A stretch of 64,000 nucleotides of DNA, taken from positions 3,162,001-3,226,000 of the forward strand of contig NZ_CP042432.1 of NCBI RefSeq assembly GCF_008033235.1, given 5' to 3'. Both the position numbers and the translations under genes were made by a program. The notes beneath the pieces were generated by a model. It searched no databases. It saw only the letters and a program-made list of their open reading frames with translations, and was not told the DNA's origin. The stretch is from Anseongella ginsenosidimutans. Lineage in GTDB: Bacteria > Bacteroidota > Bacteroidia > Sphingobacteriales > Sphingobacteriaceae. Below are positions 1 through 64,000 of this stretch, piece after piece; positions within the stretch are counted from its first letter, which is position 1, and each line of letters begins with the position of its first letter.

Positions 1-13
1 TGAATAATAAAAA

Positions 14-484
14 ATGAGAATGAAAAAAGTTATTTATCTACTATTCGTGCCCATTGCCCTGGCTTCCTGCCAGCAGAAATCCAATAACGCAGATTCCGGC
101 GAAACGTCTTCGGCGTCCACAGTACATGCTGCTTCGGCCGAAGGTTCTACTGATACCGCCGCTGCCGCAAAATTCGAGTTCACAGCGCAAGCCTTTGATT
201 TCGGAACAGTTGAGGAAGGAGAAAAAGTGACCCATTCTTATTCATTTACCAACGTTGGCTCTGGCAGCCTCATCATTGCCAATGCCCAGGCTTCCTGCGG
301 CTGCACCGTTCCGGAATGGACGAGAGAGCCCATCCCGCCGGGCGGAACCGGAGAGATAAAAGCGGTATTTGACAGCAAAGGCCGGGTTGGCAAACAAAGC
401 AAGACCATTACGGTACATGCCAATACAGAACCATCCGTTGTAAAGCTAACCCTTACCGGGGAGGTAAAGGCTAAGGCTAATTAA
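14..484 (+). CDS. DUF1573 domain lipoprotein
   Basis: A 156-residue exported protein of unknown function. The N-terminus is a lipoprotein signal peptide with a lipobox ending in ALASC (Cys19), followed by a Ser/Ala-rich linker to about residue 50 and then one DUF1573 domain with the family's hallmark FDFGTV and SCGCT motifs, an Ig-like (ASPM/MSP-like) fold. The ATG at position 14 is used; an ATG two codons later would give MKKVIY and is equally possible. It lies directly upstream of yajC, ybbR and coaE on the same strand, an arrangement common in Bacteroidota, so it probably opens or continues that operon. The family call is secure; the function is not known. Confidence 0.9.
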   Translation: MRMKKVIYLLFVPIALASCQQKSNNADSGETSSASTVHAASAEGSTDTAAAAKFEFTAQAFDFGTVEEGEKVTHSYSFTNVGSGSLIIANAQASCGCTVPEWTREPIPPGGTGEIKAVFDSKGRVGKQSKTITVHANTEPSVVKLTLTGEVKAKAN

Positions 485-506
485 AAAAAATTAATACCAG
501 GATTAT

Positions 507-845
507 ATGAACACATTATTCGCAACTATTATTTTATTGCAGGCAGAAGGCGCCGGTGGAATGGGCTGGCAGAACCTGCTGATGATCGCTTTGATCGGGG
601 TGGTATTTTACTTCTTCATGATCCGTCCCCAGACCAAGCGTATGAAAGAACACAAAAAGCTGATCGAAAATCTCCAGAAGGGCGACAGGGTGGTTACCAC
701 AGGCGGGATCTTCGGTAAAATTGCGGAGATTGCCGGTGACCATTTTCTCCTGGAAATTGCGCCTAACGTCCGTATCCGGGTGCAGAAGAATGCCATTTCC
801 ATGGAAGGTTCCAAATCGCTCAATAAGGAAGAAGAGGTAAAATAA
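507..845 (+). CDS. yajC: Preprotein translocase subunit YajC
   Basis: YajC is the small accessory subunit of the SecDF-YajC complex that assists Sec-dependent export at the inner membrane. The 112-residue protein has one transmembrane segment at about residues 19-38, ending in the characteristic FFMIRPQ motif, followed by a basic cytoplasmic domain with the GDRVVTTGGIFGKI signature. Length and domain order are those of the family. It sits 22 bp after the DUF1573 gene and 37 bp before the ybbR-like gene, consistent with one transcript. Confidence 0.95.
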   Translation: MNTLFATIILLQAEGAGGMGWQNLLMIALIGVVFYFFMIRPQTKRMKEHKKLIENLQKGDRVVTTGGIFGKIAEIAGDHFLLEIAPNVRIRVQKNAISMEGSKSLNKEEEVK

Positions 846-882
846 GGAAGTCTTAACCGTCTTCAGGAAATCATGCAGGCTT

Positions 883-1842
883 GTGGAACGGTACTTTTCA
901 TCAGGAGCATTCACGTTTACCCCGAAAACTCGGCGAAAGGTATCGGTTTTTGCATTTTGCCTGCTGATTTCCGTGATCCTCTGGATGTTTTTCTACCTTT
1001 CCAATGAATACCGCTACCGGATTTCGGCCTATATAGTTTTTATTAACCAGCCGGCAGAAAAAGCCGTTTCTATCAGTGACTCTGTAAAAGCCACTCTTAT
1101 CGTGGAGTCTACCGGCTGGAATTATTTTTTCCGCCGGCTGAATCCGGAAGTTCTTACCACGGACCTGGCCAGCCTCGGAGATGAAGAAGCCGTGGATCTC
1201 CGGAAATTCCTGCCGTCCTATAACCGGCAGACAGACGCCGACCAAAAGATCGTAGACATTAATCCTGATACGGTTTACTTTGACCTGGTAGCCAGGATCG
1301 AAAAGAAAGTACCGGTGATCCTGGATGCTTCGATCACTTACCAGCACCAGTTTATTAATTACGGCCCCCTGAGTATCCGGCCGGACAGCGTCCTGGTAAG
1401 CGGCCCGGTCAATGAAGTACGGCCTATCAATGAGATCCATACCGCAGCCTTGCAGCTGAATAATGTAAATTCAAGCATCCGGCGTTTTATTCCGCTTGAC
1501 CGGAAAAATAAAAAGAACATCCACCTTTCTTCACAATCTGTACTTTTAACCGTTCCTGTGGAAGAATATACGGAACACACATTAAAAATACCGGTTGAGG
1601 TCCTCAATAATCATGATAATTATGAGGTCACACTGGTTCCTTCTACCGTAAGCGTCACCTATTACGTACCTCTGAGCAGGTTTACCGAAGTAGGGCCGGA
1701 GGACTTCAGGATTACCGCAGACCTTAATCAATGGCAGCAAAAAAATAAAAACGTATTGAGCGTTCATATGGAACGGTCCCCTGATTTCGTTAAGATAGTG
1801 AGAGCAAAACCAGAGAGTATTGACTTCCTTGTGTATAAATGA
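883..1842 (+). CDS. YbbR-like domain protein
   Basis: A 319-residue membrane-anchored protein of the YbbR/CdaR-like family. After a basic cytoplasmic stretch there is one transmembrane segment (about residues 20-40, VFAFCLLISVILWMFFYL), and the rest is extracytoplasmic with repeated YbbR-type beta domains. The only reasonable start in frame is a GTG at 883; an in-frame TAA lies just upstream at 844. The stop overlaps the coaE start by 4 bp (ATGA), so translation is probably coupled. In Firmicutes CdaR regulates the c-di-AMP cyclase; no such gene is visible here, so that role is not inferred. Confidence 0.82.
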   Translation: MERYFSSGAFTFTPKTRRKVSVFAFCLLISVILWMFFYLSNEYRYRISAYIVFINQPAEKAVSISDSVKATLIVESTGWNYFFRRLNPEVLTTDLASLGDEEAVDLRKFLPSYNRQTDADQKIVDINPDTVYFDLVARIEKKVPVILDASITYQHQFINYGPLSIRPDSVLVSGPVNEVRPINEIHTAALQLNNVNSSIRRFIPLDRKNKKNIHLSSQSVLLTVPVEEYTEHTLKIPVEVLNNHDNYEVTLVPSTVSVTYYVPLSRFTEVGPEDFRITADLNQWQQKNKNVLSVHMERSPDFVKIVRAKPESIDFLVYK

Positions 1843-2453
1843 TTAAAGTAGGTTTAACAGGAGGGATAGGCAGCGGCAAAACAACGGTGTCCAGGATATT
1901 TTCTGTTCTGGGGATACCGGTTTTCTCCGCAGATACGGAAGGTAAGCGGCTGATGGCGGAAGATGCAGGGCTGGCGGCAGCCATCATGGATATTTTCGGA
2001 AAAGATACTTACCTGCACTCAGAAGGCGGCGGCCTTCAGCCTGACCGCAGAAAGCTGGCCGGGATCGTTTTTAACAATGAAGAAAAGCTGAACCAGCTTA
2101 ATGCCCTGGTTCACCCGGCGGTTATCAATGCTTTTGAAACCTGGGCCGGTCAGCAGAACAGCGCCTATGTGATCAAAGAATCAGCCCTGCTTTTTGAAAG
2201 CGATGCCTGGAAGCACAGTAATTTGAATATCACCGTGGCAGCTCCGGAAGAAGAACGTATCCGGCGGGTGATGAAGCGGGATGGCGTGGAGCGGAGCGCA
2301 GTGATGAACCGCATGAAACACCAATTGTCCGATGAAGAACGGATACAGCGGGCGGACCTGGTAATATGGAATGATAACCGGAGCCCTGTGATTCCCCAGG
2401 TACTGGCCATACATCGCCTGCTGCTGTATTCGCCTACCGACCTCATCCTTTGA
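1839..2453 (+). CDS. coaE: Dephospho-CoA kinase
   Basis: CoaE catalyses the last step of coenzyme A synthesis, ATP-dependent 3'-phosphorylation of dephospho-CoA in the cytoplasm. The 204-residue protein starts with the P-loop GLTGGIGSGKTT and carries the CoaE substrate region with DRRKLA and HP (residues about 66-90) and the lid-type RxxxR segment. Length is typical. The ATG overlaps the ybbR-like stop by 4 bp. It is the last gene of the rightward DUF1573-yajC-ybbR-coaE run, as the next genes are on the opposite strand. Confidence 0.95.
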   Translation: MIKVGLTGGIGSGKTTVSRIFSVLGIPVFSADTEGKRLMAEDAGLAAAIMDIFGKDTYLHSEGGGLQPDRRKLAGIVFNNEEKLNQLNALVHPAVINAFETWAGQQNSAYVIKESALLFESDAWKHSNLNITVAAPEEERIRRVMKRDGVERSAVMNRMKHQLSDEERIQRADLVIWNDNRSPVIPQVLAIHRLLLYSPTDLIL

Positions 2454-2482
2454 ATGACCCTGGCATCACTAGTATTTGAATA

Positions 2483-3193
2483 TTAGTCAATCAGGAAGCC
2501 AAGGAGTGCAAAGCCTGTTCCGGCGAGAATCGCAATGCTTTTATAAAAATTAAAGCGGTGATCCTGGCTGGATTCGAAAAGAATGGTCGTGGAAATGTGC
2601 AGGAAGATACCGACCACCGCCGCCATTACATAATCCGCATACAAGGAAATATAACCCAATGAATTTTGCGCCAGGGCTTGCCCGAACAGCAAACCCGCCG
2701 GCGACATTGCCGCAAACAGCACCAGGAGGAAAAAAACATTCACTTTCTTTAGCCGGTGCTGCAGCAGAATGCTTCCCAGCACAAAAGCCGCGGGAATGTG
2801 ATGCAGGGCAATACCCCATAATAATTCATCGTGATGATGCCCCTGCAGCGGCATTGCCTCCATAAAAGCATGCAAGCAAAGGCTGATAATCATGGCATAG
2901 GGAAACGCCGGTGTGGGATCATGCACATGCATATGGCCATGTTCAATGCCTCCTGAAAATTGTTCAAGGACAATCTGGAACGCAAAGCCGGCGAGAATAA
3001 ATACTCCGGTCAGGTGACTGGCCGAAGCGTAGACTTCCGGCATTAACTGAAGCACGGTTATGGCAAAGAGAAAAGCCCCGCTGAATGAAAGTAACAGCTT
3101 AAGCTTGCGCTGATTATTGTTCCGGATGACAAATACCGCGCTTCCGCCCAACAGCGCGCTGAAGAACAAGACGAGCATCCTACCTGACTCCAT
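2483..3193 (-). CDS. ZIP family divalent metal transporter
   Basis: A 236-residue polytopic inner-membrane protein of the ZIP (zinc/iron-regulated transporter-like) family, expected to import Zn2+ or related divalent cations. About seven to eight hydrophobic segments are visible, with a histidine-rich loop GHMHVHD near residue 85 and the family's metal-binding helices LCLHAFMEAMP and LHHIPAAFVLG. Which metal it carries cannot be told. Its start overlaps the end of the upstream PAP2 gene by 14 bp, so the two are probably co-transcribed. Confidence 0.85.
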   Translation of the reverse strand: MESGRMLVLFFSALLGGSAVFVIRNNNQRKLKLLLSFSGAFLFAITVLQLMPEVYASASHLTGVFILAGFAFQIVLEQFSGGIEHGHMHVHDPTPAFPYAMIISLCLHAFMEAMPLQGHHHDELLWGIALHHIPAAFVLGSILLQHRLKKVNVFFLLVLFAAMSPAGLLFGQALAQNSLGYISLYADYVMAAVVGIFLHISTTILFESSQDHRFNFYKSIAILAGTGFALLGFLID

Positions 3194-3755
3194 CTACCAC
3201 GGGATAAATTAGTTTTTCAAGTTTACCAACAAGAAGGCCAATAGTGGTGCCCAATATTGCACCTCCAAGTATATCAAGGGGAAAATGCACACCTACATAC
3301 ACCTGGGCGTATGATACCATGAATGCCCATAGAAAACAGAGCGGGAAGATCCATTTCCACTGTTTATAATACAAACTGATCAGGAGAAAAGAAATTGCGA
3401 AGTGGTTGGAGGCGTGGGAAGAAACAAAGCTGAACCCGGTTCCGCAGTCCACCAGCACCCTTATTTGCCCGGCAAGATCCAGGTCGTTGCAGGGACGGAG
3501 CCTTTCCACAAAGGGCTTGATGATGCTGGCGCTTGTAAAATCAGCGATCCCGAAAGCCAGTAGAACGAAACCGATCAGCGCGAAACCCTTCCATTTGTAC
3601 TGGCTTAAAAAAAATACGATCAGGAAAATATATACGGGTGTCCAGAAATACTTGTCCCGGAGCAAGGGCATGATCCAGTCAAGAAATGAATTTGTCCATT
3701 CTCCGTTTATGAGAAAAAATAGCGATTTATCAAGTTGGGTAAGGGTTTCAATCAT
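3180..3755 (-). CDS. PAP2 family lipid phosphatase
   Basis: A 191-residue membrane phosphatase of the PAP2 superfamily, related to undecaprenyl-diphosphate and lipid-A phosphatases. The three catalytic motifs are present: KPFVERLRP (C1), SSHASNH in place of PSGH (C2, with the catalytic His), and a C3 motif ending VHFPLDILGG with the His/Asp pair. Five to six transmembrane segments surround them. The substrate is unknown; undecaprenyl diphosphate is a reasonable candidate. It is divergent from glmM, with a 72 bp gap, and overlaps the following ZIP transporter gene. Confidence 0.87.
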   Translation of the reverse strand: MIETLTQLDKSLFFLINGEWTNSFLDWIMPLLRDKYFWTPVYIFLIVFFLSQYKWKGFALIGFVLLAFGIADFTSASIIKPFVERLRPCNDLDLAGQIRVLVDCGTGFSFVSSHASNHFAISFLLISLYYKQWKWIFPLCFLWAFMVSYAQVYVGVHFPLDILGGAILGTTIGLLVGKLEKLIYPVVDGVR

Positions 3756-3815
3756 TTTTCGAATATATGGTATATCGCCATAAATATTACATGTTTTGTT
3801 AAATTTGCTATCCTA

Positions 3816-3822
3816 AAAGGAG
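3816..3822 (+). promoter_or_regulatory. Shine-Dalgarno setting a TTG start for glmM
   Basis: The sequence aaaagg-ag lies 5-6 bp before a TTG at 3828 that begins the conserved MTLIKSISGIRG N-terminus. Strong Shine-Dalgarno sites are unusual in this phylum, and this one, together with family alignment, decides for the TTG start over the upstream in-frame codon at 3735. Confidence 0.6.
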
Positions 3823-3827
3823 ATATA

Positions 3828-5216
3828 TTGACACTCATAAAATCTATATCAGGCATCCGGGGAACTATCGGAGGCCGTCGTGGTGAAGGACTTACCCCGC
3901 CGGATGTGGTAAAATTCGTTTCGGCCTTCGCCCGCTGGCAGCAGCAGAAAACCGGGAACCGGAAGATCGTAATAGGCCGCGACGGCCGCATTTCGGGTGA
4001 AATGGTTAGGAATCTCGCCGTGGGAGCCCTGCAGGGAATGGGCATGGACGTCGTTGACCTGGGCCTTTCCACAACGCCTACCGTAGAAATAGCCGTGCCG
4101 GAAGAAAAGGCGGGAGGCGGCATCATCCTTACCGCCAGTCATAATCCCCGGCAGTGGAATGCGTTGAAACTGCTGAACGGGAAAGGAGAGTTCATTTCCG
4201 CCCAAGACGGCAGGGAAGTCCTGGAAATAGCGGAAAAGGACGATTATCAATACGCCGAAGTAGACCATTTGGGTAAGCTGGAAATTAACGATACGTATTT
4301 TCAGAAACATATCGACCAGATCCTTGCGCTTCCGCTTGTTGACGTGGCGGTTATAAAAAAGGCCGGTTTCCGGGTAGTGCTGGACGCGGTCAATTCAACC
4401 GGGGGAATTGTGGTACCCATGCTGCTGAAAGCGTTAGGCGTCGCCGTTGTAGAGGAATTATATTGTACTCCTGACGGGGAGTTTCCGCATAATCCCGAGC
4501 CGCTGGCGGAAAACCTGACCGCTCTTTCTTCAGAGGTTGTGGCGAAAAAAGCCCACCTTGGTATCGCCGTAGACCCCGATGTGGATCGCCTGGTATTCGT
4601 TTGTGAAGACGGAAGTATGTTTGGGGAAGAGTATACCCTGGTAGCCGTGGCAGACTATGTGCTGGCCGGGAAACCCGGAAACACCGTTTCCAATCTTTCC
4701 TCTACCATGGCCCTGCGGGACGTTACGCTGAAACACGGGGGAAACTATACCGCTGCCGCTGTAGGAGAGGTGAATGTTATAGAGGCCATGAAAGCAAGCA
4801 ATGCCGTGATAGGCGGTGAAGGAAACGGCGGCGTTATATATCCTGACCTGCACTACGGAAGGGATGCGCTTGTGGGAATCGCACTCTTCCTCAGCCACCT
4901 GGCAAAAAAAGATATGCCGGTATCCGCATTGCGGGCCACGTATCCTGCTTATCATATTTCAAAAAATAAGATCAGTCTTTCGCCGGAAATGGATATCGAC
5001 GCATTGATGGGGAAAGTGCAGGAGAAATACAAGGACCGGCCGGTCAATACGATTGATGGTATTCGTATTGAGTTTGACGGACAATGGGTACACTTGCGAA
5101 GATCCAATACAGAAGCAATAATCCGGATCTATTCCGAAGGAAGATCGGAAGCCGCCGCCGGCGCCCTGGCTGGTAAGATCATCAATGACTTTAAAGAATT
5201 CATGAATAATTCTTGA
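3828..5216 (+). CDS. glmM: Phosphoglucosamine mutase / phosphohexomutase
   Basis: An alpha-D-phosphohexomutase that most likely interconverts glucosamine-6-P and glucosamine-1-P for UDP-GlcNAc synthesis. The 462-residue protein has all four signatures: the phosphoserine loop TASHNP (residues 102-107, Ser104), the metal loop DPDVDR (249-254), the sugar loop GEGNGG, and the C-terminal phosphate loop RRSNTEAIIRIYSEG. An open frame extends to 3735, but the family N-terminus and a Shine-Dalgarno point to the TTG at 3828. A phosphomannomutase role cannot be ruled out from sequence alone. It is divergent from the PAP2 gene and 50 bp before a cysteine desulfurase gene. Confidence 0.88.
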   Translation: MTLIKSISGIRGTIGGRRGEGLTPPDVVKFVSAFARWQQQKTGNRKIVIGRDGRISGEMVRNLAVGALQGMGMDVVDLGLSTTPTVEIAVPEEKAGGGIILTASHNPRQWNALKLLNGKGEFISAQDGREVLEIAEKDDYQYAEVDHLGKLEINDTYFQKHIDQILALPLVDVAVIKKAGFRVVLDAVNSTGGIVVPMLLKALGVAVVEELYCTPDGEFPHNPEPLAENLTALSSEVVAKKAHLGIAVDPDVDRLVFVCEDGSMFGEEYTLVAVADYVLAGKPGNTVSNLSSTMALRDVTLKHGGNYTAAAVGEVNVIEAMKASNAVIGGEGNGGVIYPDLHYGRDALVGIALFLSHLAKKDMPVSALRATYPAYHISKNKISLSPEMDIDALMGKVQEKYKDRPVNTIDGIRIEFDGQWVHLRRSNTEAIIRIYSEGRSEAAAGALAGKIINDFKEFMNNS

Positions 5217-5266
5217 CGACCATTTAACAATCACCAATCAATCACCATCAATAAAACCTGTAACAT

Positions 5267-6403
5267 ATGAGAGTTTACCTGGACAATGCGGCCACCACAC
5301 CCATTGACCCCTCTGTACTGGAAGTAATGTACAAGGTCATGGAGGAGAATTACGGCAATCCTTCTTCCATTCACGCCCATGGACGGGAAGCGCGTTCGCT
5401 GGTGGAAAAGTCACGCAAGACAGTTGCCAAGCTGCTTAATACGTCTCCTTCGGAAATATTTTTCACTTCAGGGGGTACTGAAGCGCATAACGCTGCCATT
5501 ATGGGAGGCATTTCAGCCTATGGCATCCGGCACGCCATTACATCCCGTATCGAACATCATGCGATACTGCATACGCTGGAAGCGCTCGCCCGCCAGGGAA
5601 CCGTTCGTCTTAGTTTTGTAAACGTGGACGAAAAGGGAAGGGTGGACCTCCGTCACCTGGAGCAGTTACTTAAAGATAAGGGGCGAAGTTTTGTGTCCCT
5701 CATGCATGCCAATAATGAAATCGGAACACTGCTGGATATTGAAAGAACGGCCGGTATTTGCGGGGAATACGATGCGCTTTTCCATTGTGATACCGTTCAG
5801 ACAGTAGGGCATTACCCGCTGAACCTTGGCAGGACGAAATTGCATTTCATGGCTTGTGCCGCTCATAAACTTCACGGACCCAAGGGGGTAGGCTTTCTTT
5901 ACTTAAACCATGAGGTAAAGATGCCGCCATTTATATATGGCGGTCCGCAGGAAAGGAATATGCGCGGCGGTACAGAGAACGTATATGGTATAGCGGGCCT
6001 GGCCCGCGCCCTGGAAATCGCCTGCGAGCATATGGATGCTCACCGGCAACACATTCAGGGCCTGAAGTCGTATATGGCGGAGCGGCTGCTGGAAGCTATC
6101 CCCGGAATTCAGTTTAACGGTCCGCTGAACCCCTCGGAAAGCCTTTATACGGTATTGAACGTTTCTTTTCCGCCTACTGAAATGGCGGAAATGCTATTGT
6201 TTAACCTGGATATTAACGGTATATCCGCGTCGGGCGGAAGCGCCTGCTCTTCCGGCTCCGATGTAGGATCGCACGTACTTACCGCCATTAAGGCCGATCC
6301 GGAACGCCCGGCAGCCCGGTTTTCGTTCAGCAAATACACTACAAAAGAAGAGATCGACTATACGGTTGAAAAGCTGAAAGAGCTGATCAGGGTAATTGTT
6401 TAA
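5267..6403 (+). CDS. Cysteine desulfurase (NifS/IscS family)
   Basis: A PLP enzyme that removes sulfur from cysteine as a persulfide for Fe-S clusters or thionucleosides. The 378-residue protein shows the PLP lysine in AAHKLHGPKG (Lys201), the HH pair in IEHHAI, and the catalytic cysteine in GSACSSG (Cys327) in a short group-I type loop. No iscU, sufE or mnmA partner is adjacent, so the sulfur acceptor is unknown. It follows glmM by 50 bp on the same strand. Confidence 0.92.
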   Translation: MRVYLDNAATTPIDPSVLEVMYKVMEENYGNPSSIHAHGREARSLVEKSRKTVAKLLNTSPSEIFFTSGGTEAHNAAIMGGISAYGIRHAITSRIEHHAILHTLEALARQGTVRLSFVNVDEKGRVDLRHLEQLLKDKGRSFVSLMHANNEIGTLLDIERTAGICGEYDALFHCDTVQTVGHYPLNLGRTKLHFMACAAHKLHGPKGVGFLYLNHEVKMPPFIYGGPQERNMRGGTENVYGIAGLARALEIACEHMDAHRQHIQGLKSYMAERLLEAIPGIQFNGPLNPSESLYTVLNVSFPPTEMAEMLLFNLDINGISASGGSACSSGSDVGSHVLTAIKADPERPAARFSFSKYTTKEEIDYTVEKLKELIRVIV

Positions 6404-6435
6404 TTTGCTTTTAATTGTAATTTTGATAAAATTTG
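6404..6435 (+). promoter_or_regulatory. Candidate Bacteroidota promoter for the class II aldolase gene
   Basis: TTTG at 6404-6407 is followed after 20 bp by AAAATTTG (6428-6435), matching the -33 TTTG / -7 TAnnTTTG consensus at all but one position. It lies in the AT-rich 73 bp gap before the fructose-bisphosphate aldolase gene. Confidence 0.45.
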
Positions 6436-6476
6436 GGGCCTTTTATTTCGAAATTTAAAATAATCAAGGATAATTT

Positions 6477-7568
6477 ATGAGCCAAACAATTCAAATCACG
6501 CCCGGGGTAATCACCGGGGAACAAGTCCAGCATGTTTTTAAGGTGGCGAAACAACACCAGTTCGCACTGCCCGCTGTAAATGTGGTGGGGACCAATTCCG
6601 TAAACGCGGTGATGGAGACGGCGGTAGAAGTGGACTCTCCTGTAATGATCCAGTTTTCCCATGGGGGCGCCCAGTTCTTTGCGGGTAAAGGATTATCCAA
6701 TGATCAGAACAGGGCGATTGTCCTTGGTGCGGCTTCAGGAGCCAGGCACGTACACCTGCTTGCCGAAGCTTACGGCGCTAACGTGATCCTGCATACGGAT
6801 CATTGCCCGAAAAAACTGCTGGGCTGGATTGACGGGCTCCTGGATGCCGGCGAGTTGTTCTTCAAGCAATACGGAAAGCCCTTGTTCAGTTCGCACATGC
6901 TGGACCTTTCCGAAGAGCCTATCGCTGAGAACATTGAAATAAGCAAACGCTACCTGGAACGTATGAGTAAAATGGGAATGACCCTGGAAATTGAACTGGG
7001 CGTTACCGGCGGGGAAGAAGATGGCGTGGACAATACAGATGTTGATAATTCCAAGCTTTATACACAACCGGAAGAAGTGGCCTACGCATACGAGGAGCTT
7101 TCTAAAGTGAGCAGCCAGTTTACGATTGCCGCTGCTTTCGGAAATGTGCATGGAGTGTACAAGCCGGGTAACGTGAAATTAACGCCGCCTATCCTGGACA
7201 ATTCCCAGAAATACCTGAGGGAGAAACTAGGCCTGAGCGAAGAAAAACCGGTGGACTTTGTATTTCACGGCGGTTCCGGTTCCAGCAGGGAGGAGATCCG
7301 GGAAGCGATCTCATACGGGGCCATTAAGATGAACATTGATACTGACCTGCAATGGGCGTTCTGGGACGGCATCCGGGCATACGAAGCAGCTAACCATGAT
7401 TTTCTGCAGGGACAGATCGGGAATCCTAAAGGAGCCGATGAGCCTAACAAGAAGTTCTACGATCCAAGGGTATGGCTGAGAAAAGGGGAAGAGGCGCTTA
7501 AAGCAAGGCTGAAGAGTGCTTTCGAAGACCTTAACTGCGTCGGCAGGAACCCGCTGCTTAACCAGTAG
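6477..7568 (+). CDS. fbaA: Class II fructose-bisphosphate aldolase
   Basis: The zinc-dependent aldolase of glycolysis and gluconeogenesis, cleaving fructose-1,6-bisphosphate to DHAP and glyceraldehyde-3-P. The 363-residue length matches the class IIA (E. coli FbaA-like) subgroup. Visible motifs are the zinc-binding HTDHC segment, a class II signature with EIELGVTGGEEDGVD, and the phosphate-binding FHGGSGSS and NIDTD segments. A class I aldolase gene lies about 1 kb downstream on the other strand, so the cell encodes both unrelated types close together. Confidence 0.95.
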   Translation: MSQTIQITPGVITGEQVQHVFKVAKQHQFALPAVNVVGTNSVNAVMETAVEVDSPVMIQFSHGGAQFFAGKGLSNDQNRAIVLGAASGARHVHLLAEAYGANVILHTDHCPKKLLGWIDGLLDAGELFFKQYGKPLFSSHMLDLSEEPIAENIEISKRYLERMSKMGMTLEIELGVTGGEEDGVDNTDVDNSKLYTQPEEVAYAYEELSKVSSQFTIAAAFGNVHGVYKPGNVKLTPPILDNSQKYLREKLGLSEEKPVDFVFHGGSGSSREEIREAISYGAIKMNIDTDLQWAFWDGIRAYEAANHDFLQGQIGNPKGADEPNKKFYDPRVWLRKGEEALKARLKSAFEDLNCVGRNPLLNQ

Positions 7569-7598
7569 GGAACCGTTAAAATAATACCGGTGGTGTTG

Positions 7599-7628
7599 CA
7601 GCCCCGGGCAAACTATTGCCTGGGGTTG
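7599..7628. terminator. Strong hairpin between convergent fbaA and accD
   Basis: A 13-bp stem (7599-7611 with 7616-7628, two G-T pairs, 4-nt loop) overlaps the end of accD and lies 30 bp after the aldolase stop. There is no clear T run on either side, so it may act as a bidirectional or factor-assisted terminator or as an mRNA 3'-end stabiliser. Confidence 0.4.
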
Positions 7629-8470
7629 TCCGCCATCATTTTCAGGAAAGAAGTAAGCTTTCCCTTCATTTCCCGGCGGTCAACGATAAAATCCAGGAAG
7701 CCATGTTCCTGCACGAATTCGGCGCTCTGGAATCCTTTGGGCAGATCCTTCTTTATTGTTTCTTTGATTACCCGCGGGCCGGCGAAACCAATCATGGCGC
7801 CGGGTTCTGCGATATTAATGTCGCCCAACATGGCATAGGAAGCCGTAACTCCGCCGGTGGTAGGATCAGTAAGCAGGGAAATATAAGGAATCTTCTCTTC
7901 CGCGAGCCGGGCAAGCCTTGCTGATGTTTTGGCCATTTGCATCAATGAAAAGGCGGCTTCCATCATCCGGGCGCCTCCTGATTTCGAAATGATCATGAAA
8001 GGAATGCGGTGCTGAATGCAGTAGTCGATGGACCGTGCGATCTTTTCACCTACTACCGATCCCATGGATCCACCGATAAAATTAAAGTCCATGCAGGCAA
8101 CTACCAGATCATGACCGTTTATCTTTCCGTGAGCGGAACGCAGCGCGTCTTTCAGCCCTGTCTTTTTAGTGCTTTCGGCAAGCCGGTCGGTGTATTTTTT
8201 GGTATCTGCGAAGTGGAGGGGATCGGCGGCGGTCAGGTCGGGGTAGAGTTCGGTAAATTCATTATTGTCGAAAAGGATCTCAAAATACTCCCTTGAACCG
8301 ATCCGGAGCTGATACCCGCAATAAATACAGACGTATTGATTTTCGAGCTGCTCTGACAAGTGAAGCACTTTTTTGCAGGAGGGGCATTTCTCCCAGATGC
8401 CGTCAGGCGTCTCCTTCTTTTCTTCTGTCTTGGTAGTTATACCTTCTTTTACTCGTTTAAACCAGCTCAT
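7613..8470 (-). CDS. accD: Acetyl-CoA carboxylase carboxyltransferase subunit beta
   Basis: The beta subunit of the carboxyltransferase that makes malonyl-CoA, the first step of fatty acid synthesis. The 285-residue protein begins with the typical N-terminal zinc ribbon (CPSC near residue 29 and CIYC near residue 48), followed by the crotonase-like carboxyltransferase core with [11 protein letters not shown] and [17 protein letters not shown]. No accA is adjacent. It starts 23 bp downstream of the class I aldolase gene on the same strand. Confidence 0.96.
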
Positions 8471-8493
8471 ACATTTCTCTTATGGGCTACAAA

Positions 8494-9555
8494 TTAAGCA
8501 AGCGTAATTGCTTTTTCCAAATAAACATCCTGAACGGCATGTAATATCTCCACGCCTTCGGCGAGCGGACGCTGAAATGATTTGCGTCCCATGATAAGCC
8601 CGGCGCCCCCGGCGCGCTTGTTAATAACCGCTGTATAGACCGCTTCTTCCTTATCGGAGGTGCCTTGGGAAGCGCCGCCGGAGTTGATCAGGGGAGCCCT
8701 TCCGGCATAACAATTCAATACCTGGTAGCGGCACATATCTATAGGATGCTCACTCATTAACTGCCCGTACATGGCTTCGTCCCATTTGCCGAAGTTCAGG
8801 TCCTTAAATCCCGGACGGTTAGTTTCCGGCATTTTCTGCTTTATAATATCCGCCTGGATGGTCACACCCAGGTGAACGGCCTGGGAACTCAGGTCAGCTG
8901 CAGAATGATAGTCAATGCCGCCGCGTTTAAACGCTTCATTCCTCGTATAACACCAGAGGACGGTGGCCATACCCAGTTCATGGGCATGTTCAAAGGCCGC
9001 CGCTATTTCTGTTAGCTGCCTGTCGGATTCCGCCGATCCAAAGTAAATTGTGGCTCCTACCGCGCAGGCGCCCATGTTCCAGGAGTCCTTAACCGTCCCG
9101 AACAATACCTGGTCGTACTTGTTCGGATAGGTCATCAGCTCGTTATGATTGATCTTTACCAGGAAGGGGATCTTATGCGCATATTTCCTTGCCACGGAAG
9201 CCAGAACGCCGAAGGAACTCGCGACCGCGTTACAGCCGCCTTCCAGGGCTAGTTCCACGATGTTTTCGGGATCAAAATAATCGGGGTTGGGCGCAAAGGA
9301 AGCTCCCGCCGTATGTTCTACCCCCTGGTCTACCGGGAGAATGGAAAGGAACCCGGTTCCGCCCAGCCTTCCGTGCCGGTAAAGGGAAGCGAGACTGTTC
9401 AGCACCTGGTTATTACGGCTGCTTTGCGCATGCACCCGGTCAATAAAGCCGGGGCCGGGAGTATGGAGCTTTTCCCGCTGAATGGTTTCACACGTATGTT
9501 CCAGGAGATATCCGGCCTGGCTGCCCAGGATAGCGGTAATGTCATCAATCAGCAT
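8494..9555 (-). CDS. fbaB: Class I fructose-bisphosphate aldolase (FbaB/DhnA type)
   Basis: A Schiff-base aldolase of the DhnA family, unrelated in catalysis to the zinc aldolase encoded nearby. The 353-residue protein shows the [12 protein letters not shown]-type N-terminal motif, the [10 protein letters not shown] segment expected to supply a substrate-binding lysine, and the C-terminal INSGGASQG and [12 protein letters not shown] phosphate-binding motifs. Length matches E. coli FbaB. It is divergent from the GNAT gene and probably co-transcribed with accD. Confidence 0.93.
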
Positions 9556-9642
9556 GGCAAGAAAGGTTTGCTTTAAAAATTTATTAATTTAGCTCGTTTT
9601 CCAGGTATTATCCAGCAATTACAGTACCGGTTTTATAGTCTT

Positions 9643-10080
9643 ATGATGATGAAAGTTTTGGTGAACAAGGTCAGCAGCGCAGAGGAGCTGGAGCTTGTCT
9701 TTTCAATCCGTCAAAAAGTTTTCGTGGAAGAACAGCAGGTAAGCCCTGAGGAGGAGTACGATGAATTTGAAGCAGTTTCCGTGCATTTTCTTGCAAAGCT
9801 GAACGGGACTCCCGCGGGAACAGCCCGCTGGCGGAAAACCGGGCAGGGGTACAAGCTGGAACGCTTTGCGGTGTTAAAAGAATTCAGGGGCAGCGGGCTG
9901 GGGTCGGCCCTAATGAAGGCGCTGCTGAGCGACTTGCCCGCAGACGCTTCGTCCGTTTACCTGAATGCACAGCTCGATGCCAGGAAATTGTACGAGAAGT
10001 TCGGTTTCCGGCAGGAAGGGGAGGAGTTCCTGGAAGCTGGTATCCGGCATTACCGGATGCGCCTTATTCCCGTCTACTGA
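9643..10080 (+). CDS. GNAT family N-acetyltransferase
   Basis: A 145-residue acetyltransferase resembling the ElaA/YjcF group. Motif A for acetyl-CoA pyrophosphate binding reads FRGSGLGSALM (about residues 81-91), and the C-terminal YEKFGFR motif is typical of GNATs. The substrate is unknown. Three consecutive ATG codons (9643, 9646, 9649) make the exact start uncertain by two residues. Its end overlaps the end of the convergent GH16 gene by 7 bp. Confidence 0.87.
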   Translation: MMMKVLVNKVSSAEELELVFSIRQKVFVEEQQVSPEEEYDEFEAVSVHFLAKLNGTPAGTARWRKTGQGYKLERFAVLKEFRGSGLGSALMKALLSDLPADASSVYLNAQLDARKLYEKFGFRQEGEEFLEAGIRHYRMRLIPVY

Positions 10081-10901
10081 TAAACCCTTACGTAATCTAC
10101 CAGGTACGTCTGGGGCAGCGAGTTTATGTCCACTCCACGCGCCGCTCCCCAGGCGCCCCCGAAAGCCAGGTTCAGTATGAGGTAATGAGGCTTGTCGTAA
10201 GGCCAGGCAGCGTTCCCTGTTCCCTCGTTGCGGAACGTAAATACCTTTTTTTCGTCAACAAAAAAGTCAATCCGGTCGTCCATCCATTCTATGGCATAGA
10301 GGTGGAAATTTTCAAAGGGAGCCTGAACATGGGTGCGGCCACCTTTCCCGGTACCGTCGGCATGATTGTATTTTCCAGTGTGAACATTTACATGAATCGT
10401 ATCAGGCATATAGCCAACGTGTTCCATGATATCAATTTCGCCGCAGTCAGGCCATCCCACTTCGGTGATATTGCTGCCCAGCATCCAGATAGCCGGCCAG
10501 GTGCCCTTGCTTCCGGGGAGCTTGGCCCTTACTTCGATCCGGCCGTAGGTCCAGTCCCGCCGGCCCTGGGTAGTAATACTGGCCGAGGTGACCGGGTGTG
10601 CTTTTCCGTCAATAACAAGTGAATCATTCCGTGCCTGTATGACCAGGTTTCCTTTTTCAACCCGGGCATTTTCCGGCCGGGCCCTGGTATAATACTGAAG
10701 TTCATTATTACGAACGTAACCCGTTTCATATACCCATTTGCCGCTGTCCGGCAGCCCCTGGTAATTAAACTCGTCTGACCACACCAGGTTCCGGAAAGGG
10801 CTGTCGGTTTTGATGCCGGACGGATTTTCCTGGCCGTTGCAGGTTAAGCCGGCCAGCACGAGGAAGCACAACAGGGTAATAAAGATCTTGTTTGTTTTCA
10901 T
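10074..10901 (-). CDS. Glycoside hydrolase family 16 (beta-glucanase-like)
   Basis: A 275-residue exported endo-glycosidase of the GH16 fold, probably acting on laminarin-type or related beta-glucans. The chosen ATG at 10901 begins a clear signal peptide (MKTNKIFITLLCFLVLAG) with a possible lipobox at LTC; the open frame continues upstream to 11174, but that extension lies in the cobalamin riboswitch and has no signal. The GH16 catalytic motif is EIDIMEH, with the two catalytic glutamates, and the substrate-cleft tryptophans WPAIW precede it. Neighbouring genes give no polysaccharide locus, so the substrate is a family-level inference. Confidence 0.9.
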   Translation of the reverse strand: MKTNKIFITLLCFLVLAGLTCNGQENPSGIKTDSPFRNLVWSDEFNYQGLPDSGKWVYETGYVRNNELQYYTRARPENARVEKGNLVIQARNDSLVIDGKAHPVTSASITTQGRRDWTYGRIEVRAKLPGSKGTWPAIWMLGSNITEVGWPDCGEIDIMEHVGYMPDTIHVNVHTGKYNHADGTGKGGRTHVQAPFENFHLYAIEWMDDRIDFFVDEKKVFTFRNEGTGNAAWPYDKPHYLILNLAFGGAWGAARGVDINSLPQTYLVDYVRVYQ

Positions 10902-10931
10902 AACAGGAATAAAGATACTACTTTTGCCCTG

Positions 10932-11118
10932 ATTTGCAGTCAAGGGAACCGGGTGGAAATCCCGGACAGGCCCGCTGCTGTAAGCTCCTGTATCGTGTTT
11001 ACGGATACGATATAAAAAGGGACCCCTCATTGGCAATAGGAAGCCAGGCCACTGTTCGCCCACGGGCAAATGGGAAGGCGGGGGAAACCGGAGTAAGTCA
11101 GAAGACCTGTCTGCAGAT
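10932..11118 (+). ncRNA. Cobalamin riboswitch
   Basis: The + strand shows the canonical cobalamin aptamer elements in order: an AAGGGAACCGGGTGGAAATCC-type segment (10942 on), CCCGCTGCTGTAA, the GCCACTG of the B12 box (11048-11054), GGGAAGGC, and AGTCAGAAGACCTGTC. The closing stem P1 pairs 10932-10939 with 11111-11118 (8 bp). An 8-bp hairpin at 11131-11153 lies between the aptamer and the BtuB-like gene and may be part of the expression platform. It sits 122 bp before the receptor start and should repress it when adenosylcobalamin is plentiful. Confidence 0.92.
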
Positions 11119-11130
11119 AGATAAATTATT

Positions 11131-11153
11131 ACAGCTTTCGGGAGCAAAGCTGT
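11131..11153 (+). promoter_or_regulatory. Hairpin downstream of the cobalamin aptamer
   Basis: acagcttt (11131-11138) pairs with aaagctgt (11146-11153) around a 7-nt loop. No T run follows, so a translational or antitermination role in the riboswitch expression platform is more likely than intrinsic termination. Confidence 0.4.
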
Positions 11154-11240
11154 GGAATTACCCGGTTTAGGCATTTCCTAAGAATAAACCGCCTCGTTCC
11201 ATGCCTTTTGTTCCCCTGGCATTACTTTAAATTTTAAGGC

Positions 11241-13136
11241 ATGAACAAAAAGAAAGTACTTTTAAGTTGCTTAACGGCCGGTATGCTCGTGGCAGGAACC
11301 GCAGCCGCACAGGAAAAAGCGCTGACGCTGGACCAGGTGGTCATTACCGCTACAAAATTCGATAAGAAATCCTCGGAAACCGGCAAAGTCGTACGGGTGA
11401 TTACCCGGGAGGATCTCGACAAATTGCGGGGAAGAAACCTCGCCGAGATACTGAACGACCAGGCGGGAATTGTGATCAATAACGTGTACGGGCCTCAGGG
11501 AAGCAATATGTCTTATCACCTTCGCGGCGCAGCGCCCAAATACACCACGATTCAGATAGACGGTATTCCCGTGGCGGACCCATCGGGTATTACCACTTTT
11601 TTTGATCTTAATAGCCTCTCTCCCGATCAGATCGAACGAATTGAGATCCTGCGGGGCGCGAACTCAACCCTGCATGGTTCGGGAGCGGTAGCGGGTGTGA
11701 TCAACATCATTACCAAAAAGGGCGGAAATAAGCCGGTTTCGGTAAACGGCCTGCTTTCCGGAGGGAGTTATGATACCTACCGGGGCAATGCAAACCTTTC
11801 CGGCACGCTTTCGGGCGGGCTTTTTGACTATAACGTGGGTTACACCTACCTGGACAGCAAGGGATTTTCTTCAGCGAAACCGCAAACGGGTGATACCGTA
11901 GTCTTTGATAAAGACGGATTCGAACAGCACGCAGTAAATCTGAACTTTGCCATCCGTCCGGCGGCGCAGCTAAGCATCAAGCCTTTTCTTCGTTATTCCA
12001 AGAATGAATACGATTATGATGCGAGGGCTTTTACAGACGGACCTAACATCGGTGAAAACCGTTTCCTGCAGACGGGATTGGGCCTTGTGAAATACCTGGG
12101 CGATCGCGGCCAGTGGGTCGCATCTTATTCTTATGCGAATTTTGACAGGAGAACCGATGACGCGCCCGGTACCGGAACGGCGCTCAGCTATTTTGACGGA
12201 GTACAGCATAACGCGGAAACCTATGTTAATTACCGCCTTAGTTCGTCTTTCCATTTCATTGCCGGCGCGGATTTTAATGAACTTCACTCTGATGCCATTA
12301 CTCCCTACGGCAAGATTTCCGCGGATTCCGCCAATATGAATTACGGGAGTTTGTTTGGGTCCGTATTTTTCAGTAGCCCTTCCGGCTTTAACGTAGAGGC
12401 CGGCGGGAGATTCAATCATCATTCTCTTTATGGAAGCAACGGCACCTATACCCTGAATCCCTCTTATTTGATCGCCAGCCGCCACAAGGTATTTGTTAAC
12501 CTGGCGTCCGCCTTTCGCGTCCCCGTACTGGATGAACTTTACGCGTCCTACGGTAACCCGCATCTTGAACCGGAACTTTCTCAAAGTTACGAAGCCGGCT
12601 ACGAAGGGGTGTTTGCCGGCGAGCAGCTTAAAGTGGCCCTTACCGCCTTTAAGCGGGATGTTGAAGACGTGATCACCTTTGGCCCGGATTTCAGGTATAT
12701 TAACTTTGATAAGCAAAATGATTATGGCCTGGAAGCCGAAGCGGAGGCGGTTCTGGGAGATCTGAATCTGAAGGCCTTTTATGCATTTACCGACGGGGAG
12801 CTGACGACCGCCGACACGACTTACAGCAACCTTTACAAGCGGCCCCGCCATTCGGCAGGCCTGCGGCTGGGTTACCAGGTGCGTCCTGATCTTTATCTTT
12901 CCCTGAATTCCCGGTACATGGGAGAACGCACTGACCTGGTATTCACCTCGGGAGCAAACGAAGATAAAACACTTGACCCCTTCGTTTTACTGGACTTTTA
13001 CGCACAATACCAGTTTAACAAACATTTCAGGCTTTTCGCCGACCTGAAAAATATTACGGATGCCGATTATGTCGAATCTACCGGGTATCATACCAGGGGC
13101 ATGAACTTCACCGCGGGTCTGAGCGTTAGCTTTTAA
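11241..13136 (+). CDS. btuB: TonB-dependent receptor, BtuB-like (cobalamin uptake)
   Basis: A 631-residue outer-membrane gated porin. After a signal peptide ending near AAA-QEK there is a plug domain (about residues 25-150, with DQVVITATKF, RIEILRGANSTLHGSGAVAGVINIIT) and a 22-strand barrel ending in a C-terminal phenylalanine (GLSVSF). Corrinoid specificity is inferred from the cobalamin riboswitch immediately upstream and the size, which matches BtuB. No btuCDF transporter or cobalamin synthesis genes are next to it in this window. Confidence 0.88.
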   Translation: MNKKKVLLSCLTAGMLVAGTAAAQEKALTLDQVVITATKFDKKSSETGKVVRVITREDLDKLRGRNLAEILNDQAGIVINNVYGPQGSNMSYHLRGAAPKYTTIQIDGIPVADPSGITTFFDLNSLSPDQIERIEILRGANSTLHGSGAVAGVINIITKKGGNKPVSVNGLLSGGSYDTYRGNANLSGTLSGGLFDYNVGYTYLDSKGFSSAKPQTGDTVVFDKDGFEQHAVNLNFAIRPAAQLSIKPFLRYSKNEYDYDARAFTDGPNIGENRFLQTGLGLVKYLGDRGQWVASYSYANFDRRTDDAPGTGTALSYFDGVQHNAETYVNYRLSSSFHFIAGADFNELHSDAITPYGKISADSANMNYGSLFGSVFFSSPSGFNVEAGGRFNHHSLYGSNGTYTLNPSYLIASRHKVFVNLASAFRVPVLDELYASYGNPHLEPELSQSYEAGYEGVFAGEQLKVALTAFKRDVEDVITFGPDFRYINFDKQNDYGLEAEAEAVLGDLNLKAFYAFTDGELTTADTTYSNLYKRPRHSAGLRLGYQVRPDLYLSLNSRYMGERTDLVFTSGANEDKTLDPFVLLDFYAQYQFNKHFRLFADLKNITDADYVESTGYHTRGMNFTAGLSVSF

Positions 13137-13205
13137 ACTGCTACATGTAACAAAAATAGCCAAGGTTGGGGGTAAACGAATTTGCACACCAGCCGCAGCA
13201 TTCAG

Positions 13206-13231
13206 CAGGAGCCTCTTCACCGGGGCTCCTG
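13206..13231 (+). terminator. Hairpin after the BtuB-like gene
   Basis: caggagcc (13206-13213) pairs with ggctcctg (13224-13231) around a 10-nt loop, 70 bp after the receptor stop, followed by a mildly T-rich segment. It is a plausible weak terminator; the rest of the 300-bp gap to glpK holds no gene that I can see. Confidence 0.4.
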
Positions 13232-13380
13232 TCTGCATTTCTGGACGGCGATTAAGTACACTCACGCGTTAATGCCGGCTGTGTGGCGCCTCCCTGTATA
13301 GCGAAGCCCGCTGAGACCGGTAGTCCTGCTGAAAATGGTTAAGCGGGGTTTCGTAGAATTACGAATTGTTTCGAAACCTT

Positions 13381-13411
13381 TTTGTGAAATCCTCAAATTC
13401 TTTTATCTTGA
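13381..13411 (+). promoter_or_regulatory. Candidate promoter for glpK-glpF
   Basis: TTTG at 13381-13384, a 19-bp spacer, then TATCTTGA at 13404-13411 resembles the Bacteroidota -33/-7 consensus with a mismatch in the last bases. It lies 26 bp before the glpK start. Confidence 0.45.
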
Positions 13412-13436
13412 GCCCTTGTTTAACTAAAACCAGTAA

Positions 13437-14933
13437 ATGGAAAAATTTATCCTGTCCCTTGACCAGGGAACGACCAGCTCAAGAGCCATTATTTTTGATC
13501 ACAAAGGAACTATCCGTTCGGTAGCGCAGAAAGAATTCCGGCAACTGTTTCCCCAGCCCGGCTGGGTGGAACATGATCCCCTGGAAATTTGGTCTACGCA
13601 GGCGGGTGTGGCAGCTGAAGCCGTTACGCAGGCAGGCCTCAACAGCGAGCAGCTGGCTAGCCTGGGAATTACCAATCAGCGGGAAACGACGATCGTATGG
13701 GAACGCGAAAGCGGGAAGCCGGTATATAACGCCATTGTATGGCAGGACCGCCGTACGGCCGCTTTCTGTGATGAGCTTAAAAAACAGGGCCTGGATAAAC
13801 TTATTCGCGAGAAAACCGGCCTGGTAGTAGATGCCTACTTCTCCGGCACCAAGATCAAGTGGATACTGGACAATGTTCCCGGCGCCAGGGCAAAAGCGGA
13901 AGCGGGTAAACTTGCTTTCGGAACGGTGGATAGCTGGCTGATCTGGAACCTGACCCAGGGAAAGCTTCACGTAACGGATGTGACCAACGCTTCCCGCACG
14001 ATGCTGTATAATATTAATACCATGCAGTGGGACAAGGAGCTGCTGGAAATACTGACCGTTCCGGAAAATATGCTTCCCCAGGTGCGTTCCTGCAGTGAAG
14101 TATATGGACACACTTCCGGAAAACTGATGGGACAGGCGGTGCCTATTGCCGGCATTGCGGGTGATCAGCATGCCGCGCTTTTCGGCCAGATGTGTATCCG
14201 GAAAGGAATGGTGAAAAACACCTACGGAACCGGCTGCTTTATGGTGATGAATACGGGCACGGAAGTGATCCCCTCCAAAAATAACCTGGTAAGCACCGTC
14301 GCCTGGCAGATCAACGGCGAAACGACCTATGCGCTGGAGGGCAGCATTTTTATCGCCGGCGCCGTAGTGCAGTGGCTGCGGGACGGCCTGGGAATTATCC
14401 GCTCATCCCCGGAAGTGGAAAAATTGGCCCTGGAAGTAAAGAACAGCGATGGAGTGTACCTGGTACCGGCTTTTGCAGGTTTGGGAGCCCCTTACTGGAA
14501 CCAGGACGCAAGAGGTACCCTGGTTGGCCTGACAAGAGGCACTACCGCTGCCCATATCGCCAGGGCAGCCCTGGACAGTATTGCTTATCAAACGCTGGAT
14601 GTATTAAAAGCAATGGAAGCCGATTCCGGCCTGGACATCCCGGAACTCCGTGTGGACGGCGGCGCTACCGCCAATAACCTGCTGATGCAGTTCCAGGCTA
14701 ACCTTCTTCAGGCTAATGTCGTCCGGCCCAAAGTAACGGAAACGACCGCCCTGGGGGCCGCCTATTTTGCCGGCCTTGCAACTGGTTTCTGGGAAGATAT
14801 TCCTTCGCTGGAGCAGCAATGGCAGGAGGACCGCCAGTTTTCCCCCGAAATGGCGCCGGAAGAGACAGAATCCTTGCTCAGCGGCTGGAAAAAAGCCATT
14901 CATGCGACCATTTCATGGACCGAAACTACATAG
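13437..14933 (+). CDS. glpK: Glycerol kinase
   Basis: Phosphorylates glycerol to sn-glycerol-3-phosphate in the cytoplasm. The 498-residue FGGY-family protein has the N-terminal [15 protein letters not shown] phosphate-binding motif, the [11 protein letters not shown] glycerol-binding segment, the GTVDSWLIW signature, the [15 protein letters not shown] loop and the C-terminal [15 protein letters not shown] motif. The glycerol facilitator gene follows after 32 bp, so the pair forms a glycerol uptake unit. No glpD is present in the window. Confidence 0.97.
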
Positions 14934-14965
14934 CAGTCTAAACTATAAACTCTAAACCAATAACA

Positions 14966-15673
14966 ATGTCTCCGTATCTTGCAGAAGTAATCGGCACTGC
15001 CATTCTGATCTTATTGGGAAATGGCGTAGTGGCCAACGTTGTCTTAAAGAAGACGAATGGTTTTAACAGCGGATGGATCGTGATCACCTTCGGATGGGCC
15101 ATAGCGGTTTTTATCGCCGTTTTTATCGTGAGTGAATTCAGCGGGGCCCATATTAATCCGGCGGTGACCATCGGCCTGGCACTGGCAGGAAAATTCGCCT
15201 GGGCGCAGGTTGTTCCGTATATTCTTTGTCAGCTCCTGGGGGCTTTTGCCGGGGCCTGCCTGGTTTGGCTTACCTACCGGGGGCATTATAATGCCACGGA
15301 TGATGCTGACGCAAAAAAGGCTACTTTTTGTACGGCGCCCGGCATCCGGAATTATGGAAACAATCTCTTCACCGAGGCCGTCGGCACCTTTATCCTGGTT
15401 TTCGGCGTACTCTTCATGGCCACGCCGGAAGTAGGGCTGGGCGCCCTGGACGCCCTGCCGGTAGCGCTGGTAGTATTAGGAATAGGGCTTTCTCTCGGAG
15501 GGCCCACAGGCTATGCAATAAACCCTGCCCGGGACCTTGGCCCGCGCATCGCTCATGCATTGCTGCCGGTTAAAGGAAAGCGCGACAGCGACTGGGGATA
15601 TGCTTTTGTACCCATTCTGGGGCCGGTTATCGGTGCGGCCCTTGCCGCCGGCCTTTTTGGCCTGCTAAGCTGA
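14966..15673 (+). CDS. glpF: Glycerol uptake facilitator (MIP family)
   Basis: A 235-residue six-helix channel of the major intrinsic protein family. Both NPA boxes are present: GAHINPAVTIG and the second as GYAINPARDLGPR. The Asp after the second NPAR box (NPARD) and the long periplasmic loop are marks of aquaglyceroporins rather than water channels, in contrast to the AqpZ encoded at 47.4-48.1 kb. It lies 32 bp after glpK. Its end is 4 bp from the end of the convergent SDR gene. Confidence 0.94.
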   Translation: MSPYLAEVIGTAILILLGNGVVANVVLKKTNGFNSGWIVITFGWAIAVFIAVFIVSEFSGAHINPAVTIGLALAGKFAWAQVVPYILCQLLGAFAGACLVWLTYRGHYNATDDADAKKATFCTAPGIRNYGNNLFTEAVGTFILVFGVLFMATPEVGLGALDALPVALVVLGIGLSLGGPTGYAINPARDLGPRIAHALLPVKGKRDSDWGYAFVPILGPVIGAALAAGLFGLLS

Positions 15674-15677
15674 ATTT

Positions 15678-16451
15678 TCAGGTCAGCAAATTCGGCGGCG
15701 GACTGATACAGGTCCAGCCGCCGTCCACGACCAGGTTCTGCCCGGTAATATGCCGCGCGTGCGGGGAAACAAGGAATAATGTGGCTCTGGCGATATCTTC
15801 CGGCTTAGCGGGCCGGCCCATAGGAGTAATGCCTGACCAGACACGCTCATAATCGCCGTCCAAAGACGTACGTTCGGTGAGGGTGGCTCCGGGAGCAACG
15901 GAATTGATCGTTATCTTATAGGGGGAAAGCTCAATTACCAGCGTTTTAGCCATGAGTTCCAGCGCAGCTTTGGTCATGCCATAAGCGCTGAGCTGCATAT
16001 GGGCGCGGTGCCCGGTAACAGATGACATGAGTAAAATACTTCCTTCGGTATTTTTACTACGCATTTCCCTGGCAACCGCCTGGGTAAGGAAAAAAGTGCC
16101 CTGCAGATTCAGATCAACAACTTTCCGGAACTTCTCCACCGTATAATCAAAAAAATCACCAAAGAGCGTAATGCCTGCATTGGCTACCAGGATGTCTATT
16201 TTTCCAAACCTGCGGGAAGTTTCCCTGGTCAGCTCCGCAATGAAGCCGGTGTCTGAAACATCGCCTGGAATAGCGACGCAGGTTCCCGGTTCATTTTTGA
16301 TGGCCGCGGCCGCCTCATTGGCCAGCGTGGCGTCGATATCGTTTAAAACCACGTTGGCTCCCTGCGCGCAAAGAAGGCGGCATATCTCGTAGCCTATTCC
16401 CTGCCCTGCGCCGGTGACGATGGCTGTTTTGCCGGTAAATAGTTGTTCCAT
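15678..16451 (-). CDS. SDR family NAD(P)-dependent oxidoreductase
   Basis: A 257-residue classical short-chain dehydrogenase. It has the nucleotide-binding TGAGQGIG motif (about residues 12-19), NAG at the NNAG position (VANAG), and a Ser/Tyr/Lys catalytic triad with SSVTGHRAH and YGMTKAA. The C-terminal NLVVDGGW is typical. It is probably co-transcribed with the upstream sugar-acid dehydratase gene, which suggests it oxidises a sugar or sugar acid, but the substrate is not determined. Confidence 0.88.
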   Translation of the reverse strand: MEQLFTGKTAIVTGAGQGIGYEICRLLCAQGANVVLNDIDATLANEAAAAIKNEPGTCVAIPGDVSDTGFIAELTRETSRRFGKIDILVANAGITLFGDFFDYTVEKFRKVVDLNLQGTFFLTQAVAREMRSKNTEGSILLMSSVTGHRAHMQLSAYGMTKAALELMAKTLVIELSPYKITINSVAPGATLTERTSLDGDYERVWSGITPMGRPAKPEDIARATLFLVSPHARHITGQNLVVDGGWTCISPPPNLLT

Positions 16452-16490
16452 TAATATCTTGGTTTATAAAAGTTCAGCTGGCTGACTGCC

Positions 16491-16570
16491 GGCTTCCTCC
16501 TGCTCAAGCCGGGAACGTCCCGGCCAGGCATGCCGGAAACTTCCCGCCCGGCATGCCGGAGCAGGAAGCC
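16491..16570. repeat. Structured GC-rich element with nested inverted repeats
   Basis: In the 132-bp gap between the dehydratase and SDR genes, ggcttcctcctgctc (16491-16505) pairs with gagcaggaagcc (16559-16570) apart from a 3-nt bulge. Inside it lie a small hairpin (ccggga-acg-tcccgg) and two copies of a ggcatgccgg palindrome. It could attenuate or process the message between the two genes, or be an intergenic repeat family. Confidence 0.45.
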
Positions 16571-16583
16571 CGCGTGAGAATCA

Positions 16584-18293
16584 CTAATGCGAATCCCTGC
16601 TTACCTTGCTGCCTGATTTTCCCCTGAGGAAGGCCATGTCAGCTCCTAAATGCGCCTGCTCCACGTATTGCTGATACAATCTCACATAACCCCGGTCAAA
16701 TTCCGGGTGATTCGGTTTTTGCTCGCTGCGCCGACGCTGCAGTTCCTCTTCGCTCACCTTGAGCTGGAGGCTTCTTCCGGGAACGTCCAGTTCTATGATA
16801 TCTCCCTGCCGTACAAGGCCCAGCACGCCACCGGCGGCTGCTTCAGGTGAAACATGAAGTATTACGGTTCCGAAGCCGGTTCCGCTCATTCTTCCGTCTG
16901 AAATGCGGACCATATCTACCAGCCCTTTTTCCAGCATTTTTTTCGGTAAGCCCATATTACCTACTTCCGGCATACCAGGGTATCCTACAGGGCCAACGTT
17001 TTTCAGCACCAGGATACTGTCTTCATCAACATCCAGGTCAGGGTCGTCAATACGGGCTTTATAATCTTCGATATCTTCGAATACTACTGCTTTCCCGGTG
17101 TGCTGCATCAGGGACGCGCTGGCAGCGCTTGGCTTTATGATAGCCCCGTTCTCGCAAAGATTACCTTTTAATACGGCTATTCCTGATTGCGGCTTGAACG
17201 GCTTGTCCAGGGAGGAGATCACTTGTTCATTATAACAACAAGCTTCCTTCGCATTTTCACGGATGCCCTTTCCATTGGCCGTTATGCAATTCTGAAGTTG
17301 TTCTCCGAGCATCTGCGTGATCACCGGAACACCGCCTGCATAATAAAAGTCTTCCATAAAATACTGGCCAGATGGCTGAAGATTGGCTAGCAGCGGAATG
17401 TCTGCCGACAAGCGGTCAATATCATCCAGGTTAAGATCAATACCTATCCGTCCCGCGATGGCCAGCAAATGCAGCACAAAATTGGTAGAACCGCCTATTG
17501 CCGCATTTACTTTGATCGCATTTTCAAAAGCTTCACGGGTAAGGATGTCGGACGGTTTCAGGTCTTCCTTTACCATATCCACGATCCGCATTCCTGACAG
17601 ATGCGCCAGCACTTTCCGGCGGGAGTCGGCGGCGGGAATAGCCGCATTTGTGGGCAGCGTAAGGCCCAGGGATTCTACCATACAGGCCATCGTGGAGGCA
17701 GTTCCCATAACGGCGCAATGCCCGCGGCTCCGGCACATGCAGGCCTCAGACAGGGAAAGTGCCTCATCGGACATAGTACCCATGCGGTTTGCCTCGCTGA
17801 AACGCCAGATATCGCTGGTCCCAATGTCCTTACCTTCGTATTTACCGGTAAGCATGGGCCCGCCGGATACGACGATAGAAGGAATGTCCACACTGCAGGC
17901 GCCCATGACCAGGGAAGGGGTGGTTTTATCGCAACCGCAGAGGAGTACCACGCCGTCCAGGGGATTGGCGCGGATGGACTCTTCCACATCCATACTAGCC
18001 AGGTTGCGGTACAGCATGGCGGTGGGTTTCATTAGGGTTTCCCCCAAAGACATTACCGGGAATTCCACGGGGAAGCCGCCGGCTTCATAGATCCCGTTCT
18101 TGACCGACTGCGCCAGTTCCCTGAAATGCGCATTGCAGGGGGTAAGTTCCGACCAGGTATTACAAATTCCAATCACCGGTTTTCCGGCAAATTCATGATC
18201 GGGCACGCCCTGGTTTTTCATCCAGGCCCGGTAGATAAACCCGTCTTTTCCTTTTTTTCCAAACCATTGCTGGCTCCGGAGTTTCTGAGACAT
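16584..18293 (-). CDS. IlvD/Edd family sugar-acid dehydratase
   Basis: A 569-residue dehydratase of the IlvD/Edd family. The sequence fits the pentonate/hexonate dehydratase subgroup (L-arabinonate, D-xylonate or similar) better than the branched-chain enzyme: it has GICNTWSELTPCN, VVLLCGCDKTTPS and CRSRGHCAVMGTASTM, placing three candidate [2Fe-2S] ligands at Cys53, Cys121 and Cys193, a spacing like that of the characterised sugar-acid dehydratases. The SDR gene just downstream supports a sugar-oxidation role over valine/isoleucine synthesis, and no ilvB/C genes are near. The exact substrate is unknown. Confidence 0.85.
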   Translation of the reverse strand: MSQKLRSQQWFGKKGKDGFIYRAWMKNQGVPDHEFAGKPVIGICNTWSELTPCNAHFRELAQSVKNGIYEAGGFPVEFPVMSLGETLMKPTAMLYRNLASMDVEESIRANPLDGVVLLCGCDKTTPSLVMGACSVDIPSIVVSGGPMLTGKYEGKDIGTSDIWRFSEANRMGTMSDEALSLSEACMCRSRGHCAVMGTASTMACMVESLGLTLPTNAAIPAADSRRKVLAHLSGMRIVDMVKEDLKPSDILTREAFENAIKVNAAIGGSTNFVLHLLAIAGRIGIDLNLDDIDRLSADIPLLANLQPSGQYFMEDFYYAGGVPVITQMLGEQLQNCITANGKGIRENAKEACCYNEQVISSLDKPFKPQSGIAVLKGNLCENGAIIKPSAASASLMQHTGKAVVFEDIEDYKARIDDPDLDVDEDSILVLKNVGPVGYPGMPEVGNMGLPKKMLEKGLVDMVRISDGRMSGTGFGTVILHVSPEAAAGGVLGLVRQGDIIELDVPGRSLQLKVSEEELQRRRSEQKPNHPEFDRGYVRLYQQYVEQAHLGADMAFLRGKSGSKVSRDSH

Positions 18294-18334
18294 ATTATTG
18301 ATTACTTAAGCGTTAAATATATGCTTTTAAACGA

Positions 18335-18577
18335 TCACAGCAATGACAGGGCCGTGTTCAGGTCTTTATCCATCTCGCGAAACCGATCCATGATACGGGC
18401 AATCATTGCTTCGTTGAATAAGCCCGGAATAGCTTCCGGACCGGTAAAAAGTTCCGATTCCGGGATCTTGAAGGTTTGTTCCAGGTGAGCCTTTTCGGCT
18501 TTCACAATATACTTTCCGTTCATGTAAAAAACACTGATCTTGCAGTGGGGATTGGGGATGTCGGCAATAATTCTCAT
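18335..18577 (-). CDS. Conserved hypothetical protein, small
   Basis: An 80-residue acidic, soluble protein (MRIIADIPNPHCKISVFYMN at the start) with no membrane segment. It looks like a genuine gene: a clean ATG, codon usage like its neighbours, and its own intergenic spaces. I have seen similar short proteins in Bacteroidota but know no function. It lies just upstream of the dehydratase gene on the same strand and divergent from the methionine sulfoxide reductase gene. Confidence 0.65.
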   Translation of the reverse strand: MRIIADIPNPHCKISVFYMNGKYIVKAEKAHLEQTFKIPESELFTGPEAIPGLFNEAMIARIMDRFREMDKDLNTALSLL

Positions 18578-18630
18578 CGCGGCCCTAATATAATTGATTT
18601 TAACGAATCAATACTGTATAATTGAACATT

Positions 18631-19080
18631 ATGACAACGAAAGAAGACCGGTATAAAGAACTGCTGCCCCGGATAAAAGCCCTGACGGAAAAAGAACCGG
18701 ATCCGGTGGCGAACATGGCGAATATCTCGGCAGTGTTAAAGGAAGCATTCAACTTCCTGTGGGTAGGATTTTACCTGGTAAAGGATGATCAGCTGGTTTT
18801 GGGGCCCTTCCAGGGGCCGGTTGCCTGTACGCGCATTGATAAAGGAAAGGGCGTTTGCGGAACTGCCTGGGCAAAGAAGGAGATCATCATCGTGGAAGAC
18901 GTAGACCAGTTTGAAGGGCATATTGCCTGCAATAACCTGTCCAGGTCCGAAATTGTGGTTCCTGTTATGAAAAACGGGACGTTTATGGGCGTACTGGACG
19001 TAGACAGTGATAAAAAGGATGACTTTAACGATACGGATGCGGCTTACCTCTTGAGAATTACCGATCTGCTGCCGCTTTGA
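18631..19080 (+). CDS. Free methionine-(R)-sulfoxide reductase, GAF domain
   Basis: A 149-residue single GAF-domain enzyme of the fRMsr family, reducing free L-methionine-R-sulfoxide in the cytoplasm. The three conserved cysteines are all present, in VACTRI, KGVCGTAW and HIACNNLSRSE, and the C-terminal LDVDS motif is typical. The ATG at 18631 is preferred to a TTG three codons upstream. The next gene begins 4 bp after the stop. Confidence 0.9.
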   Translation: MTTKEDRYKELLPRIKALTEKEPDPVANMANISAVLKEAFNFLWVGFYLVKDDQLVLGPFQGPVACTRIDKGKGVCGTAWAKKEIIIVEDVDQFEGHIACNNLSRSEIVVPVMKNGTFMGVLDVDSDKKDDFNDTDAAYLLRITDLLPL

Positions 19081-19084
19081 TAAA

Positions 19085-19729
19085 ATGAAAATTTACCTTC
19101 TGCCTGGAATGGGGGCCGATCAACGGCTTTTTTCCAGGCTGAACGCAGGAAAGCATGAACTATGTCCTGTCAGCTGGTTAAAGCCCGGCAGGCAGGATAC
19201 TTTGGCCACTTACGCACGGAAACTGCTGCCACAGATCAGCGATGCAGCAAACTCGGCGCTTCTCGGCGTTTCAATGGGAGGTATGATTGCCATTGAACTG
19301 GCAAAGCTTACTCCCTTTAAGAAGATAATTCTTATTTCCAGCGCGAAAACATTCCATGAGCTTCCTCCTTACCTCCGGAAAGTAGGAAATGCAGGCTGGT
19401 ATAAAAAAATAACAGCCCGGAGGCTGATCCGGTTAAGGCAGCTGGCCGCCCCGCTGATGAACCGCCTGGGCGGCGGCTACCGCGTATCCGGGCAAATGAT
19501 AAAGGATACTGACCCCGAATTCCTCGACTGGTGCATGAAAGCGGTCCTAACATGGAATAACGAGACCATTCCGGCAAACCTGATCCATATTCACGGCACC
19601 GCCGACCTGCTTTTGCCGGCGCGTTATATTTCCGGGTATATTCCGGTGAAGAGGGGATCACACCTGATCATTTATCAGCAAGCGAATAAAATAAACGAAT
19701 TGCTGCATGGCTTACCTGAAGAATCATGA
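19085..19729 (+). CDS. Alpha/beta hydrolase
   Basis: A 214-residue alpha/beta hydrolase. It opens with the oxyanion-region motif LPGMGADQRLF and has a nucleophile elbow GVSMGG (about residues 62-67); the final strand carries IHGTADLLLP with the acid residue, and a later His (GSHLI) completes the triad. The substrate is unknown. The gene is tightly packed, 4 bp after fRMsr and overlapping the glycosylase start by 4 bp. Confidence 0.83.
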   Translation: MKIYLLPGMGADQRLFSRLNAGKHELCPVSWLKPGRQDTLATYARKLLPQISDAANSALLGVSMGGMIAIELAKLTPFKKIILISSAKTFHELPPYLRKVGNAGWYKKITARRLIRLRQLAAPLMNRLGGGYRVSGQMIKDTDPEFLDWCMKAVLTWNNETIPANLIHIHGTADLLLPARYISGYIPVKRGSHLIIYQQANKINELLHGLPEES

Positions 19730-20325
19730 GATTACCTGAAGAATTTTACCGGCGGGATGATGTACTCCAGGTAAGCCGGGACCTACTGGGTAAATATCTT
19801 TTCACAAAAATAAACGGGAAAACGACCGTGGGAATGATCGTGGAAACCGAGGCCTACCGGGGCCCTGAAGACAAAGCTTCCCATGCCTGGAACGGCCGGT
19901 TTACCAACCGGACCCGCGTCATGTATGAACCAGGAGGAATAGCGTACATCTACTTGTGCTACGGTATTCATTACCTGTTCAATGTAGTAACCGCGACGGA
20001 GGGCATTCCCCACGCCGTACTCGTCAGGGCCGTTGAACCGGTTGAAGGCATTGCCGAACAGCTTGAAAGAAGAAAAATGACCCAGCTTCATCCCCGGATT
20101 ACTGCCGGCCCCGGAGCCTTGTGCATGGCCCTGGGTATTACCAGGGATATGAACGGAAAAAGCCTGCAGTCGGAGTCCATATGGATAGAAGAAAGAGGAA
20201 CAGTTATTGAAAGCAAAGATATAATCGCAGGACCCAGGGTAGGGGTAGCCTATGCGGGAGAACATGCCCTTCTTCCCTGGCGGTTCAGCGTCCGGAATAA
20301 TAAATTTGTAAGCAAAGCAAAATAA
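19726..20325 (+). CDS. DNA-3-methyladenine glycosylase (Mpg/AAG family)
   Basis: A 199-residue base-excision repair enzyme of the AAG/MPG type that removes 3-methyladenine and other alkylated purines. Visible motifs are the DLLGKYL start, the catalytic segment VETEAYRGPEDKASHAW, the YIYLCYGIHYLFNVV core and the GPRVGVAYAGE motif. Length is typical of bacterial members. It overlaps the preceding hydrolase stop by 4 bp (ATGA). Confidence 0.93.
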   Translation: MRLPEEFYRRDDVLQVSRDLLGKYLFTKINGKTTVGMIVETEAYRGPEDKASHAWNGRFTNRTRVMYEPGGIAYIYLCYGIHYLFNVVTATEGIPHAVLVRAVEPVEGIAEQLERRKMTQLHPRITAGPGALCMALGITRDMNGKSLQSESIWIEERGTVIESKDIIAGPRVGVAYAGEHALLPWRFSVRNNKFVSKAK

Positions 20326-20332
20326 TTTTATC

Positions 20333-21016
20333 ATGATCCAGATCAACTATTACGGACACTCCTGCTTTGGCGTAGAAACCGGAGGAAAAAAGTTACTGTT
20401 CGATCCTTTCATCAGGCCTAACGAACTGGCAAAAGAAATTGATCCCAGCCGCATCGAGGCGGATTACCTGCTGATCACGCACGGCCATGAAGATCATGTA
20501 GCCGATGCCGTTGAACTGGCAGAACAGACGGGCGCCCTGGTGATCTGCAATTTCGAGGTTTCTACCTGGCTCGAAAAAAAAGGCGTTAAAAATATCCGGC
20601 CCATGAATACCGGGGGCAAGTTCAATACCAGCTTTGGCCTGGTAAAATGTGTCACCGCGCACCATTCAAGCGGGCTTCCCGACGGCAGTTACGGGGGCAA
20701 TCCCATGGGCTTTATCATAAAAAGCAATGAGCATACTTTCTATTACGCAGGAGACACCGCGCTGACAATGGATATGCAGCTTATTCCAGAGTGGTTCACC
20801 CTCAATTTCGCGTTCCTTCCCGTGGGAGATAATTTTACAATGGATGCCGACGATGCCATCAAAGCCTGCGACTTTATCCAATGTGACGATATTATCGGAA
20901 TGCATTACGATACGTTCGGTTATATCAAAATTGACCACCAGGAAGTGCTTGACAAATTTGAAAGGGAAGGAAAAAATCTTACCTTGATGAAAATAGGAGA
21001 AACCATTACCAGGTAA
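20333..21016 (+). CDS. UPF0173 metal-dependent hydrolase
   Basis: A 227-residue metallo-beta-lactamase fold protein of the UPF0173 (YtkL-like) group. The metal-binding signature HGHEDH is in place (about residues 44-49), with further ligands in TAHHSSG, YAGDTALT and GMHYDTF. The physiological substrate of this family is not established. It sits 7 bp after the glycosylase gene and 2 bp before the flavodoxin-reductase-like gene in the same run. Confidence 0.9.
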   Translation: MIQINYYGHSCFGVETGGKKLLFDPFIRPNELAKEIDPSRIEADYLLITHGHEDHVADAVELAEQTGALVICNFEVSTWLEKKGVKNIRPMNTGGKFNTSFGLVKCVTAHHSSGLPDGSYGGNPMGFIIKSNEHTFYYAGDTALTMDMQLIPEWFTLNFAFLPVGDNFTMDADDAIKACDFIQCDDIIGMHYDTFGYIKIDHQEVLDKFEREGKNLTLMKIGETITR

Positions 21017-21018
21017 AC

Positions 21019-21687
21019 ATGGAAGAAAATAGTGTAAAGATTCTGTCTGCCGAGCCGGTAACGCATAATGTAAAGCGTTTTCGCGTTGAAAAACCCCAGG
21101 GGTATTCCTTTGTTCCCGGGCAGGCGACGGAAGTAGCCATTGACGATCCCCGCTGGCGGGAAGAAAAACGCCCCTTCACCTTCACCGGCTTAAATGAATG
21201 GCCGTATCTTGAATTCACGATCAAGATTTACAATGACCATGACGGGGTCACCAATGAGCTTGGTAAGCTGGAAGCCGGTGACCGCTTGATACTTCATGAT
21301 GTATGGGGAGCAATTGCCTTTAAAGGGCCGGGGACATTCCTGGCAGGCGGAGCGGGGATCACCCCGTTTATTGCTATTTTCCGGGACCTGCACACGCAAA
21401 AAGGCCTGGAAGGCTCTAAGCTTTATTTTTCAAACAGGACGGACAGGGACATTATCCTGAAAGAGGAACTGGAAGAATATTTTGGAAATGATTTCCATAA
21501 TGTGATTACAGGCGATAAAAATACCCTTTATGAACATGGATATATAAACTCGGAATACATCCGGAATCATATCCGGGATCTCAGCCAGCATTTTTATATC
21601 TGCGGCCCGGATGCTTTTGTGCAGGATATTTCCGGGATACTGGAAGAAGCAGGAGCAAATACCGATGCACTGGTATTCGAAAAATAA
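21019..21687 (+). CDS. FAD/NAD(P)-binding oxidoreductase (ferredoxin reductase family)
   Basis: A 222-residue FNR-type reductase with an N-terminal FAD domain (RPFTFTG, about residues 54-60) and a C-terminal NAD(P) domain beginning with LAGGAGITPFIAI, and a C-terminal YICGPDAFVQ motif. There is no fused 2Fe-2S domain, so it would pass electrons to a separate partner that is not encoded nearby. It is the last gene of the fRMsr-hydrolase-mpg-UPF0173 run. Confidence 0.87.
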   Translation: MEENSVKILSAEPVTHNVKRFRVEKPQGYSFVPGQATEVAIDDPRWREEKRPFTFTGLNEWPYLEFTIKIYNDHDGVTNELGKLEAGDRLILHDVWGAIAFKGPGTFLAGGAGITPFIAIFRDLHTQKGLEGSKLYFSNRTDRDIILKEELEEYFGNDFHNVITGDKNTLYEHGYINSEYIRNHIRDLSQHFYICGPDAFVQDISGILEEAGANTDALVFEK

Positions 21688-21766
21688 ATCTCAGAGATTT
21701 AATCGCTGCCTCCGGAAATCGGATCACATTCCGGAGACCAGCGAAGTTCGTTTACAGGGTGGATTT

Positions 21767-22630
21767 TTAACCCAGGTATGACTTTAGGATCTTGCTTCGG
21801 GAAGTATGCCTTAACCGTTGCAGCGCTTTGTCCTTGATTTGACGGACACGCTCCCTGGTAAGGTTGAATTGTTCTCCGATCTCTTCTAGCGAAAGAGGCT
21901 GCTGGCTCCCCAGGCCGAAGAAAAGCGTGATGATTTCCCGTTCTCTTTCAGTAAGGGTAGACAGCGCCCGCCTGATCTCCTCAGAAAGGGATTCACCGAT
22001 CAGGATACTGTCCGTATTCGGCGTATCGGTATTTTCCAGCACGTCCAGCAAGGTGTTTTCCTCTCCCTGTACAAACGGTGCATCCATGGAAACATGGCGG
22101 CCCGAATTGCTCAGCGTATCGGACACCTTGTCCACGGTCGTTTCCAGTATCTCTGCCAGCTCATCCGGGGAGGGTTCCCGTTCGAACTCCTGTTCCAGGC
22201 GGGAATAAGCTTTCCCGATCTTACTTAAAGAGCCTACCTGATTAAGAGGCAGACGGACAATTCGCGACTGCTCGGCGATGGCCTGCAGAATGGACTGCCG
22301 GATCCACCAAACCGCGTATGAAATAAATTTGAATCCCTTGGTTTCATCAAAGCGTTTGGCCGCTTTAATAAGGCCAAGGTTGCCTTCATTGATCAAATCA
22401 CCCAGGGTCAGGCCCTGGTTCTGATATTGTTTCGCCACGGAAACCACAAAACGCAGGTTGGTCTTGGTAAGGCGCTCCAATGCTGCCTGATCGCCTTGCC
22501 TGATCTTCTGCGCCAGGATTACTTCCTCCTCCGCCGAGATGAGGTCAACTTTTCCAATTTCATGCAAGTACTTGTCCAAAGACTGACTTTCACGATTGGT
22601 GATTGACTGCGTGATCTTAAGTTGTCTCAT
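21767..22630 (-). CDS. rpoD: Primary sigma factor RpoD/SigA
   Basis: The housekeeping RNA polymerase sigma-70 factor. At 287 residues it is short, as in Bacteroidota, lacking region 1.1. Region 1.2 lies at the start ([10 protein letters not shown]), region 2 contains [30 protein letters not shown] and the -10 recognition helix [13 protein letters not shown], and region 4.2 ends in [21 protein letters not shown] near-ideal promoter lies upstream. Confidence 0.95.
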
Positions 22631-22684
22631 TCTATGAAATTTCTCTCCTTATTATAGTTAGAACGTAAATCCAGCGCAAGCGCG

Positions 22685-22716
22685 CAAAGTTATAATAATC
22701 TGTATTCTTTTACAAA
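22685..22716 (-). promoter_or_regulatory. Bacteroidota consensus promoter for rpoD
   Basis: On the minus strand TTTG (22716-22713), a 20-bp spacer and TAACTTTG (22692-22685) match the TTTG-N19/20-TAnnTTTG consensus perfectly. The start codon is 55 bp downstream, preceded by an aaggag sequence. Confidence 0.7.
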
Positions 22717-22746
22717 GACTAACGGTATTAATTTCGATTTGTTTTT

Positions 22747-23586
22747 TTAAATATCACTTAGAGCTATTAACTCTTTTTCCCTTATTCCCCGCTCTGTTCT
22801 CTGTAATGTAACACATTCATTAACAGGATCATGTTCAAAAAACAAAATATACTCATTTTCAACAGCGTTCTCCAGGAATTGTTTTTTCTCCTCAAGGGTA
22901 AGCAAGGGGCGGGTATCATAAGCCATTATATACGGTACAGGCAAATGTCCGACGGAAGGGAAAAGATCGGCGCAAAAGGCCAATGTATTACCTTTATAGC
23001 GTATTAGCGGCAGCATCATGGATTCTGTATGCCCCTTTACCAGCTGAATACTGATGTTTTCACCAAACTCCTTTCCGTCTTTTACGAATTTCAGCTGGCC
23101 GCTTTCCTGAATAGGCAGGATGTTTTCTTTCAAAAATGACGCTTTTTCACGCGCATTCGGTTCTACCGCCCATTTCCAGTGATCTTCATTGCTCCAGTAA
23201 ATTGCCCTGGGGAAAGCGGGTTCCAGCGCGGTTCCGGCGGCATTGTACTGTATGCTACCCCCGCAATGATCAAAATGCAGGTGCGTTAACAATACATCGG
23301 TAATATCGCCGAAGTCGAACCCCGCCTGATGCAGGGACCTTTCGAGGGAAGCCTCGCCATGCCGGTAATAATAGCTGAAAAATTTCTCGCTTTGTTTATC
23401 TCCCAGGCCATTGTCTATAAGGATCAGCCGGTTTCCGTCTTCAACAAGCAGGCAGCGGGTGGCCCAGCTGCACATATTATTTGCATCGGGCGGATTGAAC
23501 TTCTTCCATATCGACTGCGGCACCACGCCGAACATGGCTCCCCCGTCCAGCTTAAAATAACCTGCGTGGATAGTATATAGGTTCAT
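22747..23586 (-). CDS. MBL-fold metallo-hydrolase, lactonase-like
   Basis: A 279-residue metallo-beta-lactamase fold enzyme resembling N-acyl-homoserine lactonases. The dinuclear metal motif THLHFDHCGG is present near residue 110, with further ligands in VKGHTESM and AFCADLFPS. The ATG at 23586 is preferred to a TTG two codons upstream. No signal peptide is present, so it is cytoplasmic. Substrate could be a lactone or another ester; the sequence alone does not decide. Confidence 0.83.
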   Translation of the reverse strand: MNLYTIHAGYFKLDGGAMFGVVPQSIWKKFNPPDANNMCSWATRCLLVEDGNRLILIDNGLGDKQSEKFFSYYYRHGEASLERSLHQAGFDFGDITDVLLTHLHFDHCGGSIQYNAAGTALEPAFPRAIYWSNEDHWKWAVEPNAREKASFLKENILPIQESGQLKFVKDGKEFGENISIQLVKGHTESMMLPLIRYKGNTLAFCADLFPSVGHLPVPYIMAYDTRPLLTLEEKKQFLENAVENEYILFFEHDPVNECVTLQRTERGIREKELIALSDI

Positions 23587-23668
23587 GGGCAATAAAGCTA
23601 AGGCATTTATTTTGTTTTCTTAGGGAAAAAATTTACTTTAAAGCCCATTTAAAATATAACCACCTAAT

Positions 23669-24709
23669 ATGTCATCTAACAGAAATCGCAGGGCGTTTAT
23701 CCGGAGGGTTAGCGCCTTATCCCTGCTTGCGGGAGCAGGAGGAGTATTGCCTGCTTCTCTTATCAGCTGCGTTCAGGGAAACAAAAAACAGGGAAGCGCG
23801 GCAGAAAGCGACTCCCTCGCCGCAGAAAGCGGAAGCGCCGGGGAGTTATTCTTTAAGATATCCCTGGCAGAATGGTCGCTTCACCGCGCCCTGAGAAAAG
23901 GAGACCTTGACAACCTGGGCTTTCCGGCGAAAGCCAAAAATGAATTCGGCATAGATGCCGTGGAATATGTAAACCAGTTCTTCATGGACAAGGCGAAGGA
24001 TAAAACCTATCTTGGTGAACTGAAAAAACGATGTGATGACCTGGGAGTTACCAGCGTCCGCATCATGATCGATGAAGAAGGCGATCTGGGGAACGTCGAT
24101 GAGGCAGCGCGTACCAAGGCCCTGGAGAACCATTATAAATGGGTAGAAGCGGCACAATTCCTCGGTTGCACGGACATTCGTGTAAACGCGAGGGGAGAAG
24201 GCCCCGCTGAAGAAGTCGCCGCAGCCGCTGCGGACGGACTTGGGAGGCTCAGCACCTTTGCGAAGGATTATAACATCGCCATTATTGTAGAAAACCATGG
24301 CGGGTACTCCTCGAACGGGGAATGGCTGGCGGGCGTGATGAAAACAGTGAACGACAGCAATTGCGGTACGCTCCCTGATTTTGGTAATTTTTGCATTGAA
24401 CGTACTGAGCCCGAAGAAGAAACTATAGAAGCTTACATGGCAACGAAATGCCTGAAAGATTACGACATGTATAAAGGTGTTAAGGAAATGATGCCTTTTG
24501 CAAAAGGAGTAAGCGCCAAATCCTATGCCTTTGACAACCAGGGTAAAGAAACGACGATTGACTATCCGAAAATGATGCAGATCGTCAAGGATGCAGGTTA
24601 TACCAGCTATGTAGGGATTGAATATGAAGGCGTTGGAAACATCAGCGAGGACGAAGGCATCCGCAAAACGCTGGAACTGCTCAAAAAAACAGGCGCAGCT
24701 TTGTCCTGA
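23669..24709 (+). CDS. Sugar phosphate isomerase/epimerase family lipoprotein
   Basis: A 346-residue exported protein with a TIM-barrel AP-endonuclease-2 / xylose-isomerase-like domain. The N-terminus (NRRAFIRRVSALSLLAGAGG) looks like a twin-arginine signal and ends in a lipobox (SLISC, Cys34), so it is probably periplasm-facing. Metal-binding positions are suggested by EYVNQFF, VENHGGYSS, DFGNF and the final GIEYEG. Substrate unknown. It is followed by a long inverted repeat before the convergent lon gene. Confidence 0.82.
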   Translation: MSSNRNRRAFIRRVSALSLLAGAGGVLPASLISCVQGNKKQGSAAESDSLAAESGSAGELFFKISLAEWSLHRALRKGDLDNLGFPAKAKNEFGIDAVEYVNQFFMDKAKDKTYLGELKKRCDDLGVTSVRIMIDEEGDLGNVDEAARTKALENHYKWVEAAQFLGCTDIRVNARGEGPAEEVAAAAADGLGRLSTFAKDYNIAIIVENHGGYSSNGEWLAGVMKTVNDSNCGTLPDFGNFCIERTEPEEETIEAYMATKCLKDYDMYKGVKEMMPFAKGVSAKSYAFDNQGKETTIDYPKMMQIVKDAGYTSYVGIEYEGVGNISEDEGIRKTLELLKKTGAALS

Positions 24710-24719
24710 CCCGGACGCT

Positions 24720-24790
24720 GTGCTGCGTTAACTGCCAGTGCCGTACTATTGCAGTAACCTGATACGAAGCATCTACAGTTAACGCAGCAC
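24720..24790. terminator. Perfect 15-bp inverted repeat between convergent genes
   Basis: gtgctgcgttaactg (24720-24734) is the exact reverse complement of cagttaacgcagcac (24776-24790), with 41 bp between. It fills the space between the isomerase-like gene and the end of lon, so a bidirectional terminator or 3'-end structure is likely; the long spacer is unusual. Confidence 0.45.
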
Positions 24791-24806
24791 TTATATAATT
24801 GCCTGA

Positions 24807-27275
24807 CTAATTTGCCAGAGAAGGGGGAATTTCCTTTACTTTAAGGTCAAGCGGCTCCTTTACGATTTCGTCCATTAAAGCCCGCTGGAGTACCTCATCC
24901 ATGTCCGAAACATAATGGAACTTCATATCTTTGATATAATGCTGCTTGATCTCCTCGATATCCTTTTTGTTGTTTTTGCAGAGGATCACGTCGGTGATGT
25001 CTGCACGGCGCGCAGCCAGGATCTTCTCCTTGATTCCACCTACGGGTAAAACTTTGCCGCGAAGGGTAATTTCGCCCGTCATGGCCAGATGCGGCCGTAC
25101 CTTTCGCTGGGTAAAAGCGGAAGCCAGGGCGGTGAGCATGGTAATTCCCGCCGAAGGCCCGTCTTTAGGAATGGCACCTGCGGGGATATGGATATGAATG
25201 TCCCACTGATCAAACAATTTCGGCTCAATACCGAATTTGCCGGCGTTCGCTTTCAGGTAGGCCAGGGCGATCATGGCCGATTCCTTCATGACATCACCAA
25301 GGTTGCCGGTAAGGGTAAGCTTCCCTTTCCCCGGGCTAAGGCTTGACTCGATAAACAGGATGTCGCCGCCAACCGCCGTCCATGCCAGGCCGGTCACGAC
25401 ACCCGCGTGTTCATTATCTTCGTAAAGTTCCTTATCAAAAACCGGGGCCCCAATGATGCTTTCCACGTCCTTTGCGGTCAGGGAAGGCATGTATTCTTCT
25501 TCCATGGCCACTTTTTTGGCTGTTCCCCGTACCAGGGTGGCAATCTTCTTTTCAAGTCCGCGTACTCCCGACTCGCGGGTGTATTCTTCGATGACTTTTT
25601 CTATGATCTTGGGACTCAGTTTAAACTGGTTGCCTTTGAGTCCGTGTGCTTCGCGCTGCTTGGGAATCAGGTGGCGCCGGGCTATTTCGACTTTCTCCTC
25701 AATGGTATAGCCGTTTACCTCGATGATCTCCAGGCGGTCTTTGAGCGCCGGGTGAATGCTGGACGTTGAATTCGCGGTAGCTATGAACAGCACATTTGAC
25801 AGGTCGAAATCCAATTCAACATAATGGTCGTAGAACGCATTATTTTGTTCCGGATCCAGCACTTCAAGCAAAGCCGAAGAAGGATCGCCCCTGAAATCAC
25901 TACCCACTTTTTCTATCTCGTCCAGCACAAATACAGGATTAGCAGATTTTACCTTTCGCAGGGATTGGATAATACGGCCGGGCATAGCCCCGATATAGGT
26001 ACGTCGGTGCCCGCGGATATCCGCCTCATCGTGAATACCTCCCAGCGCCATACGTACGTATTTCCTGCCTACCGCCTTTGCAATGGAACGCCCAAGTGAG
26101 GTTTTACCTACACCCGGAGGGCCTACCAGGCAGAGAATAGGGGCCTTCATATTGTTCTTTAATTTCAATACGGCCAGGAATTCAAGAATACGGTCCTTTA
26201 CCTTTTCCATCCCATAATGGTCCTTGTCCAGGACGCGCTGGGCCCTTTTCAGATCGAAATTATCTTTGGTATATTCATTCCAGGGCAATTCCAACAGAAG
26301 TTCGGCATAGTTCAGCACTACCGAATATTCGGCGGCCGCCGGGTTCATACGAAGCAGCTTATCAATTTCTTTATCAAAGGCCTCATGAACTTCCTTGCCC
26401 CATTTCTTCTTATTGCCACGCTTCCGGAGGTCCTGTATTTCTGCATCCGGAGTAGAACCGCCCAGTTCTTCCTGAATGGTGCGGAGCTGCTGGTTCAGGA
26501 AATACTCCCGCTGCTGCTTATCAATATCGGTGCGCACCTTGGATTGTATCTGGTTCTTCAGTTCAAGCATCTGCAGTTCCTGGCTCAGGTGCTTAAATAC
26601 CAGTTCGGCGCGTTTCTTCAAATCAGCTATTTCCAGCAACTTTTGCTTTTCTGCCACATCGGCATTCATGTTGGAGGAAATGAAGTTGATAAGGAAAGAG
26701 GAATTTTCAATATTCTTGATGGCAATGCCTGCCTCCGTTGGAATATTAGGCGAGGTTTCAATGATCTGCATGGCCAGGTCCTTCACGGAGTTTACCAGCG
26801 CACTGAATTCCTTGTCAGTCCTGATCTTTGTTTCGCCAAACGCCGAAACTCTTGCTTTCAGGTATGGTTCCGTCTGTACAACTTCACCCATCTCAAATCG
26901 CTTCTTACCCTGAATGATCACCGTGGTATTTCCATCGGGCATCTGGAGCATCTTTAAGATGGCCGCTACCGTACCGATCGTATTAAGTTCATCTACCGAA
27001 GGGTCTTCGACGTTCACGTTCTTTTGCGCAACCACTCCAATAATACGATTGCTTTTATAGGCCTCGCGTATCAGTTTAATGGACTTATCACGCCCCACGG
27101 TAATGGGAATGATCACTCCTGGAAACAGCACGGTGTTCCGGAGAGGCAGTATGGGCAAAATGTCAGGTATGGGTTCCTTATTGATCTCTTCCTCTTCATC
27201 GTTAGACATTAGGGGGAAAAACTCGGTATCTTCCGTTATAAAAAGAGAGGGGATCTGGTCAAAACTATCAAACAT
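24807..27275 (-). CDS. lon: ATP-dependent protease Lon
   Basis: The cytoplasmic AAA+ protease that degrades misfolded and regulatory proteins. The 822-residue protein has the N-terminal LON substrate-binding domain (from about residue 38, [15 protein letters not shown]), a helical region, the AAA+ module with Walker A GPPGVGKT (about 385-392) and Walker B FVLDEIEK, and the C-terminal peptidase with the Ser-Lys dyad in [11 protein letters not shown] and [10 protein letters not shown]. The ATG at 27275 is chosen over a TTG two codons earlier. Confidence 0.97.
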
Positions 27276-27301
27276 ATTCAAATTCCGGATTTATTGCCAC
27301 A

Positions 27302-27472
27302 ATGGCAGTATATAGCTATACATATATACAATCCGAATGTTTCAATAGCCATGCCAATTCTAAAACCTATGGGTATAATGAGAGGTGGCTGTTAAAAAGG
27401 CAGAACGCGTTGCAGTATTACACTTACATGGAACAGGCCTTGGATAAGATCATTTCGCGGGACAAAAGTTAA
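27302..27472 (+). CDS. Possible small protein (56 codons), unrecognised
   Basis: A short ORF in the 342-bp gap between lon and the M56 genes, running from an ATG at 27302 to a TAA at 27470. The product is tyrosine-rich (MAVYSYTYIQSE at the start) with a helical, charged C-terminus ending in ISRDKS. I do not recognise it. It could be a chance ORF or a remnant; codon usage is not decisive at this length. The rest of the gap shows no clear features. Confidence 0.2.
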   Translation: MAVYSYTYIQSECFNSHANSKTYGYNERWLLKRQNALQYYTYMEQALDKIISRDKS

Positions 27473-27617
27473 TTAAGTCAGCAATCCCCGGCCTGCCGGT
27501 CCTCAGCCCGGCCGATGTTGTCAGCACGTATATTGAAGTGTGATTATGCCGGAATTACACCATTTTGCTACTGCTGAAGATCCTGGGAATATTAGGATGG
27601 TTCTTTTGTGATGATCC

Positions 27618-29137
27618 TTATAACACGTATTCGGCTTTGGAACCATACAGCTTTGCCCCCGATTTGCCGGAAATGATTGTCCTTGCATCAATGTCATCCT
27701 CTGTTAACTGCTGCATGGTTTCGTAATCCGATTCTTTGCCATCAATCAGGATGAGCGCTTTGTCGCCGTTGATAATAGTGGTTTCGCCGGGTTTTGAAGA
27801 ATTTAAAGAAATCTGAAAACGTTTCCCTTTTTCAAGGATAATCACTTTTTGGACGGAAACGTTTTGGTCGCTTTTTATGCTATCTGCTTCCCCCGTAAAC
27901 GATACAACGCGGGGATGTTTCTTTACTTTTTCGCCGGTAAACACGTCCACTTTCGCCGTAGTATCAATTTCTTTTTTATCAGTGCGGTTTTTTGTGTTGA
28001 TAATAATAACTCCGCTCTTTCCTTTTTCACCATACAGTGCCTGCGCATCTTTGATGATACTCAACGAAAGAATATCGTTGGGCGCCAGTTTCATGACATC
28101 CGCAAATTTCCATTCTTTTCGATCTACTATAAAAAGCGCCTTTTTCCAGCCTTCGCTTTTTGATGGGGGGGTTGAAAAGAAACCGCTCGTATCCCCCCTG
28201 AGAAAATATCCCCACGCGACCACTTCAGAATCGGCCGGAAGGGTGTCGAGCGGGGAAACAAGCTGTTCGTCATTCATTCGCGGAGGCGCTTCTTTGGCAG
28301 GACGGTCTGATATATTAAACGCCAGGGAAATGAGCGCCAGGAATGGCACCAGCACCAGGTATTTTACCAGATGCAGTTCGGAGGAAGGTTTTTTATTCAT
28401 CATGGTCACTCTGATCTTAAGGTGGGCGAAATTGAAATTGTTGGCAAGCGAGGACACATAAGGGTTTTTACTCACTTTTATCAAATTATATTGGTAGGTT
28501 TTGACGTCTGCGCCACTTTGCAGAACCTTTCGGTCGGCCATGAATTCCAGGTTCTCACGAACGGCGTTCATTATTAGCCAGGCTCCGGGATTGAACCAAT
28601 AAAAAATCCGGTTGAGTTCTCCCGCGAGGACGTCGATGGTATGCCACTCGCTGATATGTACCTTTTCATGTTCAATGATTGAGTCACGTTCTGCAGGGGA
28701 GTGCAATACCGGATTCAGGTAGATGCTGCCAAAAAACGAAAATGGATTGATCTTTTCGTTCATGGTTCGGATTACGGGTTTCCCGGCGCCCTGTTTCCTG
28801 GACGCAAAATGCAGCCTGGCCAGTGAAAGCAGCTGTATCAGAAACCTGGCGCCCATGACTGCCACCCCCGACCAGAAAACAAATGCAAGTACATTCCATA
28901 CCGGGTGTGGGCTTTCCGCGGCCACGTTTCCCAGGTCAGGCAGGTAATAGATCGCTTCACCTCCCGCCGCTTAATAAGCCCACTCAGATCAATAAGCGGA
29001 TAAACCGATGAAAACCCAATCGCAAACAGCAGATAAAAACGGTTCAGGGTATAAAAGGTGAGCCTGCGCAGGCCATAACAATAGGCCAGGTAAAATAGCA
29101 CAAGAGCAATGTTTACTTTCAGAAGATACAGAAACAT
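27618..29137 (-). pseudogene. Frameshifted M56 (BlaR1-like) metallopeptidase, second copy
   Basis: A near-duplicate of the adjacent upstream gene, split by a one-base frameshift. The first 55 residues (29137-28973, MFLYLLKVNIALVLFYLAY) match its neighbour through DLSGLI; the matching continuation (IYYLPDLGNVAAESP) is in another frame from 28970 to 27618. One extra A at the attaa of 28971-28975 would restore a 506-residue protein. The peptidase motif HEKVH is intact, followed by FYWFNPGAW and ENLEFMADRKVL. The C-terminus has one SusC-plug-like repeat (IIKDAQALYGEKGKSGVIIINT) and a degenerate second ending in YVL. Either a recent mutation, a sequencing error, or a recoded site. Confidence 0.8.
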
Positions 29138-29140
29138 GGT

Positions 29141-30760
29141 TTATTTCTTAGTTGTAATTTCAATAACACCATGTTCGCCTCTTTCCCCGTATTTATCGGT
29201 GGCAGACTTGTCTTTCAGCACATCTACACGCAGAATTTCCTCTGCCGGGATCTTCTGCACCGTCTCCGCCGCGGCTGCTTCCCCGTCAACAAGGTAAAGA
29301 ATATTTCCATTATCCCCGGCAGGAAGGACCTGAACGCCGGCTGCCGACTCAATTTCAACCGATTCAACAGAGTCGGAAGGTGTCATATCAGCCGTAATTG
29401 TTTGAACGGCGTTGCCCTTGGTAACGATCAGTATCACGCCGTTTTCGGCTTTCTTTCCAAACATTCCGGTCGCCTTAGCGTCTTTTAAAACAGTAATACT
29501 GGCTATCGTATTGGGGTCCATCTCCTCAATTCCGGCTTTTGAGGGCACACCGTCTATGATGAATAAAGGCGCTTTCTGTCCTGCCTTTGTTGTACAGCAA
29601 TTGATTATTACATCCTTCCTTTCTTTGTCACGCGCCGTGTCATCAATAGTGTCCTTCTTTGCTTCAAACCTTACCTGTTTTACGACCGGGGGAGGAGGAA
29701 TATTTTTTTCGCTTTCTTTTTTCTTAGCGGTGTCGGCCGGATAAATTTTAACTTCCTTCACTACCGGCGGGGGTGGCGGAAAATTTCCATCGTTAAGTTC
29801 GCCGGAAACGGAATGGGTAAGCTCCTTTTCGGGAAGGGTATCACCCGGATGAAGGAATAAGGGCTCGTTAAATTTGACGACTTCAATAAGCGGTTCTTTC
29901 AGCTCCGCTTTCGATATATTAAAGGCCAGCGCGCTCGCGGCCACAAAGGGAACCAGTACCAGGTATTTTACAAGGTGTAGTTCCGAAGAAGGTTTCTTAT
30001 CCATCATGGTGATCCTTATTTTTAAGTGGGAAAAGTTAAAATTATTGGCAAGTGCGGAAGCATAGGGGATGTTGCTGGCCTTCACCAGGCTGTATTGATA
30101 GCTTTTGGCGTCTACTCCGCTTCGCAGAACCCGTTGGTCTGTCATAAATTCCAGGTTTTCCCGGATGGCCGTCATTAACAACCAGGCTCCCGGATTGAAC
30201 CAGTAAAAGATCCGGTTGACTTCCCCGGCGAGAATGTCAGCCGTATGCCATTCCTTCACATGGACCTGTTCATGTTTGACGATGGAAGCCAGTTCTTCCC
30301 GGGAATGCAGCAATGGATTCAGGTAAATATTGCGAAAAAAAGAAAAGGGGTTGATTTTTTCTTTCACCATGCGAATGGGATGGCTTTCCAGGGCCTGCCT
30401 TTTTGAAGCCAGGTGCAGACGCGCCAGGGAAACGCATTGCGCCAGGAACCTGGCTGCCATGATGACAACACCCGACCAGAATATAAAAGAGAGTACGTTC
30501 CATATCTCGAGCGGGCTTTTTGCCGCCATATTTCTAAGGTCCGGCAGGTAATAAATAATGTCACCCGCTGCAGCCTGCCGCGGGCTGATTAAACCACTTA
30601 GGTCGATAAGCGGATAAACCGAGGAGAACCCAATGGCAAAAAGCAGGTAGAAGCGGTTCAGGGTATAAAACGTCAGCTTGCGAAGGCCGTACCGGTAAGC
30701 CAGGTAGAACAGTGCCAGCGCAATGTTTACTTTCAGGAGGTACAAAAACAGAGGTGTCAT
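29141..30760 (-). CDS. M56 family metallopeptidase, BlaR1-like sensor protease
   Basis: A 539-residue membrane zinc protease, the kind that relieves repression by a BlaI-type regulator on an external signal. Transmembrane segments lie at about 4-24, 34-56, 86-112 and 262-282; the zinc motif is HEQVH (163-167), with FYWFNPGAW and ENLEFMTD following. Instead of a penicillin-binding sensor domain, the C-terminal half has proline-rich linkers and two repeats (about 397-448 and 486-539) that resemble the plug of SusC-type receptors, with the VLKDxxAT-x-G-x-x-G-x-x-GVI pattern. It follows blaI by 5 bp. The inducing signal is unknown and need not be a beta-lactam. Confidence 0.85.
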   Translation of the reverse strand: MTPLFLYLLKVNIALALFYLAYRYGLRKLTFYTLNRFYLLFAIGFSSVYPLIDLSGLISPRQAAAGDIIYYLPDLRNMAAKSPLEIWNVLSFIFWSGVVIMAARFLAQCVSLARLHLASKRQALESHPIRMVKEKINPFSFFRNIYLNPLLHSREELASIVKHEQVHVKEWHTADILAGEVNRIFYWFNPGAWLLMTAIRENLEFMTDQRVLRSGVDAKSYQYSLVKASNIPYASALANNFNFSHLKIRITMMDKKPSSELHLVKYLVLVPFVAASALAFNISKAELKEPLIEVVKFNEPLFLHPGDTLPEKELTHSVSGELNDGNFPPPPPVVKEVKIYPADTAKKKESEKNIPPPPVVKQVRFEAKKDTIDDTARDKERKDVIINCCTTKAGQKAPLFIIDGVPSKAGIEEMDPNTIASITVLKDAKATGMFGKKAENGVILIVTKGNAVQTITADMTPSDSVESVEIESAAGVQVLPAGDNGNILYLVDGEAAAAETVQKIPAEEILRVDVLKDKSATDKYGERGEHGVIEITTKK

Positions 30761-30765
30761 GGCAT

Positions 30766-31125
30766 TTATTTTTTCTTTTCGATCATATGAATGATCTCCT
30801 TCAATTCTTCCGGGGAAATTTTCTGGTCCTTGGCAAAGAACGTGACCAGTTCCTTGTAGGAATTCTTAAAATAATCTTCTACAAAACCTGACATGAAGGA
30901 CCGTTTGTACTCAGATTCCGGAAGCGCAGGTTCATACCAGTTGGTATTACCGGCTTTGCGCGCCTTTACATAGCCCTTTTTTTCAAGATTTTTTACTGTG
31001 GAAGCCAGGGTAGTGTAGGGAGGTCGGGGTTTTTTCAGCAGTTCCAGGAAATCCTTTATTACGCCGCCGCCTGTTTGCCATATTACTTGCATGGCTTCTT
31101 CTTCCTGTAAAGTGAGTTTTGTCAT
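30766..31125 (-). CDS. BlaI/MecI/CopY family transcriptional repressor
   Basis: A 119-residue winged-helix repressor (start MTKLTLQEEEAMQVIW, wing-helix region with PYTTLASTVKNLEKKGYV) with a C-terminal dimerisation/cleavage segment. By family analogy it is inactivated by the partner M56 protease encoded 5 bp downstream. Two TACG-N7-CGTA dyads lie 6-40 bp before its start and are probably its own operators. No beta-lactamase gene is nearby, so its regulon beyond its own operon is unknown. Confidence 0.92.
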   Translation of the reverse strand: MTKLTLQEEEAMQVIWQTGGGVIKDFLELLKKPRPPYTTLASTVKNLEKKGYVKARKAGNTNWYEPALPESEYKRSFMSGFVEDYFKNSYKELVTFFAKDQKISPEELKEIIHMIEKKK

Positions 31126-31130
31126 TTATT

Positions 31131-31166
31131 CTACGATTTATTCGTAAATCTACGAAACATCCGTAG
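31131..31166 (-). promoter_or_regulatory. Paired BlaI-type operator dyads
   Basis: Two dyads of the same form, TACG-N7-CGTA, lie at 31132-31146 and 31151-31165 (the second extends to CTACG...CGTAG), with centres 19 bp apart, immediately upstream of the blaI start. BlaI/MecI operators are also paired dyads built on TACA/TGTA, so this looks like the autoregulatory site of the blaI-M56 operon. Confidence 0.65.
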
Positions 31167-31433
31167 TAACTTCCAAATTTTTTTTAAGTATTTTGAAAAA
31201 AAGGAGGAAAGGGTGAATACTTCGTATATTTACTTATCGAACGTCTACCATTGAGTATTCGGATTTTCAAGCAACTATATTTCAGTTGCATTTCGATTCT
31301 ATTAACAGAAGAAATCATAAACAAAGAGTACCTTGCTTTAAAATAACCTTCAACGGGTACTTAAACAATCCCCGCCGGCGGCTGTTCATTATAGAAAAAT
31401 TCGCGGATTACGTACCTTAGCAAAAATTTTCAA
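31167..31433. other. Intergenic region between divergent blaI and mqnE
   Basis: This AT-rich stretch separates the blaI operon from the menaquinone genes. It must contain the blaI promoter (minus strand) and an mqnE promoter (plus strand); a TACCTTAG near 31415 is a partial -7 match for the latter. I see no ORF, RNA gene or repeat here. Confidence 0.5.
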
Positions 31434-32624
31434 ATGGAGAAAGCCACGGAGCAGCCGAACTTACTTTTTAATGAAAGCCAGCTTTCGGAAGATCTGTATG
31501 CTATTGCTTTAAAGGTACAAAACGGGGAACGCCTGACCTTCGATGAAGGCGTTACTCTCTATGAAAAAGGAAGCCTGGGTTACCTGGGTATACTGGCCAA
31601 TTTCATTCGGGAACGACTGCACGGACATCGTACTTATTTTAACAGGAATTTTCATATTGAGCCTACCAACCTTTGTGTATTCACCTGTAAGTTTTGCTCT
31701 TATTCGCGCTTACTTAAACAGGAAAGCGAAGGATGGGTGATGAGTAAAGAGCAGATCTGGCATCTCGTGGACGGATATAAAGATCAGCCCGTGACTGAAG
31801 TGCATATCGTGGGCGGAGTACATCCTAAGCAGAACCTCGAATTTTACTGCGAGTTGTTTGAAGGGATCAGAAAGCGCAGGCCGGAACTGCATATCAAAGC
31901 GCTTACCCCTGTGGAGATGGAATATATCTTTCGCAAGGCGAAAGTTTCCTACAGCGATGGAATGAAGCGATTAAAAGACGCAGGATTACAATCCATGCCG
32001 GGCGGAGGCGCCGAAATTTTTGATGAAGAAATAAGGGAAAAGATCTGCGCCGATAAATGTACCAGCCAGCAATGGCTAGAAATACATGAAGCGGCCCATG
32101 AATTGGGGATGAAAACGAATGCCACCATGCTGTACGGACATATTGAGGAGTATCGACACCGGGTAGACCACATGGAACGCCTTCGGCAGCTGCAGGACAA
32201 AACCGGGGGATTCCAGGCCTTTATACCCCTTAAATTCAGGAATAAACAGAACGAGATGGCGGATGTCCCGGAGGTTTCCGTCGTGGAAGATCTTCGAAAT
32301 TATGCGGTGTCCAGGATCTATCTTGATAATTTTCCGCATATAAAATCCTATTGGGCCATGATAGGGCGTTCTACTGCACAACTTTCACTTAATTTCGGAG
32401 TGAGTGATATTGACGGCACCATTGACGATACCACGAAGATTTATTCGATGGCTGGCGCGGAGGAACAGCATCCGCGGATGACGACCACCGAGCTGGTAGA
32501 ACTTATTCGGCAGGTAGGGCGCCGTCCATTGGAACGGGATACCTTATACCACGTGATCCGGGATTATAACACCGGTGAACAGGAAGCCGTCCAGCCGGAG
32601 CCGGACCGCCTGTCGCTCAATTAA
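31434..32624 (+). CDS. mqnE: Aminofutalosine synthase MqnE
   Basis: A radical SAM enzyme of the futalosine menaquinone pathway, joining 3-[(1-carboxyvinyl)oxy]benzoate with the adenosyl radical to give 6-amino-6-deoxyfutalosine. The 396-residue protein has the cluster motif CVFTCKFC (Cys81, Cys85, Cys88) preceded by FHIEPTNL, and the family segments HIVGGVHP, SMPGGGAEIF and NATMLYGHIEE. mqnA lies two genes downstream, so two of the pathway's early steps are clustered; mqnB, C and D are not in the window. Confidence 0.94.
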   Translation: MEKATEQPNLLFNESQLSEDLYAIALKVQNGERLTFDEGVTLYEKGSLGYLGILANFIRERLHGHRTYFNRNFHIEPTNLCVFTCKFCSYSRLLKQESEGWVMSKEQIWHLVDGYKDQPVTEVHIVGGVHPKQNLEFYCELFEGIRKRRPELHIKALTPVEMEYIFRKAKVSYSDGMKRLKDAGLQSMPGGGAEIFDEEIREKICADKCTSQQWLEIHEAAHELGMKTNATMLYGHIEEYRHRVDHMERLRQLQDKTGGFQAFIPLKFRNKQNEMADVPEVSVVEDLRNYAVSRIYLDNFPHIKSYWAMIGRSTAQLSLNFGVSDIDGTIDDTTKIYSMAGAEEQHPRMTTTELVELIRQVGRRPLERDTLYHVIRDYNTGEQEAVQPEPDRLSLN

Positions 32625-32627
32625 CGC

Positions 32628-33248
32628 ATGGAAGACTTGAAGACCTTTTATATTATCCGACACGGAGAAACAGATTATAACCGGATGGGCATTGTGCAGG
32701 GGCGGGGAGTGGATACAGACCTGAATGAGACCGGACGGATGCAGGCGCAGCGTTTCTATGAAGCCTACTCGGACGTGGCCTTTGATAAGATCTACACCTC
32801 CAAATTAAAACGAACGCATCAGACGGTCCAGCTTTTTATTGACCGGGGTATTGCCTGGGAACAGCTTCCGGGACTGGATGAACTGGACTGGGGCAATAAC
32901 GAAGGCCAGGACGCTGGTTCTGATACGATGAAGGAATTTTATAATGTAGCGGAACAATGGGCCCGGGGCGCATACGAAGTAGCCATACCGGGAGGGGAGA
33001 GCGCGCTGGATGTTGCCGCCAGGCAGGAAGAGGCGCTTCAGCATATGCTTTCCCGGGAAAATGAAAAAACCGTATTGGTTTGTATGCATGGGCGGGCTAT
33101 GCGCATCTTGATGTGCCGGCTTACCGGCAGCGAGCTGAGCGAAATGGACCGTTTTCCGCACCAGAACCTCTCCCTGTACAAGTTAAGCTTTGACGGGCAG
33201 GGCTTTGAGGTGCTTGATTTTAATGATTTAGCGCATCTTTATGAGTAA
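32628..33248 (+). CDS. Histidine phosphatase family protein
   Basis: A 206-residue phosphoglycerate-mutase-like phosphatase. The catalytic RHGETDYN motif is at about residues 12-19, with the second His in VCMHGRAMR and an acidic residue in ELDWGNNEGQD. Its substrate is unknown. It is sandwiched between mqnE (3-bp gap) and mqnA (8-bp overlap), so it is translated with the menaquinone enzymes, although no phosphatase step is known in the futalosine route. Confidence 0.88.
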   Translation: MEDLKTFYIIRHGETDYNRMGIVQGRGVDTDLNETGRMQAQRFYEAYSDVAFDKIYTSKLKRTHQTVQLFIDRGIAWEQLPGLDELDWGNNEGQDAGSDTMKEFYNVAEQWARGAYEVAIPGGESALDVAARQEEALQHMLSRENEKTVLVCMHGRAMRILMCRLTGSELSEMDRFPHQNLSLYKLSFDGQGFEVLDFNDLAHLYE

Positions 33249-34023
33249 AATACGCATTTCAGCCGTTTCCTATACGAATACAACACCTTTCGTCTACGGG
33301 ATAAGGCGGGATAAGGCTTTATTGGAAAAAATAGAGTTTATGCTCGATATCCCGGCGGACTGCGCCCGGAAATTAAAGGAAGACCGGGCGGATATAGGGC
33401 TTGTTCCCGTAGCAGTATTGCCTGAGCTTCCGTATTATGAGCTGGTTGCAGATTATTGTATCGGAGCAGTAGGAGAGGTCAATTCTGTTTTCCTGTTCAG
33501 CCGGAAACCGCTCGAAGAAATCCGTTTTATTCGCACTGATAATCATTCCCGTACATCTAATTTACTGGCCCGGATACTGGCTTCCCGTTATTGGAAAATC
33601 GATGCATCGTTTGGGAACTTTGCCGATGAAGACGCTTTTGTGCTTATCGGAGACCGTACGTTCGGGTTGAAAAAAGAATATCCTTACGTGTATGACCTGG
33701 CGGCCGAATGGATCCGGTTCACGGGCCTGCCATTCGTTTTCGCAGTATGGGCAGCCAATAAACCGGTAGACCCCGTGTTCAGGGAAGAATTCAACAGGGC
33801 GCTGGAATACGGCGTCACCCATCGAAAGGAATTGCTGAAAGAGCTTCCGCAGGTAAAGGGCTTTGACCTTGAAGAATATTTGATGAAGCACCTGAGTTTT
33901 GAACTGGACGCCAGGAAGAAGGAGGGACTCAGCCTTTTTCTGCAGCACGTGCAGGAAATTTTACTTGGAAGTAAGGAAAACAATACACATATTTGCAGTA
34001 ATGCAACAGGTAGTGATCTATAA
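33241..34023 (+). CDS. mqnA: Chorismate dehydratase MqnA
   Basis: Converts chorismate to 3-[(1-carboxyvinyl)oxy]benzoate, the first futalosine-pathway step. The 260-residue protein has a periplasmic-binding-protein-like fold without a signal peptide; family signatures are SAVSYTNTTPFVYGI at the start, DIGLVPVAVLPEL, and HSRTSNLLARIL. The start overlaps the phosphatase gene by 8 bp. The last residues (after LLGSKE) are poorly conserved and the DNA there also seems to carry the promoter and start of a trp leader ORF. Confidence 0.92.
   Translation: MSKIRISAVSYTNTTPFVYGIRRDKALLEKIEFMLDIPADCARKLKEDRADIGLVPVAVLPELPYYELVADYCIGAVGEVNSVFLFSRKPLEEIRFIRTDNHSRTSNLLARILASRYWKIDASFGNFADEDAFVLIGDRTFGLKKEYPYVYDLAAEWIRFTGLPFVFAVWAANKPVDPVFREEFNRALEYGVTHRKELLKELPQVKGFDLEEYLMKHLSFELDARKKEGLSLFLQHVQEILLGSKENNTHICSNATGSDL
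33964..33995 (+). promoter_or_regulatory. Candidate trp operon promoter inside the mqnA 3' end
   Basis: CTTG at 33964-33967, a 20-bp spacer and CATATTTG at 33988-33995 match the Bacteroidota -33/-7 consensus with one mismatch in each box. Transcription would begin near 34001, exactly at the leader ORF, so the leader would be leaderless or start at the GTG at 34013. Confidence 0.45.
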
Positions 34024-34066
34024 AAGCTGGTGGCGGCGTTTTTTTTTTACGCGGGCGCCGGTATGA
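34001..34066 (+). CDS. trp operon leader peptide with tandem Trp codons
   Basis: A 21-codon ORF too short for routine calling, from ATG 34001 to TGA 34064-34066, beginning inside the last codons of mqnA. It encodes MQQVVIYKSWWRRFFF and a short tail, with two adjacent Trp codons at 34028-34033 followed by two Arg and three Phe codons. The Trp pair, its position before trpD, and a terminator hairpin 42 bp after it are what a classical ribosome-stalling attenuator needs. The alternative is a chance ORF; two Trp codons in a 21-codon frame at this exact place makes that unlikely. Confidence 0.72.
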   Translation: MQQVVIYKSWWRRFFFTRAPV

Positions 34067-34107
34067 AGGGTGAATAACTTCGATTACTATCTGAAAGAAA
34101 TTCAAGA

Positions 34108-34135
34108 GGGTTGCCCATTCAGCAGCCCTTTTTTT
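34108..34135 (+). terminator. Attenuator terminator before trpD
   Basis: gggttgc (34108-34114) pairs with gcagccc (34122-34128) around a 7-nt loop and is followed by seven T residues, a proper intrinsic terminator, 38 bp before the trpD start. An earlier pairing cggcg (34034-34038) with cgccg (34056-34060), and an alternative of gggcg (34053-34057) with tgccc (34112-34116), could switch it on and off. It could also serve simply as the mqnA terminator. Confidence 0.75.
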
Positions 34136-34172
34136 ATTGGTATGCTCCGGAGGGGAGTTTTCATTTTAAGAT

Positions 34173-35159
34173 ATGAAAGAAATTCTGCGCCATTTATTTG
34201 AACATCGTAACCTGAACAGAGAGGAAGCCAGGCGGGTACTGGTGGAGATTTCGAGCGGAAAGCATAATCATTCCCAGATCGCCGCATTTATGACCGTATA
34301 CTGTATGCGCAGCATTACGGTAGAGGAACTCGGAGGTTTCAGGGATGCCATGCTGGAGCTGTGCCTTCGGGCCGACCTGAGTGAGTACGAAGGGATTGAT
34401 ATTGTAGGGACCGGAGGCGACGGTAAAAACACCTTTAATATTTCTACGCTGACTTCATTTGTTGTGGCTGGCGCCGGCTACCACGTGACCAAGCATGGAA
34501 ATTATGGAGTCAGCTCTGTTTCCGGCTCATCCAATGTACTGGAAAAACTAGGCTATACTTTTTCCAATGATATTGACCGGTTAAGGAGCGACCTGGACAA
34601 ATCAGGGATTTGCTTCCTGCACGCGCCCCTTTTTCATCCTTCTATGAAGAATGTAGGCCCCATCAGGAAGGAACTGGGAATAAAGACATTTTTCAATATG
34701 CTGGGCCCCCTGGCCAATCCTTCCTTTCCAAAACACCAATTCCTTGGAGTGCTGAACCTGGAACTGGCACGCCTGTACAACTACATTAATCAGCATCACG
34801 ATATAAACTACGCCATTATTCATGCCCTGGACGGGTATGATGAAATATCGCTGACTGGCCCTTTTAAAATGTACTCCAATTCCGGTGAAGCGGTTTATCA
34901 ACCGTCCGACCTGGGATTGAGCGCCGTAAAGGCATCAGCCATTTACGGGGGGGATTCCATTGATGCGGCCGCGGCCATGTTCCGCCGGATCCTTGAAGGA
35001 GAAGGGACGGAAGAACAGGAAAATGTGGTCATCGCCAACGCGGCCATGGCCATCCGTTTAATTGAAAAAGAAAAAAGCATTGCTGATTGCGTGGCAGCGG
35101 CAGCCGAAAGCCTGCGCTCCGGGAAAGCGCGTGAAGTTCTTAAAAAATTAGTTTCCTGA
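34173..35159 (+). CDS. trpD: Anthranilate phosphoribosyltransferase
   Basis: Transfers phosphoribose from PRPP to anthranilate, the second step of tryptophan synthesis. The 328-residue protein has the glycine-rich VGTGGDGKNTFNIST PRPP-binding loop, KHGNYGVSSVSGSSNVLE, and the HPSMKNVGPIRKELG and FNMLGPLANP signatures. It is the first structural gene after the leader, with trpF starting 1 bp after its stop. There is no fused trpG domain. Confidence 0.95.
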   Translation: MKEILRHLFEHRNLNREEARRVLVEISSGKHNHSQIAAFMTVYCMRSITVEELGGFRDAMLELCLRADLSEYEGIDIVGTGGDGKNTFNISTLTSFVVAGAGYHVTKHGNYGVSSVSGSSNVLEKLGYTFSNDIDRLRSDLDKSGICFLHAPLFHPSMKNVGPIRKELGIKTFFNMLGPLANPSFPKHQFLGVLNLELARLYNYINQHHDINYAIIHALDGYDEISLTGPFKMYSNSGEAVYQPSDLGLSAVKASAIYGGDSIDAAAAMFRRILEGEGTEEQENVVIANAAMAIRLIEKEKSIADCVAAAAESLRSGKAREVLKKLVS

Positions 35160-35160
35160 G

Positions 35161-35793
35161 ATGCCTTTGAAAATTAAAATATGCGGCATGCGGGGAGCGG
35201 AAAACATCCGCGAAGCGGCTATTCTCCGTCCGGACTATATGGGTTTTATTTATTACCGGAAATCCCCGCGTTACGTGGGCGATAATTTCAAGCCGGTATG
35301 GGGCCCGGAAATGGAAGGGGTCCGGAAGACGGCCGTCTTTGTTAATGAACCGCTTGAATCGGTTCAGGAAATCGTTAACTGCCTGCAATTTGAAGCCGTG
35401 CAATTACATGGCGAAGAATCGCCGGCTTACTGCGGGGAGTTAAAGCAGGCAGGCATGGAAGTACTAAAAGCCTTTGGTATAGCTCCGGGCTTTGATTTCC
35501 GGCAGCTGGAAGCCTATGAACAGGTTGCGGATTTTTTTTTATTTGATGCAAAGACCAGCGCCTACGGCGGAAGCGGAAAAAGCTTTGCCTGGGAGCAACT
35601 CATGGAATACACTGGTTCCAAACCTTTCTTTTTAAGCGGAGGGCTCGATACGGATAACGTGAAGCTAGCGGTGGACGCGGCCGCCGAGCTGCCCTTATAT
35701 GCACTGGACCTGAACAGCCGGTTTGAATCGGCGCCGGGAGTAAAGAATATTCAAAAATTAACGGAAGCGATCAGATTGATAAAACAACCTTAA
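35161..35793 (+). CDS. trpF: Phosphoribosylanthranilate isomerase
   Basis: Carries out the Amadori isomerisation of phosphoribosylanthranilate. The 210-residue TIM-barrel protein starts with the family KICGMR motif, where the cysteine is the general base, and has FVNEP, LHGEE, FLFDAK and the phosphate-binding SGGLDTDNV. It is directly after trpD; trpC, which normally precedes trpF and performs the next step, is absent, and this is not a TrpC-TrpF fusion as the length is that of TrpF alone. Confidence 0.94.
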   Translation: MPLKIKICGMRGAENIREAAILRPDYMGFIYYRKSPRYVGDNFKPVWGPEMEGVRKTAVFVNEPLESVQEIVNCLQFEAVQLHGEESPAYCGELKQAGMEVLKAFGIAPGFDFRQLEAYEQVADFFLFDAKTSAYGGSGKSFAWEQLMEYTGSKPFFLSGGLDTDNVKLAVDAAAELPLYALDLNSRFESAPGVKNIQKLTEAIRLIKQP

Positions 35794-35796
35794 AAA

Positions 35797-36990
35797 ATGA
35801 AGCTAGAAAATAAATACGGAGTGGATGAGCGAGGGTATTACGGGCGGTTCGGCGGAGCTTATATTCCCGAAATGCTTTATCCAAATATCCGGGAACTCCG
35901 GGAAAATTACCTGCAGATCATTAATGAAACGGGGTTTCGGAAAGAATTTGAAAACCTTTTGTCCGACTATGTAGGGCGCCCGACACCGCTTTACCTGGCA
36001 CAGCGCCTGAGCGAACATTACGGGACCAGCATTTACCTGAAACGGGAAGACCTGAATCATACCGGCGCCCATAAGATCAATAATACCATCGGGCAGATAC
36101 TGCTTGCGGAAAAACTCGGAAAGAAGCGGATCATCGCCGAAACCGGGGCCGGCCAGCACGGGGTGGCCACTGCTACGGTTTGCGCGCTGCGCGGCCTGGA
36201 ATGCGTAGTATATATGGGAGAAATCGATATGCAGCGGCAGGCTCCCAATGTCGCCAGGATGAAAATGCTTGGGGCAGAAGTGGTTCCCGCCACCTGCGGA
36301 AGCAAGACCCTGAAAGACGCCACAAACGAGGCGCTTCGGGACTGGATAAATAATCCGGTGGATACGCACTACATTATAGGCTCGGTTGTGGGGCCGCATC
36401 CTTATCCCGATATGGTGGCCCGTTTCCAATCGGTGATCAGCCGGGAAATCAGGCAGCAACTGCTTGATAAGACCGGAAGTGAACTACCTGACCATATCAT
36501 TGCCTGCGTAGGTGGGGGAAGCAACGCTATGGGCGCTTTCTATCACTTCCTGGATGAGGAGCAGGTAAAACTGACCGGCGTGGAAGCAGGCGGCGAAGGC
36601 GTCAATTCCGGAAAATCGGCGGCCACTACGGTGCTGGGAAAGGACGGGATCATTCACGGGAGCCGCTCCCTGCTGATGCAAACAGAGGACGGCCAGATCG
36701 TAGAGCCCCATTCCGTTTCCGCCGGGCTGGATTATCCCGGCATCGGGCCCCAGCACGCCCACCTGCACGATACCGGCCGGGTTAAGTTCGTGAACATCAC
36801 CGACAGGGAAGCGATGGAGGCAGGTTTGCTGCTTTGCAAACTGGAAGGAATTATTCCGGCGATAGAATCATCGCATGCCCTTGCATGGCTCGAAAAAATG
36901 GAATTCAGGGACAGCGAATCCATTGTGATCTCACTGTCGGGCAGGGGAGATAAAGACCTTCAAACCTATATTGACTATTTTAAATTATGA
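35797..36990 (+). CDS. trpB: Tryptophan synthase subunit beta
   Basis: Condenses indole with serine using PLP. The 397-residue protein has the PLP lysine in the HTGAHKINN motif, the [15 protein letters not shown] segment, the phosphate loop [12 protein letters not shown] and [14 protein letters not shown]. It is a TrpB1-type enzyme of usual length. It starts 3 bp after trpF and its stop overlaps trpA by 4 bp, so alpha and beta subunits should be made in near-equal amounts. Confidence 0.97.
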
Positions 36991-37763
36991 ACCGCATCAC
37001 TGAACTTTTCAAGAAAAAATCCGGACCGGTCCTCTCCATCTACTACACGGCCGGGTATCCCGGTCTCAACGATACGCTGCTGATCGCCAAAAGCCTGGAA
37101 GAAGCCGGCGCTGATATGCTGGAAATTGGTTTCCCTTTTTCAGATCCTCTCGCGGACGGTCCCGTAATACAGCATAGTAGTGAAGTGGCTTTAAAGAATG
37201 GCATGAGCCTCCGGGCGCTTTTCGGCCAGCTGAAGGCCTTGCGGGAAGAAGTGAATATACCGGTGCTGCTGATGGGTTACCTGAACCCGGTGATTCAATA
37301 CGGGATGGAAAAGTTTTGCGCTTCCTGTGAGGAATGCGGTATTGACGGACTGATACTTCCCGATCTGCCAATGGCCGAATACGAAGAAACCTACCAGGAA
37401 TTGTTCCGGAGCCATCACCTCAGCAATATTTTCCTGGTGACCCCTGAAAGCAGCGAGGAGCGTATCCGGAAAATTGATGGCCTTAGCGAAGGTTTTGTTT
37501 ACGCCTTGTCCTCCTCTTCAACTACGGGAAAAAATATGGCATCTTCGGACCGCACCGAAGCTTATTTTGAGAAGCTGCGTTCCCTTGAACTGCGGAATCC
37601 GTTGATGATAGGTTTTGGGGTAAGCGACCGGGAAAGTTTTCAAAAAGTAGTATCTTACGCCCGGGGAGCGATTATTGGCAGTGCATTTATCCGCCTGCTC
37701 GAGAAAGAAGGAGCTGGCGCTGAGGCCATTCACGGCTTTGTCAGGTCCGTGCTTGGCCGCTGA
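36987..37763 (+). CDS. trpA: Tryptophan synthase subunit alpha
   Basis: Cleaves indole-3-glycerol phosphate to indole, which is channelled to TrpB. The 258-residue TIM-barrel protein has the catalytic Glu in [16 protein letters not shown] (about residue 46) and the catalytic Asp in [13 protein letters not shown]; the closing phosphate motif is GFGVSDRES and GAIIGSAFI. It overlaps trpB by 4 bp and ends the trpD-F-B-A run. Confidence 0.96.
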
Positions 37764-37797
37764 TTTCCGCTCCCACTTCAAGGCAAAATTATACTAA

Positions 37798-38988
37798 ATG
37801 GCGACAACAACCCCTAAATCCGTTATTTTAAAACCCTTTCTCAAATTCCTTCGCACGGAGCAGGCTTCCGGCGTGATCCTGATCTGCTGCACGGTGTTTT
37901 CGATTATCATGGCCAATAGCGGAGCGGGTGAAGGCTACCTGGAATTCTGGGAAACGCATATCGGAATTTACGCGGGCGCTTTCAGCCTGGACCATTCCAT
38001 CCTGCACTGGATCAACGACGGCCTTATGGCTATCTTTTTCCTGGTTGTTGGAATGGAGATAAAACGGGAGGTTGCCCAGGGGGAACTTTCCTCCTTTAAA
38101 AAAGCGTTATTGCCGGTAATAGCAGCGCTGGGAGGGATGCTTGTGCCGGCATTGCTGTATGTACTGTTCAACAGCGGGGGCGCGTACCAGCACGGCTGGG
38201 GAATTCCGATGGCTACCGATATCGCCTTTGCCCTGGGTGTTTTATCGCTTCTCGGCGGAAGGGCCCCCATGAGCCTGAAAGTTTTTTTAATGGCGCTTGC
38301 GGTAATTGATGACCTGGGCGCCATCCTGGTAATTGCCATATTCTACAACCAGGGAGTCGTCCTGCCTAATCTTATCATTGCCCTGGGCATATTCGTCCTC
38401 TTACTGATCCTTAACCGGCTGAAAGTCACCAGCCGGATTCCATATTTGCTGGGAGGAATTGTCATGTGGTATTTTATGCATTCTTCCGGTATTCATGCCA
38501 CTATTGCCGGCGTTCTGCTGGCCTTTACCATTCCCATGAAATCAGCCGATCCGGGCTATTCTCCCCTGGTAGAGCTGGAAGGCAACCTGCATAGTTTTTC
38601 TTCCTTTTTTATTATGCCTTTGTTTGCGCTTGCCAATACTGCCATTGTGATCAGCGGGGATCTCGGTGAAATTTTCGGAAGCGATTTGAATCATGGCATC
38701 ATGGCCGGGCTCGTTTTCGGGAAAGTGATTGGCATTGTTGGTTTTACTTACCTGGCGGCAAAGACCGGCATCGCGGTGTTACCTTCAAAAGCCACCTTTG
38801 GAAAAATGGCCGGGCTTGGTTTCCTGGGTGGAATAGGTTTTACTATGTCCATATTTATTTCCGTCCTTGCGTTTACGGAACCTGAATTTCAAACGGAAGC
38901 AAAAGTATCCATACTGGCAGCCTCCCTCATCTCCGGCCTCCTCGGCTTTTTCATACTAAAAAATGCGAGCGCCGGGTCAGAAGAATAA
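37798..38988 (+). CDS. nhaA: Na+/H+ antiporter NhaA
   Basis: An inner-membrane antiporter exporting Na+ in exchange for protons. The 396-residue protein has the expected ~12 membrane helices; the ion-binding acid pair is in LAVIDDLGAI, with another conserved Asp in PMATDIAFALG, and the C-terminal GGIGFTMSIFI motif is present. It lies 34 bp after trpA on the same strand, so some read-through from the trp operon is possible but functionally unrelated. Confidence 0.95.
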   Translation: MATTTPKSVILKPFLKFLRTEQASGVILICCTVFSIIMANSGAGEGYLEFWETHIGIYAGAFSLDHSILHWINDGLMAIFFLVVGMEIKREVAQGELSSFKKALLPVIAALGGMLVPALLYVLFNSGGAYQHGWGIPMATDIAFALGVLSLLGGRAPMSLKVFLMALAVIDDLGAILVIAIFYNQGVVLPNLIIALGIFVLLLILNRLKVTSRIPYLLGGIVMWYFMHSSGIHATIAGVLLAFTIPMKSADPGYSPLVELEGNLHSFSSFFIMPLFALANTAIVISGDLGEIFGSDLNHGIMAGLVFGKVIGIVGFTYLAAKTGIAVLPSKATFGKMAGLGFLGGIGFTMSIFISVLAFTEPEFQTEAKVSILAASLISGLLGFFILKNASAGSEE

Positions 38989-39013
38989 TTCCGCATGTAA
39001 AAGACGGAATAGA

Positions 39014-39634
39014 CTAAAGGAAGACGGAAGGATCTCCTTTTCCACGCCGCAGCACTTCTACTTCCCCGGAAGTGAAGTCGATCACCGTAGAAGCTTCATT
39101 TCCGCCGTAGCCGCCGTCAATAACCATATCCACCAGCGATGCATACTTTTCGTAGATAAGTTCAGGATCGGTGGAATACTCGATTATTTCATCGTCGTCG
39201 CGAATGGATGTGGAAATGACCGGGTTTCCCAACCCTTCCACAATGCAGCGGGCAATCTTATTATCCGGAACGCGGATACCGACCGTCTTCTTTTTATTGT
39301 TTAACAGTTTGGGCACCTGGTTATTGGCATTCAAAATAAATGTAAAGGGGCCCGGCAGCACTTTTTTCAGTATCCTGAAAGTGCTGTTGTCTATGGGTTT
39401 ACAATAATCTGCCAGGTGACGCAGGTCCTGGCAGATAAAAGAGAGCTGTGCCTTTTCCGGCCGGACGCCTTTAATGCGGCATACCCGTTCAATGGCCTTC
39501 TGGTTGGTGATATCGCAACCCAGGCCATAGACGGTATCGGTAGGATAAATGATCACCCCGCCCTTTTTCAGGCATTCAACAACGGTGTCAATATGCCGCT
39601 CGGGCGGGTTCTCCGGATGGATCTTTATAAGCAT
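39014..39634 (-). CDS. L-threonylcarbamoyladenylate synthase family (Sua5/YciO/YrdC)
   Basis: A 206-residue YrdC-domain protein, expected to make threonylcarbamoyl-AMP for the t6A37 tRNA modification, or to be the YciO paralogue of less certain role. Motifs are YPTDTVYGLGCDI at about residues 31-43, KRxR-type KGVRPEKAQLSF, and PGPFTFIL, with VGIRVPDN. The lack of a C-terminal Sua5 domain and the sequence around KAQLSF lean to the YciO side. Its end is 25 bp from the convergent nhaA. Confidence 0.87.
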   Translation of the reverse strand: MLIKIHPENPPERHIDTVVECLKKGGVIIYPTDTVYGLGCDITNQKAIERVCRIKGVRPEKAQLSFICQDLRHLADYCKPIDNSTFRILKKVLPGPFTFILNANNQVPKLLNNKKKTVGIRVPDNKIARCIVEGLGNPVISTSIRDDDEIIEYSTDPELIYEKYASLVDMVIDGGYGGNEASTVIDFTSGEVEVLRRGKGDPSVFL

Positions 39635-39681
39635 TGTTCTGCGCGTTTAAACGCCTGCAGAAGCACTAGTGTTGCGATCCA

Positions 39682-40875
39682 CTAATTTTTTAAAACTTCC
39701 GTAACAAGGTCAGCGGCTTCCTGGAGCGCAATGGCCGAGTAAACCTGGAGGCCGGACTCGTCAATCAGTTTCTTTGCTTCTTCGGCGTTAGTTCCCTGTA
39801 AACGGACAATAATAGGTACTTTAATATCGCCAATGTTCTGGTAAGCGTCAATTACGCCCTGGGCGACCCGGTCACAGCGAACTATCCCTCCGAAAATATT
39901 GATCAGGATCGCCTTTACGTTAGGATCCTGCAGGATAATATGAAAAGCAGCTTCCACCGTTTTCGCGCTGGCCGTTCCTCCTACGTCCAGGAAGTTAGCA
40001 GGTTCACCACCGGCAAGCTTGATGATATCCATGGTTGCCATGGCAAGGCCTGCACCGTTTACCATACATCCCACGTTACCGTCCAGCTTCACGTAATTAA
40101 GGTTGGATTTTCCCGCTTCCACTTCTGTGGGGTCCTCTTCCGCCAGGTCACGCATGGCCGCATAGTCAGGATGACGATACAATGCATTATCATCCAGGTT
40201 GACCTTGGCGTCCACCGCCATTATTTTATCATCGGAGGTTTTCAGTACCGGGTTTATCTCGAAAAGGGAAGAGTCGGTTCCTTCATAAGCCTTGTACAGG
40301 GCGCTTACAAATTTTACCATTTCTTTAAAGGCAGCGCCTTCCAACCCGAAATTAAAGGCAACCTTGCGGGCCTGAAAAGCCTGCAGTCCTACTTTGGGAT
40401 CCACTTCTTCTTTAAATATCTTATCGGGTGTTTTGGCGGCCACTTCTTCAATGTCCATTCCGCCTTCGGGCGAATACATGATAATATTGCGGCCGGTAGC
40501 GCGGTCCAGCAGCACGCTCATGTAAAACTCCTTATGTTCACTGGCTCCCGGGTAATACACATCCTGGGCGATCAGTACCTTATTTACTTTCTTGCCTTCG
40601 GGGCCGGTCTGGGGAGTTACCAACTGCATGCCAATGATCTTTGCAGCCTTTTCCTGCACTTCTTCCAGGGACTTGGCAAGCTTCACTCCACCTCCTTTTC
40701 CTCTTCCTCCGGCATGGATTTGCGCCTTCACTACCCACCAGCCGGTGCCGGTCTGTTCTTTTAAGGTGCTTGCCGCTTCAACTGCTTGTTCCGGAGTTTC
40801 CGCTACGATGCCTTCCTGGACGCGTACTCCGAAGCTTTTGAGAATTTCTTTACCCTGGTATTCGTGTATGTTCAT
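39682..40875 (-). CDS. sucC: Succinate-CoA ligase (ADP-forming) subunit beta
   Basis: The nucleotide-binding subunit of the TCA-cycle enzyme that makes ATP (or GTP) from succinyl-CoA. The 397-residue protein starts with MNIHEYQGKEIL, has an N-terminal ATP-grasp domain (KAQIHAGGRGKGGGVKL) and a C-terminal CoA-ligase domain with NGAGLAMATMD, LDVGGTAS and NIFGGIVRCD. The alpha subunit gene sucD is not adjacent in this window. Confidence 0.96.
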   Translation of the reverse strand: MNIHEYQGKEILKSFGVRVQEGIVAETPEQAVEAASTLKEQTGTGWWVVKAQIHAGGRGKGGGVKLAKSLEEVQEKAAKIIGMQLVTPQTGPEGKKVNKVLIAQDVYYPGASEHKEFYMSVLLDRATGRNIIMYSPEGGMDIEEVAAKTPDKIFKEEVDPKVGLQAFQARKVAFNFGLEGAAFKEMVKFVSALYKAYEGTDSSLFEINPVLKTSDDKIMAVDAKVNLDDNALYRHPDYAAMRDLAEEDPTEVEAGKSNLNYVKLDGNVGCMVNGAGLAMATMDIIKLAGGEPANFLDVGGTASAKTVEAAFHIILQDPNVKAILINIFGGIVRCDRVAQGVIDAYQNIGDIKVPIIVRLQGTNAEEAKKLIDESGLQVYSAIALQEAADLVTEVLKN

Positions 40876-41003
40876 TATAAAATGGAGAGTTTAAAAATTT
40901 ACATCTGTCCGCTGTGCTGCCGTACCCGGCGCGAGCGCTTCAAAAGTAAGATTATTGCGGCTATTATCAAATTTTTCCTATTCGGGCGTTCATTTGCCGG
41001 TGA

Positions 41004-42380
41004 TCATTGCCCGGGGAAATAATGCCCGGCCGCCAGTACCAGCACCCAGTCACTTCCCCTGCCTGCCGAATGAGGTTTGAACTCCTTCGTTTTCCCGTCA
41101 TTAGTAAAGGAATTGACCGGCCAGTACCGCCCGTCTCGGGGGTTATACCACCGGGCCTCTATATCCGGAGCCTTTAGCCTGGAAAGATCAATATTCAAGG
41201 CCTTTCCGTAAGGTGTATATGCCAGCAACACATCTCCTTCCGAAGAAACAGCGGCCACCTGGTGGGCAGGCCCGTCCGGGTTCTCACCCTTTATCGCTGA
41301 CTGGTCGGGCACCAGGTTCTGCCAGGGAAAGGTTTCAAACAATCGACGCATAAATCCTGCCTGGAACGCTCCCGGGTGGTCCAGCGCAAAGCGCCAGCTG
41401 GTGCGTGCGAATGACACAGGCTCCCTGTGGGAATCCAGCATTTGCCAGATATTATGATTCCCGTACGTATGCCCGCAAGCCCCTGAAAGCATGCTCCAAT
41501 AGCCTGATCTCCTGGAATCAAAAGAATCAAACCAGCCTAGTTCCTCTGGTTTCCAGCCCACGGGATGGTCTTCATAATTCGGCTCAGAATCAAGTACCGG
41601 TTTAGTTGGCGATAAATTATAGTTGTGGATCAGGGTCTTATAATTTTGTATATCCCTTGCTCCGTGACCGGATTGGAAAGTATTGAAGGCCAGCCAGTCC
41701 TTTTTATGAAACCACTTGGATGATCCTGAGCCCCCCTGGGGATGATAAGTCAGTAATTGCCTGTCCCCGGTTCCTTCCCGGATCCCTTTCGCCATGGCAT
41801 CCCAGATGGCGATATGTGTTTCATTATCGGGATTCCGATCTCCTCCGAGTATCCAGATGATGGGATCGTTCTTATATCTTTCACCCAGGAATTTCCCGTA
41901 TATATATGCGTTCTCCGGAGTGAAGACCTCCGGCCCCATGCCCCAGCGTTTTACCACTTTATCACCCCATGTAGGCAACATTCCTATAAAGAGACCAAGT
42001 TTCGCGGCTTTGTTTACGATAAAATCAACATGCTTAAAATAAGCTTCATTGGGCCGTGCAGGATCATCTTCTATCAGCGGTATCTCGCCATAAGGATTGG
42101 GTGCGTGAAGGCCGTCAAATTCTGCCAGAACGACAGCTTGTATTACAGTGAACCCTTTTTCCGCCCGGTTTTCGAGGTAATAGGCAGCTTCCTGCCGGTT
42201 AAGCCGGTGGAATAGTTCCCAGGCCGTATCACCCAGCCAGAAAAAGGGCTTTCCGTTATCGTACTCAAGAAAACGCTCGTTTTCACTTACCCTGAGCTGC
42301 TGGGCAGTATTTTTGAGAGGCGTTAAAAATAAACTGCCCAGGAGAAGCAAGGGCAGAAGTGGGGTAATTTTTATTTTCAT
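41004..42380 (-). CDS. GH140/DUF4038-type exported glycoside hydrolase
   Basis: A 458-residue exported protein with a signal peptide (residues 1-26), an N-terminal TIM-barrel with the DUF4038 signatures (NGKPFFWLGDTAWELFHRL, IIWILGGDRNPD, LDSEPNYED) and a C-terminal beta-sandwich domain with the YNPRDG motif typical of the putative collagen-binding domain in these proteins. Characterised GH140 members are apiosidases acting on pectic side chains. The neighbourhood has no other pectin genes, so the substrate is inferred from family only. Confidence 0.83.
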   Translation of the reverse strand: MKIKITPLLPLLLLGSLFLTPLKNTAQQLRVSENERFLEYDNGKPFFWLGDTAWELFHRLNRQEAAYYLENRAEKGFTVIQAVVLAEFDGLHAPNPYGEIPLIEDDPARPNEAYFKHVDFIVNKAAKLGLFIGMLPTWGDKVVKRWGMGPEVFTPENAYIYGKFLGERYKNDPIIWILGGDRNPDNETHIAIWDAMAKGIREGTGDRQLLTYHPQGGSGSSKWFHKKDWLAFNTFQSGHGARDIQNYKTLIHNYNLSPTKPVLDSEPNYEDHPVGWKPEELGWFDSFDSRRSGYWSMLSGACGHTYGNHNIWQMLDSHREPVSFARTSWRFALDHPGAFQAGFMRRLFETFPWQNLVPDQSAIKGENPDGPAHQVAAVSSEGDVLLAYTPYGKALNIDLSRLKAPDIEARWYNPRDGRYWPVNSFTNDGKTKEFKPHSAGRGSDWVLVLAAGHYFPGQ

Positions 42381-42444
42381 TTTTTATCCGTTTGGTTCGA
42401 TAATTCCATTGCCCGGGAAACCCCGTTCCTTAAGCGGCGAAATC

Positions 42445-42527
42445 TCAATGACTATTGTTGCAGCACTACCGCTCGTGCTTCAGGTTTCCTTTACTGATCA
42501 AGAAATCAATGATCATTGTTGCAGTAC
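42445..42527. repeat. Imperfect direct repeat pair, 22 bp
   Basis: tcaatgactattgttgcagc (42445 on, to 42466) recurs as tcaatgatcattgttgcagt (42506 to 42527) with few changes and a 61-bp period, in the 180-bp gap between ribD and the GH140 gene. Each copy has a TGATCA/TGACTA-like dyad core. It could be a pair of regulator sites for the GH140 gene. Confidence 0.4.
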
Positions 42528-42560
42528 GGCCCTGGCTGATTTCGTTGCCTACAAACAAGA

Positions 42561-43628
42561 TCATCCGGCGTCCGGCCGCTTCCGCTTATTCCGGTAAATC
42601 ACCAGCTTGTCAGGGCCCACTTGTTTCTCTTCCACCAGGCTTCCATAAATATGCGGCGCCGGAATTCCTTCGGGAAGGTCTGCTGCGCCGGTGAATATCC
42701 TGGCTTCGTCCCATAGGTTGCTTTTAATAAAAGCATCCAGCGTCTTCGCGCCCCCTTCGATTATAAGTGACTGCACATCCATCAGGTATAGCTGGTACAG
42801 CGAAAACTGGGGGAAATAAAAATTGAAATTTTCAACTTCCAGGTAATGCACCGCGCCCACTGCATCTGTTTTCACCGCGTTAAAAACAAGGGTTTTTTCC
42901 GTCTGGTCAAAGAGTTTCAGGGAAGAAGGGAGCGACAGATCCCGGTCAATGGCGATCCGGAGAGGGTTCCTTCCGCTCCATTCCCTTACCGTCAATTGGG
43001 GGTCGTCTGCCAGGGCTGTCCGGTAACCTACCATTACCGCGTCCTCTTCGCTGCGCCAGCGATGTACCAGCTGGCGGGAAAAGGGAGAGGTGATCCAGTA
43101 GCGAGCCCCGTCAAGAGGTGCAAAATAGCCGTTTCGCGTTTGAGCCCACTTGAGAATGACATAAGGCCTTCTTTCCGTTTGAAAAGTGACAAATCGCCTG
43201 TTCAGCTCAAGGCAGGCGGCCTCTAGAATACCTGTTCTTACCCTGACACCAGCGGCGAGCAATTTTTCAATTCCTTTTCCCGCTACCTTTTCATGAGGGT
43301 CAGGGCAGCCGATTACTACTTCCGGAATGCCGTGCCGGATAATCAGGTCCGCACAGGGAGGTGTTTTTCCCTGGTGGGCACAGGGTTCCAGGTTTACATA
43401 CATGACCGCCTCTTTTAATATTTTTTCCGCATCCGGGTACTTCTCCAGCACCTGGCCAATGGCGTTCACCTCGGCATGCGCTTCACCGTATTTCCGGTGC
43501 CAGCCTTCACCAATGATCTGGTTATTATGAAGGATCAGGGCGCCTACGATTGGGTTAGGGCTTACCTGTCCCAGGCCGTTTGCCGCCAGTTGCAGGCAGC
43601 GGTTCATGTACATCAGGTCTTCTTCCAC
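42561..43628 (-). CDS. ribD: Riboflavin biosynthesis bifunctional deaminase/reductase RibD
   Basis: Performs two consecutive riboflavin steps: deamination of the pyrimidine intermediate and reduction of its ribosyl chain. The N-terminal cytidine-deaminase-like domain has the zinc motif HAEVNAI and PCAHQGKTPPCADLI; the C-terminal reductase domain starts near residue 150 (RRPYVILKWAQT). The start is uncertain: a GTG at 43628 gives an N-terminus like other Bacteroidota RibD (355 residues); a TTG at 43655 and an ATG at 43613 are alternatives. It is divergent from prmC. Confidence 0.92.
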   Translation of the reverse strand: MEEDLMYMNRCLQLAANGLGQVSPNPIVGALILHNNQIIGEGWHRKYGEAHAEVNAIGQVLEKYPDAEKILKEAVMYVNLEPCAHQGKTPPCADLIIRHGIPEVVIGCPDPHEKVAGKGIEKLLAAGVRVRTGILEAACLELNRRFVTFQTERRPYVILKWAQTRNGYFAPLDGARYWITSPFSRQLVHRWRSEEDAVMVGYRTALADDPQLTVREWSGRNPLRIAIDRDLSLPSSLKLFDQTEKTLVFNAVKTDAVGAVHYLEVENFNFYFPQFSLYQLYLMDVQSLIIEGGAKTLDAFIKSNLWDEARIFTGAADLPEGIPAPHIYGSLVEEKQVGPDKLVIYRNKRKRPDAG

Positions 43629-43660
43629 CTTGCCAAAATAGTTATTTTTGCACAAAGATT

Positions 43661-44629
43661 ATGAAGGAAAACAGCTTACAGGGGAAGGCAATCAGAGCGC
43701 TTGCCCGGGAAATACGGGCCTCTTTACAGACGCTTTACGAGGAACGCGAAGCGGCGGGCCTGGCCTGGATCATCCTGGAAAATATTACCGGAAGCAGGCG
43801 GGAGCAGATAATGATCCGCGGGGATGAGCCGCCGGACGCCGGACAGCTGAATGCGATCAGCCAGATCCTGCAGGAACTCATGAAGGGAAAACCGCTGCAA
43901 TACGTACTGGGTGAAACGGAATTTTACGGGCTGAAATTCAAAGTAACTCCTTCTGTGCTGATCCCCAGGCAGGAAACCGAAGAACTGGTTCAATGGATCC
44001 TCCAAACAGAAGCTGCTTCCGGCTCTCCGCTGACAGCCGGAAAAACTAGTGCGGCAACCGCGGTTACGACAATGGGAGGGACGACCCGGATGGCTGGCGA
44101 GGCGGCCGGTAAACTTCCGCTAAGCCTCCTCGATGTAGGTACCGGAAGCGGCTGCATTGCTATTGCCTTGAAAAAAAACCTTTCCGGCGCGGAAGCATGG
44201 GCCTGTGATATATCGGATAAAGCCCTGAAACTTGCCTCCGAAAACGCCAGCCTGAACGAGGCGGAAATAAGGTTTGAGCATGCAGATATTCTTGACGAAC
44301 AAACATGGGGACGTTTTCCTTCTTTCGATATCATTGTCAGCAATCCGCCCTACGTGACCGAATCAGAAAAAACAGCGATGGCGGTAAACGTGCTGGACCA
44401 CGAACCTCATTTGGCCTTATTTGTCGGGAATGACGATCCCTTACGCTTTTACCGGGCTATTGCAAACTTCGCTCTACAGAAACTTCGTCCCGGGGGCTCG
44501 CTGTATTTTGAGATCAACGAAGCCTTCGGTCCGCAGACACTTGAATTACTCCGGGAAACCAGTTTTCAGCACATTAGTTTGCAAAAAGACCTCAATGGTA
44601 AAGACCGGATGGTACGGGGTTTTAAGTAG
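43661..44629 (+). CDS. prmC: Release factor glutamine methyltransferase PrmC
   Basis: Methylates the GGQ glutamine of release factors RF1 and RF2. The 322-residue protein has the N-terminal helical domain, the SAM motif LDVGTGSGCIAIAL and the substrate-gripping NPPYV. The ATG at 43661 is used; the frame stays open upstream but overlaps ribD without a signature. Between the RQETEELVQWIL motif and the SAM motif is an unusual Ala/Gly/Thr-rich insert of about 30 residues (TAGKTSAATAVTTMGG and following) not seen in typical members. It should be a surface linker. Confidence 0.92.
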   Translation: MKENSLQGKAIRALAREIRASLQTLYEEREAAGLAWIILENITGSRREQIMIRGDEPPDAGQLNAISQILQELMKGKPLQYVLGETEFYGLKFKVTPSVLIPRQETEELVQWILQTEAASGSPLTAGKTSAATAVTTMGGTTRMAGEAAGKLPLSLLDVGTGSGCIAIALKKNLSGAEAWACDISDKALKLASENASLNEAEIRFEHADILDEQTWGRFPSFDIIVSNPPYVTESEKTAMAVNVLDHEPHLALFVGNDDPLRFYRAIANFALQKLRPGGSLYFEINEAFGPQTLELLRETSFQHISLQKDLNGKDRMVRGFK

Positions 44630-44849
44630 TTTATAGTTTAAAGTTTCCAGTTCTTAGTTCTTAGTTTTTAGCTTCCAGTTTTTAGTTTCATTTTTAGCTT
44701 ATAGTTTTCAATTTATTTGGTTTGTAAATCCCAGGGCTGACAAAGACTGCGCACACCAGGCGCGCAACGAACTATAAACTACGAACTATAAACTATAAAC
44801 TACGAACTATAAACTATAGACTACGAACTATAAACTATAGACTATAGAC
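44628..44849. repeat. AT-rich repeat arms forming a large imperfect palindrome
   Basis: After prmC, 44628-44712 is built from short units of the type AGTTTATAGTTT and AGTTCTTAGTTTTTAG; 44767-44849 is built from the complementary units, AACTATAAACTACGAACTATAAACTATAG, in tandem. A unique 54-bp middle lies between. Right-arm units recur with a 15-22 bp spacing. The block separates convergent genes and is AT-rich against the roughly 50% GC surroundings. Confidence 0.75.
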
Positions 44850-44865
44850 CAGACTAAAAAAAGCA

Positions 44866-46560
44866 TTAAAGATTCATCCGTTTCAATTCCTTTACCGCAT
44901 AATCGGCTGCCCGGGCAGTAAGCGCCATATAGGTGAGGGTAGGGTTCACGCATGAGGCGGACGTCATACAAGCTCCGTCGGTCACGAAAACATTCTTACA
45001 GGCGTGAACCTGGTTCCATTCGTTTAATACCGACTCTTTGGGGTTCTTGCCCATACGCGCTGTACCCATTTCGTGAATGGCCATTCCCGGAAAGGAGCCA
45101 TTGTCATAAGTTCCTACGTTCTTGCAGCCGGCAGCTTCCAGCATTTCCGCAGCATCGTTTGCCATGTCCTTCCGCATTTTTTCTTCGTTCTCCTTGAAAC
45201 CGCAGTCGAAAGTAACGGTAGGCTGACCCCATTTGTCCAGCTTTTCCCTGTTCAGGGTCATTTTATTCGCCTTATCAGGCAGGCATTCACCGAAGCCTCC
45301 CAACCCCATGCTCCATCTGCCGGGAAACGTAAGGCTTTCTTTATAGGAAGCGCCGATTCCTTCTTCGGCGGCCCTGTTCCAGCTGCCACGGCCAGCCCCT
45401 CCCTGGTACCCGAACCCGCGCAGGTAATCGCGCTTGTCACCGTTCACGTTCCGGTAACGGGGCACATAAATGCCGTTGGGACGCCTTCCGTAAAAGTATT
45501 TATCTTCAAATCCTTCCATCATTCCATACGCGCCGGTACGGAAATGATGGTCCATCAGGTACTGACCCAGTACGCCGCTGTCATTTCCAAGGCCGTCAGG
45601 GAAACGATCGGAGGTAGAATTCATCAGCAGCCAAGTACTCCAGATGGCCGATCCGTTCACAAAAATGATTTTTGCGTGATACTCGGTGGTTTCGTTGGTA
45701 TTGGCATCGATCACGCGAACGCCCGTTGCTTTTCCCTGCTGTTCGTCGTAAATAATAGCGTTTACAATGGAGTCCGTACGAAGCGTCATATTGCCGGTGG
45801 CTTCCGCGGCCGGAAGGGTGGCTGCCTGGGAAGCAAAGTACCCGCTGTAGGGGCATCCCCTGCTGCAGAGGTTCCTGTACTGGCAAGGCCCGCGGTTGCC
45901 CACACGCTGGGTAAGGTTGGCCACGCGCCCCATGGTCATTACCCTCCCCTTGAAGTTGGATTCTATTCCCTCCTTCACCTTTTTTTCTACACAATTCATT
46001 TCCATCGCGGGGAGGAACTGCCCGTCAGGAAGCTGATGCAGGCCCTCTTTCTGACCGCTGATGCCTACGAATTTTTCGACATAATCATACCAGGGCGCAA
46101 TGTCCTTGTAACGAATGGGCCAGTCGATGGCAATGCCTTCTTTTGCATTCGCTTCGAAGTCCAGGTCGCTCCAGCGATAACTTTGCCGTCCCCACATAAT
46201 GGACTTTCCGCCTACGATATCCGGCCGGTACCAGTCGAAACGCTGTTCTTCCTGGTAAGGAGATTTCATGTCGTCAAACCAATAGTCTTCATTATGCTCG
46301 CTGTAAGGATAATCTCGGCTGAGAAAAGGATGCGATTCGCGCTGCTCTACAGTAAGCCTTCCCCGGTGTTTGAACTCCCAGGGGGCCATGGTGGCTGTTT
46401 TATAGCCTTCAATATGTTTCAGCTGGTGTCCGCGCTCCAGCACGAGGGTCTTTAATCCTTTTTCACATAATTCCATCGCAGCCCAGCCGCCACTTGCGCC
46501 GGATCCAATGACAATCGCATCGAATGTATTCTGATTTTTAGCTTGCAGGTTAAGATTCAT
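44866..46560 (-). CDS. GMC family FAD-dependent oxidoreductase
   Basis: A 564-residue glucose-methanol-choline oxidoreductase, probably the catalytic subunit of a membrane-linked sugar or polyol dehydrogenase. The FAD-binding motif IGSGASGGWAAMEL is at about residues 17-30, the catalytic His is in HEMGTARMG and the final His/Asn region in CVNPTLTYMALTARAA. A CSRGCPYSGYF segment matches gluconate/2-keto-gluconate dehydrogenase relatives. The 'subunit 3' gene lies 72 bp upstream in the same direction, so they form a complex; no cytochrome c subunit is adjacent. Confidence 0.9.
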   Translation of the reverse strand: MNLNLQAKNQNTFDAIVIGSGASGGWAAMELCEKGLKTLVLERGHQLKHIEGYKTATMAPWEFKHRGRLTVEQRESHPFLSRDYPYSEHNEDYWFDDMKSPYQEEQRFDWYRPDIVGGKSIMWGRQSYRWSDLDFEANAKEGIAIDWPIRYKDIAPWYDYVEKFVGISGQKEGLHQLPDGQFLPAMEMNCVEKKVKEGIESNFKGRVMTMGRVANLTQRVGNRGPCQYRNLCSRGCPYSGYFASQAATLPAAEATGNMTLRTDSIVNAIIYDEQQGKATGVRVIDANTNETTEYHAKIIFVNGSAIWSTWLLMNSTSDRFPDGLGNDSGVLGQYLMDHHFRTGAYGMMEGFEDKYFYGRRPNGIYVPRYRNVNGDKRDYLRGFGYQGGAGRGSWNRAAEEGIGASYKESLTFPGRWSMGLGGFGECLPDKANKMTLNREKLDKWGQPTVTFDCGFKENEEKMRKDMANDAAEMLEAAGCKNVGTYDNGSFPGMAIHEMGTARMGKNPKESVLNEWNQVHACKNVFVTDGACMTSASCVNPTLTYMALTARAADYAVKELKRMNL

Positions 46561-46632
46561 CTTACAATCTGTTTGATTTCGTTCAAGGTTTGTAAAGTGA
46601 GAAACTGGCTTGCCAGCTCCGGAGAGGCAGTT

Positions 46633-47202
46633 CTAGGTCGCCCAGATCTTGTCGCCCTCATTATAGGGGATACAGCCATCGTACCTTCCCGGAACCGGCA
46701 CGTAGCGAAGCGCCTGCGTAGCCCCTGGTTCCGAAGTAAAATAGCCGGTAATGGTCAGCTCCTTTATCAGGGTAAAATAATGAGGCGGATCTTCGCCTTT
46801 TTTATCCTTGTTATAGGCGATCCGTTCCTTGTCGATGATGGTCAGCAGCGTGGTCCTGTTTTCGGCAGATGTTTCCGTAAAGACGTCCCCGAATTCTTCC
46901 TTGCTGCGCTTGTTTAATTCGGTGAGTCCGTCCAGTACAAGTTTCTGGTCTTCCTCTTCATAACAATCCTGCAGCATCATGGCAATGAACGGCCCCACAC
47001 CCGCTTCTTTTGCTCCCGGTGTATCGGTTTCGGGAAGAATCGTTTCCGCCACTTCCGAAAGGAGGTTCAAGGTACCTTCTTCTGTAAAAGACGTGATATT
47101 GCCCGGACGCTGGCAGCCTGTCACCACCGCCGCCCAGGTAGAGGCAGTAATCGCACCGCCCAGTAGAAATGCTGTCTGCTTTAATGCTTCTCTGCGATCC
47201 AT
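46633..47202 (-). CDS. Gluconate 2-dehydrogenase subunit 3 family protein
   Basis: A 189-residue exported partner of GMC dehydrogenases. It starts with MDRREALKQTAFLLGG, a twin-arginine-like signal followed by a lipobox-like VVTGC, and has the family segment LLSEVAETILPETDTPGA. These subunits accompany the flavoprotein to the periplasm by hitch-hiking. It precedes the GMC gene on the same strand. Confidence 0.9.
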   Translation of the reverse strand: MDRREALKQTAFLLGGAITASTWAAVVTGCQRPGNITSFTEEGTLNLLSEVAETILPETDTPGAKEAGVGPFIAMMLQDCYEEEDQKLVLDGLTELNKRSKEEFGDVFTETSAENRTTLLTIIDKERIAYNKDKKGEDPPHYFTLIKELTITGYFTSEPGATQALRYVPVPGRYDGCIPYNEGDKIWAT

Positions 47203-47304
47203 TTGATGTAGGTTTAATTACATTAGGCAAGTTAGTAAATTTTTAACAGGGCCGTCCAAGCCTTACCTAAGAAAAATTATTCAGAATAATTCTTAATAGA
47301 AAAG

Positions 47305-47345
47305 AAAAGCCGTACGAAGGATCCGGCGGATTCCGTACGGCTTTT
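47305..47345 (-). terminator. Intrinsic terminator of aqpZ
   Basis: A perfect 12-bp stem (47305-47316 with 47334-47345) with a 17-nt loop lies 17 bp after the aqpZ stop; on the minus strand it is followed by a T-rich run (the A-rich 47298-47308 on the plus strand). It also insulates the GMC genes from aqpZ. Confidence 0.75.
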
Positions 47346-47361
47346 TCTTATACAGAATTTC

Positions 47362-48054
47362 TTATTCCTTTTCAAAGCCTTTCCACACCAGCGCGGCAAG
47401 AATACCGCCTAGCAGCGGGGCCACGAAAAATAACCACAGCTGGGCAAGCGCCTGACCGCCGGCAAATACGGCGGGGCCCAGGCTGCGCGCCGGGTTGACG
47501 GAAGTACCGGTAATGGGAATCGCAACCAGGTGTATGAGTACCAGCGTCAGGCCGATCGCCAGTCCTGCCATGGTTCCGTTGCCCCACTTTGACGTAGTAG
47601 CGAAGATCACGAACAGGAACAGGAAGGTCAGCACGGTTTCAGCAATAAAAGCCGACGCGGTACTGTAGCCGGCCAGATATCCTTCTCCCCAGCCATTAGC
47701 GCCCAGGGCCCATTCGCCCATGGTAAAGCCCGGCTGGCCCTGTTGAATAAGGTACAGGACGCCGGATGCAATGATGGCGCCGGCAAACTGGGCAAGGATA
47801 TATCCCAGGGCGTCTCCGCCTTTCAACTTACCCGCTACCAGCATGGAGACGGTAATGGCGGGGTTGATGTGACATCCCGATATCGGCCCGATGGCATAGG
47901 CCATGACAACCACCGCCAGACCAAAGGCCAGGGAGATCCCCAGAAGCCCGGCCCCCGCAGGCCCCGTGGTACTGATACCGGACACAACGGCCGCACCGCA
48001 GCCAAACAATACCAGGGAAAAAGTCCCGATTAATTCTGCTAGATATTTCTTCAT
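47362..48054 (-). CDS. aqpZ: Aquaporin Z
   Basis: A 230-residue water channel of the MIP family. The NPA boxes are SGCHINPAITVS and GTSVNPARSLGP; the Ser after NPAR, in place of Asp, and the absence of the long GlpF loop mark it as a water-selective channel. It lies between xerD and a strong terminator. It complements the glycerol channel encoded at about 15 kb. Confidence 0.94.
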   Translation of the reverse strand: MKKYLAELIGTFSLVLFGCGAAVVSGISTTGPAGAGLLGISLAFGLAVVVMAYAIGPISGCHINPAITVSMLVAGKLKGGDALGYILAQFAGAIIASGVLYLIQQGQPGFTMGEWALGANGWGEGYLAGYSTASAFIAETVLTFLFLFVIFATTSKWGNGTMAGLAIGLTLVLIHLVAIPITGTSVNPARSLGPAVFAGGQALAQLWLFFVAPLLGGILAALVWKGFEKE

Positions 48055-48098
48055 AAATTTAAATAGTTAGTGAAGGACTAAAGCTATTAAAATTTTTT

Positions 48099-48998
48099 CT
48101 AACTTCTAGGATGGTATTCGACAATGATTTGCCGGAGATAATCGCTGTCAAGATGGGTATAGATCTCAGTAGTAGTAATGGATTCATGCCCAAGCATTTC
48201 CTGAACGGCCCGCAGATCCGCACCGCCCTCCACCATATGCGAGGCAAAAGAATGCCGGAAGGTATGCGGACTGACCTTTTTTTGAATCCCGGCCTTTGCC
48301 GCAAGATCCCGGATGATCATAAATACCATCACCCTGGACAATTTGCTTCCCCGCCTGCTCAGGAAAAGAAAATCCTCATTGCCCGGCTTGATTTTCAGCT
48401 GGCTCCGTGTGGCCTCCACGTAAAAACGTATATATTTCAGGGACTCCCCGCTAAGCGGCACCAGCCGTTCCTTATTACCTTTTCCGGTCACTTTAATGAA
48501 TTCAATATCACGGTAGATCTCGCTGATCTTTAAATGGATCAGCTCCGACACCCTTAAGCCGCTCCCGTAAAGGGTCTCCAGCATCGCCCTGTTGCGGTTA
48601 CCCTCCGGGGCCGAAAGGTCAATGGCCCCGATCAGGCGCTCGATCTCTTCCAGGTTTAAGGTATCGGGAAGTTTCCGCCACCGCACCGGAGCTTCCAGCA
48701 ATTCGGAAGGATCCTGCTTTACCAGGTTTTCCTGTAAAAGATACCGGTAAAAAGCCCTGATACCGGAAATGATACGGGCCTGGGAAGCTGCCGTCATTCC
48801 CAGTTCATTGATCCAGGCCACAAAGTCTTTTAATTGCTGCAGGTTTACCTGGCCGGGATCCGGGGGCAGCTGGTTAAATTCCAGGAACTGTGCCAGCTTG
48901 TCGATATCGCGCAGGTAAGCCTCCACCGAATTGCCCGAAAGCGATCGCTCCAGCCGCAGGTACATTTTAAATCCGTTACGGAAACTTTGCCAGCTCAT
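48099..48998 (-). CDS. xerD: Tyrosine recombinase XerD
   Basis: The site-specific recombinase that resolves chromosome dimers at dif. The 299-residue protein has a SAM-like N-terminal DNA-binding domain and the catalytic domain with Arg in LYGSGLRVSEL, HTFRHSFASH, LGHES, and the nucleophile Tyr in TEIYTHL. The ATG at 48998 gives family-typical length; an upstream in-frame ATG at 49049 would overlap the divergent lipoprotein gene start. No attachment sites or cargo suggest a mobile element. Confidence 0.92.
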   Translation of the reverse strand: MSWQSFRNGFKMYLRLERSLSGNSVEAYLRDIDKLAQFLEFNQLPPDPGQVNLQQLKDFVAWINELGMTAASQARIISGIRAFYRYLLQENLVKQDPSELLEAPVRWRKLPDTLNLEEIERLIGAIDLSAPEGNRNRAMLETLYGSGLRVSELIHLKISEIYRDIEFIKVTGKGNKERLVPLSGESLKYIRFYVEATRSQLKIKPGNEDFLFLSRRGSKLSRVMVFMIIRDLAAKAGIQKKVSPHTFRHSFASHMVEGGADLRAVQEMLGHESITTTEIYTHLDSDYLRQIIVEYHPRS

Positions 48999-49041
48999 TT
49001 GCCAAATATATTGTATGTTTAGGGAACCTTTATCATCATAT

Positions 49042-50334
49042 ATGTTCAAAAATTTTACTTATTGGGCGGTTTTGCCGGCTTTGCTGATTGTTCTTTCTTC
49101 TGCCTGTTCCTTGTCGTACCGGAAAGCTCAAAAATCCGGGATCGAGCAGCCCCGTGGAAATTATGATTTGAGCAAAGGAAGAATTAGCCGGAACGTACTT
49201 GAAAATTATCTCAGCAGATCCGTTACCATGGCCGAATTCGCTACGGGCGAAGGGTTTTACACGGACGGCCCCTATCCCTACAAGGAAGACGATATCCGGA
49301 TGCTGAAAAATACCGGCGCCAAATTTATCGGCCGTTCGGTCTATTCCTGGGGCTCCGAACAACGTTTTAATGACCCTTCCTTCTGGAACAAAGCTGCTGA
49401 CCTGATCGCCCGGATGCATGCCTTCGACAAGGAAATGATCTTCCAGGCCTGCATATTCGAGATCATCACCTTAAAAGTGAATGAAGTAGCTGTTCCCGCA
49501 TGGGTTTTCAAAGAATTCGGCCTCGCTGCGGAAAAACGGAATTTTGATTATGCTGCCATGCTCAATAAGGAGGGGAAACTTGTCGATCACTGGAGCAAAG
49601 GATCGAGCGTCCCCGATATCAGCCGCCTGGAAACCCGGATGTGGGTCTATTTTCTCGCCAGGAACTACCTGGACATCGGTGTGGAAGCCATTCATTTCGG
49701 CCAGGTGGAACTGATAGGCATGGAAGATTACAAAACCGGTTTCAGCAGCTGGTGGTCTGTGCTTTCCCGCATAAGAAAGTACGCGCTGGCACACGCGCGG
49801 CGCGGCACCGTCCTGTGCGATGCCCATGTTCCCCACGGAGGAATAGAAAAAGACGGAAAGCTGCTTCTGGACTTCCATTCTTTTCCGCTGCGCCCCAAAG
49901 CCATCGTTTCCGAGCCACAGCAAACCGAACTGCGACTGGATTACATGGACGTTATCTACAGAAAAAGCAAAGGAGGGATCAGCCCTTCCGGCTGGAAATG
50001 CGAAAGCCTTCCATACCTGGTAGAATTCGACAATTACGGCATCAGCCGCCAGCCTGGCGATCCCGGCCAAGAATGGTTCGTATGGGGCTACGACGAAATT
50101 AGCTGGTACGCGCTTCAACCGGAAGCCTACCGCAACCAATGGCTGCGCTACGCCTGGAACTGGGTGAGGGAACAAGACCCCAATGGCTTTGTCCAGATGC
50201 CGGGCAGCCGCGTCGTCACCGGCGTCCCAGCCGAAAAAGGCCGCCGCTACCGCGCGAACACCAACAGCCCGCACTGCCCGCTGGGCTACGGGCAGGAAAA
50301 AGTGATCAAGGAGATTTGGGAAGGGCGAAAGTGA
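49042..50334 (+). CDS. Unrecognised exported lipoprotein, possible TIM-barrel
   Basis: A 430-residue protein that I do not recognise. The ATG at 49042 starts a lipoprotein signal (FKNFTYWAVLPALLIVLSSAC, lipobox SSAC). The rest is rich in aromatic residues, with features of an alpha/beta barrel hydrolase (AKFIGRSVYSWG, AIHFGQVELIG, LVEFDNYG, WFVWGYDEISWY), suggesting a glycoside-hydrolase-like domain, but no catalytic motif can be named. An upstream in-frame extension exists but lacks a signal. It is divergent from xerD and stands alone. Confidence 0.7.
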   Translation: MFKNFTYWAVLPALLIVLSSACSLSYRKAQKSGIEQPRGNYDLSKGRISRNVLENYLSRSVTMAEFATGEGFYTDGPYPYKEDDIRMLKNTGAKFIGRSVYSWGSEQRFNDPSFWNKAADLIARMHAFDKEMIFQACIFEIITLKVNEVAVPAWVFKEFGLAAEKRNFDYAAMLNKEGKLVDHWSKGSSVPDISRLETRMWVYFLARNYLDIGVEAIHFGQVELIGMEDYKTGFSSWWSVLSRIRKYALAHARRGTVLCDAHVPHGGIEKDGKLLLDFHSFPLRPKAIVSEPQQTELRLDYMDVIYRKSKGGISPSGWKCESLPYLVEFDNYGISRQPGDPGQEWFVWGYDEISWYALQPEAYRNQWLRYAWNWVREQDPNGFVQMPGSRVVTGVPAEKGRRYRANTNSPHCPLGYGQEKVIKEIWEGRK

Positions 50335-50480
50335 GCGGGAATAATTGCAAAGCCTAAAAGCCCGTCATCTCGGCAAATTTTTTGCTTCCCCTATAGCTAT
50401 GCTGCCTCGCAAAGCTTCATGAAAATCTACAGGCTGGCAGCTTAAATCCGGGATTGTTCACACAATAAAAGACAAGAATC

Positions 50481-51353
50481 ATGAACATAGTTATTGGCGC
50501 CTCCGGGCAAGTCGGTTCGAATATTTTAAAAGAGATCATGCGCCGCGACCTTCCGGTCAGGGCGGTGGTGCGGGATCCGGCTAAGCTTTCGGAAAAGAAT
50601 GTGGAAACCCGGACAGCGGATTTGTTTAATCTTGAACAGCTCACACAGGCCCTGCAGGGAGGCACCTGTGTTTTTCTATTAACACCCGAAAATCCGGCTT
50701 CCAATGATATCATCGGGGAAACAAAGCACGTGGTGGATAATTATAAAAAAGCGATCCAGGATTCAGGAATAAAGAAGGTGATAGGATTATCCTGTGTTGG
50801 CGCGCAAATTGAAGACAACACGGGAAATATCTTAATGTCCAGGATGCTGGAAGAGGGAATCAGCGCGCTGGACGTGCAAAAAGTGTTTGTCCGGCCGTCT
50901 TATTATTATAGTAACTGGCTTGGATTTTTGGAAACGATGAAGCAATACGGCGTTTTGCCGACCTTCTTTCCCGATAATTTAAAGATTGACATGAACTCTC
51001 CGCTGGATGTGGCCGCATGCATTGCCGGTATAATCATCAAGGATGCATTTTCCGAAGACGAAAAAGTAATTGAATTGACGGGCCCTGAGAAATATAATTC
51101 GCTTGAAGTGGCGGGAACTTTTTCAAAGCTGCTAAACAAAAACATAGAAGCTCAACCTATTCCAAAGGAGAAATGGAACGAAACGCTAAAATCAGCAGGG
51201 TTTACCGAAAACACGGCGGCAAACCTTTCGGATATGACGCGGGCGGTGATTGATCATATTGCAGTGCTGGAAAACCCAAATAAAGCTGTAAAATTGCCCT
51301 CGGACTTGCATCAGTACCTAAAGGATCAGCTGAAGAACGGGGAACCAATTTAA
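50481..51353 (+). CDS. NmrA-like NAD(P)-binding protein
   Basis: A 290-residue extended SDR / NmrA-like protein with an N-terminal Rossmann motif IGASGQVGSNIL. A Ser/Tyr/Lys triad is not clearly complete, as is common for NmrA-like members, so it may be a redox sensor or a quinone reductase (QorB-like). The genes on either side give no link. The 146 bp before it has no recognisable element. Confidence 0.82.
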   Translation: MNIVIGASGQVGSNILKEIMRRDLPVRAVVRDPAKLSEKNVETRTADLFNLEQLTQALQGGTCVFLLTPENPASNDIIGETKHVVDNYKKAIQDSGIKKVIGLSCVGAQIEDNTGNILMSRMLEEGISALDVQKVFVRPSYYYSNWLGFLETMKQYGVLPTFFPDNLKIDMNSPLDVAACIAGIIIKDAFSEDEKVIELTGPEKYNSLEVAGTFSKLLNKNIEAQPIPKEKWNETLKSAGFTENTAANLSDMTRAVIDHIAVLENPNKAVKLPSDLHQYLKDQLKNGEPI

Positions 51354-51399
51354 CCGCATCTTAATTCCCTCGACTCTCAAAATTTACTAGATTTGGCTT

Positions 51400-51819
51400 A
51401 TGAAGATACAGATCATCAACGGGCCAAACCTGAATCTTTTAGGCACCAGGGAGCCTTCTATTTACGGGAGCCGCTCTTTTGCGGAATTATTGGAAGAATT
51501 AAGAAGCCGCTACGCGCAGGTGGAAATTGATTATTACCAGAATAATTCGGAAGGGGCTATCGTGGATAAACTGCAGGAGGTGGGCTTCGATTATGATGGG
51601 GTTATCCTGAATGCCGGGGCCTATACGCATACATCGGTAGCTATTGCCGATGCGATCTCGGCCATTAGAACGCCGGTGGTAGAAGTGCATATTTCCAATG
51701 TCTATGGGCGCGAAGCATTCAGGCATCACTCATACCTGGCAAAGAATTGCAAGGGAGTGATTTGCGGCTTCGGAACGGATTCCTACCGGTTGGCGATAGA
51801 GAGTTTTCTAAACCAGTAA
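51400..51819 (+). CDS. aroQ: 3-dehydroquinate dehydratase, type II
   Basis: Dehydrates 3-dehydroquinate to 3-dehydroshikimate in the shikimate pathway, which feeds both the tryptophan and the menaquinone genes in this window. The 139-residue protein has the type II motifs GPNLNLLGTREPSIYG with the catalytic Tyr, NAGAYTHTS, and EVHISNVYGREAFRHHS with the catalytic His. It follows the NmrA-like gene by 46 bp and precedes the M20 peptidase gene by 7 bp. Confidence 0.96.
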   Translation: MKIQIINGPNLNLLGTREPSIYGSRSFAELLEELRSRYAQVEIDYYQNNSEGAIVDKLQEVGFDYDGVILNAGAYTHTSVAIADAISAIRTPVVEVHISNVYGREAFRHHSYLAKNCKGVICGFGTDSYRLAIESFLNQ

Positions 51820-51826
51820 ATAGTAT

Positions 51827-53221
51827 ATGGAAAAGATCAAAACTTATATAGAAAAAAACCGGGAGCGGTTCCTGGATGAATTATTCGAAATGCTTAAAAT
51901 GCCTTCTGTGAGCGCGGACCCGGCGCAGAAGGACAACATCCGGAAAACAGCCGAATATGTCCGGGAAAAGCTGGAAGAGGCGGGAGCCGATACGGCCGAA
52001 CTTTGCGAAACCGAAGGATACCCGGTGGTGTATGCGGAAAAAATAATTGACAGCAAGCTGCCCACGGTACTGGTGTACGGGCATTATGATGTACAGCCGC
52101 CGGACCCGCTGGACTTATGGGAAACGCCGCCCTTTGAGCCGGTGATCAAAAAGACGGCGGAACATCCTGAAGGGGCGATTTTTGCCCGGGGATCCTGCGA
52201 TGACAAAGGTCAGTTGTATATGCATGTGAAAGCCTTTGAGCTGATGATGAACACCGGCTCACTGCCCTGCAATATTAAATTTATGATAGAAGGGGAGGAG
52301 GAAGTCGGATCTGAACACCTGGAATCCTTCGTGAAGGCCAACCGGGAGCGGTTAAGCGCGGATGTGGTGCTGATCTCGGATACGGCCATGATCAGCATGG
52401 AACATCCAAGTATAGAAACCGGCCTGCGGGGCATGGCGTACATGGAAGTGGAAGTAAGGGGGCCTAACCGCGATCTGCATAGCGGGGTGTACGGCGGGGC
52501 CGTCGCCAATCCGGTTAATATTCTCTGCCGCATGATCGCTTCCCTGCACGATGAGAATAACCGGATCGCCATTCCTGGTTTTTATGAGGACGTCGCGGAA
52601 CTGAGTGCGGCAGAACGGCAAGAACTGAACAAGGCGCCCTTTGATGAAGCGGCTTACAGGAAAGACCTGGATATCAAAGCCGTTTGGGGTGAAAAAGGCT
52701 ATACCAGTATTGAACGCACCGGCATCCGGCCTACGCTGGATGTGAACGGCATCTGGGGCGGGTATACGGGCGAAGGAGCCAAGACGGTGCTTCCTTCCAG
52801 GGCACACGCCAAAATCTCCATGCGGCTGGTGCCAAACCAGCAATCAAAGAAGATCGAAAAATTATTCCAGGAACACTTTGAAAAAATTGCTCCGGAGGGC
52901 GTCCGGGTAACGGTAAAGGCGCTCCATGGGGGCGAAGCAGTGGTAACGCCTACCGACTCCCTGGCCTACAAAGCAGCCAGCAAGGCATTGGAAGAAGCAT
53001 TCGGGAAGCAACCGATTCCTACACGGGGAGGAGGAAGCATTCCTATCGTGGCGCTTTTTGAAAAGGAGCTGGACGTAAAAACCGTCCTGCTGGGTTTTGG
53101 CCTGGACAGCGACAACCTGCATTCCCCCAATGAAAAGTACGGCTTATTCAACTTCTACAAAGGCATAGAAACCATCCCGCTTTTCTACAAACATTATGCG
53201 GAAATGAGCAAAGAAGCTTAG
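51827..53221 (+). CDS. M20 family dipeptidase
   Basis: A 464-residue zinc-dependent dipeptidase of the M20 (carnosinase/CNDP-like) group. Metal ligands lie in VYGHYDVQPPD, GSCDDKGQ and EGEEEVGSEHLE, and the final His in HSPNEKYGL. There is no signal peptide, so it acts in the cytoplasm on dipeptides. Start ATG at 51827; it is closely spaced after aroQ. Confidence 0.91.
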   Translation: MEKIKTYIEKNRERFLDELFEMLKMPSVSADPAQKDNIRKTAEYVREKLEEAGADTAELCETEGYPVVYAEKIIDSKLPTVLVYGHYDVQPPDPLDLWETPPFEPVIKKTAEHPEGAIFARGSCDDKGQLYMHVKAFELMMNTGSLPCNIKFMIEGEEEVGSEHLESFVKANRERLSADVVLISDTAMISMEHPSIETGLRGMAYMEVEVRGPNRDLHSGVYGGAVANPVNILCRMIASLHDENNRIAIPGFYEDVAELSAAERQELNKAPFDEAAYRKDLDIKAVWGEKGYTSIERTGIRPTLDVNGIWGGYTGEGAKTVLPSRAHAKISMRLVPNQQSKKIEKLFQEHFEKIAPEGVRVTVKALHGGEAVVTPTDSLAYKAASKALEEAFGKQPIPTRGGGSIPIVALFEKELDVKTVLLGFGLDSDNLHSPNEKYGLFNFYKGIETIPLFYKHYAEMSKEA

Positions 53222-53230
53222 TCCTGTGTT

Positions 53231-53292
53231 AAGCGTGAAATGCCGCTCCAGGCCCCGGCCATTTTTGCCCCGGGGCTGCTTATACCACGCTT
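53231..53292. terminator. Nested inverted repeats between convergent genes
   Basis: The 80-bp gap holds an outer pair aagcgtg (53231-53237) / cacgctt (53286-53292) and an inner stem gccccgg (53252-53258) / ccggggc (53270-53276) with an 11-nt T-containing loop. It probably ends both the M20 gene and the sialidase-like gene; no T run follows. Confidence 0.4.
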
Positions 53293-53301
53293 GACCGGGC
53301 G

Positions 53302-54855
53302 CTAACGCGGCACCTCTATAAAACTGTACCGTATTCCCGGAAGCCCATTTTCTTCTTCTACCCAGGCTAGTAGCAGCTTTCCGGGCGCGAAACTGATCAG
53401 CACGGGATGATGAGCCGGGTTCTTCCCATCGGTTAAATGAATGATTTCTGTATTTGCATCCGGCGCGGTCAGTTGGAGGACAATTGTTGAAACCGCTGCG
53501 GAAGCATGATTCCCATGACCCGGGTGTGTGCTGCCAGCCGCCTGCGGGCTGTGAGCTGCGTGTCCGCCGTGCGCTGCTTGTTTACGATGATCGGCGGAAG
53601 CCGGTTCTCCTGGTTTGCTGCCTTTCGTTTCCCTGGCTGTTCCTGTTGTACTGGAAATTACTTCATCCCAGGCAATGGCTGTTCCTCCGCCCGGAAGACT
53701 GATTAGCTGGGGATGCCTTGCTTCCGTACTCAATAATCTTCTCTGGCTGAAAGAATGATCCTTGCCTCCGGTATGGGCCAGGGCAGCCTGGTAGACGCCG
53801 GCCGATGCATTTGCCAAGCTGCTGCCGGCGTTTTCCCGGGCAGTTCTTCCGGCACCAACGCGCCTGTTCCCTCCGGCGGTTCCCTTACCCGCCGTGAACC
53901 ATACCGCGCGGACGCCGGCGGCATTTACCGCCAGGGAAGGGCCGGAGTGAGGGCAGCCTTCCACTTCCCAATTGTCGGCGCTGATGCGGATGGGTGGAAG
54001 GAAAGTACGGCCCCGATCTCTGGAACAGGAATAAACCATGTCCCGGACTTGCCTGCCCATGCGGGCGGGCGGGTAAAGGATATCGCGATAAGCAAGATGA
54101 ATAACGCCTGCAGAATCGACCAATATATCTGTCCGGCAGCACTCACAGGTGCTTGGGCCAATCATCTTATCCGGGCCGAAGCCTCCGCCCGGCACGGTAC
54201 GGGAGAAAAAGAGCGCGGAACCAGTATCTGCTTCGCCGAAGCGCCCGTCCAGCCAGACGGCACCGGCTTCTCCGTCAGGAAGAATAGCGACGTCAAAGAA
54301 GCCCCGGCCGTACTGATGCGAGGTGTCGGAGTGCAGGTATCGGGGTTCAGACCAGGTAGTTCCCCGGTCCCTTGAAACGCTGTACTGGATAGCGCCTGCG
54401 AAACGGTTCTCAGGATCGTCAAAACGTTTGCCAAACAAGGCCAGCACGGTGCCGTCTTGCTTAAAGGCCACTTTATTCGCACTTTCCGCGCTGGTTTTAG
54501 TTCCCCGGGAAGGGCCAACCGCTATGGCCGGCCCGAATTTGGCTTGGGAGGTATCGAACACCGCGTATTTCAGGATATATTGCCCGCTGCCCTGCTGCTT
54601 TTCGGTCCAGCAAAGAACGGGGTTTCCCAGGTGATCCCTGCTAAAGTAGGGATCGGTGGCTTCCGTTCCGGCTGGTGTCAGGGCATGAGCCGCCAGCTTA
54701 CCGGAGGACGCTTCCAGGGGCCCGCGTGAAGATTGCTGCCCGCAAGCCTGCAGGATCAAAAGAAGGAGCATATACTGAGGGAAGAACACATACCGCGAAA
54801 GCTTCAAACGCGGGTATAAACAAAAGAAGCTATTGTTATTGATTGAAGTAAGCAT
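53302..54855 (-). CDS. Sialidase-fold (BNR repeat) lipoprotein with His-rich segment
   Basis: A 517-residue exported protein with a long basic N-terminus, a hydrophobic segment and a lipobox (LILQAC). The body has Asp-box (BNR) repeats (SRDRGTTW and SRDRGRTF), pointing to a beta-propeller of the sialidase fold, but the sialidase Arg triad is not evident. A CECC motif lies mid-protein, and near the C-terminus is a segment with seven His in about 32 residues (HGGHAAH, HPGHGNH). Together with the TonB receptor upstream it suggests metal binding, not glycan cleavage. ATG 54855 is 2 bp after the receptor stop. Confidence 0.72.
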   Translation of the reverse strand: MLTSINNNSFFCLYPRLKLSRYVFFPQYMLLLLILQACGQQSSRGPLEASSGKLAAHALTPAGTEATDPYFSRDHLGNPVLCWTEKQQGSGQYILKYAVFDTSQAKFGPAIAVGPSRGTKTSAESANKVAFKQDGTVLALFGKRFDDPENRFAGAIQYSVSRDRGTTWSEPRYLHSDTSHQYGRGFFDVAILPDGEAGAVWLDGRFGEADTGSALFFSRTVPGGGFGPDKMIGPSTCECCRTDILVDSAGVIHLAYRDILYPPARMGRQVRDMVYSCSRDRGRTFLPPIRISADNWEVEGCPHSGPSLAVNAAGVRAVWFTAGKGTAGGNRRVGAGRTARENAGSSLANASAGVYQAALAHTGGKDHSFSQRRLLSTEARHPQLISLPGGGTAIAWDEVISSTTGTARETKGSKPGEPASADHRKQAAHGGHAAHSPQAAGSTHPGHGNHASAAVSTIVLQLTAPDANTEIIHLTDGKNPAHHPVLISFAPGKLLLAWVEEENGLPGIRYSFIEVPR

Positions 54856-54857
54856 AC

Positions 54858-56957
54858 TCAAAATTTAATTGTCGTTCTTATTAAACCGGTAACCCAACCC
54901 GATACTGACCGCCCGGGGGCGCCGGCCGAATAGCGTTTTCCGTAAGCGGATTTGGCGGCATGAGTGGCGTATAATTCATCGGTAAGGTTCATAATATGGA
55001 TCCAGGCGGCTATTCCCCGGATGTTCGCCCCGATCCTAAAGTTCATCACATCAAAACCGCCGTACTTTTCCGTATTGGCTGCATCCAGGTAATAATTGCC
55101 CATGTGCTGCCATTCCAGGGCTATATGCAGGCTTTTAAGAAATCCAGGGTGCCAGCTCACCTCGCTGTTAGAAAGCCAGCGCGGGGCGGCATCCATTTCC
55201 TTGCCGTCGTAACGGAGGTCTTCTTCGGAATATCTTACATAAGAATGCCGGGCAAACGTTCCGCCGAACCGGAATTTTATGCCGGCAGGCAGACGGTAAT
55301 TAAGGGTGTATTCCAAGCCTTGGTGAAGGGTTTTCCCGGCGTTACGATTTTCGGTAGTACCTTCCTCGCTCAGGATGCTGATGATTTCATTGCTGCCTTC
55401 CAGGCGGTACAAGCTTATCTCTGCATTTCCTCCCGGAAAAGCCAGCCAGCCTCCCAGTTCATAGTTCCGGTAAACCGAAGGTTCCAGCACAGGCACTTTT
55501 ACGCCCCGGTAAAGTTCGGTAACCTGCGGCGGCACAAAGCCTGTGCTGAAATTAGCGTAAAGCCCGCGTCCCCGGCCAAGATCATAGGTCAGTCCCAGCT
55601 TAGGGCTGAGATTACTGAACCGGTCCCGGGAATCGGGAGCCCCCGAGAACGCTCCGGGAGGCAGGGAATTCACATAATTATAAGAGAATCCATCATATCG
55701 AATGGTCGCTACTATTTTCAGGCGTTCAAGCGGGCTGGCTTCCCATTGCGCGAACAGGGCCGTATTAAGCATACCTACCCGGTAATCGGTGAGCATGGAA
55801 TCGGCGGTTTCGTATCCAATATACCTTCCTGACTCGTTTCGGCGTATGCGGATGTATTCGGCCAGGTAATGCACCGGGCTGTCATCCAGGCTGAAGCCTC
55901 CCGTTATGCGGGAGTTCCAGAAGTCCAGCGGCATTGTATGCTGGAAAATGCCGCCGTAACTTTGAAAAGTATTTTCGTTGATCTCGCCGCTGGCGCTGAG
56001 CGGATCGTTACGGTTATCTCTTACCCGGTAAGAAGGGTTCTGGCCCACCAGGTTATTTCTATATAAAAGAGTAAAACTGCTTTGCTGCCCGCGAGCCCAT
56101 CTTTTATCGTACGTGCTTCTTATCCGGAAAGCATTTACTTCCCGGTACGTAAAACTGTGCTGACTGGGGTAGTTCCGGCTAAAAAACTGCCCGCTGTCTA
56201 TCGCTCCGGTCATATCGGCCATATAATTCACCAGCGTGGCAGTAGTAGTAAGCTTGCTTCCGGCCGAAATTTGCACATCGCTGCGGAGGCTCAGCGCCAG
56301 TTTATCAAAGTCGCTGTGTTCCTGCAGCCCGTGACGGCGGAAAGCATAATAACCGTTTACCTGCAGCCCCTGGCGCCCCTTTCCGAAGGTACCGCCGGCT
56401 TCCAGGTCCATTCTTTTATAGCCCAGGTTATCACCGCGCATCGAGAAATACATTTCCGGGCGGACAGGCGCTTTTCCGCTGAGGAAATTAATGGATCCGC
56501 CGATGGCTTCACTGCCATAAATAGCGGAAGAGGGCCCTTTCACGACTTCAATACGTTCAAGGGCCGCCATGTTCATTTCTATCAGCGCATTATGATTGAA
56601 TATGCCGGCCGGGCGCACCGGGATGCCGTCCTCAAGATACAGGAACAGGCTTTTATAGGAAAGTGGCTGACGGATACTCATACTATGCTGCTCATTTCCC
56701 AGGTTAACCATGAAAACGCCGCTGGCCTTATTCAATACCTGGTCCAGCGTGGAGGCGCGCGTTTCAGAAAGCTCCTGTGAAGTTAACTGGGTGATAGCTA
56801 CAGGAGCTTCCGATCTTTTTTTACGTAAATGGCCGGCGGTGACAACCACGCCCTGGAGCGTATCAACAATTTCCGCCCGTTCCGGAGTTTGTGCCTGTAC
56901 CTGTACGCACAAACTGGCGCAGAGCAAAAACACCGGCAAGAGATAATATCCTGACAT
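54858..56957 (-). CDS. TonB-dependent receptor
   Basis: A 699-residue outer-membrane receptor. It has a signal peptide (1-22), a plug starting near residue 33 (GVVVTAGHLRKKRSEAP; ERIEVVKGPSSAIYGSEAIGGSINF) and a barrel. There is no carboxypeptidase-like N-terminal domain, in contrast to the receptor at 57.8 kb. Ligand unknown; the Cys-rich and His-rich proteins in the same operon suggest a metal or metallophore. An 18-bp tandem repeat lies upstream of it. Confidence 0.9.
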   Translation of the reverse strand: MSGYYLLPVFLLCASLCVQVQAQTPERAEIVDTLQGVVVTAGHLRKKRSEAPVAITQLTSQELSETRASTLDQVLNKASGVFMVNLGNEQHSMSIRQPLSYKSLFLYLEDGIPVRPAGIFNHNALIEMNMAALERIEVVKGPSSAIYGSEAIGGSINFLSGKAPVRPEMYFSMRGDNLGYKRMDLEAGGTFGKGRQGLQVNGYYAFRRHGLQEHSDFDKLALSLRSDVQISAGSKLTTTATLVNYMADMTGAIDSGQFFSRNYPSQHSFTYREVNAFRIRSTYDKRWARGQQSSFTLLYRNNLVGQNPSYRVRDNRNDPLSASGEINENTFQSYGGIFQHTMPLDFWNSRITGGFSLDDSPVHYLAEYIRIRRNESGRYIGYETADSMLTDYRVGMLNTALFAQWEASPLERLKIVATIRYDGFSYNYVNSLPPGAFSGAPDSRDRFSNLSPKLGLTYDLGRGRGLYANFSTGFVPPQVTELYRGVKVPVLEPSVYRNYELGGWLAFPGGNAEISLYRLEGSNEIISILSEEGTTENRNAGKTLHQGLEYTLNYRLPAGIKFRFGGTFARHSYVRYSEEDLRYDGKEMDAAPRWLSNSEVSWHPGFLKSLHIALEWQHMGNYYLDAANTEKYGGFDVMNFRIGANIRGIAAWIHIMNLTDELYATHAAKSAYGKRYSAGAPGRSVSGWVTGLIRTTIKF

Positions 56958-57017
56958 TAAAGTTTATACTTAAAGTAGCATACGAAGATTCATCCCGTCG
57001 CGTTGCGCGGCATTCGT

Positions 57018-57071
57018 CGATTGCTACGGGCACCGTGATTGCTGCAGACATCGTGATTGCTGCTGGCATCA
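57018..57071. repeat. Three tandem 18-bp repeats upstream of the TonB receptor
   Basis: Units cgattgctacgggcaccg (57018-57035), tgattgctgcagacatcg (57036-57053) and tgattgctgctggcatca (57054-57071) follow one another without gaps. The block lies 60-114 bp before the receptor start, in the right place for a regulator array on the minus strand. Confidence 0.6.
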
Positions 57072-57199
57072 TTAATTTTTGCGGAGTTCGTTGATCGCTG
57101 CCGCTGACGGAGCTGACGGAATGGATTAATAATAAAAGGAGCGGCCATTGGATTGCATAGGGGAATACCCCGGAAGGTATGCGAACCCGGAAAAGCCGT

Positions 57200-57589
57200 C
57201 TATGTAAGAAAAACTTGTTTAGGCGGGTGGAAGACGGAAGAAGGCGAAAAGAAACCATCTCCTTTATAAGCAGCCGGCGCCATCAGCTTTTCCCTTAATG
57301 GAAGCAGGGTAGGCCTTTTTACCAGGTGGCTGCAATGCTGCCAGATGGATTCTTTTTTTGACGCGGGTTTTTCGGTTCCCTGGCTGTCCTGCTGTGCCAG
57401 CTTTAATTTCTTCATCAGGTAGCACTGGCCGTCACAGCCGCTTTCCGGCACATCACGATTCACGCAAAGTTCGGCAGCTATGTATTCCCGGTTCAGGTTA
57501 AAACCCATAAATACCAGGGGCACAGCGAACGACTGCAGCGTCACAGCTGCTATGGATAGATATAGCCATATGGTTTGGGTAAACCGCAT
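57200..57589 (-). CDS. Small Cys-rich membrane protein
   Basis: A 129-residue protein with one N-terminal transmembrane segment (about residues 7-30) and a cysteine motif reading ELCVNRDVPESGCDGQCYLMKK in the extracytoplasmic part, then a further Cys (QHC) and a C-terminal SVFHPPK. I recall similar Bacteroidota proteins with CxGxCYL motifs beside TonB receptors and metal genes, but their function is not established; metal binding is an inference. It is the first gene of the minus-strand receptor locus, 243 bp before the receptor. Confidence 0.7.
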   Translation of the reverse strand: MRFTQTIWLYLSIAAVTLQSFAVPLVFMGFNLNREYIAAELCVNRDVPESGCDGQCYLMKKLKLAQQDSQGTEKPASKKESIWQHCSHLVKRPTLLPLREKLMAPAAYKGDGFFSPSSVFHPPKQVFLT

Positions 57590-57822
57590 TTTCAGCGGTA
57601 AAAATACAGCAGAAAAAGAGTCTTTAAAAATTATTTTTTTTATTACCTGTCTGTTAACCGCAGCCCTGGCTTCCTTTTCCGAAGGTACCGCCCCCGGCGC
57701 CCGTCCGGTGGCCAGCCTTCCATAAACGCTTCTTGGTAATTTTCTTCGGCTTCGTTGCTGCCGGCTTCCGCTTCGCTGTGTTTCGTTTGACAGGCCTTTC
57801 CCTCCGCGGTTACTTTGTTTTC

Positions 57823-60054
57823 ATGAAACGGTTGAAAATTATCTTAAGCGGCCTGCTGATGGTACTCAGTAGCCAGGTCCTGGGGCAAATAAGCATCTCG
57901 GGCACAGTAAAGGAAAGAAACGGAAAGCCCCTGGCGGGCGCTTCGGTTTACCTGACGGGCACACTTACCGGGGCTACCAGCGACGAAGAAGGCCGTTTCC
58001 GTTTTGAAGTAACTGAAAAAGGAATACAGACTCTGGCGGCTTCCTTCCTTGGCTTCCTGCCATTTGAAAAGGAAGTAACGCTGGATGGCAAAGATATCAC
58101 GCTGGATATCGTCCTGCAGCCTGATCCCTCCACAATGGACCCCGTGGTTGTTTCCGCCGGCAGTTTTGAGGCCAGCGATAAAGCAAAGGGCGCCTCGCTG
58201 ACACCCATAGACGCGATGACCGTAGCGGGTACCGGCGGCGATATTGCCAATGGGTTGCGGGCCTTGCCCGGCGCCCAGCAAATAGGAGAGGCTGCGGGGC
58301 TTTTTGTCCGCGGCGGAACGGGGGCGGAAACCCGGCAATTTGTTGATGGTACGCTGTTGAGGAACCCAAATTATTCTGAAGTTCCGGGACTGATGCAGCC
58401 CGCCAGGCTCCCGCCTTTCTTATTCAAGGGCATATTGTTCAGTTCCGGCGGGTATTCGGCCCTTTACGGGCAGGCAATGAGCAGCGCCCTTATCCTGGAA
58501 AGCGTGGACCTGCCGGAAACTTCATCTGCGAGCTTCAGCGCATTCGCGCCGGGGCATTTGTCCGGCGGTTTTCAAAAGCTGGCTCCCGGGAAAAAGAGCA
58601 GTTACGGCATCAGCGGCCATTATAGCAATCTTTCGCCCTATAACGAGATTGTTCCGCAGAAGCCCGATTTTTTCATGGGACCGGAATACCTGGGCGTGGA
58701 CCTTAATTACCGGGTAAAAACAAGCGAAACCGGTATGTTCAAGGTGTACGGCAACTGGGGAAGCAGCAATATCGGGATGAATAATACGGATATTGACAGC
58801 CTTCCCCTTGTTTCCCGCTTCGGGCTGATGAACAGGAACGCTTATCTGAACCTCGATTACCGGGAATACCTGGGTGAAAACTGGAAGATTGACGCCGCAG
58901 CGGCCTTCAGTTATAATAAAGACGATATTGCCACGAAACTGCTGGACAGCAATAGCGAAATGCTTGAGCTTCCCCGCGAACCCTTCAGGTCCAAGAACAG
59001 CCACCGGATAGCCCGTTCCCGTTTCGGCCAGGGAAGGATGGTCGTTACCCGGCAGCTCCCCCGTAACCAGGCCGTCCGGTTTGGAGCGGAACAGTTCTAT
59101 TTCAGGGACCGCTTCAATTATAATGATTCTCTGACCACCTTAACCGATCATTTCACAGCGGCTTTTGCGGAAGGGGACGTTTATATTACCGACCGCATTG
59201 CGGCGAAACTCGGCCTTCGTTTCGAATATTCTTCCCTGCTGAAAAAGGCCGCGGTAGCGCCCCGGCTGGGCCTGGCCTACCGGATCAAAGACGGGCAGCA
59301 GGTGAATCTTGCCTACGGCTTGTTTTTCCAGAAGCCTGAAAACGAGTTCCTGATCCGTAACCGGGCGCTTAATTATGCGAATGCCGCCCACTATATCATC
59401 AATTATACACGCAAGGAAGGTAACAGGTTCCTTCGGCTGGAAGCCTATTACAAACAATACCGCAACCTGGTGACTACCGGTCCGGCGGCAGGCAACGACG
59501 GAAAAGGCTACGCAAGGGGAGCAGAACTTTTCTGGAGGGATAAGAAAACCTTTCCAAACCTGGACTACTGGCTCACCTATACTTACCTGGATACAAAAAG
59601 GGAATTCAGGAATTATCCTTCTTCACTCCGGCCTTCCTTTTCGGCGCCGCATACGGCCACGCTGGCGATTAAGAAGTTCTTTCCGGGCATCAGCACCAAT
59701 GTGAACGTCTCCTATTCCTTCGCTTCCGGAAGGCCCTATTACGATATCCGGAAACAGGACAACGGCACGTTCCGGGTATTCGACCAGGGTACTACCAAGC
59801 CTTATAACGTTGTGAACCTGCATATTGCCTACCTCACTTCCTTCTTTAAAAATTGGAAGCAGCCGGATTTCTCGGGCATTGCCCTGGGCGCCAATAATAT
59901 CCTGGGTACTCCGCAGGTCTTTGGGTACAACTACAGCTATAACGGTGTACACAAAACGCCTGTCACCCTGCCCGCCCCGCGAAGTTTCTTTATTGGCGTG
60001 TTCATGAGCTTCGGGGTGGACAGAACCGATGATTTTATGAATGAAAATCTTTAA
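57823..60054 (+). CDS. TonB-dependent receptor with carboxypeptidase-like domain
   Basis: A 743-residue outer-membrane receptor. The ATG at 57823 starts the signal peptide (KRLKIILSGLLMVLSSQVLG); the frame is open further up to 57733 but that part is not signal-like. Residues about 23-105 form a carboxypeptidase-regulatory-like beta-sandwich (ISGTVKERNGKPLAGASVYL), followed by the plug (VVVSAGSFEASDKAK; FVRGGTGAETRQFVDG) and barrel. It is followed by a TPR-like exported protein and other small genes on the same strand. Ligand not determinable. Confidence 0.88.
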   Translation: MKRLKIILSGLLMVLSSQVLGQISISGTVKERNGKPLAGASVYLTGTLTGATSDEEGRFRFEVTEKGIQTLAASFLGFLPFEKEVTLDGKDITLDIVLQPDPSTMDPVVVSAGSFEASDKAKGASLTPIDAMTVAGTGGDIANGLRALPGAQQIGEAAGLFVRGGTGAETRQFVDGTLLRNPNYSEVPGLMQPARLPPFLFKGILFSSGGYSALYGQAMSSALILESVDLPETSSASFSAFAPGHLSGGFQKLAPGKKSSYGISGHYSNLSPYNEIVPQKPDFFMGPEYLGVDLNYRVKTSETGMFKVYGNWGSSNIGMNNTDIDSLPLVSRFGLMNRNAYLNLDYREYLGENWKIDAAAAFSYNKDDIATKLLDSNSEMLELPREPFRSKNSHRIARSRFGQGRMVVTRQLPRNQAVRFGAEQFYFRDRFNYNDSLTTLTDHFTAAFAEGDVYITDRIAAKLGLRFEYSSLLKKAAVAPRLGLAYRIKDGQQVNLAYGLFFQKPENEFLIRNRALNYANAAHYIINYTRKEGNRFLRLEAYYKQYRNLVTTGPAAGNDGKGYARGAELFWRDKKTFPNLDYWLTYTYLDTKREFRNYPSSLRPSFSAPHTATLAIKKFFPGISTNVNVSYSFASGRPYYDIRKQDNGTFRVFDQGTTKPYNVVNLHIAYLTSFFKNWKQPDFSGIALGANNILGTPQVFGYNYSYNGVHKTPVTLPAPRSFFIGVFMSFGVDRTDDFMNENL

Positions 60055-60076
60055 TCCACACATAAAACAAACAAAA

Positions 60077-60727
60077 ATGAAAAAGTTAATGATGCTTCTG
60101 ATGGGAACGCTGCTTTTGATTCCTTTTGCCAGGGCGCAGCAAAGCGTTCCTGAAAAGCTGCAGGCAGGCGTAACCGCGCTGGACAATGCGAGCCAGCCAG
60201 CTGATTATCACCGGCTGGAAACCTATTTTGTCCGGCTTGGCGAAACCGATCCGGTTAACTGGCTGCCCTGGTACTATGCGGCGTTCTGCAATGCACAGAT
60301 CGGGTTTATTTATGAAAAAGACGGAGAACGCATAGAACCCTTCAGCAATCGGGGCGAGCAACAGATTAAAAAGGCGCTTTCCCTCCTGGATACCGCCCGG
60401 CAGAAAGCGGAGCTGGCCGAAGTATATGTAGTGATGAACAGGATCTATCAAAGCAAGGTCTTCATCAACCCTATGACTTACGGGCCAAAATACGGGCCGC
60501 TTGCGCATCAGTACCTAAAGCTGGCACAGCAACTCAGCCCCGAAAACCCGCGGGTTATTTTCCTGGATGCCTGGATGAAGTATAACGCCCCAAAAATGTA
60601 CGGCGGCGACAAGGAAAAAGCCAGAGAACTGGCGGCCCTGGCCCTGGAAAAACTGTCTGCTTCCGCAGCCAGGGGAAACGCTCCTCACTGGGGCGAGCGT
60701 GAATGCCGGGAAATACTAAACAGATAG
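60077..60727 (+). CDS. Exported TPR-like protein
   Basis: A 216-residue secreted or periplasmic protein with signal peptide (MKKLMMLLMGTLLLIPFARA) and an otherwise alpha-helical, tetratricopeptide-like body (WLPWYYAAFCNAQIGF, AHQYLKLAQQLSPENPRV, AMKY-like DAWMKYNAPKMYGGDKEKA). I do not know its role; proteins of this kind are often found next to TonB receptors in Bacteroidota. ATG at 60077 is chosen over an upstream ATG at 60041 that overlaps the receptor end. Confidence 0.75.
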   Translation: MKKLMMLLMGTLLLIPFARAQQSVPEKLQAGVTALDNASQPADYHRLETYFVRLGETDPVNWLPWYYAAFCNAQIGFIYEKDGERIEPFSNRGEQQIKKALSLLDTARQKAELAEVYVVMNRIYQSKVFINPMTYGPKYGPLAHQYLKLAQQLSPENPRVIFLDAWMKYNAPKMYGGDKEKARELAALALEKLSASAARGNAPHWGERECREILNR

Positions 60728-60753
60728 ATTATTCACACATAAAATTAATTATC

Positions 60754-61113
60754 ATGAGTTTTGCATTGATCATTTTCATACGGGTACTGTTTGTGGCCTG
60801 TATGGTATTCATTATCGGACACATTTTCGGATCGTTCGGAAAAAGGCCGGTATTAAAGACGATATCCCGGGTGGCCGCGATTTTGGTGATTATCCTGTTT
60901 ATCGGAATGAACATCCTGTTTGTCCGGGCGGCGATCGGCGGCCGCTGGCATCATGGCCCCTGGCAGGAAGGGGGCGGGCGGCACGCTTATAACCATTGGC
61001 AGAAGGAATGCCCCGCACAGGATTCCGCCGGCCATGGCAGCACGCGCGTCCCGGCGCCTGCCGGGCATGATAGCAAGCCTTTACCGGCATCTCCCGGAGA
61101 CAGCGTGCGGTAG
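60754..61113 (+). CDS. Small membrane protein with His/Gly-rich tail
   Basis: A 119-residue protein with two hydrophobic helices (about residues 2-24 and 36-58) and a polar C-terminal tail rich in His, Gly, Pro and Ser (RWHHGPWQEGGGRHAYNHW; HGSTRVPAPAGHD). Unrecognised family. ATG at 60754; an ATG at 60703 in the same frame overlaps the previous gene. It may bind metal or be a component of the neighbouring receptor/signalling locus. Confidence 0.6.
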   Translation: MSFALIIFIRVLFVACMVFIIGHIFGSFGKRPVLKTISRVAAILVIILFIGMNILFVRAAIGGRWHHGPWQEGGGRHAYNHWQKECPAQDSAGHGSTRVPAPAGHDSKPLPASPGDSVR

Positions 61114-61207
61114 TATTGCGATCACCAGGCGATTCGAATGAAGAACTTTGGCGGTTAGCAGCCGCCAAAGCTTTATACAATGAAATTCACATGAACGCAA
61201 CAATAAC

Positions 61208-61417
61208 ATGAAAGCAGTGACAGAAAGAAAGATCCTCCGCTGGGTACACATTATCCTGAGCATTCCCATACTGGGTGCGGTTTATGGCCAGATTCCCACT
61301 GAAGAAGGACTGAATGCTGTGCGATTTGTGTTTTTACCGCTGGTAGCCCTTTCCGGCCTCTGGATGTGGAAGGGGCATTGGTTAAAGAAACGGCTCCGGA
61401 AAAAGAATTATCTTTGA
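61208..61417 (+). CDS. Small two-helix membrane protein
   Basis: A 69-residue protein with a basic start, two hydrophobic segments (about residues 11-27 and 38-55) and a basic tail (KKRLRKKNYL). It resembles short conserved Bacteroidota membrane proteins, but I know no function. It lies 94 bp after the His-tailed membrane gene. Confidence 0.6.
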   Translation: MKAVTERKILRWVHIILSIPILGAVYGQIPTEEGLNAVRFVFLPLVALSGLWMWKGHWLKKRLRKKNYL

Positions 61418-61470
61418 GCAAGGCGGAAGGTCCGCGCCCTCTTCCTTGGTTATTAACAGGTAAAAACAGT

Positions 61471-61998
61471 ATGAAAAAATCAGCTATTCAAATCGATCCA
61501 GGTTATTTCAGCAGGTACATTAACGTCGCCGGCGATGGCGAATTATACGAAGAACTGGACAAAAGTCTCCGGGTCCTGGACGAATTGGATATAAAAGCGC
61601 TGGAAAGGGTAGGAGATCAGGTCTATGCACCGGGCAAATGGTCCCTGAAAACCATTTTCCAGCACATGATCGATACAGAGCGCATATTCCAGTACCGCGC
61701 ATTGCGTTTCGCCAGGAATGACCTGACTCCCTTACATGGTTTTGAACAGGATGATTACGCAAAGCAGGCCGGGGAAGAAGGAAAGGATTTGGCAGGCCTG
61801 CTTGAAGAACTAAAAATTGTCAGAAGAGCCGGCATCCTTTTATTCCGGGGCCTTTCTTCGGAAGCTTTGCAACGCGCAGGAATTGCAAGCGGCAATGAAC
61901 TATCGGTGTTGGCTATCGGTTTCCTGATCGTGGGGCATCAGATCCATCATCTGAATATCATCCGGTCAAAATACCTGCCCCTTGGAGGCCGTGATTAA
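61471..61998 (+). CDS. DinB/YfiT family protein
   Basis: A 175-residue four-helix-bundle protein of the DinB superfamily, putative metal-dependent thiol transferases or hydrolases. The metal-binding His triad is expected from QHMIDTER (helix 2) and GHQIHHLNII (helix 4). The start ATG 61471 is preferred to an upstream in-frame ATG at 61366 that overlaps the preceding gene and encodes a linker without structure. Role here unknown. Confidence 0.85.
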   Translation: MKKSAIQIDPGYFSRYINVAGDGELYEELDKSLRVLDELDIKALERVGDQVYAPGKWSLKTIFQHMIDTERIFQYRALRFARNDLTPLHGFEQDDYAKQAGEEGKDLAGLLEELKIVRRAGILLFRGLSSEALQRAGIASGNELSVLAIGFLIVGHQIHHLNIIRSKYLPLGGRD

Positions 61999-62104
61999 AC
62001 TTGCTTTGCACATGTTCAGCACTTTGCGCTTGCATCAGCAGGTGCCGCATTGATTACCCGGCTCCCGGAGTTCAAAGCCGGGTAAAGATGAAAAAACAGC
62101 AAAA

Positions 62105-63115
62105 ATGAGCCTTGTCAGCAATAAATACTTTCATCGCATTTTCATTACCCTGTTTGTTGTCGTCGTGGCATGGGTGACAAGGCACATTATGTCCCCGGAT
62201 ACGCCCCTGGTAGGCCATATCTTCAGCTCGGTGATGCTCATCCTGCTGGTACAGGTAGCCTGGGGCATTTATTCCTGGCAACAGCGATTGTTAAATAAAT
62301 ATTTGCCGTTTTCCCACAAGTTATACCTGCGCATCGCGGTTCAGATAGGGCTGGGTATCGTGGTCATTATGATCATCTACTATCCTTTTTTCATTGCGCT
62401 CCGGCATTTTCAGCCTTTTCCCTTTACCAGCGTGACCAAAGCAATCATGTTATTGTCGCTGGTCGTGCTTTCCATTGCCATTAACATGACCTTTATCAGC
62501 GCCCATTTTATTGAACGGTGGAAAGAAGGGATCAGGCGCACGGGAGAGCTGGAAAAAGAAAAATTGCGCATGCAATATCATCACCTGAAAAACCAGGTAG
62601 ACCCGCATTTCTTATTCAATACCCTTACTTCACTGGACAGCCTGGTAAAGTCCGATCCCGACCTCGCTTCACGCTTTATCAATCATTTGTCCAGGATATA
62701 CCGTTATGTGCTGCAGCATAAGGAAAATGAAGTCGTTAACCTGGAAACCGAACTGGAGTTTATCCATCATTACTGCGCGCTTCAGCAAATCCGCTTTGAC
62801 CGTGCTTTCCAGGTGGAATTCCGGATCAGCGATGCAGCGAAAGAAAAAGGAATAGTGATGATCACCCTGCAAATGTTGATCGATAACGCGATCAAGCATA
62901 ATGAAGTGCATGAACAGCATCCGCTGCACATCCGGATTTATGACAAAGATGATTTCCTGTATGTCGAAAACAATAAGCAGGCCCGGGAGCTGGTGCAGCA
63001 TTCCAGCAAGCAGGGATTAAAACAATTGGTTCAGTTATATTCCTTTCTCACCGGAAAGCCTGTGGAATTGCAGGAAAGCCCAGGTATTTTCCAGGTAAAA
63101 CTTCCGCTTTTATGA
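62105..63115 (+). CDS. LytS/YehU-type sensor histidine kinase
   Basis: A 336-residue kinase with four N-terminal transmembrane segments (about residues 10-31, 38-59, 76-101, 110-133), a short linker coiled coil, the His_kinase domain with phospho-His in QVDPHFLFNTL (about residue 165), and a HATPase domain (LQMLIDNAIKHNE). There is no extra sensory domain, so the membrane part should sense the signal. It overlaps the response-regulator gene by 4 bp. Confidence 0.92.
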   Translation: MSLVSNKYFHRIFITLFVVVVAWVTRHIMSPDTPLVGHIFSSVMLILLVQVAWGIYSWQQRLLNKYLPFSHKLYLRIAVQIGLGIVVIMIIYYPFFIALRHFQPFPFTSVTKAIMLLSLVVLSIAINMTFISAHFIERWKEGIRRTGELEKEKLRMQYHHLKNQVDPHFLFNTLTSLDSLVKSDPDLASRFINHLSRIYRYVLQHKENEVVNLETELEFIHHYCALQQIRFDRAFQVEFRISDAAKEKGIVMITLQMLIDNAIKHNEVHEQHPLHIRIYDKDDFLYVENNKQARELVQHSSKQGLKQLVQLYSFLTGKPVELQESPGIFQVKLPLL

Positions 63116-63873
63116 AAGTTTTAGTTATTGAAGACGAGCGGCTTGTAGCCGATCATTTAATCAGGTTGTTGAAATACCTGGAGCCAGGCTGGGAAATTTC
63201 CGGGCCCCTGGCCAGCCTGCGGGAAGCGCGGAAATGGCTGAGCCAATACCCGCTGCCTGACCTTATACTGGCCGACATACAATTATCCGATGGGATAAGC
63301 CTTGACCTTTTTACGTTTATGCAGCCTGCCTGTCCCGTTATCTTTACAACCGCGTTTGATGAATATGCTATCCGCGCGTTCAAGATCAACAGCATCGATT
63401 ACCTGCTTAAACCTGTGGATGCGAAGGAGCTGGAAGCCGCGCTTCGGAAATTCAGCCTGCTGCAGGAAAAATACCGGAATAACGCATACCTGGAAAAACT
63501 AATGGATTTTATAGGCAGGGATAAGCAGGAGCCGGCCTGCAAAGAAAATTTTGTGGTACAGCAAGGCCGCGCGGTTTATATGATCCCTGTTAAGCAGATC
63601 GCTTTTTTTACCAGGGAAGAACTGATTTACCTGGCAGAAGGAGAGGGGCACCGCTGGATCACTGACTTTCGTTCCCTGGACGAAATAGAAGAATTGACCA
63701 GCCCCGGGCATTTTTTCCGCGCCAACAGGCAATTCCTTGTACACCGTAAATTTATTAAAGGCTTTAAATCGGATGACACAGGAAAGCTCCACCTGGTCCT
63801 GAACATGAATAGATGCCCGGAAATCACGATCAGCAAAGAAAAAGCCGCAGCGTTCCGCCAATGGTTCGTGTGA
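63112..63873 (+). CDS. LytTR family response regulator
   Basis: A 253-residue DNA-binding response regulator. The receiver domain has the acidic pair in VIEDERL, the phospho-Asp in LADIQLSDG (about residue 55) and Lys in YLLKPVDA; the C-terminal LytTR domain (about residues 145-253) includes FFRANRQFLVHRKFIKGF. It is translationally coupled to the kinase gene. Its targets are unknown; the neighbouring receptor and small membrane genes are candidates. Confidence 0.93.
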   Translation: MKVLVIEDERLVADHLIRLLKYLEPGWEISGPLASLREARKWLSQYPLPDLILADIQLSDGISLDLFTFMQPACPVIFTTAFDEYAIRAFKINSIDYLLKPVDAKELEAALRKFSLLQEKYRNNAYLEKLMDFIGRDKQEPACKENFVVQQGRAVYMIPVKQIAFFTREELIYLAEGEGHRWITDFRSLDEIEELTSPGHFFRANRQFLVHRKFIKGFKSDDTGKLHLVLNMNRCPEITISKEKAAAFRQWFV

Positions 63874-63914
63874 TTGGCAGGGTTTTTATTAACTTTAATA
63901 TAAATGATCCAGAA

Positions 63915-64000
63915 ATGAAAACAGCTATTAAAAACATCCTGTTCCCTGTACTTAGCGCCGTATTGCTGATCGTAGTAGAAAAAGTAGTTGAAAAACTGCT
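63915..64000 (+). CDS. Truncated ORF at the window edge
   Basis: An ATG at 63915 opens a frame (MKTAIKNILFPVLSAVLLIV) that runs off the window. The visible part is a hydrophobic segment, so probably a small membrane protein, 41 bp after the response regulator. Nothing more can be said. Confidence 0.45.
   Translation, partial: MKTAIKNILFPVLSAVLLIVVEKVVEKL

Follow-up and report, generated by a model that had tools for sequence, protein, structure and literature searches.

A predicted tryptophan leader-peptide attenuator before trpDFBA of Anseongella ginsenosidimutans and its possible counterpart before trpEGC in Sphingobacteriaceae

The DNA analysed here, referred to as the window, is a 64-kb stretch of the Anseongella ginsenosidimutans genome, in which a short ORF, overlapping the end of mqnA, and a hairpin precede a tryptophan operon. 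Downstream of this leader the genes follow in the order trpD, trpF, trpB and trpA (trpDFBA), the TrpF call being one of similarity below the model cut-offs. The features of the locus are:

33241..34023, + strand: mqnA; its last ~20 codons carry the promoter and it overlaps the leader ORF by 23 nt
33964..33967, + strand: possible -33 element CTTG, 20 nt 5' of the -7 box, a weak candidate from direct reading
33988..33995, + strand: -7 promoter box CATATTTG (consensus TANNTTTG) in the mqnA tail; the same eight letters in 21 of 26 family trpD leaders, NATATTTG in all 26
34000..34001, + strand: predicted transcription start, placed by the box-to-start distance of Flavobacterium johnsoniae
34001..34066, + strand: leader ORF MQQVVIYKSWWRRFFFTRAPV with TGA stop, from direct reading; model R1, built without the A. 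ginsenosidimutans genome, aligns from 34001
34007..34018, + strand: outer helix P1 (anti-antiterminator), 5' arm; predicted fold and permutation test
34026..34032, + strand: inner helix P2, 5' arm, with most of the Trp codons; predicted fold
34028..34033, + strand: two adjacent Trp control codons, from direct reading; two or more Trp inside three codons in 26/26 leaders of the trpD set, which was picked for having the ORF
34053..34059, + strand: region 2, the antiterminator 5' arm; duplex of -12.4 kcal/mol with 34109-34116, covered by a ribosome at the stop codon if its footprint is as assumed
34056..34062, + strand: inner helix P2, 3' arm, overlapping region 2; predicted fold
34082..34093, + strand: outer helix P1, 3' arm; predicted fold and permutation test
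34104..34135, + strand: intrinsic terminator hairpin and U tract; stem-loop scan, -14.0 kcal/mol, conserved in the family
34109..34116, + strand: region 3, used in both antiterminator and terminator, the former leaving U34112 bulged; duplex energies and terminator scan
34173..35159, + strand: trpD, predicted first gene under control; TIGR01245, 305 bits
35161..35793, + strand: trpF; phosphoribosylanthranilate isomerase models, top 155 bits, under the curated cut-offs
35797..36990, + strand: trpB; TIGR00263, 595 bits
36987..37763, + strand: trpA; TIGR00262, 228 bits

The leader ORF comprises 21 codons from the ATG at 34001-34003 to the TGA at 34064-34066 and contains TGG TGG at 34028-34033. The T tract occupies 34129-34135, and the trpD ATG stands 37 nt farther on, at 34173. 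Direct reading therefore bears out the earlier note, which had described a 21-codon ORF with adjacent Trp codons and a terminator before trpD: a short ORF with clustered Trp codons lies directly 5' of a trp biosynthesis gene, and an intrinsic terminator lies between the two. TGGTGG is not rare by itself, with 20 occurrences in the 64-kb window (27.4 expected). CATATTTG-N5..14-ATG occurs once (0.45 expected), and a terminator-like site alone is not unusual, with 8 found in 5 kb and an average of 6.6 per 5 kb in shuffled sequence. At the level of sequence, it is conservation and not the single motifs that raises the leader above chance. A weak second hairpin of five pairs is found at 34144-34158, between the terminator and the trpD start.

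In F. johnsoniae the -7 box is described as spanning -12 to -5, with probable start sites 4-5 nt past it, and the -33 element as poorly defined (PMC6847099). The ATG of the window leader stands 5 nt after the -7 box. Given the F. johnsoniae spacing, the mRNA would have 0-1 nt of 5' untranslated sequence, and by this analogy the trpD leader mRNA is probably leaderless or nearly so. The earlier note had placed a Bacteroidota promoter inside mqnA, ending at 33995, and had called the leader leaderless; the recurrence of the box in the family leaders agrees with the former, and the predicted start with a leaderless or near-leaderless mRNA. Start codons of relatives' trpD leaders lie 6-14 nt from the box, and those of trpE leaders 4-8 nt in 20 of 21 cases. 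(The box was placed by hand in L021 and L056, and in the trpE leader of L061 the script picked a TTG inside the box as start, where a GTG stands 6 nt past it.) Leaderless mRNAs are given as 5.5% of the mapped mRNAs in Flavobacterium psychrophilum (PMC9723704).

The promoter is read from within a coding sequence. PF02621 (menaquinone pathway) spans residues 4-238 of the 260 residues of mqnA, and the homologues of 19 relatives align only as far as residue 235-252, so that promoter and leader overlap a non-conserved tail. This C-terminal tail (33961-34023), some 20 codons past the part aligned in the 19 relatives, holds the leader promoter. Since mqnA in those relatives lies on another contig than trpD (14 cases) or no closer to it than 18 kb (5 cases), the nesting of the leader in mqnA is local to the A. 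ginsenosidimutans lineage.

The predicted fold of 33996-34175 is more stable than that of all 200 dinucleotide shuffles (z -4.55). Its strongest helix is P1, in which 34007-34018 pair with 34082-34093 over 12 bp, two of them G-U. The terminator stem-loop (34104-34132) has 11 pairs, 5 of them G-C, and a loop of 7, and among the 8 terminator-like sites in 5 kb it has the most pairs. Two exclusive pairings had been put forward in the earlier note, 34034-34038 with 34056-34060 and 34053-34057 with 34112-34116; both can form, but the main helix P1 was missed.

Conservation was examined in 60 genomes, 37 of them Sphingobacteriaceae. A trpD gene was found in 31 of the 37, one of them a fragment (genome G001 of the same genus), and the upstream regions of the other 30 were read. 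The -7 box, a Trp ORF, the competing pairings and the terminator occur together at 26 of these 30 loci, A. ginsenosidimutans included, with the start codon 5-14 nt past the box, an ORF of 13-22 codons and at least two Trp within three codons. Conservation of the Trp codons and the terminator in relatives was the check named in the earlier note, and at these 26 of 30 family loci its reading passed; the pairing moreover co-varies, as detailed below. The 26 leaders were picked for having the ORF, which leaves out L020, L029, L030 and L037. L020 offers 183 nt to the contig end and no leader within them, and the R1 match of that genome is on a different contig; L029 retains the box and the terminator and has no Trp ORF; upstream of trpD in L030 and L037 nothing similar was seen. 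In genus g3 (two genomes; L029, L037, L053, L082) box and terminator are the most that remains of the trpD leader, and the trpE leader still fits its model (L082, 74 bits), yet lacks clustered Trp codons. The trpD of G001 is a fragment of 53 residues; mqnA had no match there and no copy of the trpD leader was obtained. At the ten trpD loci read from other families of the class (L003 with only 206 nt upstream) no such leader was present, and by eye a TrpG-like end stands directly upstream in eight of the ten.

A covariance model, R1, was built from 25 trpD leaders of relatives with A. ginsenosidimutans excluded. Its sole credible match in the 64-kb window is 34001-34135 (46.4 bits, E 4e-8; the next has 11 bits), and in the whole A. 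ginsenosidimutans genome there is one match at E<=0.01 (E 2.7e-6). Among 201 sampled Sphingobacteriaceae genomes, 197 have an R1 match at E<=0.01, and 178 have one at E<=1.1e-8 by tally of the table; counts at E<=0.01, for R1 as for the trpE-leader model R2, include weak and possibly chance matches, e.g. in genomes without trpD. The other 23 genomes comprise 19 with weaker matches and 4 with none. Fifteen of the 23 belong to genera g6, g10, g23 and g24, of which six genomes were searched and found without trpD, three belong to g3, and the last five are A. ginsenosidimutans, G001, G008, G155 and G171. Eighty named trpD loci, the best of 577 candidates, yield 18 matches to R1 at E<=1e-13, each at most 125 nt upstream of trpD: eight from Pedobacter, five from Mucilaginibacter, one each from Pelobium, Pararcticibacter and Sphingobacterium, and two from MAGs (Sphingobacteriaceae, Sphingobacteriales). 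These 18 score 75-101 bits compared to 46 for the window leader; seven further rows repeat loci counted before, with weak matches on the minus strand.

Since P1 varies in sequence and spacing, pairing was tested by duplex energies, each leader's own value being compared with partners permuted among leaders (5000 permutations; 26 trpD, 21 trpE and all 47 leaders). In the trpD set the mean for P1 was -8.1 (permuted -5.8), for the terminator -16.1 (permuted -12.1) and for the antiterminator -12.3 (permuted -11.3). For P1 and the terminator the own value was reached by none of the 5000 permutations in the trpD, trpE and joint sets, and the antiterminator behaves likewise in the trpE set (21 leaders) and the joint set (47). 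The competing helices are thus kept by covariation, the antiterminator with p 0.0108 in the trpD set alone. A leader's own partner was seldom the single best one (fractions 0.06-0.57). RNAalifold on MAFFT alignments recovers the terminator; in the trpD set 4 of the 8 terminator pairs show compensatory changes, as do 6 of 13 pairs in the trpE set. For the trpE set it also gives a 4-pair helix of the Trp codons with region 2; P1 was recovered from neither alignment.

The switch itself was modelled by folding the transcript before the second terminator arm is made, with a simulated ribosome of 27 nt, an assumed footprint. In the window leader the antiterminator reaches an occupancy of 0.68 when the A site holds the first Trp codon, and of 0.06 both with the ribosome at the stop codon and without ribosome. 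The value hinges on the exact stall under the assumed footprint, falling to 0.17 at the second Trp codon and 0.06 one codon later. Occupancy is higher under stall than at the stop in 26/26 trpD and 16/21 trpE leaders; the five trpE leaders without this gain include two in which the order is reversed, and in three trpE leaders (L048, L052, L062) region 2 ends at least 16 nt 5' of the stop codon. The stall-minus-stop difference of the window leader (0.62) is reached by 1.5% of 200 dinucleotide shuffles and its stall-minus-none difference by none, while the stalled occupancy taken alone is reached by 26.5% of the shuffles and is therefore not unusual. As family means, stall-minus-stop is 0.41 for trpD leaders vs a maximum of 0.10 in 20 shuffle sets, and 0.31 for trpE leaders vs a shuffle maximum of 0.06. 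Placing a mask near the start likewise frees region 2 and raises the occupancy, to 0.66 in the window and to family means of 0.59 and 0.60 vs stall means of 0.78 and 0.71. When the full transcript is folded, 44 of the 47 leaders retain a terminator occupancy of more than one half during a stall (window 0.98; the three exceptions are L015, L062 and L043, the A. ginsenosidimutans trpE leader), and therefore the switch there must work kinetically.

Parts, conservation, co-varying pairing and the in silico switch are supported by computation, and on these models 34001-34135 is very probably a ribosome-mediated transcription attenuator of trpDFBA. The attenuation reading of the earlier note gains from the same material, namely R1, the permutation tests and the simulated switch. 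For its operation we infer the start site, translation of the leader ORF and the dependence on Trp. Transcription would begin at the leader ATG or one base before. With ample charged tRNA-Trp the ribosome would pass both Trp codons, reach the stop at 34064 and cover region 2 (34053-34059), so that region 3 could pair with region 4 and the terminator would halt transcription. When Trp is scarce, the ribosome would stall at the Trp codons and open P1 and P2; the freed region 2 would pair with region 3, and the polymerase would proceed into trpD. In the case of no translation P1 and P2 would hold region 2, and the terminator would form. With such a leader, how tightly transcription and translation are coupled in Bacteroidota becomes open to test.

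The chief interest lies outside the coordinates of the earlier note, in the putative double attenuator across the family. In A. ginsenosidimutans trpE lies 1.66 Mb from the trpD leader and is adjoined by a TrpG-like ORF and trpC (trpEGC). At 19 of 21 family loci trpE is preceded by a short ORF in which two or more Trp fall within three codons, L053 and L058 having separated Trp codons only, and at all 21 a hairpin with a T run follows the ORF, mostly of the CCCGRCG type rather than GGGTTGCC. The A. ginsenosidimutans trpE leader starts with GTG and contains HTGWRWHETKH, that of G001 starts with ATG and contains HTGWWWRGKTR; the trpE-leader model R2, built without either, scores them at 50.0 and 43.3 bits, respectively. 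R2 matches 190/201 family genomes at E<=0.01, a count taken over matches of any strength up to that threshold. Folded as the full transcript, the A. ginsenosidimutans trpE leader goes from a terminator occupancy of 0.96 to 0.00 under stall; its stall-minus-stop difference is reached by 9.5% and its stall-minus-none difference by 22.5% of the shuffles. A short upstream ORF with two or more Trp inside three codons was also read at 9 of 11 trpE loci from other families of the class. In A. ginsenosidimutans a second, separately built attenuator probably precedes trpEGC; both halves of the split trp pathway would then have a sensor of one kind and answer to one signal. It is quite possible, if just short of probable, that across Sphingobacteriaceae the unlinked trpEGC and trpDFBA operons stand under two separately built, parallel attenuators, with the same Trp codons, different terminator and antiterminator sequences, and leaderless or near-leaderless mRNAs. 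The two attenuators may differ in their set points, one operon opening before the other. The A. ginsenosidimutans trpE (L247 1542-2933, minus strand) shows a frame break close to the 3' end, past which the reading resumes in a different frame; the break could be real or a sequence error; the trpE of G001 is an open frame of 490 residues.

This frame interruption could be taken to indicate that the leader is a relic, once functional in a pathway now decaying in A. ginsenosidimutans, and the 46 bits of the window leader compared to 75-101 for the 18 named matches (best 80 of 577 loci), together with the degeneration of such leaders in genus g3, point the same way. However, both A. ginsenosidimutans leaders were found by models that exclude them, the window leader retains its stall-dependent switch in silico, and trpD, trpB and trpA pass their models, which leaves a relic improbable. 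Less probable still is a terminator that ends the mqnA transcription unit, with trpD served by its own promoter and the small ORF due to chance. The terminator does stand just past mqnA, terminator-like sites are common, as given above, and so are WW pairs, but 26/30 family loci retain the box, a Trp ORF, region 2 and a terminator beside trpD, and this candidate was rejected because mqnA is distant from trpD in the 19 relatives. A Trp-binding or tRNA-binding (T-box-like) riboswitch in place of a ribosome sensor, as might be suggested by a structured leader ending in a terminator with a competing helix, is equally improbable: such switches need no short ORF with in-frame Trp codons, whereas a short ORF with clustered in-frame Trp codons is the conserved core here, and no Rfam match at gathering threshold was obtained at the window leader or in 20 loci holding such leaders.

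A leader-peptide attenuator resembles several known systems. The E. coli trp leader (RF00513) likewise combines adjacent Trp codons, mutually exclusive helices and an intrinsic terminator, while here trpD is the first gene and the start codon stands almost at the predicted 5' end. The 41-bit cut-off of RF00513 was not reached; the best score was 29.2 bits in a relative (L017), and L001 gave no match. Another such system is trpL of Sinorhizobium meliloti (rnTrpL), described as a leaderless ORF for a 14 aa leader peptide in an organism with several trp operons (PMC7298713). According to the same source only trpE(G) is attenuated there and its RNA acts on trpDC in trans, whereas here each operon has its own leader. 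For F. psychrophilum, of the same phylum, 'strong clues' of leader-peptide attenuation upstream of amino-acid biosynthesis operons are mentioned, in a main text from which the words trp and tryptophan are absent (PMC9723704). Among the matches listed in a literature search on Bacteroidota, none was recognised as a Sphingobacteriaceae trpD leader or a double attenuator, and an earlier description is possible. The leaders make a clear case, by comparison, for trp attenuation through a leader peptide in a phylum without Shine-Dalgarno sequences.

The phylum also has a published RNA element of this kind, Bacteroid-trp (RF01692; Weinberg et al. 2010, PMC2864571, Table 1). The claim of the earlier note that such attenuation is 'little described' in the phylum was therefore too strong, given RF01692 in Rfam and in print and the clues from F. 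psychrophilum. By eye, RF01692 likewise has a UGG-codon ORF inside P1/P2-like helices and ends at a region-3-like arm; unlike the trpD leader here, its model ends before the second arm of the terminator, and for RF01692 no mention of two elements in one genome was met. The 49-bit cut-off was reached neither in the window nor at L001/L043, while P1/P2-like helices around UGG followed by region 3 are present. RF01692 gave no match in A. ginsenosidimutans at E<=1 and none in the window at gathering threshold, and a permissive Rfam scan of 8 loci returned it in one, at E 6.8. In the family it matches 83/151 genomes at E<=1, 8 of them above the cut-off, and all 8 coincide with R1 matches. The current Rfam model thus misses most copies in Sphingobacteriaceae. 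The window leader is best classed as a trp leader-peptide attenuator and not as a scored member of RF01692, placed and laid out as those leaders of relatives that pass RF01692; the kind of control is already known, and the window copy is a divergent example. The sole Rfam match of the window at gathering threshold is a cobalamin riboswitch (RF00174, 10896-11128, + strand, 59.6 bits).

In a sample of the class RF01692 matches 15 of 198 genomes at E<=0.01, 8 above the cut-off and at least one (L219) chance-like. Among 12 loci looked at, the gene next to RF01692 was named by eye at eight and is trpB in L207, L208, L211 and L214, trpE in L212, L213 and L216, and trpD in L172. It looks as if the element stands before different trp genes in different Bacteroidota families, following the gene that leads the operon.
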